Shown here: positions 1 to 64,000 of the stretch, in pieces | Position numbering within the stretch: the first letter of the stretch is position 1 | Layout: the number at the start of each line of letters is the position of its first letter | Assembly: GCA_013152085.1 (NCBI GenBank) | Contig: JAADHC010000008.1 | Location: 1 to 64,000 of the forward strand | Reading direction: 5' to 3' | Length of the DNA stretch: 64,000 nucleotides | Source of the DNA: Chlorobiota bacterium | GTDB taxonomy: Bacteria; Bacteroidota; Bacteroidia; Bacteroidales; VadinHA17 | The notes under the pieces: generated by a model | What the model was told of the DNA's origin: nothing | Database searches by the model: none | What the model saw: only the letters and a program-made list of their open reading frames with translations | Translations under genes and position numbers: made by a program

Positions 1-224
1 GCATGTTTATTCGGGTAAGTAACCACATCATTGCAAAGCCCTACGCACACCAAAAGGATAAGCATGTAGATTCCGCAGGATTAGATCGAAGAACATTTAC
101 CTTTGTTCCTGCAATAATAGCAGTGGGCTTAGCAGGGCAAGACGGTCACATGTACGGAAGCACTGAAAATTTATGGAGTATGTACCCTTCAATGAATACT
201 ACCGTAAAATTTCATATGTTCTAT

Positions 225-326
225 GAACCGCCGTATACGAGACCCGTACAGCCTGTCCCGCTCTGCGGGATACGGTGGTGTGAGAGGTGCACTGGCCCCG
301 AGTACTCGGGGTGCCGCCTACTCGAT
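225..326 (+). mobile_element. 3' end of a group II intron (domains V and VI)
   Basis: The segment starting GAACCGCCGTATACGAGACC and followed by TACGGTGGTGTGAGAGG (271-287) matches, from memory, the domain V signature at the 3' end of bacterial group II introns. The next hairpin is built on the 16-nt self-complementary sequence CCCCGAGTACTCGGGG (296-311) and ends CTACTCGAT, as expected for domain VI with its bulged branch-point A; the intron would end near 326. The catalytic hairpin is interrupted at 250-270 by an extra stem (TCCCGC-TCT-GCGGGA at 256-270) where the family has a two-nucleotide bulge. No reverse-transcriptase reading frame is visible in bases 1-224, so the rest of the intron lies upstream or has been lost. 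Confidence 0.55.
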
Positions 327-338
327 TGTGCAGCGTAG

Positions 339-689
339 TTATTGTTCCTGTTCAATGGATAAGACTTTGGAAAGGCCTTTTCTTATTTCATTCATCTTAG
401 TTTCAGAAACTACCCCAATTTTTTTAACAAATCTCTTTTGAGAAAGAGAGCGGATTTGAAAACAATCTGCGGCGGATATTTTTGTCAACCTATTTTTAGA
501 ATTCGGTTCAATTTTAACCATCCAGGGTGCTATCTCATACCTTTCTTTCCAGTCGGTTAAGGGGACAATTATTTTTAATGGGAGTTTTCCAAGCAAATTA
601 TCATTTACTATAATTGCCGGACGAGTCTTTTTAATTTCCGCCCCAATTGTAGGGTCAAGATTGATCAGCCATATTTCATTTTGCTTCAT
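339..689 (-). CDS. MazF/PemK-family toxin (endoribonuclease)
   Basis: A 116-residue protein beginning MKQNEIWLINLDPTIGAEIK, followed by KKTRPAIIVNDN, the typical N-terminus of MazF/PemK toxins, which cleave mRNA at short sequences until bound by their antitoxin. A start four codons upstream (701) is possible, but the start at 689 matches the family N-terminus. The gene overlaps the end of the upstream antitoxin frame by 14 nt, the normal arrangement for a translationally coupled pair. The C-terminal half (FQIRSLSQKRFVKKIGVVS) also fits the family fold. Target sequence cannot be predicted from this window. Confidence 0.85.
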   Translation of the reverse strand: MKQNEIWLINLDPTIGAEIKKTRPAIIVNDNLLGKLPLKIIVPLTDWKERYEIAPWMVKIEPNSKNRLTKISAADCFQIRSLSQKRFVKKIGVVSETKMNEIRKGLSKVLSIEQEQ

Positions 690-888
690 AGAAATCTTCA
701 AAATCCAGGTTTGTAAATTCTATAAGCTCTTTATCATTCTTATAATCATCAAGAAGAAGGTCAACGGCTTTTTTCAACTGTTTTTTTTCTTCTTGTTCTC
801 TTATTGAATGAATGGCTTTTTCAATAACATATATTCTTTTCGAAAGAGGCAACTTTCTTATTTCTCGTATTAACTCATTTGTTCTCAT
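676..888 (-). CDS. Putative antitoxin paired with MazF-like toxin
   Basis: A 70-residue, charged, probably helical protein (MRTNELIREIRKLPLSKRIY at the N-terminus, acidic C-terminus LDFEDFYEAK) directly upstream of and overlapping the toxin gene. Acidic tails that occupy the toxin groove are usual for such antitoxins. The sequence is not a clear MazE AbrB-fold protein, so identity rests mainly on position and size. A longer start at 918 is possible, but 888 gives the more natural N-terminus. Antitoxins of this class normally repress their own promoter with the toxin as co-repressor; no operator was identified here. Confidence 0.6.
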   Translation of the reverse strand: MRTNELIREIRKLPLSKRIYVIEKAIHSIREQEEKKQLKKAVDLLLDDYKNDKELIEFTNLDFEDFYEAK

Positions 889-1297
889 AATGCTATCCCG
901 TTTTTTTGCAAAATACAAATAATTCGAGAGTTAAAAAAGGGCTTTTAATATGGAACGCGGTCTTTTTACTATGCTGCACAACGTAATAGCGTTTTATTCA
1001 TCGTTCCTATACAAATTTAGCAGAATGGATGGAAAGAATGTAATATAATGAGAAAAAAGCAGAAAAACAGGAAAGGAATGAGGAATAAAAACGAGTTGGA
1101 CTAACTCGCTTTATTTGAAATAAAAGTTTGCATAATAAAGTAAGTTACCCGGTTAAAGGTTTCGCCTGTTCCTGAAATATAAATGCTGTGAACAGTGTTG
1201 TCCTTAACCGGAATGTATGCAATGTATTCATTAATAGCCACATTCCCAAAAGTTTTCAGGAAATATCTCCATGTAGTATGAAGCAGGCTTGTCAGCA
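889..1297. other. Intergenic stretch without a convincing gene
   Basis: AT-rich sequence between the antitoxin start and the end of the barrel protein. It contains the right arm of the inverted repeat (968-981). A 65-codon frame on the minus strand at 1101-1298 has no recognisable motif. No terminator or RNA gene is evident. Confidence 0.5.
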
Positions 1298-3382
1298 CTA
1301 AAAAGTGATCCGCACCTGCATTTTCACATCCGTGGCATGCGGTACCGGAATAAGGTCATTCCCCTGGCTGACGGTTTCCCGGTCATTATACATCATCCGG
1401 CTGATTTTAAACCCAATATCCGTATTGTGAAAAGGCGCATACCGGATCAACAGGAACGTCCTTACCCCTTCACCGGAGAATACCGGCGTTGAAAAGCCGT
1501 ACAATAAATCATTTTCATAAGTGTATATCCGGGCATCATAACCGGAAACCCCGAAAAGGGTATACCGGAAATCAACCCTCAGCGGGATCGTAGTAGGGGT
1601 GTAATGGATTTGCTGATAGACCAGAAAACCGTCTGAAGGAGCTCCCGGGAAACGGAAACGGGTGAAGTCAAGACGGGTACCCAGGGATAAGGCCGGAAAT
1701 ATGCGGTTGGTAACCTGAATCCTGAGATGCCGGGTTTTCTGCATGGCCGGCGTTTCCATTTGTGCATTTTCCGGAAGATAACTTTTCTCCTTATTTTTTT
1801 GTGTATATCGAAGGTTCAGTGAGAAATGATCACCGGGAGTATAAACAGCGGAAAAGAGCAGGCCGGTACCGTACGAGGGGGCATCAGTGCGAAAGGTAAG
1901 CCATGGAAATTTGAAATAATCAACATATCCGGATAAAGTGAAATAGGGCAAAGGTTTTAAATAAATCCCGGTATACAGGCCTGTTTCGTTCCGTGTCCTG
2001 CCCGATTCGGAAAATCCGTTTGCCCGGAGTGCGTGGTAATCCGGCTCGTAGTGGCGTATGAGTACACTAAAGGATACCAGCGGTGAGTAATACCACTGTA
2101 TCCCCTGTACGCCTGCCATCCTGCCGTTTCTGCTGACGGCAGCTTCACCAAAGGTTACCAGGTTTTTGCTCCGGAATGTGTAATCCATCCCGGCATTTAA
2201 ATTTTCTTTTTCGTTGTAATCATAGATCTGATAGGGCTTCTTGTCCGTGCAAAATGGCAAATTAAAACGGGTAACCATCAGGGAAAATCCGGCGTGCAGT
2301 TTTCCTGACGACCAGCCGGCATGGATCCCGGTGTTTGTTTCCCTGACGGAATGTCTTGTGGCTTGTTCGGCCGGCGTGCGATGAAGGCCGGTATTGGGTA
2401 AGGAGATGATACTGCCGGGAATATTGTTTTCTGCAGAATCTGTATCCAGCCGGGCATCTCTCATCCGGTTTGAATAGAAAGGGGTCAGTGAAAGATTTCT
2501 TAACCGGATCATCATGGCGACTCCCCGGAATGCGCCGTTCTCATCTCCCGACCGGTATGGCCGGATGCCCGAAGCATTCTTCCTGATCGCCAGTACCTGT
2601 GATGTTTTGTTCATTGAGAACCCTGACCAGGCCACCAGTCCCTGCCCTAACTGCAGGTGGTAACTTCCTGCAATCACTTTACGAACTACAGCCTTTTCAT
2701 TCTTGTATTGCAGGTACGCTGACAGGTAATCAAATCCGGCCTGTCTGTGCTGAAAGGTAAAAGATTCCCCCGGGTCCTGCTGTGCGATCATACCGGCATT
2801 CATGTGGCGGCCAATGGCCCCTGTATAACGGACATAATAACTGTTGCGACCCCCGGGGTAGGCAGGCAGGACATTGAAAGTGGTGTCATTGTTCACGATA
2901 TATCCGTTGGCTTTCTCTATCCTGCGGTTTGTGCGCAGGACCAGTTCCTGTTTGGACCGGTAGGTTTGTTTTGAAACCCGGAACCTGTTACCGAGTGTAA
3001 TAAACGGTTCGATTCGTTTTACGGTTTCATGATCAAAACCATATACGAGTACCAGTTCATTCAGGCTGAGTATGGGGCCGGTTTGGCGACGATAATCGAG
3101 AAGACTGCTGATTTGAAAATCATTGAGCAGAAGCAGGTCCGCCAGTTCGTCCCGGCTGGCAGCATTAATGTTTACCGGATTTTCCAGAAGGTAATCCAGG
3201 TGTTCCCGGAGGTCGGAAAAGTCGTTTTCCTCCCCGTTATCCCGGGCAAGTTCTTCGACAATTTCTTCCACGACAGGTTGCTGTGCCACTACCGTGCTAT
3301 GGCAAACAGGAACAGCAAGGCCTGCAATACAGATTCCTGTCCGCAGGCAGGAAGCCAACCGTGCTGACAGTCGCATGGACAT
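1298..3382 (-). CDS. Helix-hairpin-helix protein with outer-membrane barrel
   Basis: A 694-residue protein with an N-terminal signal region ending near VAQQ (residue 35). Residues about 60-130 hold two helix-hairpin-helix units, visible as NINAASRDELADLLLLNDF and TGPILSLNELVLVYGFD, similar to ComEA-type DNA-binding repeats. The remaining roughly 550 residues are rich in alternating aromatic strands and end in an aromatic residue (VRITF), as in an outer-membrane beta-barrel. This architecture is common and uncharacterised in Bacteroidota; a role in DNA uptake or surface assembly is only a guess. It lies 22 nt downstream of the PorV/PorQ-like gene on the same strand, suggesting cotranscription with it and purE. 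Confidence 0.75.
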   Translation of the reverse strand: MSMRLSARLASCLRTGICIAGLAVPVCHSTVVAQQPVVEEIVEELARDNGEENDFSDLREHLDYLLENPVNINAASRDELADLLLLNDFQISSLLDYRRQTGPILSLNELVLVYGFDHETVKRIEPFITLGNRFRVSKQTYRSKQELVLRTNRRIEKANGYIVNNDTTFNVLPAYPGGRNSYYVRYTGAIGRHMNAGMIAQQDPGESFTFQHRQAGFDYLSAYLQYKNEKAVVRKVIAGSYHLQLGQGLVAWSGFSMNKTSQVLAIRKNASGIRPYRSGDENGAFRGVAMMIRLRNLSLTPFYSNRMRDARLDTDSAENNIPGSIISLPNTGLHRTPAEQATRHSVRETNTGIHAGWSSGKLHAGFSLMVTRFNLPFCTDKKPYQIYDYNEKENLNAGMDYTFRSKNLVTFGEAAVSRNGRMAGVQGIQWYYSPLVSFSVLIRHYEPDYHALRANGFSESGRTRNETGLYTGIYLKPLPYFTLSGYVDYFKFPWLTFRTDAPSYGTGLLFSAVYTPGDHFSLNLRYTQKNKEKSYLPENAQMETPAMQKTRHLRIQVTNRIFPALSLGTRLDFTRFRFPGAPSDGFLVYQQIHYTPTTIPLRVDFRYTLFGVSGYDARIYTYENDLLYGFSTPVFSGEGVRTFLLIRYAPFHNTDIGFKISRMMYNDRETVSQGNDLIPVPHATDVKMQVRITF

Positions 3383-3404
3383 GATCAGAAAATATATGGT
3401 CTCT

Positions 3405-4223
3405 TCAGAAAGAGTACATTAGCGAAAAGAATGGGGTAAATCCCAGTTGGGGATGCAATGTAAAAGCAATATCTCCCCGCAATCCCATGAAAAGATAACC
3501 CAGTCCGAACGACGGTTTGTTAGGTTCGGTAGAATATCCGGCCCTCAGAAAAAGGTTGTTTACCGTATTCACTTCCAGTCCGGTTTTGAAAACAGGTTTG
3601 TTTTGATTGCTGGTTTCGGATTCTACGGATATAAATATCTTATCCATCAACTGATAACCCATTCCTACCCGGAAGATGGTCGGAATCACATCCTGCTCGG
3701 GATTGGGAAGATGCGCCTGTGTGGGATTGAAAATATGAGCCCCGATAAAAAGGTTTTTCAACGGAGAAATGATCATGCCTCCTTCAGCAACAATAGCCCC
3801 ATAACTACCATAACTGTCTGCAATATATGTTGACATATAATTTATTTGTACCCCTGCGGCGAACCGGTCGGTAAAGGCACGTCCGAAAGCAAGGGAAAAA
3901 CGGGATTCGTGATATTTGGAATATCCGAAATAATAAATCATAACTCCCAGTGTGCCGGGCTTTACCGGGATAGCTATTCCGGCAGCGCTGAGTGAATATT
4001 GGGGAATTACGAATTTGTTTTCAAAATGGAACCCTGCTGATGTGCTACGTACCCAGCCAAGGCCTGCCTGGTTATGCGACAACGACCACAGATCGGGAAT
4101 CATTACCGAGGCATTCCCCATGGCGGCAAACCTTGCTCCAAGCAGGTAATTATCCGGGCCGCTAAAACCAGGCGTCCCCGTTATCAGAATGAAGCAGGTG
4201 ATGTATATGATTTTGCGTATCAT
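3405..4223 (-). CDS. PorV/PorQ-family outer-membrane protein
   Basis: A 272-residue protein with a signal peptide (IIYITCFILITGTPGFS) and a FadL-like barrel. The N-terminal LLGARFAAMGNASVMIPDLW and HNQAGLGW segments are characteristic of the PorV/PorQ (UPF0164) group, several members of which serve the type IX secretion system of Bacteroidota. The protein ends with an aromatic residue, as barrels do. Its neighbours are purE upstream (21 nt) and the helix-hairpin-helix barrel downstream. Family membership is well supported; a direct role in type IX secretion is inference because no core por/gld genes lie in the window. Confidence 0.75.
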   Translation of the reverse strand: MIRKIIYITCFILITGTPGFSGPDNYLLGARFAAMGNASVMIPDLWSLSHNQAGLGWVRSTSAGFHFENKFVIPQYSLSAAGIAIPVKPGTLGVMIYYFGYSKYHESRFSLAFGRAFTDRFAAGVQINYMSTYIADSYGSYGAIVAEGGMIISPLKNLFIGAHIFNPTQAHLPNPEQDVIPTIFRVGMGYQLMDKIFISVESETSNQNKPVFKTGLEVNTVNNLFLRAGYSTEPNKPSFGLGYLFMGLRGDIAFTLHPQLGFTPFFSLMYSF

Positions 4224-4244
4224 GGAAAGTAGCGGATTGGCTTG

Positions 4245-4754
4245 TCAATTGGTTTTAAAAGGATACTTAACTTCTGAAAGATCCCGGTTGGCCTGAACGA
4301 CTTTTTCCTTTAGTTTTTCTTTGAAACGGGCGAATTTTTCCATTAACGCAGGATCATGTAATGCAAGCATCTGAATGGCAAGAAGTCCGGCATTACGTGC
4401 AGCGTTGATCCCTACCGTAGCCACCGGAATACCGGGAGGCATCTGCAAAATGGAAAGCATGGCATCCCAGCCGTTGAGGCTGGCTTTTATGGGGACCCCG
4501 ATCACCGGGATCTCCGTTTGAGCGGCGATAACTCCCGGCAGGTGTGCAGCCATGCCTGCCCCCGCAATAATGACTTCCAGGCCGTTACCGCGTGCCGATG
4601 ATGCAAATGTTTCCACCTCGGCAGGTGTTCGATGAGCTGACAATGCATTCATCTCAAAAGGTACCTCAAATTCATTGAGGATTATGGCCGCCTCTTCCAT
4701 CACCGGAAGATCAGAGGTGCTGCCCATGATTATACTTACCCTGGCTTTTGTCAT
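4245..4754 (-). CDS. purE: N5-carboxyaminoimidazole ribonucleotide mutase
   Basis: A 169-residue cytosolic enzyme of de novo purine synthesis that converts N5-CAIR to CAIR. The class signature is complete: MGSTSDLPVMEEA near the N-terminus, the catalytic SAHRTP motif and AGAGMAAHLPGVIAA in the substrate loop. Length is normal for the bacterial mutase. It is divergent from hpt (87 nt apart), so synthesis and salvage of purines share one intergenic region. A tandem duplication of AATGGTTTTT (4761-4780) sits just upstream of the start codon. Confidence 0.95.
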   Translation of the reverse strand: MTKARVSIIMGSTSDLPVMEEAAIILNEFEVPFEMNALSAHRTPAEVETFASSARGNGLEVIIAGAGMAAHLPGVIAAQTEIPVIGVPIKASLNGWDAMLSILQMPPGIPVATVGINAARNAGLLAIQMLALHDPALMEKFARFKEKLKEKVVQANRDLSEVKYPFKTN

Positions 4755-4760
4755 GCGTTC

Positions 4761-4780
4761 AATGGTTTTTAATGGTTTTT
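4761..4780. repeat. Tandem 10-bp repeat upstream of purE
   Basis: Two perfect adjacent copies of AATGGTTTTT lie 6-26 nt upstream of the purE start in the purE-hpt divergent region. They would fall in the purE mRNA leader; copy number could vary by slippage. No function is known. Confidence 0.6.
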
Positions 4781-4840
4781 TACTGATTTCTGTTAAGAAT
4801 TGGTATTTTCGCAGGTGAATCCAAGATACGAAAAGTTTTT

Positions 4841-5371
4841 ATGTCCAAGATACAGATTTTAGATAAACAATTTAAACTTTTTATTCCCGCTGCTGATATT
4901 CAAAAGGCGGTCACCGAAATGGCAGGCCGGATGAATGAAGAACTGAAAGGCAGGGATATTATCTTTATCGCGATCCTGAACGGCGCTTTTATGTTTGCTG
5001 CCGACCTGTACCGTAAGCTGGAGATCCCTTCCAGAATAACGTTTTTAAAACTGGCTTCCTATGAAGGAACGACAACCTCTGGAAAAGTTAAACGACTGGT
5101 CGGCCTGGGAGAAAACCTGAAAGGACTTACCGTTGTTGTCATCGAAGATATCGTCGATACCGGTGTGACACTGGATCATATTGTAAAGCAATTGAAAGGA
5201 TACGAACCGGCAGATATCAAAATTGCTACACTTTTCTTCAAACCCGGGACTTATCGTTATGAAATCCCTTTGGATTATGTCGGAATAGAGGTTCCGGATG
5301 AATTTATTGTCGGTTATGGACTTGATTATAACGGATATGGAAGGAACCTGGAAGATCTTTACGTGCTCTAA
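4841..5371 (+). CDS. hpt: Hypoxanthine phosphoribosyltransferase
   Basis: A 176-residue purine-salvage enzyme joining hypoxanthine or guanine to PRPP. The PRPP-binding loop VVVIEDIVDTGVTLDHI is present at about residues 103-119, with the upstream IIFIAILNGAFMFAADL loop and a C-terminal PDEFIVGYGLDYNGYGRNL segment typical of bacterial HPRT. Length matches the family. It heads a plus-strand run (hpt, adk, obg and onward) and is divergent from purE, so both routes to IMP flank one control region. A near-consensus element TATTTTCG occurs upstream at about 4803. Confidence 0.93.
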   Translation: MSKIQILDKQFKLFIPAADIQKAVTEMAGRMNEELKGRDIIFIAILNGAFMFAADLYRKLEIPSRITFLKLASYEGTTTSGKVKRLVGLGENLKGLTVVVIEDIVDTGVTLDHIVKQLKGYEPADIKIATLFFKPGTYRYEIPLDYVGIEVPDEFIVGYGLDYNGYGRNLEDLYVL

Positions 5372-5391
5372 CCACAACTAAATGATCAGTT

Positions 5392-5961
5392 ATGCTTAAT
5401 ATTGTTCTGTTTGGTCCGCCGGGTGCCGGGAAAGGAACCCAGGCCAAAATACTTGCCGACCGGTATCATCTTTATCATCTTTCAACCGGTGATGTATTAC
5501 GCAGCGAAATGAGTGCCGGAACACCTCTCGGTAAGAAGGCCAGAGGATATGTGGAAAAAGGGGAACTGGTTCCTGATGAGGATGTGACTGAAATGCTGGT
5601 TTGTGTCATGGACAAACATCCGGATGCCGGCGGATTTATCTTTGACGGTTTTCCCCGTACAACCCAACAAGCTAAATTCCTTCGAAAAATGCTTTTGGAA
5701 AAAGGGACGGAAATCCATGATCTGATCGTACTGGACGTAGAGGAGAAGGAGCTGGTCAGGCGTTTGCTGAACCGGGCTAAGCTGGAAAGCAGAGCAGATG
5801 ATACCCGGGAAGTTATTGAAAACAGAATCAGGGTTTACAAAGAGCAGACAGCCCCTGTAATTGATTATTATTCACAGTTCGGGAAGTACCATCCTATCAA
5901 CGGTATCGGCACCGTCGAAGAGGTTCATAACCGGATCGCTGCTGTGATCTCGCAGCAATAA
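5392..5961 (+). CDS. adk: Adenylate kinase
   Basis: A 189-residue kinase that interconverts ATP plus AMP with two ADP. The P-loop [10 protein letters not shown] occupies residues 8-17, the AMP-site segment [10 protein letters not shown] follows, and [12 protein letters not shown] is the conserved core motif. The lid (around [20 protein letters not shown]) is short and has no zinc-binding cysteines, as in the short form of the family. It starts 20 nt after hpt and ends 13 nt before obg, so these genes are very probably one operon; adk-obg adjacency recurs in Bacteroidota. Confidence 0.96.
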
Positions 5962-5974
5962 TATCTTTTTTGTT

Positions 5975-6973
5975 ATGCCGGGAAGCAACTTCATAGATTA
6001 TGTGAAGATCTATTGCCGTTCTGGACGGGGAGGTGCCGGTTCGGCACATCTGCACCGCGACAGGTTTAACCCCAAAGGTGGGCCGGACGGAGGTGACGGT
6101 GGCCGTGGCGGCCATATCTACCTGAAAGGAAACCGGCAATTGTGGACATTATTACATCTCAAATACCGGAAACATGTGAAGGCCGGGGACGGACAACCCG
6201 GTGCGGCAGCCCTGAAAACCGGAAGCAACGGCAAGGATTTGATCCTTGATGTCCCTTTAGGCACGGTAGCCAAAGATGCTGAAACCGGTGAAATCCTTTT
6301 TGAAATTACCGGTCATGGTGAAAAAAAAGTGCTGATTGCCGGTGGCCGCGGTGGCCTGGGGAATAACCACTTTAAAACCGCAGTGAGACAAACACCACGT
6401 TTTGCCCAACCCGGTGAGGAGGCACGTGAGGGATGGTTTGTCCTGGAATTGAAATTACTGGCCGATGTCGGGCTGGTAGGTTTTCCGAATGCGGGAAAAT
6501 CAACATTGTTGTCCACGGTTTCGGCTGCCACACCAAAAATTGCTGATTATCCCTTTACCACCCTTGTGCCCAGCCTTGGAATTGTTTCGTACCGTGACGA
6601 CCGCTCATTTGTGATGGCCGATATTCCGGGGATCATTGAGAATGCACACCAGGGAAAAGGTATGGGCCTGCGTTTTCTGCGGCATATCGAACGAAATGCA
6701 CTCCTGCTCTTTCTGGTGCCTGCAGACAGTAAGGATATCCGCCGGGAATATCATACCCTGTTGCATGAACTGGAACAGTTTAATCCCGAGTTACTGGATA
6801 AACAAAGATTACTGGCCGTATCCAAGGCGGATATGCTGGATGAGGAACTGATCCGGGAAATCCGGGCCGATCTGACAGGTATTGACCACTTGTTTATCTC
6901 TTCCGTAACCGGTACCGGAATCCCTCAGCTCAAAGACCGGATCTGGCAGCTACTGAACAACACAAACCAATGA
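5975..6973 (+). CDS. obgE: Obg family GTPase (CgtA)
   Basis: A 332-residue ribosome-associated GTPase. The N-terminal Obg fold (residues 1-160) carries the glycine-rich patches [15 protein letters not shown] and [14 protein letters not shown]. The G domain shows P-loop GFPNAGKST (169-177), switch [11 protein letters not shown] (216-224) and the G5-like ISSVTGTG. The guanine-recognition motif reads SKAD (283-286) rather than NKxD. There is no C-terminal OCT domain. Obg proteins act in 50S assembly and stress control. The stop codon overlaps the next start (ATGA, 6970-6973). Confidence 0.93.
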
Positions 6974-7587
6974 TCTCTTACCTGGAATCTCTTGATACAA
7001 GGCTTTTCCTGTTTTTGAACGGACTGCATACACCCTTTTTCGACCAGGTAATGTGGTATATCAGTGCAAAACTTACCTGGCTGCCCCTGTATCTTTTTAT
7101 CTTTGGATGGCTTTACCTGATCTATCGTCGCCGGTTCTGGATACTTTTCCTGTTTATTATCCTTCTCGTAACAACCAGCGACCAGGTTTCGGTACATGCT
7201 TTCAAAGAGGTGTTTCACCGCCTGCGTCCCTGCCACAATGCATCCATACAATCCGTAATACATCTGGTCAGAAATCATTGTGGGGGTATGTACGGGTTTG
7301 TTTCCAGTCATGCTGCCAACACATTTGCCGTTGCGGTTTTTTCCTCCCTGTTGATTCGCAACCGTACCTATACGTTATTTATTGTATTGTGGGCATTGCT
7401 TTCGGGATACAGCCGTATTTACCTGGGGGTACATTATCCCGGGGATGTGATTACCGGAAGCCTGGTAGGGGTTGCAACAGGTTATGTGGTGTGGTATCTC
7501 TGGGAAATTACGGACAGGGCTCTTACCGGGAGATTTCCAAAGCTTGGGGGAAAATCAGCATCCGTACAAAAGGATCCGGTATCATGA
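6970..7587 (+). CDS. PAP2-family membrane phosphatase
   Basis: A 205-residue integral membrane protein with about five hydrophobic segments. The three acid-phosphatase motifs are visible: K79 to RP (86-87) in [12 protein letters not shown], the SSHAAN motif with H114, and [12 protein letters not shown] with H155 and D159. Enzymes of this type dephosphorylate undecaprenyl pyrophosphate, phosphatidylglycerol phosphate or lipid A in the inner membrane; the substrate cannot be told from sequence. Translational coupling to obg and lplA through 4-nt overlaps, and the nearby plsC, favour a lipid-linked role. Confidence 0.88.
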
Positions 7588-8573
7588 ATTTTATTGACAG
7601 TCCATATACCGATCCTGCCCTTAACCTTGCGCTTGAAGAATTTTTGCTTCGCAGGGATAACAAAACGTATATGCTTTTATATGTAAATAAACCTGCGATC
7701 ATTGTTGGAAAACACCAGAATGCTTTTCGTGAAGTTAACCTTCCGTTCATCGAACGTTTTGGGATTCCTGTGATCCGGCGCCTTACCGGCGGCGGTACCG
7801 TTTATCACGATGAAGGAAATCTCAACTTCAGTTTCATTCTGAATGGCAAGGCAGGGAAAATGGTGGATTTTGGAAAATATATCGAACCGGTGGCCGGTTA
7901 CATCCGTTCCCTGGGGGTGGATGTGGAGACGGATAAACGACATAACCTTCGGATCCGGGGACTGAAAATATCCGGTAATGCCGAGCATATCTTTAAACAG
8001 CGTGTACTGCATCATGGAACCCTTTTGTTTTCTTCCCGTCTCGATACGCTGGAAGAAGCCATTAAACCCGCGCCGGGAACCTTTACCGATAAGGCGGTGG
8101 AATCTGCCGGAAGCCGTGTTACAAATATCTCCGACTACCTGAACATAAAAATGACGATGACCGGGTTCAGAAAGGACCTGATGCGTTTTTGCAAGTATTT
8201 TTTCGGTGAATTTTCCGAAGTACCGGAAACCGGAATCCCCCGGAAAGATATCGGAAAACTTGCTGATGAGAAGTACAGAACCTGGGACTGGAATTTCGGA
8301 TACTCTCCTGATTTTGTGTTCGGGAATAAAGGATCGCTTCAAAACAGACCCTGCCATATTAAGGTAGCTGTACATAAGGGGATAATGACCGAGGTTACCC
8401 TGGACGGAAAAGGTGTTAAGGATTTCTCTTACCTTTGCAGTATGATGAAAGGTGTACCATACAGGAAACAAGATGTAGCCCGCATCCTTCGTAATAATAC
8501 CGGAGAATTGGCTTTCGTCGGAATTGCTGATGAATGGCTGAGCCTGATGTTTCCCGAAACAGCTCAAAAATGA
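7584..8573 (+). CDS. lplA: Lipoate-protein ligase A
   Basis: A 329-residue enzyme that attaches lipoate to E2 and GcvH proteins. The biotin/lipoate ligase core is clear: [20 protein letters not shown], the adenylate-site VGKHQNAFREVN, RRLTGGGTVYHDEGNLNFSF, and the lysine loop LKISGNAEHIFKQRVLHHGT. The C-terminal third (WDWNFGYSPDF) matches the LplA accessory domain that completes the bifunctional ligase. The reading frame is open far upstream, but this start overlaps the PAP2 stop by 4 nt (ATGA at 7584-7587) and gives the conserved N-terminus. Confidence 0.94.
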   Translation: MNFIDSPYTDPALNLALEEFLLRRDNKTYMLLYVNKPAIIVGKHQNAFREVNLPFIERFGIPVIRRLTGGGTVYHDEGNLNFSFILNGKAGKMVDFGKYIEPVAGYIRSLGVDVETDKRHNLRIRGLKISGNAEHIFKQRVLHHGTLLFSSRLDTLEEAIKPAPGTFTDKAVESAGSRVTNISDYLNIKMTMTGFRKDLMRFCKYFFGEFSEVPETGIPRKDIGKLADEKYRTWDWNFGYSPDFVFGNKGSLQNRPCHIKVAVHKGIMTEVTLDGKGVKDFSYLCSMMKGVPYRKQDVARILRNNTGELAFVGIADEWLSLMFPETAQK

Positions 8574-9316
8574 TGAAAGCCTGGATCCAGTCAGTTCTTG
8601 TGTGGTTGTTTGTCGTGGTTTCGCTGATAATAATTTTCCCATTGGCAATCCTGGTATGGATTGTTTCGGTCCCTTTTGACAAACGGCGGGTCGTATTCCA
8701 TTTCTTTACAAGCATCTGGGGTTCGTTATATACCTGGCTGGCACCTTTCTGGAGCGTGAATTTGATGAACCGCGAAAAAATACAGAAGGGCAAAGTCTAT
8801 ATCATGGTATCCAATCATCAATCGATGCTTGATATTCTGGTCCTTTGTCGATTGTTTGCCCATTTTAAATGGGTAAGCAAGGACGAAAATTTTAAGGTTC
8901 CCGTTATCGGATGGGTAATGATCATGAACCGGTATATCCGGTTGAAAAGGGGAAAACGGTCGGGGATCCTGCACATGATGAGAGACGGGAAGAAGACATT
9001 GGAACAGGGATCGTCATTGATGATCTTCCCGGAAGGGACACGCTCGGAAACCACCGAGATGCGAAACTTCAAGGAGGGAGCTTTCCGTCTGGCCAAAGAA
9101 ACAAATACCCCGCTGTTGCCTATAGTATTGGATGGTACCGGAAATGCGTTGCCCAAGCACGGATTTGTGATCCGGGGCCGGCATAACATGACGGTAAAGG
9201 TTCTGGATGAGATTCCGGTAAATGTTGTAAACCGGCTTGGTGCCACCGAGTTAAAGGAAGAAACCTACCGTATTATGTCTGCAGAGCTTAACCGTCTCAG
9301 AAATCCGAAGCTATGA
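8570..9316 (+). CDS. plsC: 1-acyl-sn-glycerol-3-phosphate acyltransferase
   Basis: A 248-residue membrane-bound acyltransferase that adds the second acyl chain to make phosphatidic acid. A strongly hydrophobic N-terminus (SVLVWLFVVVSLIIIFPLAI) anchors it. The acyltransferase blocks are intact: NHQSMLDIL (NHx4D), the FPEGTRSETTEMRNFKEGAF block and LPIVLDGTG. Tandem ATGATG codons offer starts at 8570 and 8573; the first overlaps the lplA stop by 4 nt. It also overlaps the next gene by 4 nt, placing it mid-operon. Confidence 0.92.
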   Translation: MMKAWIQSVLVWLFVVVSLIIIFPLAILVWIVSVPFDKRRVVFHFFTSIWGSLYTWLAPFWSVNLMNREKIQKGKVYIMVSNHQSMLDILVLCRLFAHFKWVSKDENFKVPVIGWVMIMNRYIRLKRGKRSGILHMMRDGKKTLEQGSSLMIFPEGTRSETTEMRNFKEGAFRLAKETNTPLLPIVLDGTGNALPKHGFVIRGRHNMTVKVLDEIPVNVVNRLGATELKEETYRIMSAELNRLRNPKL

Positions 9317-10077
9317 ATCGTATACCGAAACAGGTACTTCGACGGATGGGATTTATCCGTGACCGGCGTGGAATTGCCCGGCGATATCTGAATGAAAGCG
9401 AAAACTGGAAAGAACATCTGGAAAAATCACGAAGTTTTATCCTTCGCTGCATGGAGAAAAGCCGGGCAGGAGGTGCTACGGTTCTGGGCAGCGGATGGTG
9501 GCTTGATATCCCCGTGACAGAACTGGCAGCAAGATTTTCCCCGCTGAGGTTTGTAGATATTTATCATCCCCCCGAAATCAGGAAAAAAGCAGAAAAGTAT
9601 CCTGATATTCAACTGATTGAAGCCGATATTACCGGCGGAGTGGCGCTCCGGATGTACGAGGCTGTCAGAAACAGGCAGAAGAAAAAACCTGTGCTCGCAG
9701 AAATGAATTCGGCAGGATACAAACCTGACTTCGATCCCGGTTTTGTCATCTCCTTGTATCTCAGTCAGATGGATATCATTCTTATGGACTACTGGACAGG
9801 ATATATCACGGCTAATGAGGAAGAGGTTCTTGCATTCCGGAAACAGATACAGCAGCAACATCTGGCTTTCCTGCAGCAACATGAGTCCTGCCTGATTACA
9901 GATACCTATGAGGTGAAAATATACAGGAAAAGCCGGGAGATGACTAAACAACTGGTTCACATTCCCCTGCCCGAGACCCGGTTGAAAGATCATTGGATTT
10001 GGGTGTTCGATATTTCGAGAACCTATGATCCGGATGCCGTCACCTCATTTGAAATACAGGCCCGGTGCCTGATTTAA
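9313..10077 (+). CDS. Uncharacterised protein, methyltransferase-like fold possible
   Basis: A 254-residue soluble protein that I do not recognise by name. The segment ATVLGSGWWLDIPVTELA followed by LRFVDIYHPPEIRKKA and IQLIEADITGG resembles the first strands of a Rossmann-like SAM methyltransferase (glycine loop, acidic residue after strand 2, then a D-containing third strand). No catalytic motif can be assigned. The start overlaps the plsC stop by 4 nt, so translation is probably coupled. The next gene, a broken MutS-like gene, begins 11 nt downstream. Confidence 0.75.
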   Translation: MNRIPKQVLRRMGFIRDRRGIARRYLNESENWKEHLEKSRSFILRCMEKSRAGGATVLGSGWWLDIPVTELAARFSPLRFVDIYHPPEIRKKAEKYPDIQLIEADITGGVALRMYEAVRNRQKKKPVLAEMNSAGYKPDFDPGFVISLYLSQMDIILMDYWTGYITANEEEVLAFRKQIQQQHLAFLQQHESCLITDTYEVKIYRKSREMTKQLVHIPLPETRLKDHWIWVFDISRTYDPDAVTSFEIQARCLI

Positions 10078-10088
10078 AAGAAAACAGT

Positions 10089-10939
10089 ATGGACGGTTTT
10101 GCATCGCAACGGGCAAAAGATAAAGCTGAAAAAATAAAGAGATTTCAAAGATTGGGTGCAGAAGCATCAGGAAGAGTAAAACTGCTCTCGCATCGGATTG
10201 ACGGGGTTGTCTTTGCACGGCTTGCTGTCTTTATTTTTTTCCTTTTTGTTGCCTGGATTGCCACACGTAAAGATTCAGAAATTCTTTGGGGAATATCAGG
10301 CGTGCTTTTTATTATTTTCCTGTTCCTGATCCGTTATCACCAGGCGTTGATCCTGCACCGAAAAACAGAACGCGAAATCATATGGCTGAATGAGGGAGAA
10401 ATTAAATCACTGAACGGGGATTTCTCACATTTTGAAAACGGTCCGGAATATGCCGACCCCCGGCATCCGTATGTTAACGATCTGGATATTTTCGGTGTGG
10501 GATCTTTGTTCCGTTTTCTCAACAGGACAATTACCTTGTCAGGGAAAAAGCGTTTAGCCGGCATACTGAAATCAACAGGGACTGATAAAAAAGATATCCT
10601 GTTGACACAGGAAGCCGTAAAGGAACTTTCCGGAAAAAGCCGGTTGTGGTGTTGCTGGATGAGATCCTGAAAGGGACCAACTCAAAGGATAAGACCTCCG
10701 GATCCAAGGCTGTGATAAGGAAAATGATCTCACTGGGAGGGGCCGGAGTCATTGCGACACATGACCTTCCGCTGGGAAGCCTGGAAAAAGAGCTCCCCGG
10801 AAATGTGGTAAATATATGTTTCGAAGCCTTCCAGGAAGAAGAAACCCTGCGTTTTGATTACCTGCTGCGCCGGGGGATGACACAAAATATGAATGCCACC
10901 TTCCTTATGAAACAAATGGGGATCATCAACAGGATATAA
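10089..10939 (+). pseudogene. MutS-related protein, broken by internal deletion and frameshift
   Basis: Two pieces of one Bacteroidota MutS-family membrane-anchored ATPase. The N-terminal piece (10089-10630) has two membrane helices and the typical HPYVNDLDIFGVGSLFRFLN and LSGKKRLAGIL segments, then ends in a wrong-frame tail at 10670. The C-terminal piece resumes in another frame at about 10640 with the Walker B region VVVLLDEILKGTNSKDKT and runs through ATHDLPLGSLEKE and MNATFLMKQMG to 10939. Together they make about 280 residues where the family has about 600, so the central domain with the Walker A loop is missing. The product cannot be an active ATPase. The deletion should be confirmed against reads because an assembly error would look the same. 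Confidence 0.8.
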
Positions 10940-10967
10940 TCCGTGTTCTGACGGATAAAATTTTTTT
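10939..10967 (+). terminator. Intrinsic terminator after the MutS-like pseudogene
   Basis: ATCCGT (10939-10944), a 6-nt loop and ACGGAT (10951-10956) form a hairpin followed by AAAATTTTTTT. It begins on the last base of the stop codon and closes the hpt-adk-obg run. Confidence 0.7.
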
Positions 10968-10996
10968 CCTTTTTTCAGGATTATTAAAACGTTGCC

Positions 10997-11059
10997 ATAT
11001 AAAATAAATTACATATTATAATATATAATAAAATATAAAATAAATTACATATTATAATA
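10997..11059. repeat. Two 27-bp direct repeats in an AT-only stretch
   Basis: A 27-base sequence beginning ATATAAAATAAATTACATAT occurs identically at 10997-11023 and 11033-11059, 36 bp apart, in about 70 bp that are almost pure A+T. The block lies between the terminator and the parE promoter. Curved DNA or a binding array is possible; nothing coding is seen. The rest of the gap to 11279 has no gene. Confidence 0.75.
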
Positions 11060-11238
11060 CATAATTATGTAATATCCTGTTAAAATAAAAACTCTTGTGA
11101 AGTTTAAGAATTAAGGGAATCACAGATATTGTAAATGGAGCACGTAGCATTTTATTTATTGTGTCTCTTAAGATGAAATCGTTGAAAATTTACATGGATT
11201 GTTAATAAATCGTTAGTGTCTGACGACTTATAATTCCG

Positions 11239-11246
11239 TATCTTTG
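11239..11246 (+). promoter_or_regulatory. Candidate -7 element for parE-parC
   Basis: TATCTTTG matches the Bacteroidota TAnnTTTG consensus and lies 33 nt upstream of the parE start. No good TTG box is found 19-20 nt further upstream, so the assignment is moderate. Confidence 0.55.
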
Positions 11247-11279
11247 CGCCAATCAGAAGCGAAAACCGGAAAAGAACAT

Positions 11280-13121
11280 ATGACAGCAAATTATTCGGAA
11301 GATACGATCAAAACCCTCGACTGGCGGGAACATATCCGCAAGCGTCCCGGCATGTATATCGGGAAACTGGGTGATGGTTCATCACAGGATGATGGAATAT
11401 ATGTCCTGCTGAAAGAAGTGATGGATAATGCGGTGGACGAGTACATGATGGGTTTCGGGAAGAAGATTACCGTTACGATCAAGGATAAGGTGGTCTCGGT
11501 AAGGGATTATGGAAGGGGCATCCCCCTGGGCAAACTGATTGAAGTTGCTTCGAAAATGAATACAGGCGCAAAATACGATTCCAAAGTATTTAAAAAATCT
11601 GTCGGTCTGAACGGAGTAGGAATAAAAGCCGTAAATGCCCTGACTTCGACATTTACGATCCGGACATACCGGGAGGGGGAAATGCGTATGGCACGTTTTC
11701 TCCGCGGCGAACTGGACAAGGAAGAGCAGGGAGCGGCACCGGAAGAAAAAAACGGTACCCGGGTTACCTTTGTCCCCGACGGGGAGATGTTTGGGGATTA
11801 TCACTATGTTTCGGAGTATGTGGAAACCATGCTCTGGAATTATGTCTATCTGAATGCCGGCTTAACCATTGAATTCAACGGACAAAAGCTTTATTCACGC
11901 GACGGGCTGCTGGACCTGCTTAATGCCAATATGAACCAGCCGGCATTGTATTCGCCGATACATTTGAAAAACGGGGATATTGAACTTGCCTTTACGCACG
12001 GGACACAGTATGGTGAAGAATATTATACTTTCGTAAACGGACAGCATACTACCCAGGGGGGGACACATTTACTGGCCCTGCGTGAAGCGCTGGTACGGAC
12101 GGTGCGTGATTTTTATAAAAAAGAATTCGATGCTTCGGATATTCGTACTTCCATCATTGCAGTCATGAGTATCAAGGTGGAAGAACCGGTTTTTGAATCA
12201 CAGACAAAAACCAAGCTCGGAAGCAAGGATATGGAGCCGGGAGGACCAAGTGTCCGGTTTTATATCATGGAGTTTATCCGGAAAGAAGTGGATGATTACC
12301 TGCACAAGAATCCTGAAACTGCCGAAATTCTCCTGAAAAAGATCCTTGATTCGGAAAAGGAGCGGAAAGCCATTTCATCCATCAAGAAAATTGCACGGGA
12401 ACGGGCAAAAAAGGCCAGCCTGCATAATAAGAAACTAAGGGATTGCCGGATACATTACAACTCATCCGATGACCGCCGGCTCAACACCACTATTTTTATC
12501 ACCGAGGGAGATTCGGCCAGCGGCTCCATAACCAAGTCGCGGGATGTCGAAACACAGGCTGTTTTCAGTCTGAAAGGGAAACCCCTCAATACATATGGCC
12601 TTACCAAGAAAGTAGTGTACGAGAATGAAGAATTCAACCTTTTGCAGGCAGCGTTGAATATCGAAGATGGATTGGAAAACCTGCGTTACAATAATGTGGT
12701 GATTGCTACCGATGCTGATGTTGACGGGATGCATATCCGGATGTTGCTGATGACTTTCTTTTTACAGTTTTTTCCCGATCTGGTTAAGCAGGGACATTTG
12801 TATATCCTGCAGACACCTTTATTCAGGGTGCGCAATAAAAAGGAAACACGGTATTGTTATTCTGATCAGGAACGGGAAAAAGCCATTGCCAAACTGGGTC
12901 CAAAACCCGAAATTACCCGTTTTAAAGGACTGGGTGAAATTTCTCCGGATGAATTTAAACATTTTATCGGGAAAAATATACGACTCGAACCTGTCAGAAT
13001 GCGTATGGACGAGTCGATAAAGGACTTTCTGGAATTTTACATGGGTAAAAACACCCCCGACAGACAGGAATTTATCATCCACAACCTGCGTGTTGAGGAT
13101 GATGTGGTTACCGTATCATAA
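11280..13121 (+). CDS. parE: DNA topoisomerase IV subunit B
   Basis: A 613-residue type IIA topoisomerase ATPase subunit. The GHKL ATPase domain shows [26 protein letters not shown] and [18 protein letters not shown]; the Toprim domain shows ITEGDSASG and [12 protein letters not shown]. The sequence is nearer to ParE than GyrB, and it is followed 14 nt later by parC, a pairing typical of topoisomerase IV in Bacteroidota. The enzyme decatenates daughter chromosomes. A TTG start at 11244 is possible, but the ATG at 11280 gives the family N-terminus ([17 protein letters not shown]). Confidence 0.93.
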
Positions 13122-13135
13122 ATATTTAAGTTTTC

Positions 13136-15829
13136 ATGGCGGAGGAGCAAGGAAAACATCCGGCAGAAGAGGAGAAGCAGCCGTCGGCAGCTTTACCGGA
13201 AAATGGTAACGGGTTTGACCCCGGGGATGTCAAAGACCTGCTTAAGGTCGCACACCTTTCGGGGATGTATAAGGATTGGTTCCTGGATTATGCTTCGTAT
13301 GTTATTCTCGAGCGGGCAGTTCCCAATGTGCAGGATGGGTTAAAACCGGTTCAGCGCAGGATACTCCATGCCATGAAGCAACTGGATGACGGCCGTTACA
13401 ATAAAGTAGCCAATATCATCGGCCATACCATGCAGTATCATCCCCATGGCGATGCATCTATCGGGGATGCGCTGGTTCAGCTGGGACAAAAAGGCCTCCT
13501 TATAGATACACAGGGGAACTGGGGAAACATACTTACCGGCGACAGCGCTGCTGCCGCAAGGTATATCGAAGCGCGTCTTTCCAAATTTGCCCTTGAGGTG
13601 GTTTTTAACAACAAAACTACCGACTGGAAACTTTCTTACGATGGTCGCAACAAGGAACCGAAGGCATTGCCGGTTAAATTTCCGCTTTTGCTTGCCCTGG
13701 GTGGGGAAGGGATTGCGGTCGGACTTGCATCAAAGATATTACCCCACAATTTTAACGAGTTGATTGATGCCTCCATTCTCTATCTTCAGGGAAAACCTTT
13801 TGAGTTGCTCCCTGACTTTCCTACGGGAGGGATGGCTGATTTTTCACGTTACGGTGAAGGATTGCGTGGCGGCCAGGTAAAAATCAGGGCCCGTATCAAT
13901 AAACTCGATAAGAAAACCCTGGTGATCAAAGAAATTCCCTATGGAAAAACCACCACTTCACTCATTGAAACGATTATAAAAGCAAATGATAAGGGAAAGA
14001 TCAGGATCAAAAGGATTGATGACAATACGGCCGGAGAAGTCGAAATAGTCATCCACCTGGCACCGGGGGTCAGTTCGGATAAAACCATTGATGCACTTTA
14101 TGCCTTTACCGATTGTGAATTAAGTATTTCACCGAATTCCTGTGTAATCCGGGACAATAAACCCGAATTTCTCGGGGTTTCGGATATTTTGCGTTATGCC
14201 ACCGAACAGACAAAATACCTGTTAACCCGTGAACTGGAGATCAGGAAAAATGAACTGGAGGAGGCATGGCACCTTTCTTCACTGGAGAAGATATTTATTG
14301 AGAACCGCATATACCGTGATATTGAAGAATGTGAAACCTGGGAATCGGTTATCGACACCATAGATAAAGGTCTTGATCCATTTAAGAAGTTCTTCTACCG
14401 GGAGATCACCCGTGACGATATCATTCATCTTACGGAAATAAAGATCAAACGTATTTCAAAGTATGATGTAAAAAAGGCAGAGGAGGTGATCAAAGATATA
14501 GAAAACGAGCTGGAGGAGGTAAAAAACCACCTGGCCAATATTGTACCGTATACCATAAATTATTACCGGCAGGTCAAAAAGAAATACGGTAAGGATTATC
14601 CGCGCAAAACAGAAATACGAAGTTTTGAAAACATTGAAGCTGTCAAGGTGGCTGTGGCAAATGCAAAATTATATGTAAACCGAAAGGAAGGATTTGCCGG
14701 GACCTCTCTGAAAAAAGACGAATTTGTCTGTGACTGCTCGGATATAGACGATATGATCGTTTTCCTGGAAGATGGGCGTTATCTGGTTACCAGGGTTTCG
14801 GATAAGGTATTTATAGGGAAAAATATCATTCATGTGGGGATCTTTAAAAAGAATGATACCCGTACCATTTATAATGTTATTTACCGTGATGGACGTAGCG
14901 GGAAATATATGGTTAAACGTGCCGCTATTCCGGGCGTAACACGTGATAAAGAATATAATTTTACGATGGATACGCCGCGAACAAAGATTATCTACTTTAG
15001 TGCCAATCCTAATGGTGAGGCTGAAATAGTAAAGGTTGCGCTCAAACCCAGGCCACGCCTGAAAAATCATTCTTTCGAGTTCGATTTCAGCACTCTGGCG
15101 GTCAAAGGCAGGCACTCAAGAGGCAATACGCTGACCAAATATCCGGTGCAGAAAATATCCCTGAAGGAAAAAGGCGTTTCTACCCTGGGTGGCCGTAAAA
15201 TATGGTTTGATGAAGATGTGTTCAGACTGAATGCAGACGGCAGGGGAAAATATCTGGGTGAATTCAGCGGGGATGATCATATCCTGGTAGTACGTAAAAA
15301 CGGAACCTTCCGGACAACCAGTTTTGACCTCACGAACCATTTCGAAGAAGATGTGCAGTTGGTTGAAAAGTTTTCGGAAAAGGTGGTTTATTCAGCCGTA
15401 TACTTTGACGGCGATAAACAATATTATTATGTAAAGCGGTTTGTTTTTGAACCCACCGAAAAGCTACAGTCTTTTATTAGTGAACATCCCGGTTCCCGGC
15501 TGGTACGCCTGACCAAAGTGGATTATCCGCGGCTTGAGATACAGTTTGGCGGTAAGAACAAATCACGTGAACCGGAGATTATTGAAGTAGCTGAATTTAT
15601 CGGAGTAAAGAGTTTCCGGGCACGTGGGAAACGTCTTACCAATTATCAGGTTAACCGGATTGAAGAGCTGGATCCCTTAAAACCTGAAGAAGATGCGGAA
15701 CCTGAACCTGAGAATAAAAAGCCGGCAGAGGAACTGCAAAAACCGGAAGGAAAACCCGTTTCTGAAGACAAGGATGAGCGGCCGGCCGGCGATAAGGATG
15801 ATCCGGCACAGATGTCACTTCCACTTTAG
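13136..15829 (+). CDS. parC: DNA topoisomerase IV subunit A
   Basis: An 897-residue cleavage-religation subunit. The catalytic tyrosine is Y143 in AAAARYIEARLS, and the quinolone-region motif YHPHGDASIGDALV precedes it. Residues to about 510 form the winged-helix, tower and coiled-coil domains (ending in LEEVKNHLANIVPYTINYY), followed by a C-terminal DNA-wrapping beta-propeller with repeats such as DDMIVFLEDGRYLVTRVSDK. An acidic low-complexity tail rich in E, P and K covers the last 50 or so residues and ends MSLPL. It forms an operon with parE and aroK (2-nt gap). Confidence 0.93.
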   Translation: MAEEQGKHPAEEEKQPSAALPENGNGFDPGDVKDLLKVAHLSGMYKDWFLDYASYVILERAVPNVQDGLKPVQRRILHAMKQLDDGRYNKVANIIGHTMQYHPHGDASIGDALVQLGQKGLLIDTQGNWGNILTGDSAAAARYIEARLSKFALEVVFNNKTTDWKLSYDGRNKEPKALPVKFPLLLALGGEGIAVGLASKILPHNFNELIDASILYLQGKPFELLPDFPTGGMADFSRYGEGLRGGQVKIRARINKLDKKTLVIKEIPYGKTTTSLIETIIKANDKGKIRIKRIDDNTAGEVEIVIHLAPGVSSDKTIDALYAFTDCELSISPNSCVIRDNKPEFLGVSDILRYATEQTKYLLTRELEIRKNELEEAWHLSSLEKIFIENRIYRDIEECETWESVIDTIDKGLDPFKKFFYREITRDDIIHLTEIKIKRISKYDVKKAEEVIKDIENELEEVKNHLANIVPYTINYYRQVKKKYGKDYPRKTEIRSFENIEAVKVAVANAKLYVNRKEGFAGTSLKKDEFVCDCSDIDDMIVFLEDGRYLVTRVSDKVFIGKNIIHVGIFKKNDTRTIYNVIYRDGRSGKYMVKRAAIPGVTRDKEYNFTMDTPRTKIIYFSANPNGEAEIVKVALKPRPRLKNHSFEFDFSTLAVKGRHSRGNTLTKYPVQKISLKEKGVSTLGGRKIWFDEDVFRLNADGRGKYLGEFSGDDHILVVRKNGTFRTTSFDLTNHFEEDVQLVEKFSEKVVYSAVYFDGDKQYYYVKRFVFEPTEKLQSFISEHPGSRLVRLTKVDYPRLEIQFGGKNKSREPEIIEVAEFIGVKSFRARGKRLTNYQVNRIEELDPLKPEEDAEPEPENKKPAEELQKPEGKPVSEDKDERPAGDKDDPAQMSLPL

Positions 15830-15831
15830 CC

Positions 15832-16344
15832 ATGCCTGATATTTCGAGAATATACCTGATCGGTTTTATGGGGTCCGGAAAAACCACCCTGGGAAAGGAA
15901 CTTGCCCGGACTATCGGTTATGGATTTGTTGACCTGGATGAGCTTATCGCAGAGAAGGCAGGAAAGCCGGTAACTGACATTTTCAGAGATGATGGGGAAA
16001 CAGCATTCCGGGTATTGGAACAGAAGACACTGACAGATACGCTTACCCGGCAAAAAGTTGTTGTGGCCACCGGAGGCGGAACGCCTTGTTATTTCAACAA
16101 CATGGCGCTGATGAATGACTGCGGTACAACCATTTACCTTTGTTACAGCGTAAAGACCCTGCTGTTTCATCTCAATGATGAAACGCACAAAAGGCCTTTG
16201 TTAAGCGGAAAGAAACCGGTAGAACTGGCCGAATATATTCAGGTAATGCTTAACGAAAGGGAGCATTTCTACCGGCAGGCCCATTTTATTTTTAAAGAGA
16301 GTGAGATTGGGTTAGCGCAAATACGTTTGCGTACAGGGCTTTAA
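15832..16344 (+). CDS. aroK: Shikimate kinase
   Basis: A 170-residue P-loop kinase that phosphorylates shikimate on the path to chorismate. Walker A is GFMGSGKTTLGKEL; the shikimate-binding acidic pair lies in FVDLDELIAEKAG; R in AFRVLEQKTL and the glycine loop VVATGGGTPCY follow; the lid arginine is in HKRPLLSGK. Size and motif order are normal. It starts 2 nt after the parC stop, so it is cotranscribed with topoisomerase IV. Downstream it converges with ldh. Confidence 0.94.
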   Translation: MPDISRIYLIGFMGSGKTTLGKELARTIGYGFVDLDELIAEKAGKPVTDIFRDDGETAFRVLEQKTLTDTLTRQKVVVATGGGTPCYFNNMALMNDCGTTIYLCYSVKTLLFHLNDETHKRPLLSGKKPVELAEYIQVMLNEREHFYRQAHFIFKESEIGLAQIRLRTGL

Positions 16345-16415
16345 AGAACCGCACTCCGGCTGTACATTTAAGGAGAATATCGCTCAGTAAAAGTTCTTTC
16401 TCAAAGGATTGATCC

Positions 16416-17360
16416 CTAAAGAGCCTGATACTCATCAAGTATACTTCTTAATTTCCCGGCGCTGGTCCGGAGTGCTTCCTCCTCCCGGGAGGACAGGTTA
16501 AGGGGGAGTATGTCAACAACTTTTGACCCCTGCAGCAAGTGGGGTAAAGAAAGTGTAACGTCCGTGATACCCCTGACATTTTCCAAATATGAACATACTG
16601 TCAGGATAGCCCTTGAATTATGTGTGAAAGCATTGACAATATGAGCAGCGGCAGCACCAATACCGTAATAGGTAGCCCCTTTGCCTTCAATAATCGTATA
16701 AGCTGCATTCCGTACCTGTCCGTCGATATCATTCTTCACTTTTTCATCAAAAGGAATATCCCTTCTTTTCAGAAAGGCTTCGAGCTGGAACCCGCCAACA
16801 TCAACAACTGACCAGGTGAGGACTTCAGAGTCGCCATGTTCGCCGATCACATAGCCATGTACATGTTGCGGGTCGACATGACACAAGGTTCCAAGCAACG
16901 ACCGGAATCTTGCCGTATCAAGTGTGGTCCCGGTGCCGACAACCTGGTGAACGGGTTTCCCTGACTTTTTGACAAAAATTCCGGCGATATGTGTCATGAT
17001 ATCCACCGGATTGGTAGCTACCAGCAAAGTAGCCTCCGGGGCGTAAAAAAGTATCTCGGGGATGATCTTTTCAAAAATAGCCCCGTTGCGTCCCAGAAGT
17101 TGTATGCGCGTTTCTCCCGGTTTCTGGTTCACACCGGCAGCGACTACAACAATCACACATTCTTTCAAGTCGGAAAAACCACCCTGCCGGACAATGGCAG
17201 GATGGGAAAACGGAACGGCATGGGCAATATCCATGGCTTCTGCCCTGGCTCTCTGCTCATTTACATCGATCATAATAATCTCAGATGCCGCTTTACGGAA
17301 CAATACCGCATACGCAATGGTTGATCCGACAAGTCCGCTACCCACTATACCGATTTTCAT
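16416..17360 (-). CDS. ldh: L-lactate dehydrogenase
   Basis: A 314-residue NAD-dependent dehydrogenase. The dinucleotide loop is GIVGSGLVGSTIAYA. The substrate loop reads AAGVNQKPGETRIQLLGRN: the Q in NQKPGETR is the lactate-type residue where malate dehydrogenases have R. ATNPVDIMT and the catalytic histidine in GEHGDSEVLTWS are intact. The enzyme would regenerate NAD+ by reducing pyruvate, which fits fermentation. It is a single gene facing aroK; no obvious operator was found upstream. Confidence 0.92.
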   Translation of the reverse strand: MKIGIVGSGLVGSTIAYAVLFRKAASEIIMIDVNEQRARAEAMDIAHAVPFSHPAIVRQGGFSDLKECVIVVVAAGVNQKPGETRIQLLGRNGAIFEKIIPEILFYAPEATLLVATNPVDIMTHIAGIFVKKSGKPVHQVVGTGTTLDTARFRSLLGTLCHVDPQHVHGYVIGEHGDSEVLTWSVVDVGGFQLEAFLKRRDIPFDEKVKNDIDGQVRNAAYTIIEGKGATYYGIGAAAAHIVNAFTHNSRAILTVCSYLENVRGITDVTLSLPHLLQGSKVVDILPLNLSSREEEALRTSAGKLRSILDEYQAL

Positions 17361-17704
17361 TTCCTGAGAATGTTAAAGATGTTATTAAATATAAAGATAT
17401 GAACAACCTTCCGGGGATAAAATTATGAATTTCTGCCTGATAATTGTACTCCGGGAGTTAAAATAATTATCATTTATAAACTTTGCTGACCGCTTGAACA
17501 GGAAAAGTTCAGGCTGCACACTACGGTGTCCCCGGTAAATGCAATAATTTTTTGTACAGTATGTGTTATTGAAGGGAGTATACAGACGAAGAAATTCTAA
17601 ATAAGGCTAAAAGTGGATGGTTTATCCTGATTATTTATTATTACCTTTAATGGTTGTTCTTTGAAAACCACGCTATGATTTTTTTAATAAAAAAGGAGGC
17701 AAAT
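17361..17704. other. Intergenic region between ldh and a small membrane gene
   Basis: About 340 bp holding both divergent control regions. No gene, RNA or strong hairpin was found. The only clear signal is the Shine-Dalgarno sequence at 17693-17699. Confidence 0.5.
17693..17699 (+). promoter_or_regulatory. Strong Shine-Dalgarno sequence
   Basis: AAGGAGG lies 5 nt upstream of ATG at 17705 and decides the start of the small membrane protein over an in-frame ATG at 17654. Such a strong site is unusual here; most genes in the window have none. Confidence 0.75.
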
Positions 17705-18049
17705 ATGAGTCCGTCAGCTATTAGTATTTTTGTATTTGGTATCTATGCAGTTCTTGTGGGAACTGGTTTTTTAGTTATCGCAAACAAAGTTTTACCACTG
17801 CTTAAATATCCTAAAACAAATGAGCCTTGGATAAGAATATTGGGCATTGTTGTAGCGATATTAGGCTTTTATTACATTGTTGCTGCTCAAAATGAACTAA
17901 CAGCTTTCTTTTGGGCAACCGTGGTTGGAAGATTTGCAGTACTTGTTAGTTTTATCCTGCTTGTTGTTACTAAGAAAGCTCAGCCTATGCTCATAACATT
18001 TGGTTTGATCGATGCAGCCGGGGGGCTTTGGACCCTTTTAACATTGTAG
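17705..18049 (+). CDS. Small four-helix membrane protein, function unknown
   Basis: A 114-residue very hydrophobic protein with about four predicted membrane helices (ISIFVFGIYAVLVGTGFLVI, IRILGIVVAILGFYYIV, FFWATVVGRFAVLVSFILLV and a C-terminal segment). No family name is recognised with confidence. It stands alone, with its own strong ribosome site, and is less GC-rich than its neighbours. It is followed by a nested hairpin (18092-18137). Confidence 0.75.
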   Translation: MSPSAISIFVFGIYAVLVGTGFLVIANKVLPLLKYPKTNEPWIRILGIVVAILGFYYIVAAQNELTAFFWATVVGRFAVLVSFILLVVTKKAQPMLITFGLIDAAGGLWTLLTL

Positions 18050-18091
18050 TAGATAAAGATTCTCTCAGACTATGGCGTGGTCTTTAATATT

Positions 18092-18137
18092 TACCAGCAA
18101 GTTCAATCCTCCGTTTGGTGAACGGCATTTGCTGGTA
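18092..18137 (+). other. Nested hairpin between two genes
   Basis: Perfect outer arms TACCAGCAA (18092-18100) and TTGCTGGTA (18129-18137) enclose a second hairpin CCGTT-TGGTG-AACGG (18111-18125). There is no T-run after it, so it is not a standard terminator. It lies 50 nt before the next start codon and could structure that mRNA leader or end the upstream transcript. Confidence 0.55.
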
Positions 18138-18186
18138 ATCCGTTCTGTTGATCAGAATGTTGTGCATATACAATAAAATAAAAAAT

Positions 18187-18918
18187 ATGAAGCGGAATGT
18201 TATTATAGTTCTGGGTTTTCTGATTGTTGTATCCCTTGGCACTGTAAAGGCACAGGATAGTTATATGTCTTTTTCACTGGGAGGTTCCTTTCCTTACGGA
18301 GAGTTTGCCGAAAGGGGAGATCCCGGCACAGATGGTTTTGCCGGCTCCAGTTTCACTTTGGCTTTTGACGGGAACTATTTTTTCGGTATGCTGGGAATAG
18401 CCGGAACTTTGAATTTCGGCATGAGTTACCTGGACGCGGAAGCATTGAAAGCGGCGAGGATCGTACATTTAAATGAGATTTACACACAACCGGTTATTCC
18501 GCGGGATGCTGCTGTTGACTACATCACCACGCAATGGAGTTATGTTCACCTGATGGTCGGACCCGTGTTTTCTGTTCCGTTGTCTGTGATAAGTTTTGAA
18601 GTAAAAGCCATGGGTGGGGTTAGTTTTGTCATGCCCCCTCAGCAATACCTCACCATTACGGCGGGGAATGATACCTGGAAAAGCTCGGCGTCAGGCCAGA
18701 GTATCCGGTTGGGTTATCTTACCGGGGCTGCCGTGTTGATCCATCCCAATCCCGGCTACGGGATTCGTCTGGGTGTGGATTATATTTCAACGTCAGGGCA
18801 CTATGCTATGCATTATAACCTTGACCAGGGTTTTATTGCCAATAATGAGGTGGCGGAGAATGAGGATATTCGTATTCAGGTATTTCACACTACCGTAGGA
18901 ATCTTTTATAATTTTTAG
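18187..18918 (+). CDS. Outer-membrane beta-barrel protein, function unknown
   Basis: A 243-residue exported protein. The signal peptide is MKRNVIIVLGFLIVVSLGTV followed by KAQ at the cleavage site. The rest alternates polar and aromatic residues in barrel fashion (SFSLGGSFPYGEFAERG near the N-terminus) and ends in FYNF, a typical barrel terminus. The ATG at 18187 is chosen because it starts directly at the signal peptide; an upstream in-frame ATG at 18148 would add a non-signal extension. No named family was recognised. Confidence 0.72.
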   Translation: MKRNVIIVLGFLIVVSLGTVKAQDSYMSFSLGGSFPYGEFAERGDPGTDGFAGSSFTLAFDGNYFFGMLGIAGTLNFGMSYLDAEALKAARIVHLNEIYTQPVIPRDAAVDYITTQWSYVHLMVGPVFSVPLSVISFEVKAMGGVSFVMPPQQYLTITAGNDTWKSSASGQSIRLGYLTGAAVLIHPNPGYGIRLGVDYISTSGHYAMHYNLDQGFIANNEVAENEDIRIQVFHTTVGIFYNF

Positions 18919-19098
18919 GACATACTCTTGTGGCGTTCTGTAGAGTCACGAAGGCATCAGGGAAACATTATTTTCGCATTTATCTGTATCACAAGAAAAT
19001 AAATCATACCGGCATGTGCTGAACCGAAGGTTGATCTGATATATCTTTGTCCCTGGTAAAAAAATATCGGATTCATTCCCGATCCCCTTTTAAAAGAT

Positions 19099-19106
19099 TA
19101 TTTTTG
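19099..19106 (+). promoter_or_regulatory. Candidate -7 element
   Basis: TATTTTTG fits TAnnTTTG and lies 16 nt upstream of the lipoprotein start at 19123. A second match, TATCTTTG at 19042-19049, is an alternative. Confidence 0.5.
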
Positions 19107-19122
19107 TGGCTTATCTTGTGGT

Positions 19123-19539
19123 ATGACAAAAACGATCCTGATATTGTTGTTGTTTTTCGGATTTCACTGTGGAGGAGATCCGCTGACAGTAATAGATGCA
19201 ACGGCACAGTCGTTCACCGGAGGGCGGGAACAATCCACATCGGGAATGATCCTGACCGTTTACTTGCAGGCGAAACGGCCATCACACCGGCTTCATATCG
19301 AAAACCTGGTAGTGCTGGGAGATACATTTCCGGCTGTCCTTCGCCACCCCGCAACCGGTGATCTTATCAGGAGGTTTCAAAGAAAGGATACCTTATTGAT
19401 TAAAGTGACGGTTACCCAGATAACTTTCTCCCGGCAAGAGAAGGATTTTACGGCTTTTGTCGAATATAAAACCGGAAAAAAGGAAAAGACATTGGCCATT
19501 CAAAAGTTCAGGCAGTTGCCTGAGCAGATTCGCAGGTAG
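19123..19539 (+). CDS. Small putative lipoprotein
   Basis: A 138-residue protein with a hydrophobic N-terminus and a Cys in [12 protein letters not shown] (residue 16) that could be a lipidation site, although the residues before it are not a textbook lipobox. The body is rich in beta-forming residues and contains no recognised motif. It ends 17 nt before gpmI, so it may be cotranscribed with that gene. Function is unknown. Confidence 0.65.
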
Positions 19540-19556
19540 TAGTAAATCTGAATGAT

Positions 19557-21083
19557 ATGACGCAGAAAAGAGTTTTATTAATGATCTTAGACGGTTGGGG
19601 CAAAGGTGACGGCTCACATGCCGATGTTATTGCACAGGCCGATACTCCGAATATGAACCGCCTGGAGGGTCAGTTTCCTCATGCACAACTGCAGGCTTCA
19701 GGTGAAAATGTCGGCCTTCCGGAAGGACAAATGGGAAATTCTGAAGTGGGACATTTGAATATCGGGGCTGGCAGGGTCGTATACCAGGACCTGGTAAAAA
19801 TCAATAAAGCTGTCAGAGACGGGAGTATCAAAAAGAATCCTGTACTTACTGAAGCCTTCCGTTATGCCTGTAAGAATAAAAAATCCGTTCATTTTATAGG
19901 GCTGGTGTCTGATGGCGGGGTACATTCACTCGATCGCCATCTGTATGCTTTGTGTGATATGACAAAGGATATGGGTATCGAACAGGTATATATTCATGCC
20001 CTGACCGATGGACGGGATACGGATCCGCATAGTGGCCTGGGATACCTGAAAAATCTGCAGGATTATCTCTCTCATTCAAACGGAGTGATTGCAACGGTTA
20101 CCGGAAGATATTATACAATGGACAGGGATAACCGCTGGGAACGGATCAAGGAGGGTTACGATGCCATGGTGTATGGTAAGGGAAATAAATCAGACAATAT
20201 CCTTGATGCCGTAAAAGCATCCTATGATGAGGGCGTGACAGATGAATTTATAAAACCCGTTATTCGTGTGGATGAAACCGGGAATCCGGTTGGTATGATC
20301 CTTCCGGAGGATGTGGTGGTTTGCTTTAATTTCCGTACCGACCGGCTTCGGGAGATTACCATTGCCCTGACCCAGAAAGATATGCCCGAACATGGATTGA
20401 AAACCATACCGTTGTATTACCTGACGATGACCCGTTATGATGACTCATTCAAAGGAATTCATATTGTTTATGACAAGGAAAATGTCAGAAATACGCTTGG
20501 GGAACTGGTTGCCCTTGCCGGTAAAAAACAAATACGGATTGCAGAAACTGAAAAATATGCTCATGTAACTTTCTTTTTTTCCGGAGGAACAGAGGAGGAA
20601 TTTCCCGGTGAGAAACGCATTCTGATTCCTTCACCCAAGGTGGCCACGTATGACCTGCAACCTGAAATGAGTGCCTTTAAGGTTAAAGATGCCATTGTAA
20701 AATCCATTAATAAGAAAGAAGCCGATTTTATCTGTCTTAATTTTGCCAATGGAGATATGGTTGGACACACCGGAGTTTATGAAGCAATACGTAAAGCTGT
20801 TGAGACCGTGGATACCTGTGTGGGAGATGTGGTAAATGCTGCACGTAAAAACGGGTATGAGGTCGTAATCATTGCTGATCATGGCAATGCTGATTATGCG
20901 GTGAATCCCGACGGTTCTCCCAATACGGCACATTCGCTCAATCCGGTTCCCATCATTGCCGTGACTGACAGGGTTACAAAAGTGGTTAACGGGATCCTGG
21001 CGGATGTGGCCCCCAGCATCCTGTCTTTATTGGGTATGGATATCCCGGATGAGATGACAGGGAAAAAACTGTTTCATTTTTAA
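19557..21083 (+). CDS. gpmI: 2,3-bisphosphoglycerate-independent phosphoglycerate mutase
   Basis: A 508-residue glycolytic enzyme interconverting 3- and 2-phosphoglycerate with two Mn2+ ions. The metal-binding start [13 protein letters not shown] and the phosphoserine loop [17 protein letters not shown] (nucleophile S62) are present. Later ligands lie in [25 protein letters not shown] and [12 protein letters not shown]. Length is normal for the alkaline-phosphatase-superfamily form. It is followed after 8 nt by the DUF3109 gene. Confidence 0.96.
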
Positions 21084-21091
21084 CGGAGGAT

Positions 21092-21673
21092 ATGATCCAA
21101 ATTGATAATACCCTGGTTAGTCTCGATGTAATCGAAAAAATGTTTGTTTGCAATCTGTTCCGTTGCAGGGGAATGTGTTGTGTCCATGGCGAATCCGGTG
21201 CTCCGCTGGAAGGTGAAGAAGCAGACATTCTCACAAAGCTTTTGCCGGTTATCCGTCCGTATCTCCGGCCAGAAGGGCTTGCAGCCATTGATGAACAGGG
21301 AACATCCATGATCGATTCCGACGGAGACCTGGTTACCCCGCTGATACAAAACCGCGAGTGTGCCTATACGGTCATCGAAAACGGTATCTATAAGTGCGGT
21401 ATTGAAAAAGCATATTACGGCAGGAAAATTGCTTTCAGGAAACCTGTTTCCTGTCATTTGTATCCTGTCCGGATCAGGAAATACGAGGCGTATGATGCCG
21501 TTAACTTCGAATACTGGTCGCACTGCAATCTGGCTGTGGAAAAGGGAGAAGAAACCGGCACCCCGGTTTATGTTTTTCTGAAAGATGCATTGATCCGCAA
21601 ATATGGCAGGAAATGGTTCGGGAAGCTGGTCACGGCGGCTCATAAATACATAAAAACAAAACAACTAAAATAG
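21092..21673 (+). CDS. DUF3109 family cysteine-rich protein
   Basis: A 193-residue cytosolic protein. The N-terminal FVCNLFRCRGMCCVHGESGA carries four closely spaced cysteines; others lie in QNRECAYTV, YKCGIEKAY, VSCHLYPVR and WSHCNLAVE. This conserved pattern is that of DUF3109, widespread in Bacteroidota and proposed to bind a metal or Fe-S cluster. The function is not established. It sits between gpmI and an M20 peptidase with short gaps (8 and 10 nt), indicating an operon. Confidence 0.85.
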   Translation: MIQIDNTLVSLDVIEKMFVCNLFRCRGMCCVHGESGAPLEGEEADILTKLLPVIRPYLRPEGLAAIDEQGTSMIDSDGDLVTPLIQNRECAYTVIENGIYKCGIEKAYYGRKIAFRKPVSCHLYPVRIRKYEAYDAVNFEYWSHCNLAVEKGEETGTPVYVFLKDALIRKYGRKWFGKLVTAAHKYIKTKQLK

Positions 21674-21683
21674 TATTATAACG

Positions 21684-23057
21684 ATGGAACAGATCAGGCA
21701 ATATGTAGATACCAACAGGCAAAAGTTTCTGGACGAACTTTTCGAGCTTCTAAGAATCCCTTCCATCAGCGCCCGTCCCGGGCATAATAAGGATATGATC
21801 GCTGCCGCTGAATATATAAGGGGAAAACTTTTAGAAGCCGGAGCCGACAAGGCAGAAGTGATGAAAACCGACGGACATGATGTGATCTTTGCTGAAAAAA
21901 CAGTTGATAAGGCTGCACCGACAGTGCTGGTTTACGGACATTACGATGTACAACCGGTTGAACCTCTTGATTTATGGGAATCTCCTCCTTTTAAGCCCGA
22001 AGTACGTGATGATAAAATTTATGCCCGTGGAGCAGATGATGACAAAGGGCAGATGTTTATGCATATAAAAGCTTTTGAACTAATGAACCGCCTGGGAACT
22101 TTGCCCTGTAATGTTAAATTTATGATTGAAGGAGAGGAAGAGATCGGTTCACCGAGCCTGAAAAAATTCTGTGCCTCACACAAGGATCTTCTGAAAGCAG
22201 ATGTAATTCTGATTTCAGATACCACGATGATTGCTCAGGATATTCCTTCCATTACCGTAGGATTGCGTGGTCTGGCTTATATGGAAGTTGAAGTTACCGG
22301 CCCTGACCGGGACCTTCACTCAGGTCTTTATGGCGGAGCGGTGATGAACCCGGTTAATGCACTGGCAAAAATGATTGCTTCACTGACTGATACGAATAAC
22401 CGTATCACTATTCCGGGATTTTATGATGACGTTTTGGAGGTATCCGATGAGGAACGTAATGAGATGGCCAAGACCCCTTTTGACATTGAAGAATGGAAAG
22501 AAGCTATTGGAATCGACAGGGAAGTGGGGGAAACAGGGTTCTCTACCACGGAACGTACCGGAATCCGGCCTTCACTGGATGTAAATGGGATATGGGGAGG
22601 CTATACCGGAGAAGGGGCGAAGACTGTACTTCCGGCAAAAGCCTGTGCAAAAATTTCAATGCGTCTGGTACCCAATCAGAATTCTGAAAAGATCAGTGAA
22701 CTGTTTGCCCGGCACATCGACTCTGTTGTTCCCGAAGGAGTAACGGTAAAGGTTAAAAGTTTGCATGGTGGCGAAGGGTATATCAGCCCGATAAATACCA
22801 TTGCCTATCAGGCAGCCAGCAAAGCATGCGAAGCGACTTTTGGTAAAAAGCCCGTCCCCGTTCGCAGTGGCGGGAGCATCCCCATCGTGGCTGATTTTGA
22901 AGAAGTACTGGGTATAAAATCCATTCTTCTCGGTTTTGGGCTGGAGTCGGATGCCATCCATTCCCCCAATGAAAATTACCCTTTATTCAACTTTTATAAA
23001 GGTATCGAAACCATCCCCGTGTTTTATAAATTCTTTACGGAAATGAGCAAGGGATAA
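21684..23057 (+). CDS. M20-family dipeptidase
   Basis: A 457-residue zinc aminoacyl peptidase. Metal ligands are visible in VLVYGHYDVQPVEP (His, then Asp) and IYARGADDDKGQM (bridging Asp); the catalytic pair lies in MIEGEEEIGSPSL; a distal His is near LHSGLYGGAV, inside the dimerisation domain. A final ligand lies in ESDAIHSPNENYPLF. No signal peptide is present, so it acts in the cytosol on small peptides. It ends the gpmI run and is followed by a terminator-like hairpin. Confidence 0.92.
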   Translation: MEQIRQYVDTNRQKFLDELFELLRIPSISARPGHNKDMIAAAEYIRGKLLEAGADKAEVMKTDGHDVIFAEKTVDKAAPTVLVYGHYDVQPVEPLDLWESPPFKPEVRDDKIYARGADDDKGQMFMHIKAFELMNRLGTLPCNVKFMIEGEEEIGSPSLKKFCASHKDLLKADVILISDTTMIAQDIPSITVGLRGLAYMEVEVTGPDRDLHSGLYGGAVMNPVNALAKMIASLTDTNNRITIPGFYDDVLEVSDEERNEMAKTPFDIEEWKEAIGIDREVGETGFSTTERTGIRPSLDVNGIWGGYTGEGAKTVLPAKACAKISMRLVPNQNSEKISELFARHIDSVVPEGVTVKVKSLHGGEGYISPINTIAYQAASKACEATFGKKPVPVRSGGSIPIVADFEEVLGIKSILLGFGLESDAIHSPNENYPLFNFYKGIETIPVFYKFFTEMSKG

Positions 23058-23074
23058 GATTCCTTTCCAAAGTC

Positions 23075-23106
23075 AAACAAACCTGTTCCCGGAGCAGGGT
23101 TTGTTT
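23075..23106 (+). terminator. Terminator-like hairpin after the M20 peptidase
   Basis: AAACAAACCTG (23075-23085) pairs with CAGGGTTTGTTT (23095-23106) with one bulged base. The A-rich left arm and T-rich right arm give a stem ending in T residues. It separates the peptidase from glnN. Confidence 0.6.
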
Positions 23107-23132
23107 ATATTAACACTGTATATTTATTCAAT

Positions 23133-23207
23133 ACCCCTAATAAAAACAGGGGTGGTTTAAAAAAATGTTGGTAAATTATCAAATTATACCCCTGAAATAA
23201 TTGGGGT
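23133..23207. promoter_or_regulatory. Two similar palindromes upstream of glnN
   Basis: ACCCCT-N9-AGGGGT (23133-23153) and ACCCC-N10-GGGGT (23188-23207) are near-identical in arms and spacing, about 54 bp apart. The second overlaps the TTG box of the glnN promoter. This suggests a dimeric regulator of glutamine synthetase; no cognate regulator is known from the window. Confidence 0.5.
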
Positions 23208-23231
23208 CAAATAAAATTGTGTTTATATTTG
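23201..23231 (+). promoter_or_regulatory. glnN promoter
   Basis: TTG (23201-23203), a 20-nt spacer and TATATTTG (23224-23231) match the Bacteroidota promoter consensus. The start codon is 23 nt downstream. Confidence 0.72.
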
Positions 23232-23254
23232 GCAAAATTTTAAATATAAATCTT

Positions 23255-25447
23255 ATGGCACAGTTTAGAACCCTTGCTTTTCAGGAGTTGTTAAAAAGAA
23301 AACCCCGGAAGGTTATTCCCCCTTCAAACGAAATTTCCGATTATTATGGTACGAATGTTTTTGACCTGAAAAAGATGGAAAGATATCTTTCCAGGGAGGC
23401 ATACAAAAGCGTAAAACAGGCGATTGTTGAGGGAACACATATTGAGAGAAAAATGGCCGACCACGTAGCTGCCGGGATGAAGGAATGGGCTGTGGACAAT
23501 GGGGCTACGCATTATACCCACTGGTTTCATCCTTTAACGGATGCCACGGCAGAGAAACATGACGGGTTTATTGAGTTTGGGGATTCGCTCGGACTGGTGG
23601 AAAATTTTTCCGGCGAATTGCTTGTTCAACAGGAACCGGATGCTTCCAGTTTTCCCAGTGGCGGTATCCGTAACACTTTTGAAGCCCGCGGATACACAGC
23701 CTGGGATGTATCTTCCCCGGCATTTCTGGTAGGTACAACCCTGTGTGTTCCTACCGTCTTTGTCTCTTATACGGGAGAAGCCATTGATTATAAAGCACCG
23801 TTGCTCCGGGCGCTTTTTGAACTGGATAAAGCTGCCGTCGAAGTATGCCATTATTTTGACAAGAATATTACAAAGGTTTATGCTACGCTCGGTTGGGAAC
23901 AGGAATATTTCCTGGTGGATGAAGCGCTGTTTAATGCGCGTCCCGATCTGATCCTTACCGGACGGACGCTGGTAGGACATCAGTCACCCAAAGACCAGCA
24001 GCTCGAAGATCACTATTTCAGTTCTATTCCCGAACGTGCCATGGCTTTTATGGAAGATTTTGAAATGGAGGCCTATAAACTGGGAATTCCCGTAAAAACT
24101 CGTCATAATGAAGTGGCGCCAAATCAGTTTGAATGCGCTCCTATCTTTGAGGAAGCAAACCTGGCCAATGACCATAATCAGCTTATTATGGACCTGATGA
24201 AGCGTATTGCCCGCCGTCATAATTTCCGGGTGTTGTTTCATGAAAAGCCCTTCGGGGGGATCAATGGTTCCGGGAAACACAACAACTGGTCCCTGTCAAC
24301 AAATACCGGGATAAATCTGTTATCCCCCGGAAAAAATCCCAAGAGGAACCTCCAGTTCCTGACCTTCCTGGTGAATGTGGTCAAAACAGTGTATGACAAT
24401 CAGGACCTTTTACGGGCAAGTATCCTGAATGCAGGAAATTCACACCGCCTGGGTGCCAATGAAGCCCCGCCGGCGATCATTTCCGTTTTTCTCGGTTCTA
24501 CCCTCTCACGGGTGCTGGATGAAATTGTTCAAAAAGTTCCGGACAAGAAAATGACACCCGAGGAAAAAACAGAGCTTAAACTGGGTATCGGGAAAATCCC
24601 GGAGATTATTCTTGACAATACCGACCGTAACCGGACCTCTCCTTTTGCATTTACCGGGAATAAGTTTGAATTCCGGGCTGTCGGTTCAGCTGCAAATTGT
24701 GCCGGCCCGATGACAATATTAAATGCTGCACTGGCTTACCAACTGAAAGAATTTAAAAAGGAAGTGGATAAACTGGTGGAGAAGAAAAGCATGAAAAGTG
24801 ATGAAGCAATATTTCAGGTTCTGACCAAATATATTGTTGCGTCCGAAAAAATCCGTTTTGAAGGAGACAATTATTGTGACGCCTGGAAAAAAGAAGCGGA
24901 GAAAAGAGGTCTGACCAATGTTACCAGCGTACCGGAATCACTCATGAATTATTTTACTCCGCAGGCGAAAAAAGTTCTGATTAAAAACGGTATTTTCAAG
25001 GAGCGTGAACTGAAAGGCCGTGTGGAAGTTGAATTTGAGAAATTTACAAAAAAGGTCCAGATTGAAGCCCGCGTACTCGGCGACCTGGTTATAAACCATA
25101 TTGTTCCCACAGCCGTTCAGTATCAGAACAGACTGATCGAGAATGTTCGGGGCCTGAAAGAGATCTTTTCCGAAAAAGAATTCCTTGAGCAGGCCGGTGA
25201 ACGGATGGAACTGATCAAGGAAATATCAGGCCACATTACCTTTATTAAATCAAAGGTGAACGAGATGATCGAGGCAAGAAAAGTTGCCAATAAAATAGAA
25301 AATGAAAAAGAAAAAGCCTTTGCTTACGACCGGACCGTTCGTCCCTTTCTGGATCAGATCAGATATCATGTCGATAAACTGGAAATGGTTGTGGACGATG
25401 AAATGTGGGTCTTGCCGAAATACAGGGAGTTGCTCTTTACCATATAG
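23255..25447 (+). CDS. glnN: Glutamine synthetase, type III
   Basis: A 730-residue ATP-dependent enzyme joining ammonia to glutamate. Length and motifs identify the type III class common in Bacteroidota: THYTHWFHPLTDATAEKHDG, FPSGGIRNTFEARGYTAWD, KTRHNEVAPNQFECAPIFEE and KPFGGINGSGKHNNWS, with ENA/GNSHRLGANEAPPAI-type and NRTSPFAFTGNKFEFRAVGS segments. The ATG at 23255 (MAQFRTLAFQELL) is preferred over an upstream GTG-like extension because the promoter's transcript would begin after 23231. It is monocistronic, between two terminators, with palindromes on its promoter. Confidence 0.95.
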   Translation: MAQFRTLAFQELLKRKPRKVIPPSNEISDYYGTNVFDLKKMERYLSREAYKSVKQAIVEGTHIERKMADHVAAGMKEWAVDNGATHYTHWFHPLTDATAEKHDGFIEFGDSLGLVENFSGELLVQQEPDASSFPSGGIRNTFEARGYTAWDVSSPAFLVGTTLCVPTVFVSYTGEAIDYKAPLLRALFELDKAAVEVCHYFDKNITKVYATLGWEQEYFLVDEALFNARPDLILTGRTLVGHQSPKDQQLEDHYFSSIPERAMAFMEDFEMEAYKLGIPVKTRHNEVAPNQFECAPIFEEANLANDHNQLIMDLMKRIARRHNFRVLFHEKPFGGINGSGKHNNWSLSTNTGINLLSPGKNPKRNLQFLTFLVNVVKTVYDNQDLLRASILNAGNSHRLGANEAPPAIISVFLGSTLSRVLDEIVQKVPDKKMTPEEKTELKLGIGKIPEIILDNTDRNRTSPFAFTGNKFEFRAVGSAANCAGPMTILNAALAYQLKEFKKEVDKLVEKKSMKSDEAIFQVLTKYIVASEKIRFEGDNYCDAWKKEAEKRGLTNVTSVPESLMNYFTPQAKKVLIKNGIFKERELKGRVEVEFEKFTKKVQIEARVLGDLVINHIVPTAVQYQNRLIENVRGLKEIFSEKEFLEQAGERMELIKEISGHITFIKSKVNEMIEARKVANKIENEKEKAFAYDRTVRPFLDQIRYHVDKLEMVVDDEMWVLPKYRELLFTI

Positions 25448-25485
25448 CAGAAGATTTTCTGCCGTGCAGATTCGATATATATCGG

Positions 25486-25522
25486 AGGTTGCCTGTCATC
25501 ATGCGGGCAACCTTCTTTTTTT
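25486..25522 (+). terminator. Intrinsic terminator of glnN
   Basis: AGGTTGCC (25486-25493) and GGCAACCT (25506-25513) form a perfect 8-bp stem followed by TCTTTTTTT. Confidence 0.85.
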
Positions 25523-25676
25523 ACCCCGAAAAAATATTTACTTTTAACCTGTCGTTAAAGATAATGAAATGGGAAAACAGCACATCGTTTGTTGGGGGTC
25601 CCTTGTTTGAAGTTTTCCCTGATGATAACCATTGATCGTTGTCCCGGGTTGATTTATCTTATTTAACACGCAGCGG

Positions 25677-27671
25677 ATGAAAAAATTATGTTGGATGTTG
25701 ATGATCTTTGCCATGGTTCTGCCGCCATTGCATGCACAGAAGAAAAAGATGGAAAAAGCCAATGAAGCGTTCCAGGCCGGTGAATATTACGATGCTATTG
25801 ACCTCTATAAAGATACGTATTCAATGGTAAAGAATAAAGACGTAAAAACCGAAATCGTCTTTAAGATTGCCGAATGTTACCGGTTGACGAATGAGCCGGT
25901 GAAAGCGGAACTCTGGTATAAAAAAACAATCGACAGGGGTTATCCGGATCCGATAGCTGTACTTTATTATGCGCAGAGCAAGCAAAAAAACGGGAAATAC
26001 GAAGAGGCTATTGAAGAGTTTAAAAAATATCGTCAACTGGTGCCCAATGATCCACGAAGCAATGAAGGGATCAGATCCTGCGAGCTGGCACTACAATGGC
26101 TGGACCATCCTGTGGGATACCAGGTGACAGAGATGAAATTCTTTAATTCGCGGGGAAACGACTTTGCTCCTGCGTATGCCCGCGATGATTACCAGGTCGT
26201 CTATTTTACCTCATCGCGTGATGAAGCTATGGGAAACAAAATTCATGGTGCCACCGGCCAGAATTTTTCCGATATTTTTGTTTCTACCCGCGACCGCAAG
26301 GGGCGGTGGAGTACACCGGAACCCCTGCCTGAACCGGTAAATACGGAGTTTGAAGAAGGAACCCCTTCTTTTACGGATAATTATAATACCATGTATTTTA
26401 CGCGGTGCGAGGTCAACAAGCGTAAGCGCCTCGGATGCAGGATCATGGTTACCAAAGCTACGGGTAAGAAACCCAACGAATGGTCCAAACCGGAACCTTT
26501 AAACCTGCTTCCTGACAGTCTTGTGGAAGCACATCCTGCAATCAGTGCCGACGGTCTGACATTATATTTTGTATCAAATATGGACGGTGGATATGGCGGG
26601 AAAGATATCTGGCGTGTTACCCGTTTCAGCGCTTCGGATAAATGGGGAGAACCGGAAAATCTTGGCCCCGATATCAATACCGAAGAAGATGAAATGTTTC
26701 CGTTTATTCATCCGGACGGTACGCTCTATTTTGCTTCTGATGGCCATCCCGGTATGGGCGGGCTGGATATTTTCAGGGCCAAAGAACAGGAAGACGGCAG
26801 ATGGAATGTTGAAAATATGAAATCCCCGATAAATTCATCTGCTGATGATTTTGGGATCGTTATAGAAAATGAAGAAGAAAAAGGATTCTTTTCCTCTTCA
26901 AGAAAAGGAAGAGCGAATGATGATATCTATGCCTTTGTCCTGCCTCCCCTGCGATTTAGTGTAACCGGGGTAATCCGGGATGTTCGCACGGACGAAATTA
27001 TTCCCGAAGCTTCCATTCGCCTGATTGGCAGTGATGGCCTTACCCTTAAAGACCAGGCGTCAGCACAGGGAACATTTAAGTTTCTGCTGAAACCCAACAC
27101 CGATTATATCTTTATTGCTTCCAAAAAGGGTTACCTGAACGGGAAAGTCCGGGAAACAACCAAAGGACTTACCCAAAGTAAAGAACTTAAAGCAACCATC
27201 CTTCTTGCCTCCATAGAAAAACCGATTGAAATACCCAATATCTATTACGATTTCGGGAAGTGGGATTTACGGCCTGAATCAATGGTTGCCCTGGATAACC
27301 TCGTAGAGATACTGAATGATAATCCGAATATCGTGATTGAGCTCAGGTCGCATACCGACTCAAGGGATACCGAAGCATTTAACCTGACATTATCGCAGAA
27401 AAGAGCCCAATCAGTGGTGGATTATCTGATTCAGAAAGGCATTGATCCGGCACGCCTGGTGGCCAAAGGATATGGCGAGTCGACACCGAAAACCGTGGAT
27501 AAAAAACTGGCAGCCCAGTATCCTTTCCTGAAAGAAGGAGATGTGCTTACGGATCAGTTTGTACATGCTTTATCTGACATCCAGCAACAGGAAATCTGTT
27601 ATCAGATCAACCGGCGTACCGAGTTCCAGGTGTTGCGTACAGATTACAAAGCCGGGGATAATAAAAAATAA
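25677..27671 (+). CDS. PorE-like OmpA-family protein (TPR, beta-propeller, OmpA)
   Basis: A 664-residue exported protein with signal peptide MKKLCWMLMIFAMVLPPLHA. Residues about 25-150 are TPR-like helices (EAFQAGEYYDAIDLYKDTY). Residues about 160-420 carry PD40/propeller repeats such as YFVSNMDGGYGGKDIWRV and YFASDGHPGMGGLDIFRA. A carboxypeptidase-regulatory-like domain follows (VTGVIRDVRTDEIIPEASI), then a C-terminal OmpA peptidoglycan-binding domain (IELRSHTDSRDTEAFNLTLS, QKRAQSVVDYLI, KGYGESTP). This domain order is that of PorE, a type IX secretion component, but PorE is a lipoprotein and no lipobox Cys is seen here. Confidence 0.8.
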   Translation: MKKLCWMLMIFAMVLPPLHAQKKKMEKANEAFQAGEYYDAIDLYKDTYSMVKNKDVKTEIVFKIAECYRLTNEPVKAELWYKKTIDRGYPDPIAVLYYAQSKQKNGKYEEAIEEFKKYRQLVPNDPRSNEGIRSCELALQWLDHPVGYQVTEMKFFNSRGNDFAPAYARDDYQVVYFTSSRDEAMGNKIHGATGQNFSDIFVSTRDRKGRWSTPEPLPEPVNTEFEEGTPSFTDNYNTMYFTRCEVNKRKRLGCRIMVTKATGKKPNEWSKPEPLNLLPDSLVEAHPAISADGLTLYFVSNMDGGYGGKDIWRVTRFSASDKWGEPENLGPDINTEEDEMFPFIHPDGTLYFASDGHPGMGGLDIFRAKEQEDGRWNVENMKSPINSSADDFGIVIENEEEKGFFSSSRKGRANDDIYAFVLPPLRFSVTGVIRDVRTDEIIPEASIRLIGSDGLTLKDQASAQGTFKFLLKPNTDYIFIASKKGYLNGKVRETTKGLTQSKELKATILLASIEKPIEIPNIYYDFGKWDLRPESMVALDNLVEILNDNPNIVIELRSHTDSRDTEAFNLTLSQKRAQSVVDYLIQKGIDPARLVAKGYGESTPKTVDKKLAAQYPFLKEGDVLTDQFVHALSDIQQQEICYQINRRTEFQVLRTDYKAGDNKK

Positions 27672-27756
27672 AACGGACTGCATCTGGCGTAGTGTATGCC
27701 TGAATGTGTATGAAGCGACTTTAAAATCATGCTTCGGCAGTGTTTAAAATTTCGGT

Positions 27757-27764
27757 TAAATTTG
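27757..27764 (+). promoter_or_regulatory. Candidate -7 element of purM
   Basis: TAAATTTG matches TAnnTTTG and lies 26 nt before the purM start. Confidence 0.5.
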
Positions 27765-27790
27765 TTCCTTAATTCAATTTGCTTTTTATA

Positions 27791-28963
27791 ATGGAAGGTG
27801 CTTCCAGGTACGAAAAGCGCGGCGTCTCATCTCAGAAAGAAGATGTACATGCGGCCATACAGAAACTTGACAAAGGTCTTTTCCCGGGGGCTTTCTGCAA
27901 GATCGTTCCGGATATCCTCGGCGGAGAGGAGGCGTGGTGCAACATTATGCATGCCGACGGTGCAGGTACCAAATCCTCCCTGGCCTATGCGTATTGGAAA
28001 GAAACCGGCGATTTGTCTGTGTGGAAAGGAATTGCTCAGGATGCCCTGGTGATGAATATTGATGATTTACTTTGTGTAGGTGCAGCGGATCATTTCCTGG
28101 TTTCTTCTACAATCGGCCGGAACAAACGTCTTGTTCCGGGAGAGGTGATCCGTTCGCTCGTTGAAGGCACCGAAGATTTCCTGGAGATGCTTCGCGGTTT
28201 TGGTATCCATGCCGTGCTTACCGGAGGGGAAACCGCCGATGTCGGTGACCTGGTCAGAACAATTATTGTCGATTCTACCGTAACCACACGAATACGGCGT
28301 GATGAGGTGATTACCAACAGTGGCATTAGACCGGGAGATGTAATTATCGGCCTGGCTTCTTTCGGGCAAACAACCTGGGAAACAGTATACAACAGCGGAA
28401 TCGGGAGTAACGGACTGACCTCGGCACGCCATGAGATCTTTTCCCGCGACGTAGCCGGGAAATATCCGGAATGTTATGATCCCGGAATCCCGGATGATCT
28501 TGTTTTTACCGGTAAATTTTTACTGACAGATTCTTCACCGGTGAAAAACATCCCGGTGGGGAAACTGCTGCTCTCCCCAACACGTACCTATGCCCCTTTT
28601 ATATTTGACATTCTGAAACATTTTCGTCCGCATATTCACGGTATGATCCACTGTACAGGGGGCGGACAGACCAAGGTGCTCCATTTTACGGAACGAAACC
28701 ATATCATTAAAGACAACCTGTTTCCGTTGCCACCGGTTTTTTCTCTGATCCGTGAGTCGGCTGAAATGCCGTGGAGGGAAATGTACCAGGTTTTTAATAT
28801 GGGCCACCGGCTTGAGCTGTATGTTCCGGATATCGTGGCAGAAAAAATTATTTCTGCAGCAGCCGGGTACCAGCTTGAGGCAAGCGTTATCGGCCATGTT
28901 GAAGAGGCTCCGGAACGGAAACTGACGATCGAAACCACTGCGGGACGTTTTGAATATTCTTAG
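27791..28963 (+). CDS. purM: Phosphoribosylformylglycinamidine cyclo-ligase (AIR synthase)
   Basis: A 390-residue ATP-dependent enzyme closing the imidazole ring in purine synthesis. Conserved pieces are RYEKRGVSSQKEDVHAAI, MHADGAGTKSSLAYAYW, QDALVMNIDDLLCVGA, LTGGETADVGDLV and VIGLASFGQTTWET. It is the longer form found in Bacteroidota. A TTG start 12 nt upstream is possible; the ATG is preferred. The gene precedes prfA, an arrangement recurring with pyrF in Bacteroidales. Confidence 0.93.
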   Translation: MEGASRYEKRGVSSQKEDVHAAIQKLDKGLFPGAFCKIVPDILGGEEAWCNIMHADGAGTKSSLAYAYWKETGDLSVWKGIAQDALVMNIDDLLCVGAADHFLVSSTIGRNKRLVPGEVIRSLVEGTEDFLEMLRGFGIHAVLTGGETADVGDLVRTIIVDSTVTTRIRRDEVITNSGIRPGDVIIGLASFGQTTWETVYNSGIGSNGLTSARHEIFSRDVAGKYPECYDPGIPDDLVFTGKFLLTDSSPVKNIPVGKLLLSPTRTYAPFIFDILKHFRPHIHGMIHCTGGGQTKVLHFTERNHIIKDNLFPLPPVFSLIRESAEMPWREMYQVFNMGHRLELYVPDIVAEKIISAAAGYQLEASVIGHVEEAPERKLTIETTAGRFEYS

Positions 28964-28991
28964 TTCCCCGGATTATTAGGGATGAAATGTT

Positions 28992-28999
28992 TACTTTTG
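28992..28999 (+). promoter_or_regulatory. Candidate -7 element of prfA
   Basis: TACTTTTG lies 24 nt before the prfA start. No clear TTG box was found upstream. Confidence 0.5.
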
Positions 29000-29023
29000 C
29001 ACCGTTTCTAAAAACCACTGACC

Positions 29024-30109
29024 ATGGCCGTAAATATGATATTGGAAAAACTTGAAGGGGTGAAGGAGCGCTTTGAGGAAGTGCAAAAACTGATCTCTGA
29101 TCCTTCGGTCATTTCCGATATGAAACGGTATGTGAAACTGAACAAAGAGTACAAGGAACTTGGCCCTGTAATCGAAGCCTATAAGAAGTACAAAGAGCTG
29201 CTGAGCAATATTGACAATGCCAGAAAAATGCTTGCCGGTGAACAGGATACGGAAATGAGGGAAATGGCCAAGCAGGAACTGGAAAAGTGGAGCTCGCAGG
29301 TAATACCCCTGGAAGAGAAAATCAAACTTTTACTGATCCCGGCTGATCCCGAAGATAAAAAGAATGCCATTGTGGAGATCAGGGCCGGTACGGGAGGTGA
29401 TGAGGCCAGCATATTTGCGGGAGACCTTTTCAGGATGTATAGCAAGTATTGTGAAAATAAGGGTTGGAAAATAGAAATGAACCGTGTTACTGAAGGGACC
29501 GTGGGGGGTTATAAGGAAATTGTCTTTACCGTCCGCGGTGACGGGGTTTACGGTATCCTGAAATATGAATCGGGTGTTCACCGTGTACAAAGGGTGCCAC
29601 AGACGGAAACCCAGGGACGTGTCCATACCTCGGCAGCATCGGTGGCTGTCCTTCCCGAAGCCGAAGAATTTGATATTGAGATACGGGCTGAGGATATCCG
29701 CAAGGATACTTACTGTTCCTCGGGACCGGGGGGGCAATCGGTAAATACGACCTATTCCGCCATTCGTCTGACCCATATCCCTACGGGTATTGTGGTTACC
29801 TGTCAGGATGAAAAATCACAGTTAAAAAACCTCGATAAAGCTATGGCCGAATTGCGTACACGGCTCTACAATCTGGAATACCGGAAATATCTTGACGATA
29901 TCTCCTCCAAACGGCGCACAATGGTTTCTACCGGCGACCGTTCAGCAAAAATCCGTACCTACAACTATGCGCAGGGACGGGTAACCGATCACCGGATCAA
30001 TCTGACCCTCTATAACCTGCAGGCTATCCTGAACGGTGACATCCAGGAACTGATTGATAAGCTCCAGATGGCTGAAAATGCCGAGCGGCTTAAGGATGCG
30101 GAGGTGTAA
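29024..30109 (+). CDS. prfA: Peptide chain release factor 1
   Basis: A 361-residue factor that reads UAA and UAG and triggers peptide release. The catalytic GGQ is at residues 236-238 in [20 protein letters not shown]; the PCRF domain includes [20 protein letters not shown]. Size matches RF1 rather than RF2. Two in-frame starts exist (29024 and 29036); the first is used here and the difference is four residues. Its neighbour purM is upstream; pyrF follows beyond an inserted minus-strand peptidase gene. Confidence 0.95.
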
Positions 30110-30134
30110 ACTTTCCCCCGGGACAGGATATGTT

Positions 30135-31382
30135 TTAGTACTTCTCTTTCAGCAGTATCTTCATTAATAGTTTGGCTGAAGTTTCTCCCCTTTTCCGGAT
30201 TACCTCCCGGTCGGTGTTGTCGCCCACTTCGTAAGTGATGGCTTCGGCATGTAACTCATGTAAAATCCAGTTTTTTGAGATTTGTCCGGTGAGTCCCGAG
30301 GGTTCGGGTGAAAAAGGATGATCCGGGAATTTCTTGTTGATTTTAGTGATCCAGGGACGGGTAATTCCCTTGCCTGAAGGCAGATCCTTATCGGCGGGCA
30401 TATAGAAGAGATCAACCTGGGTAGAGTGAAAGTCAATACCATATCTGACCGTACTATGATGCTTTTCCCGTTCCCCCAGGACAAACGCCCTGAATGCGAA
30501 GGTTTCGGGCTGGTTAAACCATCGCCAGTCACGGTTCAGGTCAATTCCTCCGGCATTATGACGCCAGTGGCCGTTATCCACTCCGTCGGGATTCATCATC
30601 GGCGCAACCACTACATAAAAGTTTTTCCTGAATTTACGGGCAAGCCTGCTGTCACCGTTGAGTGTTTCAACGAAAGCATTCATCTCTTTAAAACCGGTAA
30701 TCTCAGGAGGATGTTGCCTGCTCAGGATAATCAGCATGTTGGGAGCATTTTCCGAACCGATTTTCATAGCCCTGAGAGGTTTTCCCAGCGTGCTGTAACC
30801 GAAAACCGTATCCCTGATCCATGGTTTCTCTGCCAGCATCCTTACCCATTTGGCAAGCCATTCGGAGGTCATCAGTTCCTGTGCCGAAACCCACAGGGTA
30901 TCCGTGCCCGTGTGTAACCTGAAAAATGCGGTTGTATCTTTGCTCGTCGAAAAATAATCCGTCTGCCGGACAGGCGTCCAGTTTTTCCCGTTTTTACTGG
31001 TTTTGGGATAATAACGGTGACGGCCATGTTCGTATCGTAATTTGATATAAATATCCCCGGGCGAACGGCTCCAGATCTTAAAAGCATACCAGGGACTCAT
31101 ATTAATGGGGAAATTTTCCGGACGGATGGTCAGGGAAAACGTGCTGTCATTAAGTTCCGTAACTTCATTGACCCTTGCCCCCGTAAATTCATTGCTTATA
31201 TAAACGCCGGGTTCCGGGAAAGACCATGTCTTCTTTTCCTGATATTCTATTGGTCTTGAATGCGTGTCTACCAGGTCGGATGAATCGGTTACCTGGGGCC
31301 ATGGAATCACAACACGTTGTCCGAAAATAACCGGGGTGATCAGCAAAAATGAGGCTGTATGAACCACTTTTAATATTTTCAT
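30135..31382 (-). CDS. Secreted M14-family zinc carboxypeptidase
   Basis: A 415-residue exported metallopeptidase with an N-terminal signal peptide ending near VIFGQ. An N-terminal beta-rich domain (about residues 25-165) precedes the M14 domain. Zinc ligands are H224 and E227 in SRQHPPEITG and H319 in IDFHSTQ; the catalytic glutamate is E385 in ITYEVGDNT. The substrate-binding segment MNPDGVDNGHWRHNAGGIDL, followed by NRDW, is intact. It probably removes C-terminal residues from peptides in the periplasm. It is inserted in antisense orientation between prfA and pyrF, which are often adjacent in relatives. Confidence 0.9.
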   Translation of the reverse strand: MKILKVVHTASFLLITPVIFGQRVVIPWPQVTDSSDLVDTHSRPIEYQEKKTWSFPEPGVYISNEFTGARVNEVTELNDSTFSLTIRPENFPINMSPWYAFKIWSRSPGDIYIKLRYEHGRHRYYPKTSKNGKNWTPVRQTDYFSTSKDTTAFFRLHTGTDTLWVSAQELMTSEWLAKWVRMLAEKPWIRDTVFGYSTLGKPLRAMKIGSENAPNMLIILSRQHPPEITGFKEMNAFVETLNGDSRLARKFRKNFYVVVAPMMNPDGVDNGHWRHNAGGIDLNRDWRWFNQPETFAFRAFVLGEREKHHSTVRYGIDFHSTQVDLFYMPADKDLPSGKGITRPWITKINKKFPDHPFSPEPSGLTGQISKNWILHELHAEAITYEVGDNTDREVIRKRGETSAKLLMKILLKEKY

Positions 31383-31567
31383 TTAATCTCTGTTTTTTCT
31401 ATTAAAAATACAGTAGTAAAAGTAGCATAAATTAATAAATCCTAAACACCGTATCTCACTGCCGGAAGTAATGGCAGTTTTCGGGATCCCGGTAAACAAA
31501 AGGAAAATTTTTTAGCATCTTTGTAAAAGATACTGTTTTAATGTTTACGTTTATATAATTCTGTCTG

Positions 31568-32401
31568 ATGGATGCATCTACATTATTTCAGAAAATAAAG
31601 GAAAAGGAAAGTTTTTTATGTATCGGGCTGGATACCGATCACCACCGGATTCCGGAACATCTGCAATATATGGAAGATCCGGTATTTGCATTTAACCGGA
31701 AAATTATTGAAGCCACACATAAATATACGGTTGCCTACAAGCCTAATCTGGCATTTTATGAGGCACTGGGAAGTTTTGGGTGGAAAGCTCTGGAAAAAAC
31801 CATCGCATTTATCCGTCAGACAGACCCTTCCCTGATGGTTATTGCCGACGCAAAAAGGGGAGATATCGGCAACACCTCAAAAATGTATGCCCGTACTTTT
31901 TTCGATCACCTTGGATGTGATGCGGTTACGCTGTCCCCCTATATGGGTCGTGATACGGTTATGCCTTTCCTTGAATATGAAGACAAATGGGTTATCCTTC
32001 TGGCTTTGACCTCCAATACCTCGGCGGAAGATTTCCAGTTTTTCCGGAATGAAGTCCAGGGATTGGCACTATACGAAAAGGTATTACTGGAAGCTTCGAA
32101 ATGGGATCATGCTGACCGGATCATGTTCGTGGTCGGGGCAACAAAAGCCGAGAGATTTGCAGCTGTCAGGGAGATTGTTCCCGACCATTTCCTTCTTGTT
32201 CCCGGTGTGGGAGCACAGGGTGGTAGCCTCTCTGCAGTAGCCAGGTATGGGATGAACAACCGTTGCGGACTACTGGTAAATTCTTCACGTGGGATCATTT
32301 TTGCTTCTGACGGAGAAGATTTTGCATCTGCTGCAGCTGCCAAAGCCCGGCAACTCAGGGATGAAATGGCTCTCTTGCTGAAAACCCGTGGCTTGATATA
32401 A
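31568..32401 (+). CDS. pyrF: Orotidine 5'-phosphate decarboxylase
   Basis: A 277-residue enzyme producing UMP. The long bacterial form (type 2 PyrF) is indicated by size and by SFLCIGLDTDHHRIPEHL at the N-terminus, the catalytic MVIADAKRGDIGNTS with its Lys and Asp residues, VTLSPYMGRDTVMPFLEY, and LLVPGVGAQGG in the phosphate-binding loop. The start codon is followed directly by the family N-terminus. A near-consensus CATCTTTG lies at 31516-31523. Confidence 0.95.
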   Translation: MDASTLFQKIKEKESFLCIGLDTDHHRIPEHLQYMEDPVFAFNRKIIEATHKYTVAYKPNLAFYEALGSFGWKALEKTIAFIRQTDPSLMVIADAKRGDIGNTSKMYARTFFDHLGCDAVTLSPYMGRDTVMPFLEYEDKWVILLALTSNTSAEDFQFFRNEVQGLALYEKVLLEASKWDHADRIMFVVGATKAERFAAVREIVPDHFLLVPGVGAQGGSLSAVARYGMNNRCGLLVNSSRGIIFASDGEDFASAAAAKARQLRDEMALLLKTRGLI

Positions 32402-32499
32402 AAAAAAATTATCGCACATCAGAAGAAAAAATTTTACAGGTTTTTGGTGGATAACCCTCCTCTTTGTATCTTTATTCTATACCCCGGCAGTTGTTTCTC

Positions 32500-33777
32500 A
32501 TGGCCATAAATGAGTTTTTTCTGCATTTTCTCTGGAAGGAGCGTCTTTATGATCCGGAATCACTGGTTACTGACAATAACCAGATGGTGGAGATCATCAA
32601 TCCGGGTACGGAGAATAAAGATGCCGGACCCGATTTTATGGATGCCCGGATACGTATTGGTGGTACACTGTGGGCCGGGAATGTGGAAATACACCTCCGT
32701 GCTTCCGACTGGATGGCGCATGGACATTACAAAGATCCCCTTTATGACAGTGTGATTTTGCATGTTGTCGGGGAAAACGACCAGACAATATTCAGTGCGG
32801 GAGGAGATGCCCTGCCTGTGATGACCCTGATTTATGACCAGAAACTCGAAGAAAATTATCTTTCACTTAAAAAAAACAGGGAATGGGTGGCCTGCCGTCC
32901 GTATCTGCATCGTTTTGATCCTTTTCGTATCCGGATGTTTCTGGGCCAGCTGGTTGTCGAACGTCTGGAGAAATATACTTCGGAAATTGAAGCGGAGATG
33001 CAACGAACAAAAAATGACTGGGAGGAAGTTTTGTATCGATTCCTGGCCCGGGGATTCGGTTTACGTGTAAATGCCCACCCTTTTCTTTTACTGGCACGAT
33101 CACTGCCATTGTCCTACCTGGCAAAACACCGTGACAACCTCCGGCTGGTTGAGGCACTGTTTTTCGGTCAGGCAGGATGGTTGCAATCCGAACTTTTCGG
33201 TGATCCTTATTATGAAGCCCTGAAGAAGGATTATCATTTCGTTCAGCAAAAATTTTCACTACAACCCCTCCCCACACACATCTGGCGGTTTCTGCGACTA
33301 CGGCCATCAAACTTTCCAACGGTACGTCTTGCACAATTTGCACGGTTGATCCATGAAAATGAGCATCTCTATTCCAGGATCATGGAGGCCCGCGATTTAA
33401 ATACCTTACGGGAGATATTTAAGGTCGCAGCCGGAGAATACTGGGAAACCCATTATGTTTTCAACAAACCGGCAAAGAGTCAGAAAAAAACCTTCGGTAC
33501 CCAGGCATTTCAGACTTTGCTTATCAATGTGATCATTCCGCTTTATTTTATTTATGGGAAACGTACAGGTTCAGATGAATTCAGGGAAAAGGCACTGGAT
33601 CTGCTGGAGCAACTGCCACCTGAAAAGAATCAGATCATCCGGAAATGGGCTGAAGCCGGAATCGGGGCAGACAGTGCTTTCTATTCCCAGGCATTGGTGC
33701 AATTGAAAAATGAATATTGCAATCCCGGGCGGTGCCTTGAGTGCCGTATTGGCCGGAAATTAATCATTAATTTGTAA
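32500..33777 (+). CDS. DUF2851 family protein
   Basis: A 425-residue cytosolic protein of a conserved Bacteroidota family. The N-terminal half has GTENKDAGPDFMDARIRIGG and WAGNVEIHLRASDW followed by HGHYKDPLYDSVILHVV, a pattern of D, E and H residues that looks like a nuclease-type metal site but is not proven. The C-terminus has the conserved cysteines CNPGRCLECRIGRKL. The ATG at 32500 (MAINEFFLHFLWKE) is chosen over an upstream TTG because it gives the family N-terminus. The function is unknown. Confidence 0.85.
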   Translation: MAINEFFLHFLWKERLYDPESLVTDNNQMVEIINPGTENKDAGPDFMDARIRIGGTLWAGNVEIHLRASDWMAHGHYKDPLYDSVILHVVGENDQTIFSAGGDALPVMTLIYDQKLEENYLSLKKNREWVACRPYLHRFDPFRIRMFLGQLVVERLEKYTSEIEAEMQRTKNDWEEVLYRFLARGFGLRVNAHPFLLLARSLPLSYLAKHRDNLRLVEALFFGQAGWLQSELFGDPYYEALKKDYHFVQQKFSLQPLPTHIWRFLRLRPSNFPTVRLAQFARLIHENEHLYSRIMEARDLNTLREIFKVAAGEYWETHYVFNKPAKSQKKTFGTQAFQTLLINVIIPLYFIYGKRTGSDEFREKALDLLEQLPPEKNQIIRKWAEAGIGADSAFYSQALVQLKNEYCNPGRCLECRIGRKLIINL

Positions 33778-33803
33778 ATTGTCGCCCCTGAACGGATAAT
33801 GCT

Positions 33804-34820
33804 ATGCGCCAAAACAGGCTGCAAATAACGGTTTCCCTGTCCCTGTTGATCCTGATCCTGGTGATAGGAGTAGGCGGGTACATGATCATTGAGCACATGA
33901 CTCTGGCCAATGCCCTGTATATGACGGTAATTACACTGTCTACGGTTGGTTACGGGGAGGTAAAACCCCTTTCTGTTGCCGGGAAATTCTTTACTACCGG
34001 GTTGATCATCTTCAGTTTGGGGATCCTGGCTTACCTTATTTCCAATCTGACCCGGTTGATTTTCGAAAATATTATTGCGGATACCTATAAAAAAAGAAAA
34101 GTGAAACGAAAAATTGATAAACTCCGGGGCCACGTCATTTTGTGTGGATATGGCCGCAACGGAAAGCAGGCTGCCAAAGAGCTTGCCGACCATAAGCAGG
34201 ATTTTGTAATTCTTGAATTTGATCCCCTTAAACTGGAAGATCTCGGGCAGGCTGAAACATTCCTTTATCTGGAAGGGGATGCTACACAGGAGGAAAAACT
34301 GATAGAAGCCGGTGTGGAAAGGGCAAAAGCCCTGATTACCACATTACCTAATGACGCCGACAACCTGCTTGTTGTCATTACTGCCCGGCAGTTTAACCCG
34401 GAACTGGTTATTATCAGCAGGGCTTCGGAAGAGAATTCAGACATCAAGCTTAAACGTGCCGGTGCCACCAATGTAATTATGAGTGACCGTATCGGCGGCC
34501 AGAGAATGGCCAAACTTGTGGTACAACCCGATGTGGTGGAATTCCTCGAAAATATTATGTTGCAGGCGGCATCGAATGTTACGATTGTGGAGTTGTCCTG
34601 TCATTCTCTGGCTCCTGATTTTGTAAGTAAATCCATTCGCGAACTCGGGGTGAGAAATATTTCAGGGGCGAATATCATTGGCCTTAAGAAAAAGGGGAAA
34701 TATATCCTTAATCCTGATCCCGATGTGATCCTGGATAAGGAAGATCAGATTTTTGCACTGGGAAACCCGGAACAAATCAAAAAATTTCAGGGAATACTCA
34801 CAACGGGTGCTATGAAATAA
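33804..34820 (+). CDS. RCK-domain potassium channel
   Basis: A 338-residue two-helix K+ channel. Helix 1 is about residues 7-29, the selectivity filter TVGYG is at 47-51, and helix 2 is about 62-82. The cytosolic part has a TrkA-N Rossmann domain (VILCGYGRNGKQAAKELADH; nucleotide loop GYGRNG at 115-120) and a TrkA-C domain ending IFALGNPEQI. Members gate on ligands such as Ca2+ or nucleotides. It begins 26 nt after the DUF2851 gene, so readthrough is likely. Confidence 0.92.
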   Translation: MRQNRLQITVSLSLLILILVIGVGGYMIIEHMTLANALYMTVITLSTVGYGEVKPLSVAGKFFTTGLIIFSLGILAYLISNLTRLIFENIIADTYKKRKVKRKIDKLRGHVILCGYGRNGKQAAKELADHKQDFVILEFDPLKLEDLGQAETFLYLEGDATQEEKLIEAGVERAKALITTLPNDADNLLVVITARQFNPELVIISRASEENSDIKLKRAGATNVIMSDRIGGQRMAKLVVQPDVVEFLENIMLQAASNVTIVELSCHSLAPDFVSKSIRELGVRNISGANIIGLKKKGKYILNPDPDVILDKEDQIFALGNPEQIKKFQGILTTGAMK

Positions 34821-34885
34821 AGATATGTCTGTTCGTACGGGATCATAACCGGGAATTGTCAGAAAAGTAAAATTTTATCGCATTA

Positions 34886-34915
34886 TTGCATGTGTTAAAA
34901 AAAACCGTAACTTTG
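34886..34915 (+). promoter_or_regulatory. rpsO promoter
   Basis: TTG (34886-34888), a 19-nt spacer and TAACTTTG (34908-34915) match the Bacteroidota consensus exactly. A leader of about 45 nt would precede rpsO; no S15-binding fold was recognised in it. Confidence 0.78.
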
Positions 34916-34965
34916 CCATTCTTTTTAATGGATGTTATTTCATTGAATAAAATTAGCAAAACCTT

Positions 34966-35235
34966 ATGTACCTAACAACAGAAAAAAAGAAAGAGTTATT
35001 TGAAAAATTCGGGGAATCTGAAAAAGATACCGGGTCTATTGAAGGCCAGATTGCGTTGTTTACTTACCGGATTGCTCATTTGACGGAGCATCTGAAGATA
35101 AACAAAAAGGACTACCATACACAGCGTTCATTGTTAAAGCTTGTTGGTAAAAGAAGAAGGCTTCTGGATTATCTGAAAAGTAATGATATTGAAAGATACA
35201 GAAGCATCATCAAATCATTGAAACTGAGAAAATAA
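34966..35235 (+). CDS. rpsO: Ribosomal protein S15
   Basis: An 89-residue 30S protein binding the central domain of 16S rRNA. The signature [20 protein letters not shown] plus [10 protein letters not shown] is complete. Length is the family norm. It has its own promoter and terminator and precedes pnp, the widespread rpsO-pnp order. Confidence 0.97.
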
Positions 35236-35242
35236 ACAAGGG

Positions 35243-35270
35243 AAGGCAATTTTACCGATTGCCTTTTTTT
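35243..35270 (+). terminator. Intrinsic terminator between rpsO and pnp
   Basis: AAGGCAAT (35243-35250), a 7-nt loop and ATTGCCTT (35258-35265) are followed by T residues to 35270. It begins 7 nt after the rpsO stop. Confidence 0.85.
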
Positions 35271-35308
35271 GTAATCATTTTATTACCATACCAATTAAAT
35301 CATTTGAA

Positions 35309-37441
35309 ATGTCAGAAATATATACAGCCCGTATCGATTTGGGAGACGGGCGTGAAATTACCCTGGAAACAGGAAGGTTAGCCCGACAGGCTAACGGTTC
35401 CGTCCTTCTCAGGTTTGGACGAACCATGCTTCTTGCCACCGTTGTGTCGGCAAAAGAAAACCGTGAAGATGCTGATTTTATGCCCCTTTCGGTAGATTAT
35501 AAGGAAAAATTTGCCAGCCTGGGTCGTTTCCCCGGCGGATTTATGAAAAGAGAAGCCCGTCCCTCGGATTATGAAGTGCTTATTTCCCGGCTCGTCGACC
35601 GTGTATTGCGACCCCTTTTCCCTGAAGATTATCATGCAGATACTTTTGTTAATATAAATCTCATTTCCGCCGATAAGGAAGTGATGCCCGATGCTTTAGC
35701 CGGTCTTGCTGCCTCTGCAGCCCTGGCTGTTTCGGATGTGCCTTTTCACGGCCCTATTTCCGAGGTACGTGTCGGCCGCCTGAACGGGGACTTTATTATT
35801 AATCCCACTTTTTCCCAGGTGGAAGAATGTGATATTGATATTATTGTCGGTGCGACCAAAGAAAATGTCATGATGGTCGAAGGTGAAATGAAAGAGGTGT
35901 CCGAGGCCGAAATGCTCGAAGCTATTAAAATTGGACACGAAGCCATTAAAAAGATGTGTGATGTCCAGATCAAAATGGCCGAAGATCTGAAAGTGATAAA
36001 ACGGGAATATGATCCTGAGAAGAATGATGAGGCCCTTAAAGAAAAAGTTTACAAGGAAACTTTTGATAAGGTATATGCCGTAGCCAAACAGGCTATTACA
36101 GATAAGCACGAACGGTCAGCCGCTTTTGATCAGATAAAGGAAGATTTCCTGGCTCAGTATACTGAGGAAGAGCGGGAAGAAATCGAAGCTCTGACAGGAA
36201 GATATTATCACGATGTTCATAAAGAAGCCGTGCGTAAAATGCTGCTTGATGAGAAAGTGCGTCTTGACGGCCGGAAGCCGGATGAAGTACGTCCGATATC
36301 CTGTGAAATTGATTTCCTGCCGGCAGCGCATGGATCAGCGCTCTTTACCCGCGGTGAAACCCAATCGCTGACGACGGTAACCCTGGGAACAAAACTGGAT
36401 GAGAAAATAATTGATGAGGTACTGGTTCAGGGTAAGGAGAAATTTGTCCTGCATTACAACTTCCCACCGTTTTCGACAGGTGATGCCCGTCCCAACCGGG
36501 GCGTCAGCCGCCGGGAAGTCGGTCACGGTAATCTGGCCCACAGGGCACTCAAGAATATGATGCCTCCCGACGATAAGAATCCTTACGCTATCCGGGTGGT
36601 TTCCGATATCCTTGAATCGAACGGTTCTTCATCCATGGCTACGGTTTGTGCAGGTACACTGGCACTGATGGATGCCGGTATTCAGCTTAAAAAACCGGTT
36701 TCCGGAATCGCTATGGGCCTGATTACCGATATTGCAACCGGAAATTTTGTTGTCCTCTCGGATATCCTGGGAGATGAAGACCACCTGGGTGATATGGACT
36801 TTAAAGTTACCGGTACGCGCGATGGTATTACAGCTACCCAGATGGATATTAAAGTTGACGGTTTGTCCTATGATGTCCTGGCCCAGGCTCTCGAACAGGC
36901 TAAAAAAGGCAGGATGCATATCCTGGAAATAATGGAGAAAACCATTGATAAACCCAGATCCGATCTGAAACCGCATGCTCCGAGGATTGTACAGATGACG
37001 ATCCCGAAAGAAATGATCGGCCCGCTGATTGGCCCCGGAGGTAAAATTGTTCAGGAAATACAGAATGAAACCGAAACCACTATCGTTATCGAAGAAATCA
37101 AAGAGGTAGGCGTGGTTGATATCTTCGGTGAGAACAAAGAGGCTATTGACAAAGCTGTTGCCCGGGTGAAAGCCATTGTTGCCGTACCCGAGGTCGGGCA
37201 GATTTATCATGGCATCGTAAAATCAATCGTTCCTTTTGGCGCTTTTGTTGAAATCCTGCCCGGGAAAGACGGGTTGCTTCATATCTCCGAAATCGAATGG
37301 CACAGAATTAACAATGTTTCCGATGTCCTTCATGAAGGTGATGAAATTGATGTAAAACTGATCGGACTGGATGAACGCAACGGAAAACTTAAACTTTCCA
37401 GAAAAGTTCTGTTGCCAAAGCCCGAAAGGAAGAAAGAATAA
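35309..37441 (+). CDS. pnp: Polyribonucleotide nucleotidyltransferase
   Basis: A 710-residue phosphorolytic 3'-5' exoribonuclease of the degradosome type. Two RNase PH-like domains flank a helical linker (first core [20 protein letters not shown]; second core [20 protein letters not shown], with [18 protein letters not shown]). A KH domain ([20 protein letters not shown]) and an S1 domain ([20 protein letters not shown]) close the protein. Length is normal. It stands after the rpsO terminator and has its own terminator. Confidence 0.97.
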
Positions 37442-37469
37442 CCGGCCTGTATTGTCCGGAACTATGTTT

Positions 37470-37498
37470 AAGGTCATGAAATGTCATGACCTTTTTTT
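37470..37498 (+). terminator. Intrinsic terminator of pnp
   Basis: AAGGTCATG (37470-37478) and CATGACCTT (37485-37493) form a perfect 9-bp stem with a 6-nt loop, followed by TTTTT. Confidence 0.88.
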
Positions 37499-37522
37499 GT
37501 ATCTTTCCGCTTTCTAAAATTC

Positions 37523-38017
37523 ATGAGAGCAAAAGCTGAAAATTTCAGGGAAAAGCTTGCCGGCCTTCAGTTCCCGGGAATGAAAGTCCGTACATTGCAG
37601 TTGGACAGGATGATTGCTATGGTTGATCATCTGGATGAATATAAGGAGTGCCTGGTATGTAGAAATCTGCTGGATGAGGCTGATCATTTGACTGATGGAT
37701 TTGATCCGGTCCGGTCTTATGAATCTTTTGAATCGGAGTATCTCGATCTGTATGCCCGGATGCTCAGCCACCTGAAGGAGGATCACGGATTGATGATGCC
37801 CGGTCATTACCGCAACCTTTATGCCCTGATCATGATGATTGCCGGAGCCCTTGCCGGAGCCCTGATGATCTATATGGGACGTTCTGCAAGTTTTGGACAT
37901 TGGAGCTATGAGACCGGGATCCTTCTGGGATGGGTCATTGGTTTGGTATCCGGGATGCTTACAGGCCATAAAAAAGACCGGGTATTAAAAAACGAAAACA
38001 AAATTCTTTTTAATTGA
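37523..38017 (+). CDS. Hypothetical membrane protein
   Basis: A 164-residue protein. The first 95 residues are charged and probably helical, with a Cys pair in ECLVCRNLLDEA. Two membrane helices follow (LYALIMMIAGALAGALMIYM and ETGILLGWVIGLVSGMLTG), then a short basic tail. No family is recognised. It lies 19 nt upstream of the prolyl oligopeptidase gene, suggesting a shared transcript. Confidence 0.7.
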   Translation: MRAKAENFREKLAGLQFPGMKVRTLQLDRMIAMVDHLDEYKECLVCRNLLDEADHLTDGFDPVRSYESFESEYLDLYARMLSHLKEDHGLMMPGHYRNLYALIMMIAGALAGALMIYMGRSASFGHWSYETGILLGWVIGLVSGMLTGHKKDRVLKNENKILFN

Positions 38018-38036
38018 TTTTTTAATTAAAGATCCC

Positions 38037-40157
38037 ATGAAAAAACACATTTTGTTCTTTGGTTTGGCTGTTGTCATTGCGATTACCGCCTGTCAGCAAC
38101 AAAAACTGCATTATCCGGTTGCCCGAAAAACAGATCAGGCAGATGACTATTTCGGAACTAAAGTTCCTGATCCCTACCGGTGGCTTGAAAATGATACCTC
38201 TGCAGAAACTGCTGCCTGGGTGAAAGCGGAAAATGAGGTTACCTTCGGTTATCTTGAAAAGATACCTTTCCGGGACAAGATCAGGGAAAGAATCACCGAG
38301 ATATGGAATTATCCGCGTATGTCTTCGCCCTGGAAAGCCGGGGGATATTATTTCTTTACTAAAAATGACGGCCTTCAGAACCAGAGTGTTTATTATATGA
38401 TGGATAGCCTGGGGGCTGAGCCCCGGATTATCCTTGATCCCAATACGCTTTCAAAAGACGGGACGGTAGCACTGACAGCATTTAACGTATCACGAGACGG
38501 GAAATACCTGGCCTATGGCATTTCAAGGGGTGGGTCCGACTGGCGGGAATTTTTTGTTAAAGATGTAAAGACAGGGAAGAATTTTGACGACCATCTGCAG
38601 TGGATTAAATTTTCAGGGATTGCATGGTTTGGCGACGGATTTTTCTATAGTCGTTTTACCGTTCCGGAAACAGGTAAGGAACTGTCTGCCGAAAACAAAA
38701 ACAACAGGGTCTATTTTCATGAAACAGGAACCCGTCAGGACCAGGATGTACTCATTTACGAAGACTCCCAACATCCCGACTGGAGTTTTTATCCTTCTGT
38801 TACCGAAGATGAGCGGTTCCTGGTTATTTCCGTAATGAAATCTACAAGCGGCAATGCATTATATATCAAAGATCTGAGTAAAAATAATGAGCCGCTGATC
38901 CCGTTGGTGAAAGACTTCGATAATGATTACTGGGTCGTGGATCATCGTAATGGTAAGATCTATATTATGACCAATAATGAGGCCCCCATGTATCGTCTTG
39001 TCGCTATAAGCGATAAGGCTCCTGATATGACAAAGGCAATTACGATTCTGCCGGAAAATGCTGAACAGGTACTTACCGGAGTTACGTTTGGCGGCGGCAA
39101 ACTTATTGCAGGCTACATGAAGGATGCCCATGATATTTACAGCGTTTTTGATCCCGATGGTACTTTCCTCCATGATGTCGAACTTCCTTCGATCGGATCT
39201 GTTGGTGGTTTTAACGCCCGCTATAAGGATAATACGGCTTTTTACACTTTTACGTCTTTTACCTTTCCTTCGGTAGTTTTCCGTTATGATATTGAAAGAA
39301 ACATATCTACCGAATGGTTCAAGCCCAAAATCGACTTTGATTTCGATCGGTATGTAACCGAACAGGTTTTTTACCCCGGCAAAGACAGTACCATGATCCC
39401 GATGTTCATTGTTCACCGGAAGGACATGGAATTAAACGGTAAGAATCCTACATGGTTATACGGTTATGGGGGCTTTAACATCAGCCTGACCCCCTCTTTC
39501 AGAGTCTCCCGGCTAATATGGCTGGAGAATGGTGGGGTATATGCTATGGCCAACCTTCGCGGAGGTGGGGAATATGGCGAAAAATGGCACGAAGCGGGAA
39601 CGAAAATGAATAAACAGAATGTCTTTGACGATTTTATCTATGCGGCGAAATATCTGATTAACAAAAAATATACCTCTCCCGAATACCTGGCCTGTCAGGG
39701 TGGTTCGAATGGCGGATTGCTGATCGGTGCCGTAATTAATCAGGCTCCCGAACTCTTCCGCGTGGCATTACCGGCAGTCGGTGTGATGGACATGTTGCGG
39801 TATCATAAATTTACCATAGGAAGATTCTGGGCGGCTGATTATGGTACCAGCGAAGACAGTAAAGAGATGTTTGAATATCTGTATCATTATTCTCCGCTAC
39901 ACAACATTAAACCGGGGCTTCCGTATCCGGCAGTACTGATTACAACGGCGGATCATGATGACCGGGTTGTTCCTGCTCATTCATTCAAATACGCCGCTAC
40001 GCTGCAGTCAACGTATAAAGGCCCTAATCCTGTCCTGATACGTATCGAAACAAAAGCAGGACACGGTAGCGGAAAACCAACAACCAAACGGATTGAAGAA
40101 GCTACCGACCTGTATTCCTTTACATTTTATAATATGGGCATCACACCCAAATATTAA
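38037..40157 (+). CDS. Prolyl oligopeptidase family serine peptidase (lipoprotein)
   Basis: A 706-residue S9A peptidase. The N-terminus AVVIAITACQQQK is a lipoprotein signal with Cys as first mature residue. A beta-propeller follows the conserved VPDPYRWLENDTSAETAAWV. The hydrolase domain has the nucleophile in CQGGSNGGLLIGAVI, ANLRGGGEYGEKWHEAG near the oxyanion hole, the catalytic Asp in TTADHDDRVVP and His in KAGHGSGKPT. It cleaves proline-containing peptides, here probably in the periplasm. Confidence 0.94.
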   Translation: MKKHILFFGLAVVIAITACQQQKLHYPVARKTDQADDYFGTKVPDPYRWLENDTSAETAAWVKAENEVTFGYLEKIPFRDKIRERITEIWNYPRMSSPWKAGGYYFFTKNDGLQNQSVYYMMDSLGAEPRIILDPNTLSKDGTVALTAFNVSRDGKYLAYGISRGGSDWREFFVKDVKTGKNFDDHLQWIKFSGIAWFGDGFFYSRFTVPETGKELSAENKNNRVYFHETGTRQDQDVLIYEDSQHPDWSFYPSVTEDERFLVISVMKSTSGNALYIKDLSKNNEPLIPLVKDFDNDYWVVDHRNGKIYIMTNNEAPMYRLVAISDKAPDMTKAITILPENAEQVLTGVTFGGGKLIAGYMKDAHDIYSVFDPDGTFLHDVELPSIGSVGGFNARYKDNTAFYTFTSFTFPSVVFRYDIERNISTEWFKPKIDFDFDRYVTEQVFYPGKDSTMIPMFIVHRKDMELNGKNPTWLYGYGGFNISLTPSFRVSRLIWLENGGVYAMANLRGGGEYGEKWHEAGTKMNKQNVFDDFIYAAKYLINKKYTSPEYLACQGGSNGGLLIGAVINQAPELFRVALPAVGVMDMLRYHKFTIGRFWAADYGTSEDSKEMFEYLYHYSPLHNIKPGLPYPAVLITTADHDDRVVPAHSFKYAATLQSTYKGPNPVLIRIETKAGHGSGKPTTKRIEEATDLYSFTFYNMGITPKY

Positions 40158-40177
40158 AACCTTATTATTTGAAATGA

Positions 40178-40206
40178 GGACAGGACTGAAATGCCTGTTC
40201 TTTTTT
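40178..40206 (+). terminator. Intrinsic terminator of the prolyl oligopeptidase gene
   Basis: GGACAGG (40178-40184) pairs with CCTGTTC (40194-40200), with one G-U pair in RNA, followed by six T residues. Confidence 0.78.
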
Positions 40207-40231
40207 ATTCCGTAAACTTCCCCGGTTATTT

Positions 40232-40239
40232 TATCTTTG
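40232..40239 (+). promoter_or_regulatory. Candidate -7 element for the deoxynucleoside kinase
   Basis: TATCTTTG fits TAnnTTTG and lies 53 nt upstream of the start codon. Confidence 0.5.
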
Positions 40240-40292
40240 TACCGGGACACAGCTCTTTACTTATAAAGGGTAGTTTTTATGGTTAGCTGCTG

Positions 40293-40928
40293 ATGCATTA
40301 CAGGTATATTGTTATCGAAGGAAATATTGGTGCAGGAAAGACCACGTTAGCTACACGCATCGCGAAGGAATATGGTGCACGGCTTGTACTGGAGCAATTT
40401 GCAGATAATCCATTCCTGCCAAAATTTTATGAAAACCCTGACAGATATGCTTTCCCCCTCGAAATGTCTTTTCTCTCAGAGCGCTATAACCAGTTGAAAC
40501 ATGAGCTGACCCAACCGGAGCTGTTTACCAGTTTTACCATAGCAGATTACTATTTTGCAAAATCACTGATTTTTGCCAGGAATACGTTGCAACCTGATGA
40601 ATACAGGCTCTATCATCAGATTTATGCTATTATTTATGAGCATCTTCCACGACCTGATCTTTATGTTTTCCTCCATGTTTCTACGGACAGGTTGCTCAAT
40701 AATATCAAAAGACGCGGACGTGCTTATGAATCCGGGATTACTGCAGGATATCTTGAAAAAATAAGAGATGGTTATTTCCGGTTTTTCAGTCAGGAAAAAG
40801 ATATCCGATTTTTAATCCTGGACACAACTATGGTTGATTTTGTTGAGAATCAGGAGGATTTCCGGAAAGTTAAAAAAATTATCCTCGAAAAGGAATATCC
40901 GGCGGGAATTACGAGGATTACCCTGTAA
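40293..40928 (+). CDS. Deoxynucleoside kinase
   Basis: A 211-residue kinase phosphorylating deoxyribonucleosides for dNTP salvage. Walker A is IEGNIGAGKTTLATRI; the acidic residue in LVLEQFADNPFL, the FLSERYNQLK segment and the lid arginines in KRRGRAYESGI follow the dCK/dGK fold. Which base it prefers (dA, dG or others) cannot be decided. It is a single gene between the peptidase and an OmpA-type lipoprotein. Confidence 0.9.
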   Translation: MHYRYIVIEGNIGAGKTTLATRIAKEYGARLVLEQFADNPFLPKFYENPDRYAFPLEMSFLSERYNQLKHELTQPELFTSFTIADYYFAKSLIFARNTLQPDEYRLYHQIYAIIYEHLPRPDLYVFLHVSTDRLLNNIKRRGRAYESGITAGYLEKIRDGYFRFFSQEKDIRFLILDTTMVDFVENQEDFRKVKKIILEKEYPAGITRITL

Positions 40929-41050
40929 GTTTATGCTTAATTCACTGACCAAATACTCATGAACAGGATGAAAATCCTCCGTAAGTGGCATGGGAAAGGC
41001 TTTTTTTACGAAAAAGTAGAGGGAATATTTTTTTTTTTTGCAAAACGTAG

Positions 41051-41058
41051 TAGTTTTG
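41051..41058 (+). promoter_or_regulatory. Candidate -7 element for the OmpA/TPR lipoprotein
   Basis: TAGTTTTG matches TAnnTTTG and lies 48 nt before the chosen start. A run of 13 T residues (41027-41039) precedes it and may vary in length. Confidence 0.5.
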
Positions 41059-41106
41059 TAGTATCAACCTAAATTGATTGAATGTAAAACAAATAACCCT
41101 GTAATT

Positions 41107-42819
41107 ATGAAAAGACTATCTTATTTTGGATCATTTATTCTGGTTGCCGCTTTCCTTAGTGGTTGTGGTGGCTTGAACAAAATGAAAAAGGATGCCGGCA
41201 ATATCAGCTACCAGGTAACGCCGAAAGTACTTGAAGCTCATGGAGGGAAAGTGGCTGTTTCTATTACCGGACAGTTCCCGGAAAAGTATTTCAATAAGAA
41301 TGCCATTGTTGAAGCTACACCCGTTCTGGTCTATGAAGGCGGCGAAACAGCTTTCCCCTCGGTCACCTTACAGGGAGAAAAGGTGGAAGCCAATAATAAG
41401 TCCATAAGTTTTGCCGGTGGTAAATTTGATTATTCAGGCGAAGTGGATTTCAAGGATGCCATGCGCGTTTCCGAATTAATGCTTCGTGTAAAAGCTTCCA
41501 TGAAAGGAACTTCCGTGGATTTCGATCCGGTAAAACTGGCTGACGGAGTGATTGCCACTTCAACACTGGTTATGAAAATGCCGAAACCTATCTTCATGAA
41601 AGACAATTTCAAGCGGATTATTCCTGAGGATAAGATGGCCGACATTAATTTTATCATTAATCGTTATAACCTCCGGAAATCGGAGCTTAAAGCCGAAGAC
41701 GTACAGGCATTGCTTGATTTTGTCAAGGCAGCAAACGAAGCTCCAAATATGGAGTTCACAAGTACTGAAATTCATGGGTATGCTTCTCCCGACGGAAAAT
41801 ACGACTTTAATGCCAAACTGAGCCAGGAAAGAGCTGACGCTGTAGATAAATATATGCAGCGGGAATATAAAAGGGCAAAAGTTGAAGCGGTAAATAAAGA
41901 AAGCTTCATCTCTGAAAAGTCTACAGCCGAAGACTGGGATGGTTTCAAAAAACTGTTGGAGAATTCTACGATTAAGGATAAAGATCTGATCCTGCGCGTT
42001 CTTTCCATGTATTCGGATCCTGAAGTACGTGAAAAAGAGATCCGCAATATGGCTGAAGCATTTGAAGTTCTGAAGAAAAGTATTCTCCCGGAACTTCGTC
42101 GTTCACAGATACAGGTCAATGTAAATAAAATCGGTTTCTCCGACGAGGAAATTCTGAATTATATCGAATCCAATCCTGATACACTGGGGATTGAAGAGAT
42201 GCTGTATGCCGCAACTTTAACGGATGATGCAGCCAGGCAGCTTAAATTCTATCAAACAGCATTTGCAAAATATCCACAGTGCATCCGCGCAGCCAACAAC
42301 GTTGGCGCTACCTTCCTGAAAATGGGGAAAGTTGCCGAAGCTAAAGATGCGCTCATGAAAGCAAAAGCCCTCAAGGATATTGACATTGTTAAAAACAACC
42401 TCGGTTTCTGCGAACTTTTGGACGGAAACCTGGATAAAGCAACGGAATACTTTACTTCCATGCAGAAACCTACTCCCGAATCAAACTTCGGATTGGGGAC
42501 CATCGCCATTATCAAAGGAAATTATCAGGATGCTGTCAATTTCTTTGGCAATGAACCTTCACTGAACAATGCACTGGCAAAATTGTTGAATGACGATGCT
42601 ACGGGAGCCAAAAACCTTCTCGATGGCTGGGATCATGAATGCAAACATGTTGATTATCTGAAAGCTGTCATCGGCGCCCGCCTGGGTAACGAAGACTATA
42701 TGTTCAATAATCTTAAACTGGCGGTTCAGAAGGATGCCAAGATGAAAGATCAGATCAAAACCGACATGGAGTTTGGTAAATATTTTGAAAACGATACCTT
42801 TAAATCAATCGTTGAATAA
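41107..42819 (+). CDS. OmpA/TPR outer-membrane lipoprotein
   Basis: A 570-residue protein. The N-terminus SFILVAAFLSGCGGLNK is a lipoprotein signal. The middle (about residues 230-330) has an OmpA-like core, FTSTEIHGYASPDGKYDFNA with LSQERADAVDKYM. The C-terminal third contains TPR-like repeats (CIRAANNVGATFLKMGKVAE, KNNLGFCELLDGNLDKATEY, FGLGTIAIIKGNYQDAVNFF). It probably links the outer membrane to peptidoglycan and acts as an assembly platform. An upstream in-frame start at 41074 would hide the signal peptide and is rejected. A strong terminator follows. Confidence 0.8.
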   Translation: MKRLSYFGSFILVAAFLSGCGGLNKMKKDAGNISYQVTPKVLEAHGGKVAVSITGQFPEKYFNKNAIVEATPVLVYEGGETAFPSVTLQGEKVEANNKSISFAGGKFDYSGEVDFKDAMRVSELMLRVKASMKGTSVDFDPVKLADGVIATSTLVMKMPKPIFMKDNFKRIIPEDKMADINFIINRYNLRKSELKAEDVQALLDFVKAANEAPNMEFTSTEIHGYASPDGKYDFNAKLSQERADAVDKYMQREYKRAKVEAVNKESFISEKSTAEDWDGFKKLLENSTIKDKDLILRVLSMYSDPEVREKEIRNMAEAFEVLKKSILPELRRSQIQVNVNKIGFSDEEILNYIESNPDTLGIEEMLYAATLTDDAARQLKFYQTAFAKYPQCIRAANNVGATFLKMGKVAEAKDALMKAKALKDIDIVKNNLGFCELLDGNLDKATEYFTSMQKPTPESNFGLGTIAIIKGNYQDAVNFFGNEPSLNNALAKLLNDDATGAKNLLDGWDHECKHVDYLKAVIGARLGNEDYMFNNLKLAVQKDAKMKDQIKTDMEFGKYFENDTFKSIVE

Positions 42820-42840
42820 AATATATTTCACGTATACTGA

Positions 42841-42870
42841 AAGAGCGGTGTTTTCACCGCTCTTTTTTTT
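42841..42870 (+). terminator. Strong terminator overlapping the end of a convergent gene
   Basis: AAGAGCGGTG (42841-42850), TTTT loop and CACCGCTCTT (42855-42864), followed by T to 42870. The right arm covers the last codons of the TrmH-type gene on the other strand. In the minus direction it lies partly inside that gene and has no full T-run. Confidence 0.9.
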
Positions 42871-43402
42871 GCCTGAGTTTGAGATAAAAATCCCACAAAA
42901 TAATACCGGCACTGACAACGATATTAAATGAATGTTTGGTGCCGAACTGGGGAATCTCAATACATTGATCACTTATATCAACAGCCTCCTGGCTTACCCC
43001 GTGGATTTCATGACCGAAAACCAGCGCATATCTTTGATCCGGAGCAGGGAAGTAACTGTCCAGGAGGATTCCGCCTTCCACCTGTTCAATGGACAGAATC
43101 GTATAATCCTGCTCTTTTAAATCTTCCAGCGCTTCCACGGTAGTAGCATAATATTTCCAGGATACTGATTTTGTTGCGCCCAGTGCGGTTTTCCTGATCT
43201 CTTTGTGGGGAGGGCAGGCCGTGATACCACAAAGATAAATTGCTTCAACAAGAAAGGCATCTGCTGTCCGGAATACAGACCCGATATTATTCATGCTACG
43301 GACATTATCCAATACAATAATAACCGGAAACTTCTCGGCTTTCCTGTATTCCGGTATCGTGCGCCGGCCAAGTGCTGCGTTTGGTATCTTGCGTCGTCTC
43401 AC
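42854..43402 (-). CDS. TrmH/SpoU-family RNA methyltransferase
   Basis: A 182-residue SPOUT methyltransferase. Motif 1 is VRSMNNIGSVFRTADAF; motif 2 is LVFGHEIHGVSQEAVD; motif 3 is IPQFGTKHSFNIVVSAGIIL, where the usual SLNV is SFNI. It methylates the 2'-OH of an unidentified tRNA or rRNA nucleotide. The protein lacks the N-terminal ribosomal L30e-like domain of TrmH/RlmB relatives. It converges with the OmpA/TPR gene and diverges from sucC. Confidence 0.9.
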   Translation of the reverse strand: MRRRKIPNAALGRRTIPEYRKAEKFPVIIVLDNVRSMNNIGSVFRTADAFLVEAIYLCGITACPPHKEIRKTALGATKSVSWKYYATTVEALEDLKEQDYTILSIEQVEGGILLDSYFPAPDQRYALVFGHEIHGVSQEAVDISDQCIEIPQFGTKHSFNIVVSAGIILWDFYLKLRQKKER

Positions 43403-43507
43403 AGGCGCAAATTTAAACCAAAATTCCTTATAATATCTCTTTTGGCGGCAAACCGTTAAAAAGAGAGTTTGAACATTTCACTCCTGTGGGTCACGTTGTA
43501 AAACATA

Positions 43508-43538
43508 TTTGAATTCATACGGAAAAACCGTACTTTTG
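43508..43538 (+). promoter_or_regulatory. sucC promoter
   Basis: TTTG (43508-43511), 19-nt spacer and TACTTTTG (43531-43538) match the Bacteroidota consensus, 26 nt before the start codon. Confidence 0.78.
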
Positions 43539-43564
43539 GTCTTCATTTTTCAAACAAAGACGCT

Positions 43565-44755
43565 ATGAATATACATGAATATCAGGGCAAACAGATGCTG
43601 AAGAGTTTCGGGGTAACCATCCAGGAAGGGATAGTTGCCGAAACGCCGGAAAGAGCTGTTGAAGCTGCCAAAGAGCTTACCAAAAATACAGGAACCGGCA
43701 TGTGGGTAATCAAGGCTCAAATCCATGCAGGCGGACGTGGGAAAGGTGGTGGGGTTAAACTGGCAAAATCGCTGGATGAGGTTAAAGAACTGGCCAAGAA
43801 AATGATTGGCATGACCCTGGTTACACATCAAACCGGGCCCGAAGGGAAAGAGGTTCATAAAATTCTCATAGCACAGGATGTTTATTATCCGGGAGAATCT
43901 GAGATCAGTGAATTCTATATGAGTGTGTTATTGAACCGGCAGACAGGCCGGAATGTAGTCATGTACTCAACTGAGGGCGGTATGGACATTGAGACGGTGG
44001 CTGAGAAAACCCCGCATCTGATCTTCCGCGAAGAAGTCGACCCGCGTGTCGGTTTGTTGCCTTTCCAGGCCAGACGTATTGCTTTTAACCTTGGCCTTTC
44101 CGGGAAGGCCTTTAAAGAGATGACCCGTTTTGTAACGGCACTTTATATGGCTTACGAAAAAACCGACAGTTCACTGTTTGAGATCAATCCGGTACTAAAA
44201 ACTTCTGATGACCGAATCCTGGCTGTTGACTGTAAGGTTAACCTTGATGATAATGCACTGTTCCGGCACAAGGATTATATCGAACTGCGCGATCTTGCCG
44301 AAGAAGACCCGGCCGAAGTGGAAGCCAGTAAAAACGACCTGAATTTTATCAAGCTGGATGGTAATGTGGGATGCATGGTTAACGGTGCCGGGCTGGCTAT
44401 GGCGACTATGGATATTATCAAATTGTCGGGGGGGGATCCTGCCAACTTCCTTGATGTCGGGGGAACCGCAAATGCCGAGACCGTTGAAGCAGGATTCCGT
44501 ATCATACTCCAGGAACCAAATGTAAAGGCCATACTTGTCAATATTTTTGGCGGGATCGTCCGATGTGATCGTGTCGCACAGGGGGTGGTTGATGCTTACC
44601 ATAAAGTAGGGGATATCCCCGTACCGGTGATTGTCCGTTTACAGGGAACAAATGCCGAAGAAGGTAAAAAATTGATTGATGATTCAGGCCTGAAAGTATA
44701 TTCTGCCATTACACTGCAGGAAGCTGCTGACAAGGTTAAAGATCTTGTAGGTTAA
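43565..44755 (+). CDS. sucC: Succinate-CoA ligase subunit beta
   Basis: A 396-residue ATP-grasp subunit that, with SucD, interconverts succinyl-CoA and succinate with nucleotide synthesis. [17 protein letters not shown] begins the ATP-grasp fold; [20 protein letters not shown] is the nucleotide-binding loop; [20 protein letters not shown] and [19 protein letters not shown] are conserved. No sucD is adjacent, unlike the sucCD order of many bacteria; the partner must be elsewhere. The stop codon overlaps the stop of the convergent arginine deiminase gene. Confidence 0.95.
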
Positions 44756-46002
44756 TCCCTGTCCAGCGGCAGCGTCATACATCTTGCTCCGCCGCCACCC
44801 CGGGCAAGTTCAGATCCCGAAAGAGTAATGACACATTTTACCGTCTTGATGGGATCCTTCTTTCCCAAAACCACGTCATCGGCAGGGATCACTTCATAGC
44901 CACGGTTGTTCAGCTCTTCCAACGTATGAACATTCCGCGCATATCCCAGTACTTTGCCAGGGGCCACGGCAAAAAAGTTGGCACCGCTGTGCCACTGTTC
45001 ACGTTGTTGGATCCAGGGGTCTTTTCTGCCGCCACAGTAAAGAATATCGAGATCCAATCCCAGCATTCGCAATCCTGCAGGTATGTTTTCGATGTGCCGG
45101 ATCTTTTTTACTTTTCCGCCTTCCGCCGAAATCAGTACGGTTTGGTATAATGAGGGATGCAGGATCACCGGCTCATAGATCATACACTGATGTTCATCCA
45201 GCATGGTAAATACCATATCGAGATGAATAAAAGATTCCGGTTCAGGCGGCAGCTCCTGGACAATGATATGAAGAGGTGCGTGATGATATCGGGTAATTTC
45301 CTGAATGATCAAATCGATGCCTTCGGAAGAAGTACGAACGCCATTGCCCATCAGGAGAATTTCCTCAGATACGACCTGGATATCACCCCCTTCAAACATG
45401 GCACGTGGCTCTTTAACCGAAGCATTGCTTACCAGCTTGTTAACCTGGAATGCCGGATGATGGCGAAAAACAAACTCCATCAGGCTGGCTTCCCGTGCCC
45501 GAACACGTGTAGCCATGCGGCTACTGAAAAAATGTCCGAAAATACCGGCACCGGTATCACGGGTAAAAAACAAATTATGCAGGGGCTTGAGGGAAAATCG
45601 ATCTTTACTGAGATACCGGGTCAGGGTATCTTTTATCATGGGGATTCCTTCTATCAATTGTTTTGATAAAACATCCGGTGACAAGGACATCAGGGTGTCA
45701 ATAGCAGAAGCCTGTTCTTCATTCTCGCAAATGCTGCGGACAAGATTTTCACGGATCCTGTTATTTTCAAGAACTGTCTTTAATAATGCTTTTACTTCGT
45801 ATACCTCTGAAAAAAGCTCCAGAATACGCCGGAAAGGAGCATATTCTTCACGGGCTACCTGAAGATTGAGAATATCGCTGTACAAGGCCCGTTCGGCATT
45901 TCCGGGAGTCATATTTTCAATCTCAGGGCCGGGTGTATGGATGATTACTTTTCGTAATCGCCCGGTTTCGGAAAAAATATGTACGGGTTCTTCTTTTATC
46001 AT
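44752..46002 (-). CDS. arcA: Arginine deiminase
   Basis: A 416-residue guanidino-group hydrolase converting arginine to citrulline and ammonia. Family motifs are complete: NLFFTRDTGAG, FEGGDIQVVSEE, FIHLDMVFTMLD, HSGANFFAV and the catalytic Cys in [16 protein letters not shown] at the C-terminus. A start 13 codons upstream (46041) is possible; this one fits the usual length. No ornithine carbamoyltransferase, carbamate kinase or antiporter is nearby, so a full ATP-producing pathway is not shown here. Its stop overlaps that of sucC by 4 nt. Confidence 0.88.
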   Translation of the reverse strand: MIKEEPVHIFSETGRLRKVIIHTPGPEIENMTPGNAERALYSDILNLQVAREEYAPFRRILELFSEVYEVKALLKTVLENNRIRENLVRSICENEEQASAIDTLMSLSPDVLSKQLIEGIPMIKDTLTRYLSKDRFSLKPLHNLFFTRDTGAGIFGHFFSSRMATRVRAREASLMEFVFRHHPAFQVNKLVSNASVKEPRAMFEGGDIQVVSEEILLMGNGVRTSSEGIDLIIQEITRYHHAPLHIIVQELPPEPESFIHLDMVFTMLDEHQCMIYEPVILHPSLYQTVLISAEGGKVKKIRHIENIPAGLRMLGLDLDILYCGGRKDPWIQQREQWHSGANFFAVAPGKVLGYARNVHTLEELNNRGYEVIPADDVVLGKKDPIKTVKCVITLSGSELARGGGGARCMTLPLDRD

Positions 46003-46160
46003 AATAGTACGGTTTATCCCTGTCAAACCAGTTTCTGACACCGGTTATTTTATGTGTCTTGTCGCAGAAAGGCTTTTTTCCGGATGTACCGCAATCATAA
46101 AACGATGTAAATTCCTCTGCTGTTTTTGTCCATACAACCTGTCGTGGATGGACAAAGGTA

Positions 46161-46658
46161 TTAGTTTTTCCGGATAACCAGACAACCGGCCATTATGTCG
46201 TGGAGGGCCTGTTTTTTTTCAGTAATGCCGGCCATAATGAATCCGATATACAAGATCATCCGCGAGATGATCTTTCCGAAATAGCGTCCGGTAGCACGAC
46301 CGAAACCGACAGGGTTTCCTTCCAGATCTGTGACCCGGAGGCCCAATGCCATCTTTCCTAATGTGGCCTGGTTCTTAGAACTTTCCATCAGGGCATAGTA
46401 GAGCCATCCTGTAGCCAGCGTCAGTAAACCTAGCGTGACAGCGGCACCGATAATACCTCCGATGCCCAATAAGGTTTGTTCATTAAAATTACCAGCCGTG
46501 GCAATACTGATTGCTGAAAAAACAATGGCACCTATAAATGGAAGTGCAAGTAAGAACCCTGCGAATTGAAGAATAAAATAGTCGATCAGGTAGGCAACAA
46601 AGCGAAGCCAGAAACCTGCATATTTAACCGGTTGGGGTTCGGGGGATAAGGTTTCCAT
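46161..46658 (-). CDS. RDD-family membrane protein
   Basis: A 165-residue membrane protein. GFWLRFVAYLIDYFILQFAG has the R...D pattern that names the RDD domain; further helices span about 70-95 and 130-145, with QATLGKMALGLRVTDLEGNP, a typical RDD loop. The function is unknown; some members act as ion exchangers. It lies between arginine deiminase and the Crp/Fnr gene on the same strand. Confidence 0.85.
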   Translation of the reverse strand: METLSPEPQPVKYAGFWLRFVAYLIDYFILQFAGFLLALPFIGAIVFSAISIATAGNFNEQTLLGIGGIIGAAVTLGLLTLATGWLYYALMESSKNQATLGKMALGLRVTDLEGNPVGFGRATGRYFGKIISRMILYIGFIMAGITEKKQALHDIMAGCLVIRKN

Positions 46659-46748
46659 AGAACATGTTTTTTTTGTTTGCTGGTTAAAAATACGAAAATA
46701 AATGCAAAGTTGACACGGGCAGGGAGAATCCGTTTAATCCCACCGGGT

Positions 46749-47429
46749 TTATTTTATTGTCAGACTGCGGAGGGTTTGTTTGTCAAGGATGACAACTTCT
46801 TTTTTTTCCAGCCTGATCAATTTTGAATGATGAAGTTCACGCAGGGTGCGGCTTAAGGCGGGTCTCGATACACCAAATAGTTTGGCAAGGGAAGATTGGG
46901 AAAGGGGTAAAATAAAATTATTACTTTTCTGTTCAAGTGAAAGTTCAAGTAAATAAAGAGCAAGCTTCCCTTTGATCGTAGGAAAGGACAGAAATTTGAT
47001 TTTATTACTGAGAAACTGTGCGCGGTCTGATATCAGACGAAGATAATTTTTCAGGATACGGACCTCCTGCTGAAGCAAATATGTGAGTGATTCCCTTGGT
47101 ATAATCAACAGTAATACCAAATCCGTGGCAACCAGTTCTACAGGTAAATGATTATCGCTGGCAAAAAGAAAGGCAGGTGCCAGCAGGCGGGGCGCCGAAA
47201 TCTTCTCGATCCGGATGACCTTTCCCGAAGCATCGTTCATCCGGGCAATGACATTTCCTTTCAGAACAACCATAAGCTGGTCGATACGATATCCCTCTGT
47301 CGCGATAATTTCATTTCTTGAATAACGGGTTGTCCGGTAATTGATTTCTAAAAACAACCGGTACAAATCTTCCCTGCTGATCCCGTTAAACAATCCGCAG
47401 TGATAAAGGATTGAAATATAATCTTCCAT
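46749..47429 (-). CDS. Crp/Fnr family transcription regulator
   Basis: A 226-residue regulator. An N-terminal cyclic-nucleotide-type sensor domain (about 15-130: IIATEGYRIDQLMVVLKGNV) joins through a dimer helix to a winged helix-turn-helix (LSQSSLAKLFGVSRPALSRT). Only one Cys (residue 11) lies in the N-terminal region, so an FNR-type [4Fe-4S] cluster is unlikely; haem, redox or another ligand is possible. It is divergent from a ferredoxin-like gene and a perfect palindrome lies between them, so it probably controls that gene and itself. Confidence 0.9.
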   Translation of the reverse strand: MEDYISILYHCGLFNGISREDLYRLFLEINYRTTRYSRNEIIATEGYRIDQLMVVLKGNVIARMNDASGKVIRIEKISAPRLLAPAFLFASDNHLPVELVATDLVLLLIIPRESLTYLLQQEVRILKNYLRLISDRAQFLSNKIKFLSFPTIKGKLALYLLELSLEQKSNNFILPLSQSSLAKLFGVSRPALSRTLRELHHSKLIRLEKKEVVILDKQTLRSLTIK

Positions 47430-47448
47430 CAGGGATAAAAGTACAATT

Positions 47449-47464
47449 TGTAATCTTTATTACA
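47449..47464. promoter_or_regulatory. Candidate Crp/Fnr operator
   Basis: TGTAAT-CTTT-ATTACA is a perfect inverted repeat with 6-bp arms, between the divergent crp and ferredoxin genes. It sits 22 nt upstream of the TATTTTTG element, where a TTG box would be, as in class II activation. Confidence 0.65.
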
Positions 47465-47486
47465 GAATTATTCTCTTATTCAGAGA

Positions 47487-47494
47487 TATTTTTG
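47487..47494 (+). promoter_or_regulatory. Candidate -7 element of the ferredoxin gene
   Basis: TATTTTTG fits TAnnTTTG, 15 nt before the start codon. The TTG box is absent and is replaced by the palindrome at 47449-47464. Confidence 0.6.
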
Positions 47495-47509
47495 TAAAAA
47501 AAGAGAAAT

Positions 47510-48388
47510 ATGAAACGGGAATTGGTAAAGATCAATGAAGAACTGTGTACGGGATGCGGATTATGTATTCCGGCATGTCATGAAGGAGCCTTACAAATCG
47601 TTGACGGGAAAGCCAGGCTGGTTAGTGACCTGATGTGCGACGGACTGGGAGCCTGCCTGGGACATTGTCCCGAAGGTGCCATTTCCATCGAAATGACAGA
47701 GGCCGGTACATACAACGAAAAAGTAGTTATGGAAAATATGGTCTCAAAAGGTGAAAGTACTGTAATCGCCCACCTTGAGCATCTTAAATCACATGGCCAG
47801 GATCAATATGCGGATGAAGGAATGGCATATCTGCGGGAGAATATGCATCGTTTAAATATGGATGTTGAAAAGGTTCTGCACCGGTTTCAGAAAGAGGGAA
47901 TCCCTCTGAAACCTGCCGGTTGTCCGGGATCGCAGGCAACAACATTTACTCCGGCCGGGATGGTTATGGATAAATCTGTTGAGGTTCCTTCTGCATTGGA
48001 ACAGTGGCCTGTTCAGATGCACCTGATCAATCCTGCCGCACCTTATTTCCGAGGGGCTGATTTACTGCTTGCTGCAGATTGTGTTGCTTTTGCCTTTGGC
48101 GATTTTCACCGGAAATGGCTCGCCGGGAAAAGGCTGATCATTGCATGTCCCAAGCTGGACCATGGGCAGGAAAGCTACCGGGCCAAACTTGCTGCCCTGA
48201 TCGAACATGCCGGATTAAATTCTTTAACGGTTTTAACCATGGAGGTTCCCTGCTGCAGCGGACTGGTAAGGATGGCGGCAGACATTATGGCTTCCGCGCA
48301 GCGTAAGGTTCCTTTAAAAGCTGTGGTAGTTTCCGTTCGTGGCGAGATTCTGGCTGAAAAAACATTGTATAAAGCTGACGCATCCTGA
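47510..48388 (+). CDS. 4Fe-4S ferredoxin-like protein with extra cysteine domain
   Basis: A 292-residue protein. The N-terminal 70 residues carry one classical cluster motif (CTGCGLCIPACHEGA) and a second, modified motif (CDGLGACLGHCPEGA, lacking the normal CxxC spacing). A long C-terminal domain has conserved-looking cysteines in AGCPGSQ, LLAADCVAFAFGDFH, IIACPKLDHG and VPCCSG. I recall similar proteins next to Crp-type regulators and hybrid-cluster proteins in anaerobes, but no hcp is present here. A role in nitrosative or redox stress is inference. It is divergent from crp with a shared operator. Confidence 0.8.
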   Translation: MKRELVKINEELCTGCGLCIPACHEGALQIVDGKARLVSDLMCDGLGACLGHCPEGAISIEMTEAGTYNEKVVMENMVSKGESTVIAHLEHLKSHGQDQYADEGMAYLRENMHRLNMDVEKVLHRFQKEGIPLKPAGCPGSQATTFTPAGMVMDKSVEVPSALEQWPVQMHLINPAAPYFRGADLLLAADCVAFAFGDFHRKWLAGKRLIIACPKLDHGQESYRAKLAALIEHAGLNSLTVLTMEVPCCSGLVRMAADIMASAQRKVPLKAVVVSVRGEILAEKTLYKADAS

Positions 48389-48429
48389 TGCTGTCATGTT
48401 ATTTGGTTGAGTTTTTCTACCTTTAACAG

Positions 48430-49101
48430 ATGATGAGTTCATACCGCTATCATATAATGTTTTTTCTGACTTGCTTGTTTATGACCGGGATGAGAGCCTC
48501 TGCACAAAAACCTGAAAAAACGATAATGGCCGGCATTCGTGCCGGACCGATGCTCTTTTTCGGTGATATCGGATCCATGGGAACGGGGTATCATGCAGCC
48601 ATCTCCGGCAGTTATGCTTTTTCTGAAGTTTTATCTTTACGTTTAGCCTTTGATTATGGTGTTGTTTCGGACAGTGATGAAGGTACACCGAATGCCGCGC
48701 GTGACTACGCTTATACAACGGTGATCATCGAACCCGAGGTAACCGTAATGTATGAATTCTTTACCCAGCGGGGAAAGGGTTTTACACGAAAAGGTATGGT
48801 AAAACAATGGGACAAATGGACGGGTCTTGTTTTTGCAGGGATAGCTTTTCCATGGTATAAGGTAACGCCCGGCCGCCATCTGACCCCTGCCATCATGGAT
48901 CGTGAACGTGGTATTGCCCCGGCTTTGTCTGCAGGAGCTGCTCTCCAGTATGGTCTTAGTGCAAAGTGGTATGTCCGGCTGACTTTTAATCCGCATTTTG
49001 TCCTTTCCGATTACCTTGACGGTTATACTTCTCCGAATTCCACTTCTTACGATATTTATCACCGTGTTTCACTGGGATTATATTACTATTTGGGTTTGTA
49101 A
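48430..49101 (+). CDS. Outer-membrane beta-barrel protein, function unknown
   Basis: A 223-residue exported protein. The signal peptide (FFLTCLFMTGMRASAQ) ends at an AQ cleavage site. The mature part alternates aromatic and polar residues (GIRAGPMLFFGDIGSMGTGY, ISGSYAFSEVLSLRLAFDYG) and ends VSLGLYYYLGL. Tandem ATGs at 48430 and 48433 are both possible starts. It follows the ferredoxin gene by 41 nt and could share its transcript. Confidence 0.7.
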   Translation: MMSSYRYHIMFFLTCLFMTGMRASAQKPEKTIMAGIRAGPMLFFGDIGSMGTGYHAAISGSYAFSEVLSLRLAFDYGVVSDSDEGTPNAARDYAYTTVIIEPEVTVMYEFFTQRGKGFTRKGMVKQWDKWTGLVFAGIAFPWYKVTPGRHLTPAIMDRERGIAPALSAGAALQYGLSAKWYVRLTFNPHFVLSDYLDGYTSPNSTSYDIYHRVSLGLYYYLGL

Positions 49102-49164
49102 TTTTTTAAAACAAACTTTTTATAATTTTTTTTTTGATTTTGGATGTTTTTATAAAAAGCATTT

Positions 49165-49172
49165 TATCTTTG
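49165..49172 (+). promoter_or_regulatory. Candidate -7 element of the thr operon
   Basis: TATCTTTG fits TAnnTTTG; a TTTG at 49139-49142 is 22 nt upstream, slightly long for the spacer. Transcription would begin about 10 nt before the leader peptide. Confidence 0.6.
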
Positions 49173-49189
49173 TCGGGAAATCCCTGATA

Positions 49190-49267
49190 ATGCACAGATT
49201 GCATAAATATACAACCACAAGACATCTGTCCCGGAAACCTGCCGGAATGACGAATATGACCCCGTAA
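49190..49267 (+). CDS. Threonine-rich leader peptide of thrABC
   Basis: A 25-codon frame directly after the promoter, starting MHRLHKYTTT and ending MTNMTP. Threonine occupies residues 8-10, 21 and 24, five of 25, including ACA-ACC-ACA at 49211-49219. The stop codon (49265-49267) lies inside the loop of a downstream hairpin. Position, threonine content and structure all fit a ribosome-mediated attenuator of the threonine operon that follows. No SD sequence is evident, as for most genes here. Translation has not been shown. Confidence 0.65.
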   Translation: MHRLHKYTTTRHLSRKPAGMTNMTP

Positions 49268-49311
49268 GGGGTATATGATATTTTTTCCACAGGCCGGTTG
49301 TATATATTTTT
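49207..49311 (+). promoter_or_regulatory. Attenuator structures of the thr leader
   Basis: Two structures are visible. Hairpin 1: ACCCC-GTAA-GGGGT (49259-49272), a GNRA-type loop, extendable by ATAT/ATAT with one bulged G to 49254-49276, followed by T6 at 49281-49286. Long-range stem: ATATACAACC (49207-49216, over the Thr codons) is fully complementary to GGTTGTATAT (49296-49305), followed by ATTTTT. A ribosome stalled on the Thr codons would block the long-range stem. Confidence 0.6.
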
Positions 49312-49329
49312 CATTTAATCATTTTACAT

Positions 49330-51771
49330 ATGATCGTATTAAAATTTGGAGGGACTTCCCTGTCGTGTCCGCGATGTTTTTTACAATCTGTCAGGGTAAT
49401 TACCGGAATGAATACCGGCAATCCTTTTACCGTTGTAGTATCAGCATCGGGAGATACGACGGACAAGCTTATGGAAGCCGGGGAGAAGGCAGCATCAGGA
49501 GACCAAGATTATGTAGCGGTTTTACGTGTAGTTGAGAATACCCATTTTGCCCTTGTCCGTAAACTTTTTCCCGTAAAACAGCAAAGTAAACTTTTGGCGC
49601 AGATAAAACTTTTGCTTAATGAAGCCGAAGAACTGGCCGGCGGAATATTTGTTACCCGCGATCTGACGGAGAAAGCCCGGGATCGTTTGTTGGGATTTGG
49701 CGAACTCCTTTCTTCCATTCTGATGCAGGAGTGCCTGGAAAGCCGTGGTTTGGAAGTTGAACTGGCAGATGCACGGAAATTTATCCGTACTACCCGCAGT
49801 AGCGGGATACAGGGCGTGGATAATCAGTTAACATTTAAGCTGATACGGGAAACCCTGAAACCAGGCAGGAATTATGTTGTTCCGGGTTTTATTGCAACGG
49901 ATACCGATGGTTCCCCGTCTTCTCTCGGTCGGAATGGGTCGGATCATACAGCCGCGCTGATCGCTGCTGCCCTGAAGGCAGATGAGCTTGATATATGGAC
50001 GGATGTCTCCGGGGTAATGACTGCCGACCCGGGAAAAGTACCTCAGGCCCGAACGATTGAACAAATGAACTATGAAGAAGCTATGGAGCTCTCAACATTC
50101 GGGGCGAAGATCATTCATCCTCCTGCTCTCCAACCGGTAATGCAGGAAGGAATCAGGGTAAGGATAAAAAATACATTTGAACCGGAGCTCCCGGGGACAT
50201 TAATTGCCCGGTCGGCAAATGGCGGAGAGGAACCGGTAAAGGGTATTTCCGTGATGGAAGATATTGCTTTGCTGACACTTACCGGAAACAGCATGATCGG
50301 CGTCCCGGGAATTGCCGGACGCTACTTCAGGGCGTTGAGTGAACGCCGGATAAATGTGGTTTTTATTACCCAGGCATCTTCAGAACATTCCATAACCGCC
50401 GGTGTTCAGGAAACATATGTACAGGAGGCTGCACAATCTGTTAATGATGAATTTTCATCCGAAATTACCCTCCGCAAGGTAAACCCTGTTTCCGTGGAAC
50501 AGGGTCTGTCTATTGTAGCTATTGTTGGAAACAACATGAAACGAAAGGTGGGCCTCTCGGGTAAAACTTTTGCTGCCCTGGGGCGTAACGGTATCAATGT
50601 CGTCGCCATTGCCCAGGGATCCACGGAAAGAAATATATCTGTCGTTATTGACAAAAAAGATGTCAGAAAAGCATTAAACGTATTACACGAAACCCATTTC
50701 CTGTCAAGAATAAAAAAAGTCAACCTCTTTATTGTCGGGATCGGGAATGTGGGATCAGCTTTGCTGGAGCAGATCAGTACGCAGCGTGAAAAAATTAAAA
50801 AAGACTTTTCGGTGGAGTTTAATATATGCGGGCTGGCCAACACGAAGAAAATGTTGCAGGATACCGGAGGGATTCCGCCTGACCGGTTACGTGAACTCCT
50901 GGAAAAAAAAGGCGAAAAAACAGATATGATAAAATTTGTCGAAAACATCAAACTTTTTAATCTGCGAAACAGTGTTTTTGTTGACAATACCGCAAGCCAT
51001 GAAATTGCGGGCCTTTATGGCGGATTGTTGAAAACCAGTGTCTCGGTGGTTGCTGCCAACAAGATTGCTTTTTCAGGCTCCCTGGAGGTTTATCGCCAAA
51101 ATAAAATCCTTGCACGGGAAAAAAATGCAAACCTCCTGTTTGAAGCCAACGTGGGTGCCGGCCTGCCGGTGATAAAAACCATTAATGACCTGGTACAAAG
51201 CGGTGACAGGATAAACAGGGTAGAGGCTGTGCTGTCAGGTTCCCTCAATTATATTTTTAACCGTTATACCGGTGAGAAAACCTTTGCTGAAGTTGTACGG
51301 GAGGCCATGGCGACCGGACTTACCGAACCGGATCCCCGGCTGGATCTTGACGGTGAGGATGTTGCCCGTAAAATCCTTATACTTGCAAGGGAATCGGGCA
51401 TTGAACTCGAACCGGAAGATGTTGAGAAAAAATCCTTTCTGCCGGAGGAATGCCGTAAAACACAGGATACGGATGCTTTTCTCGATTGTGTTGCAAACCA
51501 TGAAAAGTTTTTTTCTTCAATGCGAAATAATGCAGAAAGGGAAGGGAAGAAATTAAGATATGTAGCCCGTTATAACCAGGGGAAAGCTATAACCGGCCTG
51601 GAGGGGATCGGACCCGGACATCCTTTTTATGAACTGGAAGGGAAAGACAACATCCTGATCTTTTATACTGACCGGTATTTCGATCAGCCGTTGATGATCC
51701 GTGGTGCCGGTGCCGGTGCCGAAGTTACCGCCTCCGGGGTGTTTGCAGATATTATGCGAATGGCACGTTAA
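49330..51771 (+). CDS. thrA: Bifunctional aspartate kinase / homoserine dehydrogenase
   Basis: An 813-residue fusion enzyme catalysing the first and third steps from aspartate to threonine and methionine. The kinase part starts MIVLKFGGTSLSCPRCF and has VVVSASGDTTDKL and DLTEKARDRLLGFGELLSS. Two ACT-type segments (about 300-450) should bind the feedback effector. The dehydrogenase begins at about residue 460 with LFIVGIGNVGSALLEQ, and includes VVAANKIAFSG and LFEANVGAGLPVIKTINDL. It leads thrABC with 12- and 8-nt gaps and lies behind a threonine leader peptide. Confidence 0.95.
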   Translation: MIVLKFGGTSLSCPRCFLQSVRVITGMNTGNPFTVVVSASGDTTDKLMEAGEKAASGDQDYVAVLRVVENTHFALVRKLFPVKQQSKLLAQIKLLLNEAEELAGGIFVTRDLTEKARDRLLGFGELLSSILMQECLESRGLEVELADARKFIRTTRSSGIQGVDNQLTFKLIRETLKPGRNYVVPGFIATDTDGSPSSLGRNGSDHTAALIAAALKADELDIWTDVSGVMTADPGKVPQARTIEQMNYEEAMELSTFGAKIIHPPALQPVMQEGIRVRIKNTFEPELPGTLIARSANGGEEPVKGISVMEDIALLTLTGNSMIGVPGIAGRYFRALSERRINVVFITQASSEHSITAGVQETYVQEAAQSVNDEFSSEITLRKVNPVSVEQGLSIVAIVGNNMKRKVGLSGKTFAALGRNGINVVAIAQGSTERNISVVIDKKDVRKALNVLHETHFLSRIKKVNLFIVGIGNVGSALLEQISTQREKIKKDFSVEFNICGLANTKKMLQDTGGIPPDRLRELLEKKGEKTDMIKFVENIKLFNLRNSVFVDNTASHEIAGLYGGLLKTSVSVVAANKIAFSGSLEVYRQNKILAREKNANLLFEANVGAGLPVIKTINDLVQSGDRINRVEAVLSGSLNYIFNRYTGEKTFAEVVREAMATGLTEPDPRLDLDGEDVARKILILARESGIELEPEDVEKKSFLPEECRKTQDTDAFLDCVANHEKFFSSMRNNAEREGKKLRYVARYNQGKAITGLEGIGPGHPFYELEGKDNILIFYTDRYFDQPLMIRGAGAGAEVTASGVFADIMRMAR

Positions 51772-51783
51772 TTTATAAATGTT

Positions 51784-52719
51784 GTGAAAAAAGAAACCAT
51801 AAATATTTTTATTCCCGCTACGGTCTCCAATGTGGCCTGTGGTTTTGACATCATGGGGTTTCCACTGGATAATCCGGGAGATAAAATGTCTTTCTTGATG
51901 ATACCTGAAAAAGAGGTCAGGATAACTTCAATTACCGGTGCGGATGATATTCCAACCGATCCGGAAAAGAATGTGGCCGGTATTGTAGCTGAAAAGATGC
52001 TTAAAGCGGCAGGTTTTCCGTTCGGGGTTGAAATCACCATACATAAGGGGATCAGTCCCGGCAGTGGTATCGGTTCGAGCGGCGCCAGTTCGGCAGGTGC
52101 GGCATACGGAATAAACCGGTTAACAGGTGACCGCTGGCCTGTCCGTGAGCTGATCTCTTTTGCTATGGAAGGTGAAAGGTATGCTTCCGGCACAGCCCAT
52201 GCAGACAATGTGGCTCCGGCACTATACGGAGGTTTTGTGTTGATCCGGAGCTATGATCCAATGGATATTGTTTCCATTCAGCCTCCGGAGGAACTTTATG
52301 CTACCGTTATTCATCCTATGATCGAGGTTAAAACAGCTTATTCGCGCGGGATCATGAAAAAAAATGTGACACTTCATGATGCCGTTACCCAGTGGGGAAA
52401 CGTAGCCGGACTGGTGGCAGGTTTGCTGATGAAAGATTACGATCTGATCGGCAGGTCTATGGTGGATGTCATTGCCGAACCGGTAAGGGCAATGTTGATT
52501 CCGGGTTTTGATGACCTTAAGCAGGCCGCCATGAATGCCGGGGCACTGGGATGCAGCATCTCCGGGTCCGGACCGTCTGTCTTTGCACTTTCACGGGGAC
52601 AAAAAACGGCAGAAAAGGTGGCGGAAGCTTTCAGCGAAACATACGCCCCCATGGGTATTGAATTTGAAGTATATGTTTCCGGGATCAGCCTTTCAGGAAT
52701 CTGTGAAACCGACAGTTAA
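51784..52719 (+). CDS. thrB: Homoserine kinase
   Basis: A 311-residue GHMP kinase forming O-phosphohomoserine. The ATP loop is ISPGSGIGSSGASSAGAAYG; IPATVSNVACGFDIMGFPLD begins the fold and SISGSGPSVFALSRG is the third GHMP motif. The start is GTG at 51784, the only reasonable start for the conserved N-terminus. It sits between thrA and thrC. Confidence 0.95.
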   Translation: MKKETINIFIPATVSNVACGFDIMGFPLDNPGDKMSFLMIPEKEVRITSITGADDIPTDPEKNVAGIVAEKMLKAAGFPFGVEITIHKGISPGSGIGSSGASSAGAAYGINRLTGDRWPVRELISFAMEGERYASGTAHADNVAPALYGGFVLIRSYDPMDIVSIQPPEELYATVIHPMIEVKTAYSRGIMKKNVTLHDAVTQWGNVAGLVAGLLMKDYDLIGRSMVDVIAEPVRAMLIPGFDDLKQAAMNAGALGCSISGSGPSVFALSRGQKTAEKVAEAFSETYAPMGIEFEVYVSGISLSGICETDS

Positions 52720-52727
52720 GAAAACGC

Positions 52728-54005
52728 ATGAAGTACATTAGCACAAACGGTAAAAGCCGGCCGGTAACTTTCCGGGAGGCTTTGTTACAGGGGCAGGCCC
52801 CTGACGGCGGACTTTATTTCCCGGATTCCCTGCCTCAATTGCCGGATACTTTTTTTTCAGACCTGGCCGGAAAAAGCCTGCAGGATATTGCCGTTGCCGT
52901 TGCCAAACCTTATATTAACGGGGATATCCCGGATGAAGCCCTGGAGCATATTATTTCCAAAGCCCTGAGTTTTGTTATTCCCCTGAAAGAAATTGAACGG
53001 GACCTGTATGTTCTGGAACTTTTTCACGGACCTACACTGGCATTCAAGGATATAGGAGCACGGTTCATGGCCGGTTGTATGGCCTGGTTCAACCGGAATG
53101 AAGGCCGGGAAGTTACTATCCTGGTGGCTACTTCGGGAGATACCGGCAGTGCTGTGGCAAACGGCTTTCTGGGTGTAGAAGGGACACGGGTGATTATCCT
53201 CTATCCGAAAGGAAAAGTCAGTGAAGTGCAGGAAAAGCAATTCACCACACTCGGCCACAATATTACGGCGCTGGAAGTTAACGGAACCTTTGACGATTGC
53301 CAGAAGCTGGTGAAAACGGCTTTCACAGATCCTGAACTGGCGCATAGGCTGAACCTTTCATCTGCCAATTCGATAAACATGGGGCGCCTGCTGCCGCAGT
53401 CGTTTTATTATTATTACGGCTGGTCACAATTAGGAGACCGACACGTGAAACCACTTATTTGTGTCCCGAGCGGCAATTTCGGAAATCTGACTGCAGGATT
53501 AATGGCTTCCCGTACCGGCTTGCCGGTAGATGGTTTTGTAGCGGCGACCAATGTCAACAGGGTGGTTCCGGAATATCTCGAAACAGGAATATTCACCCCG
53601 CGTCCTTCCGTTCAGACCTTCTCTAATGCCATGGATGTCGGTAATCCGAGTAATCTGACCAGGATCATGTATATGTATAACCATAATGTGAAAGAGATCA
53701 GAAAAAACATTCAGGGATTCAGTGCAGATGACGAACAAACCATGGAGGCTATCGCCGACGTATATGCACGTACCGGTTACATCCTCGATCCCCACAGTGC
53801 CATCGGATACCTTGGATTAAAACACTTTTTACCTGAAGACCGGCCGGGAATTTTTCTTTCCACAGCCCATCCGGCAAAATTCGGGGAGGTTGTGAAGGAG
53901 GTTACCGGAATATCAGGTTACCGGAATATCCCCGGAAATCCCGCAACAACTACAAGAATGCTTAAAAAGAGAGAAAAAAACGATTCAGATAAGCAAAGAA
54001 TATGA
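52728..54005 (+). CDS. thrC: Threonine synthase
   Basis: A 425-residue PLP enzyme converting O-phosphohomoserine to threonine. The PLP lysine lies in GPTLAFKDIGARFMAGCM; the glycine loop ATSGDTGSAVANGFLG follows; VPSGNFGNLTAGLMA and TFSNAMDVGNPSNL are conserved. It is the last gene of thrABC and the last plus-strand gene in the window. No clear terminator was found after it. Confidence 0.95.
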   Translation: MKYISTNGKSRPVTFREALLQGQAPDGGLYFPDSLPQLPDTFFSDLAGKSLQDIAVAVAKPYINGDIPDEALEHIISKALSFVIPLKEIERDLYVLELFHGPTLAFKDIGARFMAGCMAWFNRNEGREVTILVATSGDTGSAVANGFLGVEGTRVIILYPKGKVSEVQEKQFTTLGHNITALEVNGTFDDCQKLVKTAFTDPELAHRLNLSSANSINMGRLLPQSFYYYYGWSQLGDRHVKPLICVPSGNFGNLTAGLMASRTGLPVDGFVAATNVNRVVPEYLETGIFTPRPSVQTFSNAMDVGNPSNLTRIMYMYNHNVKEIRKNIQGFSADDEQTMEAIADVYARTGYILDPHSAIGYLGLKHFLPEDRPGIFLSTAHPAKFGEVVKEVTGISGYRNIPGNPATTTRMLKKREKNDSDKQRI

Positions 54006-54061
54006 AAATTTCATGAAATATCTAAACTCAATAGATTAATAACTCAAAAAAATAGTGGATA

Positions 54062-55471
54062 TTATTTTAATATTTGTTCAATGTCTTTTTCCATTTGATC
54101 AATTCCGAGATTCCTCCCAACGGAATGAATAATTTTCCCTTTTTTATCAATAAGTATGTACTTTGGATATCCTTTAATATAGTAATTATCAATAAATATA
54201 GTTATTGAATCCGGGTTGATTCGTAAATTAAATGCATTCTCCGGAAGAGTTTCATTTTTAACAATATTATACCATTGTTTGAATGTGGGTTTCCGAATAA
54301 CTGAAACAAGCAGAAAAACAATGTCTTTTCTAATCTTATATTTATTGATTAGTTCAAAGGTCTGAGGCCTTGTCGAATAACAGGGGGCATTCCTGGTAGA
54401 CCAAACTTCAATAAATACTAACTTACCTTTAAAATCGCTTAATTTAAAGAGCTCATCATGAAAGTCATATCCAACAAAATCTTTTGCCTGTGTCCCTTTG
54501 GCCAAAGATTTTTTTAAATCTATCTTATCTCTAAGAATTTCAATAGTCTTAGTATTATGATTATCCAGGCTGTAATCGGACAATAATTTATTTAGAATTG
54601 TTTTGTCAAAAAAATACTGATCCTGATAAACGACAGACGGGGCATCCAGGCAAATACTCAAATACCATCCCAGATATACATTCTTTAATTCTTTAGAAGT
54701 GATTTGGGAAGACATATAGTTCCAGAAAGAAACAATATCATGTATATCTTTTCCATCCCTTTTATATTGTAATACATACTTCATAATCACCGTATAAGGG
54801 AAAAAACGATATACAATCAGTTTTGGATTAATTTCATCAATGAAGGTGTAATATTGGCTATTTATATCTGGTTTGAGTTTTTCTCCACAAATTTGATTTG
54901 GCAATGAAAACAGCCAGCTATGTTTTGTTGAATAGTTAAAATCTTTCAGAAAAGTAATTTCACGTTTTGACAGAATATGAGAAAATGAGTCAATCTTGAA
55001 ATTTAATGTAATGGCAAAGGAATCAAGCAAAGATCTTAAATTAATTAGATCTGTTTTTGAAGATAAGGATCTGCCATCCTTGTATATAAAATCCGGGTAA
55101 GCACTTGAGATATCGTGAACAATCTTATTAAATTTATTATTTTCAGAGAAACGCAGAGAATTTTTATTTTTCACATCGTAAGTAAAAGATAAGTGATCAC
55201 CCGGTCTTAAAATGGTCTGAAATATTGTGTGTCTATCAATTCTGATGTAAGATAAAGTTTGATTTTGAACAGGTAAATTAATATCGACTTTCCCACTTGA
55301 ATCAACATTTGCCTTGACAGCTTGTTTTATGCCGAGAATTTCATTGTCAAGGATATGAATCTCAAACGAATGACCCTTGGCATTTTTAAGGTTTACTTTA
55401 ATGCAGACTTCATTTTGATGCTTGCAGCCTAGGATAGTGAGGATCAGTAATAAAATTAAAATCCGATTCAT
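54062..55471 (-). CDS. Thioredoxin-fold lipoprotein lacking one active-site Cys
   Basis: A 469-residue lipoprotein: MNRILILLLILTILGCKHQN has the lipobox Cys at residue 16. The N-terminal part resembles the DUF4369-like domains that precede TlpA-type thioredoxins in Bacteroidota. The C-terminal thioredoxin domain (about 335-469) contains KLVFIEVWSTRNAPCYSTRP where W-C-x-x-C is expected: the first Cys is Asn (361) and only C364 remains. A cis-proline is in KGYPKYILID. Normal disulfide exchange is unlikely; a monothiol or binding role is possible. Base composition is lower in GC than the preceding genes. Confidence 0.8.
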   Translation of the reverse strand: MNRILILLLILTILGCKHQNEVCIKVNLKNAKGHSFEIHILDNEILGIKQAVKANVDSSGKVDINLPVQNQTLSYIRIDRHTIFQTILRPGDHLSFTYDVKNKNSLRFSENNKFNKIVHDISSAYPDFIYKDGRSLSSKTDLINLRSLLDSFAITLNFKIDSFSHILSKREITFLKDFNYSTKHSWLFSLPNQICGEKLKPDINSQYYTFIDEINPKLIVYRFFPYTVIMKYVLQYKRDGKDIHDIVSFWNYMSSQITSKELKNVYLGWYLSICLDAPSVVYQDQYFFDKTILNKLLSDYSLDNHNTKTIEILRDKIDLKKSLAKGTQAKDFVGYDFHDELFKLSDFKGKLVFIEVWSTRNAPCYSTRPQTFELINKYKIRKDIVFLLVSVIRKPTFKQWYNIVKNETLPENAFNLRINPDSITIFIDNYYIKGYPKYILIDKKGKIIHSVGRNLGIDQMEKDIEQILK

Positions 55472-55916
55472 TACTCAAAAATAATCATTAATTATGTTAT
55501 TGTGAAATTGGTAAATAGATGATGAATATTTCCATCATAAACGTGCTTCCACTCAGACTGGATGCCGAATATAAAGCCTTATTTACAATAACATTTCAGG
55601 GATCACCGTTTCAGTGTAAATGATCATGAATGTTTAAGGAAAATATCCGGACAGATCTTACAATTAATTATTACACCTTATGTAACAATGCCCCGTAAAT
55701 CCAAAAATCAAAGGTAGTTATCTGGCTATATTCCAGAATAAGGTGTATGCTTTTTTATACATTTTATTGGAATCAGTATAGTGTTTCCTGATTATTGTTG
55801 CTTCAAAAAATCACTAGCCCGGTCCTTTTGGGCGGAGTTAATCAACAAACCTGTATGCAGTAAATTTCCGGAAAGCTGATTGATCTACATAGAATAAGGA
55901 AAGATTGAGATCCGAT
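55472..55916. other. 445-bp intergenic region without a gene
   Basis: AT-rich sequence with stops in all frames. The only ordered element noticed is TTACA-N5-TGTAA (55671-55685). No terminator, tRNA or degraded gene was recognised. Confidence 0.5.
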
Positions 55917-56843
55917 TTATCCGGTTGGTTCGGAGAGAACCTCCTCAAGAGGCGTTTTTGTAATGTTTTTTTCCAGATACCAGGCGATTATGAATCCCCA
56001 GAGAAAATCTGAGGAAGCTGTTTCCAGGAGATGAGCCATTCTCACCGTACCGGACATGATGGGATTGGGCAGTAAAAGCTGGCTGCTTCCCAGGAAAGCT
56101 ATCAACAGTCCGAGAATAACGCCTTTATGTATCCGGGAGCCCTTCATCACAGCCAAAGCAGGAAGTGCGATCAGGATCCATAATGCTCCCCGGAAGATCT
56201 GAAAGAAATAAAGCCCGGATGCAAAATTGGCTTCCATGATGGACAAAAACGGGGCCATTTCAGTAGTTCCGGAATAAAGCTGTCTGACTGCTGCAAATTG
56301 CCAGGCAATCAGGTAACCGGCAAGAAAATAAATCAGAGGCCATATTATAAAAGAAAGCAAAAGTATCTTTTTCACCATTGGCACTGTATCTACTGTTGTT
56401 CTTATTCCTGCGGATTCCTTTAAAGAACTGAAGTTTCCGGTGAACCAGGTAGCTGTAACGGAAAATAATAAAGTCGAAAAAGCCCCGCCGCTGACAACAG
56501 CGAAAATGGTATTTACGGGCATATTGAGACTGTCATTAAACCACAGGGTCTCAATCTGTGACATAAAATACTGTATTCCGAAAATAACCAGGAACACTGT
56601 GCCGGCCAGTTTCCAGCCTCTTATATGCGAATGGTATATAAAATACAAAACCACCCCTGTGTTCAGGGCACAGGTAAATAAAAGTATAAGCTGTGCATTA
56701 CTTTGGGAATTATCTGACATCCCAATAAGTTCGCTGGGAAATATCATATTGCCGATCATTATTCCAGCAATCCAGTAAATCATCATCAGGATGCTAAGTC
56801 CAAGCCAGATGAATATTTTCTTCATGTTTGTATTTGTTTTCAT
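55917..56843 (-). CDS. Polytopic membrane protein in a MarR operon
   Basis: A 308-residue protein with about eight hydrophobic segments (for example IFIWLGLSILMMIYWIAGIM and ILLLSFIIWPLIYFLAGYLI). No transporter or enzyme motif is recognised. It starts 6 nt after the MarR-family gene and must be cotranscribed with it, so it is probably the regulated target, for example an efflux or stress-response membrane protein. A second in-frame ATG at 56825 is an alternative start. Confidence 0.75.
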   Translation of the reverse strand: MKTNTNMKKIFIWLGLSILMMIYWIAGIMIGNMIFPSELIGMSDNSQSNAQLILLFTCALNTGVVLYFIYHSHIRGWKLAGTVFLVIFGIQYFMSQIETLWFNDSLNMPVNTIFAVVSGGAFSTLLFSVTATWFTGNFSSLKESAGIRTTVDTVPMVKKILLLSFIIWPLIYFLAGYLIAWQFAAVRQLYSGTTEMAPFLSIMEANFASGLYFFQIFRGALWILIALPALAVMKGSRIHKGVILGLLIAFLGSSQLLLPNPIMSGTVRMAHLLETASSDFLWGFIIAWYLEKNITKTPLEEVLSEPTG

Positions 56844-56849
56844 AGTCCG

Positions 56850-57329
56850 TTAAATTATCAGTGGTATATGCTGCTTATTATACTTTGAAAAACATTGGAG
56901 ATTCTTCATGATCTGTCTCAGGATTGAAAGACAGGTTTCAATCTTCTCGGGCGGAATGTTTTGAAGGGCCTGATAATAAATCAACCCGGATGACTCTACC
57001 ATCTCCTTTTGCAGTGCTTTTCCTTTTGGTGTCAGATAAATAAGTTTGTTCCTTTTGTCAAGCTTGTCGGGAACTTTTACGATTAAATCACGATTCATCA
57101 TATTTTTAATGATCCTGGTAATAGTGGTTTTATCCCGGTTCAGGTGATCGGCAATATACTGCTGCTTCACACCCTCTTTATACCAGAGCAGGGCCAATAC
57201 CCCAAATTGTTCTGCGGTAACATCAAAACCTCTCTTTGTAAATATTATCGTAATTTGTTTGTGGACGAGTCTTGCTGTTTCGCCTATCAGATAAAGGATA
57301 TTTTCATCCAGGGATTTGGGATCTTTCAT
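56850..57329 (-). CDS. MarR-family transcription regulator
   Basis: A 159-residue winged-helix repressor. The MarR core is LTAEQFGVLALLWYKEGVKQ-like (VTAEQFGVLALLWYKEGV), recognition helix region LNRDKTTITRIIKNMMNRDL, and wing VPDKLDKRNKLIYLTPKGKA. Such proteins sense phenolic ligands or thiol oxidation. It heads a two-gene unit with the membrane protein and has a palindrome at its own promoter. Confidence 0.92.
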   Translation of the reverse strand: MKDPKSLDENILYLIGETARLVHKQITIIFTKRGFDVTAEQFGVLALLWYKEGVKQQYIADHLNRDKTTITRIIKNMMNRDLIVKVPDKLDKRNKLIYLTPKGKALQKEMVESSGLIYYQALQNIPPEKIETCLSILRQIMKNLQCFSKYNKQHIPLII

Positions 57330-57333
57330 AATA

Positions 57334-57354
57334 GTTGTATATGCAACAAATATA
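57334..57354 (-). promoter_or_regulatory. marR promoter with overlapping operator
   Basis: On the minus strand TATATTTG (57354-57347) is a good -7 element. It runs directly into GTTGCATATACAAC (57347-57334), an imperfect palindrome with GTTG/CAAC ends, which would cover the transcription start. The marR start codon is 5 nt further on. This is a typical MarR autoregulatory layout. Confidence 0.6.
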
Positions 57355-57433
57355 ATAATAAAAATCTTAAAAAGGCATAAATTGTTATTTTTGCTTCCGG
57401 ATTATTTAACATTCAGGAAAAATAATATCAGGA

Positions 57434-57550
57434 TGCAAAGAAAACTGATTTTCGGGGTGGATTTCGGAACTCAAACTTATCAAACCGAGATAGTGTTGAT
57501 GCGGGCTACAAATCTTTATGTTTACTACTTTTTCCGCCATTACGTATGAC
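57434..57550 (+). CDS. Possible 38-residue open reading frame or gene remnant
   Basis: A short frame beginning MQRKLIFGVDFGTQTYQTEI with TATTTTTG (57386-57393) 40 nt upstream. It lies between the divergent marR start and the end of the degenerate subtilase. It has no recognised motif; it may be the N-terminus of a gene whose rest was lost. Coding is unproven. Confidence 0.25.
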
Positions 57551-57563
57551 ACATTAGGCAAAG

Positions 57564-58490
57564 TTATTCTTTTGTATCTGTCTCTTTTAACAGGTATCTG
57601 ATTGCTGCAGGGGCATCAACTACATGATTTACCTCATATCCTTGAAAATTTATTTTCTTGCTGGTTTCAACCAGTATTTTCTTATATTCCTCCGGTGTCA
57701 AATCATTGTTCATCTCTTTCATCATAGCAATAATTCCAGCTAAAACCGGCGACATAGATGAATTTGAGAAATAGGGATGGGCACCTATATTGTTTCCCGT
57801 TTTTCTTCCCGATTTCAGATAGTTTTCATATTTAAAAAGCATTAATACATTGTAATCAAAATGAAAAATATTTACATCTGCTTCTCTTGCATAAGTTTTA
57901 GGTGAATTTGGGAAAAACCCAGTCGGAAGGATATTTTCTTGCGCATCGTAATGAATAAAAGTAGTTACAATGCCTTTATCAATTGCTTTACGAACAGCTT
58001 TATTAATTTCTTCCTTATATTCGTGGCTAAATGCTTCGGCTGAATATGTGAGAATATCAATATCATTTTCAACCGCCCAGTTAATAGCTTCGATTATTGC
58101 TTTGGCTTCATTCTTTCGGTTTTTGTCTCTGGCATTTAAAGCATATATTTCTACATCTGGGGATATTTCTTTAAGAGTTGTTGCCATCCACAAACCATGT
58201 TCTGCTATAGTTTCAAATGCTTCTTTATTTCCTGTAAAATCTTTACCACCAGCGTATAAATTTTCATTGCTTGCATAACCAAAATACTTCCCAATAATAC
58301 CAACCTTAATGCCTTTCCCTGTTGCTAATTCCTGAGCTTGTCTGATGTGGTGAAAAGAATCATAGGTGGGTCTTGTATTTGCATTCGGGAAGCTTATGAA
58401 CCACGTTCCGGAGGTGTCAGGTTTAATATTATAAAACACGGATACCAATAACAGAATGCTTAGTAAAAAAATCGTAATTTTTATTTTCAT
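57564..58490 (-). CDS. Degenerate subtilisin-like (S8) protein
   Basis: A 308-residue exported or membrane-anchored protein (hydrophobic N-terminus ITIFLLSILLLVSVFY). It keeps the S8 fold landmarks: a GKGIKVGIIGKYFGY strand, ETIAEHGLWMATTLKE with H98, and SNSSMSPVLAGIIAMM with S245. The catalytic Asp is replaced by Gly at residue 67 (VGIIG instead of V-x-x-I-D), and the usual oxyanion Asn motif is also not found. Either it is a non-proteolytic binding protein or it uses another residue. It starts 21 nt after a barrel-protein gene on the same strand, so the two form a pair. Confidence 0.8.
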   Translation of the reverse strand: MKIKITIFLLSILLLVSVFYNIKPDTSGTWFISFPNANTRPTYDSFHHIRQAQELATGKGIKVGIIGKYFGYASNENLYAGGKDFTGNKEAFETIAEHGLWMATTLKEISPDVEIYALNARDKNRKNEAKAIIEAINWAVENDIDILTYSAEAFSHEYKEEINKAVRKAIDKGIVTTFIHYDAQENILPTGFFPNSPKTYAREADVNIFHFDYNVLMLFKYENYLKSGRKTGNNIGAHPYFSNSSMSPVLAGIIAMMKEMNNDLTPEEYKKILVETSKKINFQGYEVNHVVDAPAAIRYLLKETDTKE

Positions 58491-58511
58491 CTGTTTTAAA
58501 TTTTGATTATT

Positions 58512-59792
58512 TTAATTAATGATAATAATAGAACCGGAGCCTCCCGAACCACCGAAACGGGGATTAACAACATTATTATAAATGGAACCGAAGGTATAGG
58601 AAATGCCAAAAGAAATAAAGTAGTTATAACTACTCTCCAGTTCCCGTATTCTCAACAGGATCTCCTGATCGGTGGCACTTCCTTTCGGAAGGTTAATCTG
58701 ATCATGAACCAGTGAAGCAAATCCGCCCATTTGAATCTGTAGGCCTTTTGCCACCCTGAAGCTCAGATTGGTATATAAAGAAAGATTGTTTTCAGACCAG
58801 TCATAAAAGTAATTGCTCAAGGTTAAATTGGAATTGACAGATCCCCATTTTTTCTTGAAAGAAAAAGCTATTTGCAAGCTTTGTTTGGCCAGCGTTTCCC
58901 GGATCCGGTGATAAAGGGTTGTATCAACGTAATGATTTATTTCTATTCCGGGCGTATAAAGGATCCTGAGTTGTTTCCGGGTAGATTCGGAGTAGGGAAA
59001 AATATCGTATTCCAACCCGGGGCTTAAATATGCACTGAGCTTCAAATTGCGGTAAGTAGATGAAGAAAGGCGGGCATTACCCCCGACTGACCAATGATCA
59101 CTGAGGCTTTTTACGATTAACCCTGAAAAAGATTCTGAATGACGTTCATCCAGAAAGGTTTCTGAAGATATTTCATAACTGCTATGGCGGAGTGAATAAT
59201 AGCCGTCAAAATTATATTTCCAATCCGAAGTTACTTTTGAGACATTGAAGGAGCTGTTCAAAATCCATGATTGATAACTTTTCTGGCCGTTGCCATATCC
59301 GTTCAATCCAATCCTGAACACCCAGTTTTTCCATTTATCCTCTCTCACTTCCTCTTCAATAGGGGCATTGTATGTGATTCCGATTTCAGAGGAAAGCGGT
59401 GTCCTGACAACATATCGCATCAATCCCAGTTTCATTACACGGACCTGCCCGGAGCGGATCTCTTCCCCGGTATTATTTGCATTGCTTATATATTTCAGGG
59501 TATCGTTCATCCCTTGAAAATCCTTCTGTCCGAAATAATGCAAAGTATATTCATCTCCTCCCGAACCGGTCGGTTGTTGGGTGATCATCAGGTAAACCTG
59601 CGCTTCCCTCCGGTCCCGTACATAATTTACAAAAGGAATTTCCTTTTTTATATAGTCCCGGTCACAAAACGTGCAATCCAGATATATATTAAGTGCATCT
59701 TTCCGGCCGATATTGGTTTGTAAAGTGTCCTGAGCGGAGCAATTGAGATTCAATGCAAGATTCACGATGAATAAAAATAGAACGGTTTTCAT
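58512..59792 (-). CDS. Outer-membrane barrel protein with conserved N-terminal domain
   Basis: A 426-residue exported protein (signal MKTVLFLFIVNLALNLNCSA). After the signal come LNIYLDCTFCDRDYIKKEIP and FVNYVRDRREAQVYLMIT, then YTLHYFGQKDFQGMNDTL: I recall this N-terminal domain from uncharacterised Bacteroidota proteins. The rest (from about residue 160) is barrel-like. The C-terminus is unusual, a Gly/Ser tail GGSGGSGSIIIIN after VNPRF. It is upstream of and probably cotranscribed with the degenerate S8 protein, which may be its periplasmic partner. Confidence 0.75.
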   Translation of the reverse strand: MKTVLFLFIVNLALNLNCSAQDTLQTNIGRKDALNIYLDCTFCDRDYIKKEIPFVNYVRDRREAQVYLMITQQPTGSGGDEYTLHYFGQKDFQGMNDTLKYISNANNTGEEIRSGQVRVMKLGLMRYVVRTPLSSEIGITYNAPIEEEVREDKWKNWVFRIGLNGYGNGQKSYQSWILNSSFNVSKVTSDWKYNFDGYYSLRHSSYEISSETFLDERHSESFSGLIVKSLSDHWSVGGNARLSSSTYRNLKLSAYLSPGLEYDIFPYSESTRKQLRILYTPGIEINHYVDTTLYHRIRETLAKQSLQIAFSFKKKWGSVNSNLTLSNYFYDWSENNLSLYTNLSFRVAKGLQIQMGGFASLVHDQINLPKGSATDQEILLRIRELESSYNYFISFGISYTFGSIYNNVVNPRFGGSGGSGSIIIIN

Positions 59793-59954
59793 TTTTAACA
59801 GATGTTTTATGGATTATAAAGATTGTTACATAGGAATATTAATGTCCTTAAAAAGTAATTCAGGACCAATCAACTACAAGTAAAAGTATCACCGGGAATT
59901 TACCGGAAAAAATAAATTCTATGAATAATTAATACCGGGGGACAAACAACCGGT

Positions 59955-60173
59955 TTAGACAGATTTCAACTTGCTGGCTGAATAAACAATAATATCCAGT
60001 ATTGCCCTGCGGCTTACAATATATTTCCGGTTTGCCCTGAAGAACATCTGTGGATCTGTCATTTCGGTTATGGAATCCAGGATGGCCGCTATGGCAATGG
60101 TGCTGTCATATTTACCCAAAAGATCCTTTACGCTTTCAGCAGCCAGTTGTTCATCAATCAGTACTCTCATCAT
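59955..60173 (-). pseudogene. LytR/AlgR-type response regulator remnant
   Basis: A 72-residue frame that joins the start of a receiver domain (MRVLIDEQLAAESVKDLLGK) to the end of a LytTR DNA-binding domain (DPQMFFRANRKYIVSRRAIL). The parent family has about 240-250 residues, so some 170 are missing, including the phosphoacceptor Asp. The receiver start has also lost residues from the IEDE segment. It follows the histidine-kinase remnant with no gap, the usual order of LytS/LytR pairs. Confidence 0.75.
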
Positions 60174-60477
60174 TTAACCGTGGTTTTCAGGTTTGATAGT
60201 GGGTAATTCAATCACATAATATTCCTGATTTTCTATTGTATTTACCGGTTTGTCCGTAAAAAACCTATATCTCATTCTTATGTTTGCAATTCCCAATCCG
60301 GTGGATTCATCAAGATAATCAGGTTTTCAGCAAACCGTATCTTTTGCAGAAAGATATACGATTCAAGAAATTTCAGTTCCGATTCAACATAAGTTACTGA
60401 AACGGATAAGTTGGAGACTGAAATGTAATTTTCCCGGGATGAAACGTGTAACTGTTCCTTATCAGCCTTTTGATCAG
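60174..60477 (-). pseudogene. LytS-type sensor histidine kinase remnant
   Basis: Translation of the minus strand gives a piece of the kinase dimerisation region, ESELKFLESYIFLQKIRF (about 60390-60330), then, after a frameshift and deletion near 60317, the end of the ATPase domain: STGLGIANIRMRYRFF followed by TDKPVNTIENQEYYVIELP, stopping at 60174. The membrane part, the His residue and the ATP-binding N box are missing. It abuts the end of the CPBP gene at 60478. Confidence 0.7.
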
Positions 60478-61359
60478 TTAACTCAGATTCTTTTCATAAA
60501 TCTTCTCAAATATTCCCTGATCATCAAATAATTTTTTTCGCAGATATAATATGGCGAAGACGATAACACTTAATAAAATCGTGATTAAAGAATTTTCGGG
60601 CCCGAAGTCACCTCCGGTAATAACTGCAGGACCGGTCAGGTTCCCTTCTATAAAAGTATTCAGTTCATCAGCCCCGGAGACCGTTATGCCATAAAAAACA
60701 AAAGCGAAATTCCAACCAATATGAAGAAATATCGGATACCAGATATTTCTGGTTATTGAAAATACTATTCCGGTTAATATTCCAAGCTCCAAAACAATTG
60801 CTATACTACTGACCAGATTGAACCCTGTATTTGAAAAATGGACGACACTAAATATTACAGATGATATAACTAAGGCATAAATGGTTCCCAGGGCATTTTC
60901 TACAATGCGAAAAATAATTCCTCTGAATATTATTTCTTCCCATATTCCCATGACTACAAATAGAAGTAATGGGCTGGAAAGCACACGTAAACTGTTTATG
61001 CTAACAATAGTGTAATTGCCAAGTATGTAAAGGGTAAAAACAACCATTGATATTAGACCAAAACCTAACAAAAATCCAAATACCAGTGACTTTGGCAAAT
61101 GCCTGATATCAAGTTCTGTAACTTCCCGTTTTTCAATTAATTTAAAAAAAAAATAATAAGTGATAACCATGATTAACGTGGTTAATGGTGCTGCGATATT
61201 TTTAGATAGTTCTGTATCATCAGTTATGAATAAAATAACAGGCTTAATGAATAGGATTTTACTCGCAACAGGTATTAATATACAAACGAATATTCCACCT
61301 GTAATTAAACGTAAGGTTCTATATATAACCTTCATTTTGTTGGGTTGGATTGATACCAT
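60478..61359 (-). CDS. CPBP-family intramembrane metalloprotease
   Basis: A 293-residue polytopic protein. The glutamate motif EEIIFRGIIFRIVENALG (EExxxR), VVHFSNTGFN and LHIGWNFAFVFYG form the Abi/CPBP active site. About eight membrane helices are predicted. Eukaryotic relatives process CAAX proteins; bacterial ones serve in bacteriocin self-immunity or signalling, and the role here is unknown. An internal ATG at 61335 is an alternative start. The gene ends where the LytS remnant begins. Confidence 0.85.
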   Translation of the reverse strand: MVSIQPNKMKVIYRTLRLITGGIFVCILIPVASKILFIKPVILFITDDTELSKNIAAPLTTLIMVITYYFFFKLIEKREVTELDIRHLPKSLVFGFLLGFGLISMVVFTLYILGNYTIVSINSLRVLSSPLLLFVVMGIWEEIIFRGIIFRIVENALGTIYALVISSVIFSVVHFSNTGFNLVSSIAIVLELGILTGIVFSITRNIWYPIFLHIGWNFAFVFYGITVSGADELNTFIEGNLTGPAVITGGDFGPENSLITILLSVIVFAILYLRKKLFDDQGIFEKIYEKNLS

Positions 61360-61464
61360 TGCTATAGTATAAATATGTTATATTTCTATATTTCACTATG
61401 AAACTGTTAAATAGTGACTAAACAACTTCCATTTCCATTCTCAAATCGATGATTACTCAGCTGC

Positions 61465-62457
61465 TTACCTGTTTAGAATCATATAGTCTAAATTATATTT
61501 AAAATAACCGTCTTTCCATCCGGTTCCCATTTGATCGAGAAATATCGCCTTTCCCATTCCCGAATAGTAGAACATCATTCTACCCCGCACACCTTCCCCG
61601 ATAAACCTTATTGGATTTAACCATTTTTTATAATTATGCTCCCATACCTCACTAAGATCAACATCGGGGAATGTTCTTTTAAAACTGTCGCTTAAAGCTG
61701 AATCAGCAGAATCTTTTATTAACAGAGCAAGTTTTCCTTCTGTATATTTTGCAACACCCTCACTCCATTCCATCCATTGTTTAAACTTGTATTTATTGCT
61801 GTCTGATAGAACACTTTGTAAGACTATCTGACTGTGCCTGAATAATCGTACCGGAATTGATAATGGCACAGCACATAATGAATCTGTTTCTATCGAATTA
61901 AATATTGTTTCGGCTTCCAACCGCATTGCCGATCTTATTACTTCATTATCATAATCAAAAGGAAAGCTTAATTCGTTAAAGCCGGCATAATTATCAGTAA
62001 ATGGATTCACTATTCCATCTTTCCTCATTTCAGCTTGAAAAAGATGAAAGCATTCATGAGCAAATTTTAACATCCACAATCCTGCGTTATATCCATTTTC
62101 GGGCTCGCTCACTACAATAGTCCAGATTCCATTAATAGGGTAGGCAGCACAATATTCGCGGGTATCCTTATTCTCACGAAACCGGACAGTATCCTGCAAA
62201 TTATTGTCGTAATATTTTTTATGGAAATCCGGTGGGGTTATCGGATGATCCATTAAGTAATCATACCCGGTAGTTTTAAAGAGTAACGGGTATTTTTCTT
62301 TTTTCCATCGTGGCCATATTTCCCGGCCATATCGGAATTGGAGATCAAAGGCTTCCTTAATAAGAATGACATTTTGTTCACTCAATGATTGTGATAAGAC
62401 GCTCCCCGGAATCAATAAGCATATGGTAATAACTATAATGTTTGCTAAAATTTTCAT
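61465..62457 (-). CDS. Secreted HExxH-type putative metallopeptidase
   Basis: A 330-residue exported protein with signal peptide MKILANIIVITICLLIPGSV followed by LSQS. The motif LKFAHECFHLFQAEM contains H134-E135-xx-H138, the zincin zinc-binding motif; glutamates about 45 residues on (E181, E183 in RLEAETIF) or in EWSEGVAKYTEG could be the third ligand. No family name is recognised. It lies among other exported proteases, so a role in extracytoplasmic proteolysis is inference. Confidence 0.72.
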   Translation of the reverse strand: MKILANIIVITICLLIPGSVLSQSLSEQNVILIKEAFDLQFRYGREIWPRWKKEKYPLLFKTTGYDYLMDHPITPPDFHKKYYDNNLQDTVRFRENKDTREYCAAYPINGIWTIVVSEPENGYNAGLWMLKFAHECFHLFQAEMRKDGIVNPFTDNYAGFNELSFPFDYDNEVIRSAMRLEAETIFNSIETDSLCAVPLSIPVRLFRHSQIVLQSVLSDSNKYKFKQWMEWSEGVAKYTEGKLALLIKDSADSALSDSFKRTFPDVDLSEVWEHNYKKWLNPIRFIGEGVRGRMMFYYSGMGKAIFLDQMGTGWKDGYFKYNLDYMILNR

Positions 62458-62596
62458 GGTTTAAATTGGTTTACCCTGCATATAAATAAATCAAGCATCC
62501 AATTAATGCGCTGATGGGAACAATAAAAATGATTGAGGCGCTGAGAAAGACAGCGTTAATACGTTTGACCGGTGTTTTTGGATCCGTCCCCATCTT

Positions 62597-63868
62597 TTAT
62601 TTATTCAGATATTCTATGGCTTTTTCAAGCTGCGTATCTATTCCTTTCAGTAAATCATCTTTATTCCAATCAACCACAATGTCAGGAATAACCCCGACAG
62701 CTTCCAATACTTCATTTTTTGAAGTTCTGGTTTGTTGATTAGGGTATACGAAAAGTCCGCCATCCGGTAATTGAACCACTTCCATGGTTAAAACTTTTCC
62801 GGCGGTCCGCTGACCGATGATGGCAGCCCTTCCGATGGCTTTCATGGCACCGGCAAATTCTTCGCTCGATGAACTGCTTAATTCGTCAATCAGGATGACC
62901 AGCTTTCCTGAATATGGCTCCCCGGCCGGATTCAGAAACACTTCATTCACATCGTTCCTGCGCTGATATCGCCAGAAAAGTGTCCGTTCACTTACAAATT
63001 GTTCGGCGATGGTTCTTCTTGTGTTAAAGTCCCCGCCCGGATTTCCCCTGATGTCGATAATCATGTTTGGAATGTTGTGGTATGTTTCAATACTGCGTAT
63101 TATTGTGTCAAGCAGGACCGGCAGGAAAACGTCGAAACGGATGTAGGCAATATTGTCATTAATGATTCTTTTTTCAAGAGAAGCATACATCGGAGGTAAA
63201 TCAGGAATAAAAGAAACCTTTTCAATGCTTCTTTCCTTTAATAAAAGTGAAATGTGATGTTCTGAATTCATTGCATCCAGATACCTGATATCCACCGTAT
63301 CATTCGGGGTGCCATAGAGTTCCCGGATTATATTTTCAGTGCTCAACAACCTGATGTTCCTTTCATTAAAAGGGGGGACGGGTTCTGCCATCCGCTCAGC
63401 AACAATTGAATTGATGGTTTTCCCGTTTACTTCAAGCAATGTATATCCTGGCCTGATACCGGCTTGAAAAGCGGAAGAGTTCTTCCCTACCGATGTGACC
63501 AGTGCAGCATCGTTTACCAACCTGAGGTCAATTCCGACTGTTCCGTCAAGAAACAATTGTGGCGCCCCGATATCATCATCCTCATAATCAGGAGGCAGTG
63601 CAAACAGATGGGAGACGTTAAGTTTAAAAAGCATCTGGTTCAGGTAGTGATACAAAGTGTCGTTATTGTCGCTTGCTTCGATAAACGGTTTATAGTGATC
63701 ATATTCTGCCTGCCAGTTAAGCCCGTTAAATGTAGAATCGAAGTATTCTGTATTTATTGTGTTCCATACCAGGTTCAGTATTCCGAGGTTTTGTGTTTTT
63801 CTGTTTTGGCCATTGCATGCAGCCATCAAGGTTGTTAGCAAACTTAATAAGAAGAGAATTTTTTTCAT
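62597..63868 (-). CDS. S41-family (C-terminal processing) peptidase, lipoprotein
   Basis: A 423-residue exported protease. The N-terminus MKKILFLLSLLTTLMAACNG is a lipoprotein signal. A PDZ-like domain (SAFQAGIRPGYTLLEVNGKT) precedes the S41 core with IIDIRGNPGGDFNTRR and VILIDELSSSSSEEFAGAMK, which contains the nucleophile Ser, then GQRTAGKVLTMEVVQLPDGG. The start is set at 63868 because the upstream 25 codons do not form a signal peptide. It would cut periplasmic proteins at their C-termini. Confidence 0.88.
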   Translation of the reverse strand: MKKILFLLSLLTTLMAACNGQNRKTQNLGILNLVWNTINTEYFDSTFNGLNWQAEYDHYKPFIEASDNNDTLYHYLNQMLFKLNVSHLFALPPDYEDDDIGAPQLFLDGTVGIDLRLVNDAALVTSVGKNSSAFQAGIRPGYTLLEVNGKTINSIVAERMAEPVPPFNERNIRLLSTENIIRELYGTPNDTVDIRYLDAMNSEHHISLLLKERSIEKVSFIPDLPPMYASLEKRIINDNIAYIRFDVFLPVLLDTIIRSIETYHNIPNMIIDIRGNPGGDFNTRRTIAEQFVSERTLFWRYQRRNDVNEVFLNPAGEPYSGKLVILIDELSSSSSEEFAGAMKAIGRAAIIGQRTAGKVLTMEVVQLPDGGLFVYPNQQTRTSKNEVLEAVGVIPDIVVDWNKDDLLKGIDTQLEKAIEYLNK

Positions 63869-64000
63869 ATATTCTAAATTATTGATTTTCAATATTAATT
63901 CTTGTTTTGTCACCGGCAGACCTACTTTCACCATGCATATCAAAAAGATTATAACGGCTAAGGATAAATTTTTTCTTTACACCATCTTTTAATATAATGA
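63869..64000. other. End of window, no gene seen
   Basis: About 130 bp upstream of the S41 gene. No promoter element with both boxes or partial gene could be supported. Confidence 0.4.

Follow-up and report, generated by a model that had tools for sequence, protein, structure and literature searches.

Two adjoining open reading frames (ORFs) upstream of a parE-type gene carry the two ends of a single mutS-like gene in the window, by which we mean the whole 64,000-nucleotide stretch of DNA analysed. The locus contains the following features:

9313..10077, plus strand: orf254, a full-length gene preceding the remnants and lacking any Pfam match (E<=1), the usual upstream partner in relatives
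10089..10640, plus strand: N-terminal remnant, 184 residues, two hydrophobic segments and the onset of a MutS domain III-like region
10631..10640, plus strand: probable deletion join, a stretch fitting the family from both sides, where the frame changes; bounded by the homology overlap
10631..10939, plus strand: C-terminal remnant, ~102 residues, comprising the Walker B region, the rest of MutS domain V and the C-terminus
11283..13121, plus strand: full-length downstream neighbour, which we take from its sequence to be a parE-type topoisomerase subunit gene

The ORF listing gives 10065/10089-10670 and 10646-10939, in frames two bases apart. The upstream frame runs open to its stop at 10670, its last ~10 residues being out of family, and the sole start of the downstream frame is a GTG located within the upstream one. 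The window copy has a single join, neither remnant carries an internal stop codon, and both open frames, compared by eye, retain the family-invariant residues of their stretches. The N-piece ORF matches MutS_III weakly (E 3e-4, under the Pfam cut-off), and the C-piece ORF matches positions 80-160 of the 188 of MutS_V with 30.8 bits (cut-off 30.2). In BLASTP against the ORFs of relatives, the N piece aligned to its own residue 180-184 in most matches, while the C piece aligned from family residue ~502-515 through the C-terminus. The first frame thereby corresponds to the N-terminal third and the second to the C-terminal sixth of the family protein. In the 27 relatives with a single ORF matching both pieces, one of which (L015) is itself truncated by a contig end, the pieces are separated by a median of 324 residues (322-338). 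The 599-position family profile places the window pieces at positions 4-175 (10128-10643) and 500-598. Compared with intact relatives, ~0.97 kb is absent at the join.

Alignment of 23 relatives puts the GxNMxGKST stretch, presumably Walker A, inside the missing part and LLDEILKGTNS, which we take to be the Walker B region, inside the C piece. The window copy lacks positions 176-499, Walker A included, and therefore does not contain a complete MutS domain V. Both N-terminal hydrophobic segments typical of the family (40-58 and 63-81 by hydropathy) are present and are followed by the conserved LDxFGxxSLF...R stretch. The original prediction, that N- and C-terminal parts of a ~600-residue MutS-family protein are joined near 10630-10640 in different frames, is borne out by the ORFs, BLASTP and the profile; the alignment likewise agrees with its claim that the Walker A half is gone and Walker B kept, and the flanking genes, described there as intact, are indeed open frames of full family length (orf254 and parE). 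Relative to orthologues at the same place, the frame is disrupted and an essential motif is lost, as expected of a pseudogene.

Homology from the left extends to ~10637 and homology from the right begins at ~10631, so the sequence common to both sides of the join is ~10 nt at most. Within 10560-10720 the repeats listed were imperfect 9-nt pairs, and no long direct repeats were found at the join. An AT-rich pair of 33-nt direct repeats, 97% alike, is located at 10997-11029 / 11033-11065, between the remnant and parE. Neither a same-genus search, which comprised the window's own genome only, nor a contig scan with the N piece yielded a close intact relative from which the window join could be read base by base; across the operon genes, the protein identity to the nearest genome is 61%.

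The membrane MutS-like family and its place next to parE

Intact relatives are ~600 residues long; their C-terminal MutS domain V scores above its Pfam cut-off, and MutS III is matched weakly, under its own. Most of the 23 aligned relatives have two N-terminal hydrophobic segments, with a further one or two around residues 215-260. Judged by these sequence features, the family is a putative MutS-domain-V ATPase, predicted to be membrane-anchored. It has the ATPase domain V in common with MutS1 and MutS2 but, unlike them, matches over ~220 C-terminal residues only, has no domain I or II reported by Pfam and carries predicted membrane segments. Solved structures match the intact relatives across the ATPase part only. 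All scores fall far under the MutS1, MutS2 and KamC equivalog cut-offs: for MutS1, 126.5 bits against a cut-off of 480 (NCBIfam PRK05399) and 100.9 against 641.7 (TIGR01070); for MutS2, 80 and 51.8 bits against 400 (the former with TIGR01069). Literature searches on membrane MutS-like proteins of Bacteroidetes and on MutS subfamilies yielded no description of this family. Many prokaryotic MutS subfamilies are uncharacterised, according to PMC12292046.

Intact proteins such as L018, L011 and L027 have the N-terminal hydrophobic pair and the MutS_V end found in the window remnants, and their genes adjoin parE from upstream, at the same place. Residues ~185-505 and Walker A, both absent from the window copy, are present in these proteins.

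The window's own assembly is a draft of 75 contigs, 99.04% complete. It was scanned for the missing middle with a profile built from 27 rows; among the 75 contigs the matches were confined to the ATPase domains of two further MutS genes, apart from one 23-residue match with E 0.55. Both genes are open frames, of 876 and 840 residues. MutS1 and MutS2 are the best-fitting models for their ATPase domains, and we regard them as the MutS1- and MutS2-type genes retained by the assembly. At the DNA level, the region matches only itself within the assembly.

In the bacterial family studied, the mutS-like gene is located upstream of parE, usually after hpt-adk-obg-pap2-lplA-plsC-orf254, and the window gene, placed between orf254/plsC and parE, occupies the same position. 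A parE match was obtained in 107 of the 117 family genomes; 106 parE loci were scanned, plus the second contig of G024. G037, whose parE lies at the beginning of a contig, is not among the 91 fetched loci. Matches to the family profile of at least 645 bits occur in 51/117 genomes, three of the 51 being partial or having a stop. A tree of operon genes was built for the 75 loci holding obg and at least one more gene (the second G024 contig is not among them). Upstream of parE, the gene is full in 30 of these loci, partial in 3 and missing from 42. The tree requires a minimum of 14 switches between the full and the not-full state, 12 of which are imposed by well-supported branches; because it is unrooted, some switches may be gains by transfer. 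In genus g10 the copies sit elsewhere, and the parE place is empty in the 14 g10 loci with plsC and obg upstream, plus G152. No trace of the mutS-like gene was detected in the loci read from the nearest genus, g13, one genome of which retains a 28-position stub of orf254. plsC and/or lplA were not found at several loci. Since a long match is present in only 51/117 genomes and 42/75 tree loci are without the gene, it is dispensable in many genomes of the family.

Piecemeal losses of the mutS-like gene and orf254

Profile scanning of the loci detected the mutS-like gene in 42 of them. Thirty-five copies are full, two are contig-end pieces of G024 and five have large losses, defined as at least 60 residues lost and not at the locus end. 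The five retain the following profile positions:

G000 (the window): 4-175 and 500-598
G002: 3-76 and 308-598
G003: 520-598, in a single-contig genome
G104: 148-202, 368-483 and 572-598
G140: 212-254 (weak, E about 1e-3) and 448-598, the N-side piece being beside a contig end

The C-terminal end survives in all five, the positions of loss differ, and no remnant architecture common to the relatives was found. The fragments of G024 (two contigs) and G051 stop at contig ends and were not scored as deletions. Two further copies were left out of the count. In G019 a 161-residue frame covering positions 447-598 lies away from parE within a 348 kb contig (G019:C22:285783-286238, L075). The copy in G075:C263 (L092 / L009), an order-level relative outside the family, is in two overlapping frames of 379 and 290 residues, the gene being long apart from this frame break.

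Large losses were registered in 5/40 mutS-like genes and 3/57 orf254 genes, and in 0/431 copies of hpt, adk, obg, pap2, lplA and plsC. Fisher's test against these six neighbours gives p 1e-6 for both genes together and 3.5e-6 for the mutS-like gene alone, although the genomes are related and the counts not independent. The count covers genes that still match: wholly absent copies are unscored, and shorter genes leave less to detect. Smaller gaps and frame breaks do occur in neighbour genes (hpt of G044, adk of G135, obg of G044 and G048, pap2 of G116, plsC of G043 and G025), so some assembly or sequencing error is present in the genome set.

Such errors, together with the draft state of the window's assembly, could favour an artefact, in which the strain has an intact gene whose middle was dropped by the assembler. 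We consider this quite unlikely. As described above, no contig carries the missing middle, the region resembles nothing else in the assembly and at most ~10 nt are shared at the window join. The relatives' joins differ within the same gene, one of them in the single-contig genome G003, and random misassembly would not confine large losses to two genes while sparing six still-matching neighbours.

In close pairs of genomes the losses could be read at the DNA level. G104 and its sister G122, which has the full gene, are 89-92% identical in their matching blocks, and G104 has four deletions relative to it:

213 bp, within orf254
523 bp, running from the end of orf254 into the beginning of the mutS-like gene
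501 bp and 271 bp, both within the mutS-like gene

The BLAST matches overlap by 0, 3, 3 and 8 bp at these joins, with ~0-3 exactly shared bases on inspection. An assembler's k-mer is much longer than this. The sharp joins of G104 suggest nonhomologous deletion and speak against misassembly. The systematic misassembly offered by the original prediction is thus not supported, given the selective losses and the ~0-3 bases shared at the joins, and misassembly was rejected as the main reading. Of its other suggestion, a deletion-prone lineage, deletion in place is the supported part: four other family genomes have lost portions of this gene, at positions that differ.

Other pairs show that the losses vary in kind. 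G026 (L083, 5100-6310) compared with G018 (L082) has lost 635 bp, nearly all of plsC, and ~224 bp inside orf254, both sharply, and its mutS-like gene is full. In G108 the whole gene, 1824 bp, is gone at a sharp join relative to G114. Not every loss is a simple cut, because in two other pairs, G031/G112 and G123/G105, a stretch of 300-430 bp with no detectable match stands in place of the gene.

Origin and age of the window remnants

Taken together, the absence of the middle part here and elsewhere in the assembly, the conserved gene order, the independent in-place losses in relatives and the sharp joins in one pair make it very probable that a dispensable gene for a putative membrane MutS-domain-V ATPase was inactivated by nonhomologous deletion of ~1 kb, and that the two remnants represent a pseudogene in the early phase of loss. 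One or a few such deletions would have removed residues ~185-505 with Walker A and shifted the frame, presumably leaving no functional product. The window join may have formed by the same short-overlap mechanism as the sharp joins of the close pair, and the loss was probably fixed owing to the dispensability of the gene.

The terminal branch of the remnants relative to that of the operon genes is 1.56 on a fixed tree (rank 19 of 31, median 1.49), a comparison made over 271 profile-matched columns only and with a long branch leading to the window. The remnants' substitution rate is therefore like that of intact copies, and no long period of relaxed change is evident. The same ordinary rate could equally mean continued selection, and it would suit a split working gene, in which the cell would make both a 193-residue membrane piece and a Walker B piece of 97 residues, acting jointly or singly. 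Both frames are open with their invariant residues kept, and the C-terminal end is retained in 5/5 large-loss cases. We nevertheless give this arrangement almost no credence: ATP hydrolysis is not known to proceed in the absence of Walker A, the C frame has only its GTG start inside the other frame, the remnants of relatives have no shared architecture, and the nearest genus is without a trace of the gene. Absence of Walker A and of a common architecture led us to reject it.

A fairly recent loss-of-function deletion is, in our judgement, the best reading of the age of the event. The alternative would be an older stepwise decay, with several deletions and point changes accumulated over a long time. 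Stepwise loss does occur in this bacterial family, since the gene pair in G104 carries four separate deletions. An older decay seems unlikely for the window copy, with its one join, stop-free remnants and ordinary substitution rate.

A damaged gene pair is also located near the far end of the window:

59955-60463, minus strand: LytS/LytR remnants, internal and terminal losses

Two parts of a LytS-type kinase (60463-60314 and 60311-60180) lack ~60 residues between them as well as the N-terminal part of the protein. The adjacent 72-residue frame (60173-59958) combines a weak receiver-like start with a LytTR piece ending ~27 residues short, compared with ~258 residues in relatives. Six further full LytTR genes, above the Pfam cut-off, remain in the genome. 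The mutS-like gene had been counted as the third in the window broken by clean central loss; the LytS/LytR remnants are real, but they have lost ends besides centres. Also on the minus strand, at 339-918, two small overlapping frames of 120 and 80 residues resemble, by eye, a PemK/MazF-type toxin and its antitoxin.

It can be imagined that the orf254 and mutS-like stretch of the hpt-parE row is repeatedly cut by nonhomologous deletions of 0.2-1.8 kb that leave ordered fragments, and that loss of the ATPase might itself raise the deletion rate elsewhere. Such an effect would agree with the presence of LytS/LytR remnants in this window. It is counter to the state of G026, where two sharp deletions accompany an intact mutS-like gene, and we find the proposal highly unlikely.

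The window locus is best read as an ordinary deletion pseudogene and does not look like a new system; the wider pattern in the family cleanly illustrates a known process. In the work of Kuo and Ochman (PMC2916853), a gene no longer under selection is inactivated and deleted, as proposed here, and large deletions are presented as the likely main route to complete removal of pseudogenes. That work stresses short indels as common first lesions in Salmonella, whereas the losses described here are internal deletions of 0.2-1 kb that leave conserved pieces in order.

At one conserved place the genomes present a compact natural series of gene loss, running from the full gene through remnants with one cut or several and a C-terminal stub to clean absence, with cuts legible base by base in one pair of relatives. 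It also advises caution, in that relatives should be compared before such fragments are named split genes or assembly errors. Finally, the dispensability of the gene in many genomes bears on the possible role of the membrane MutS-like family.
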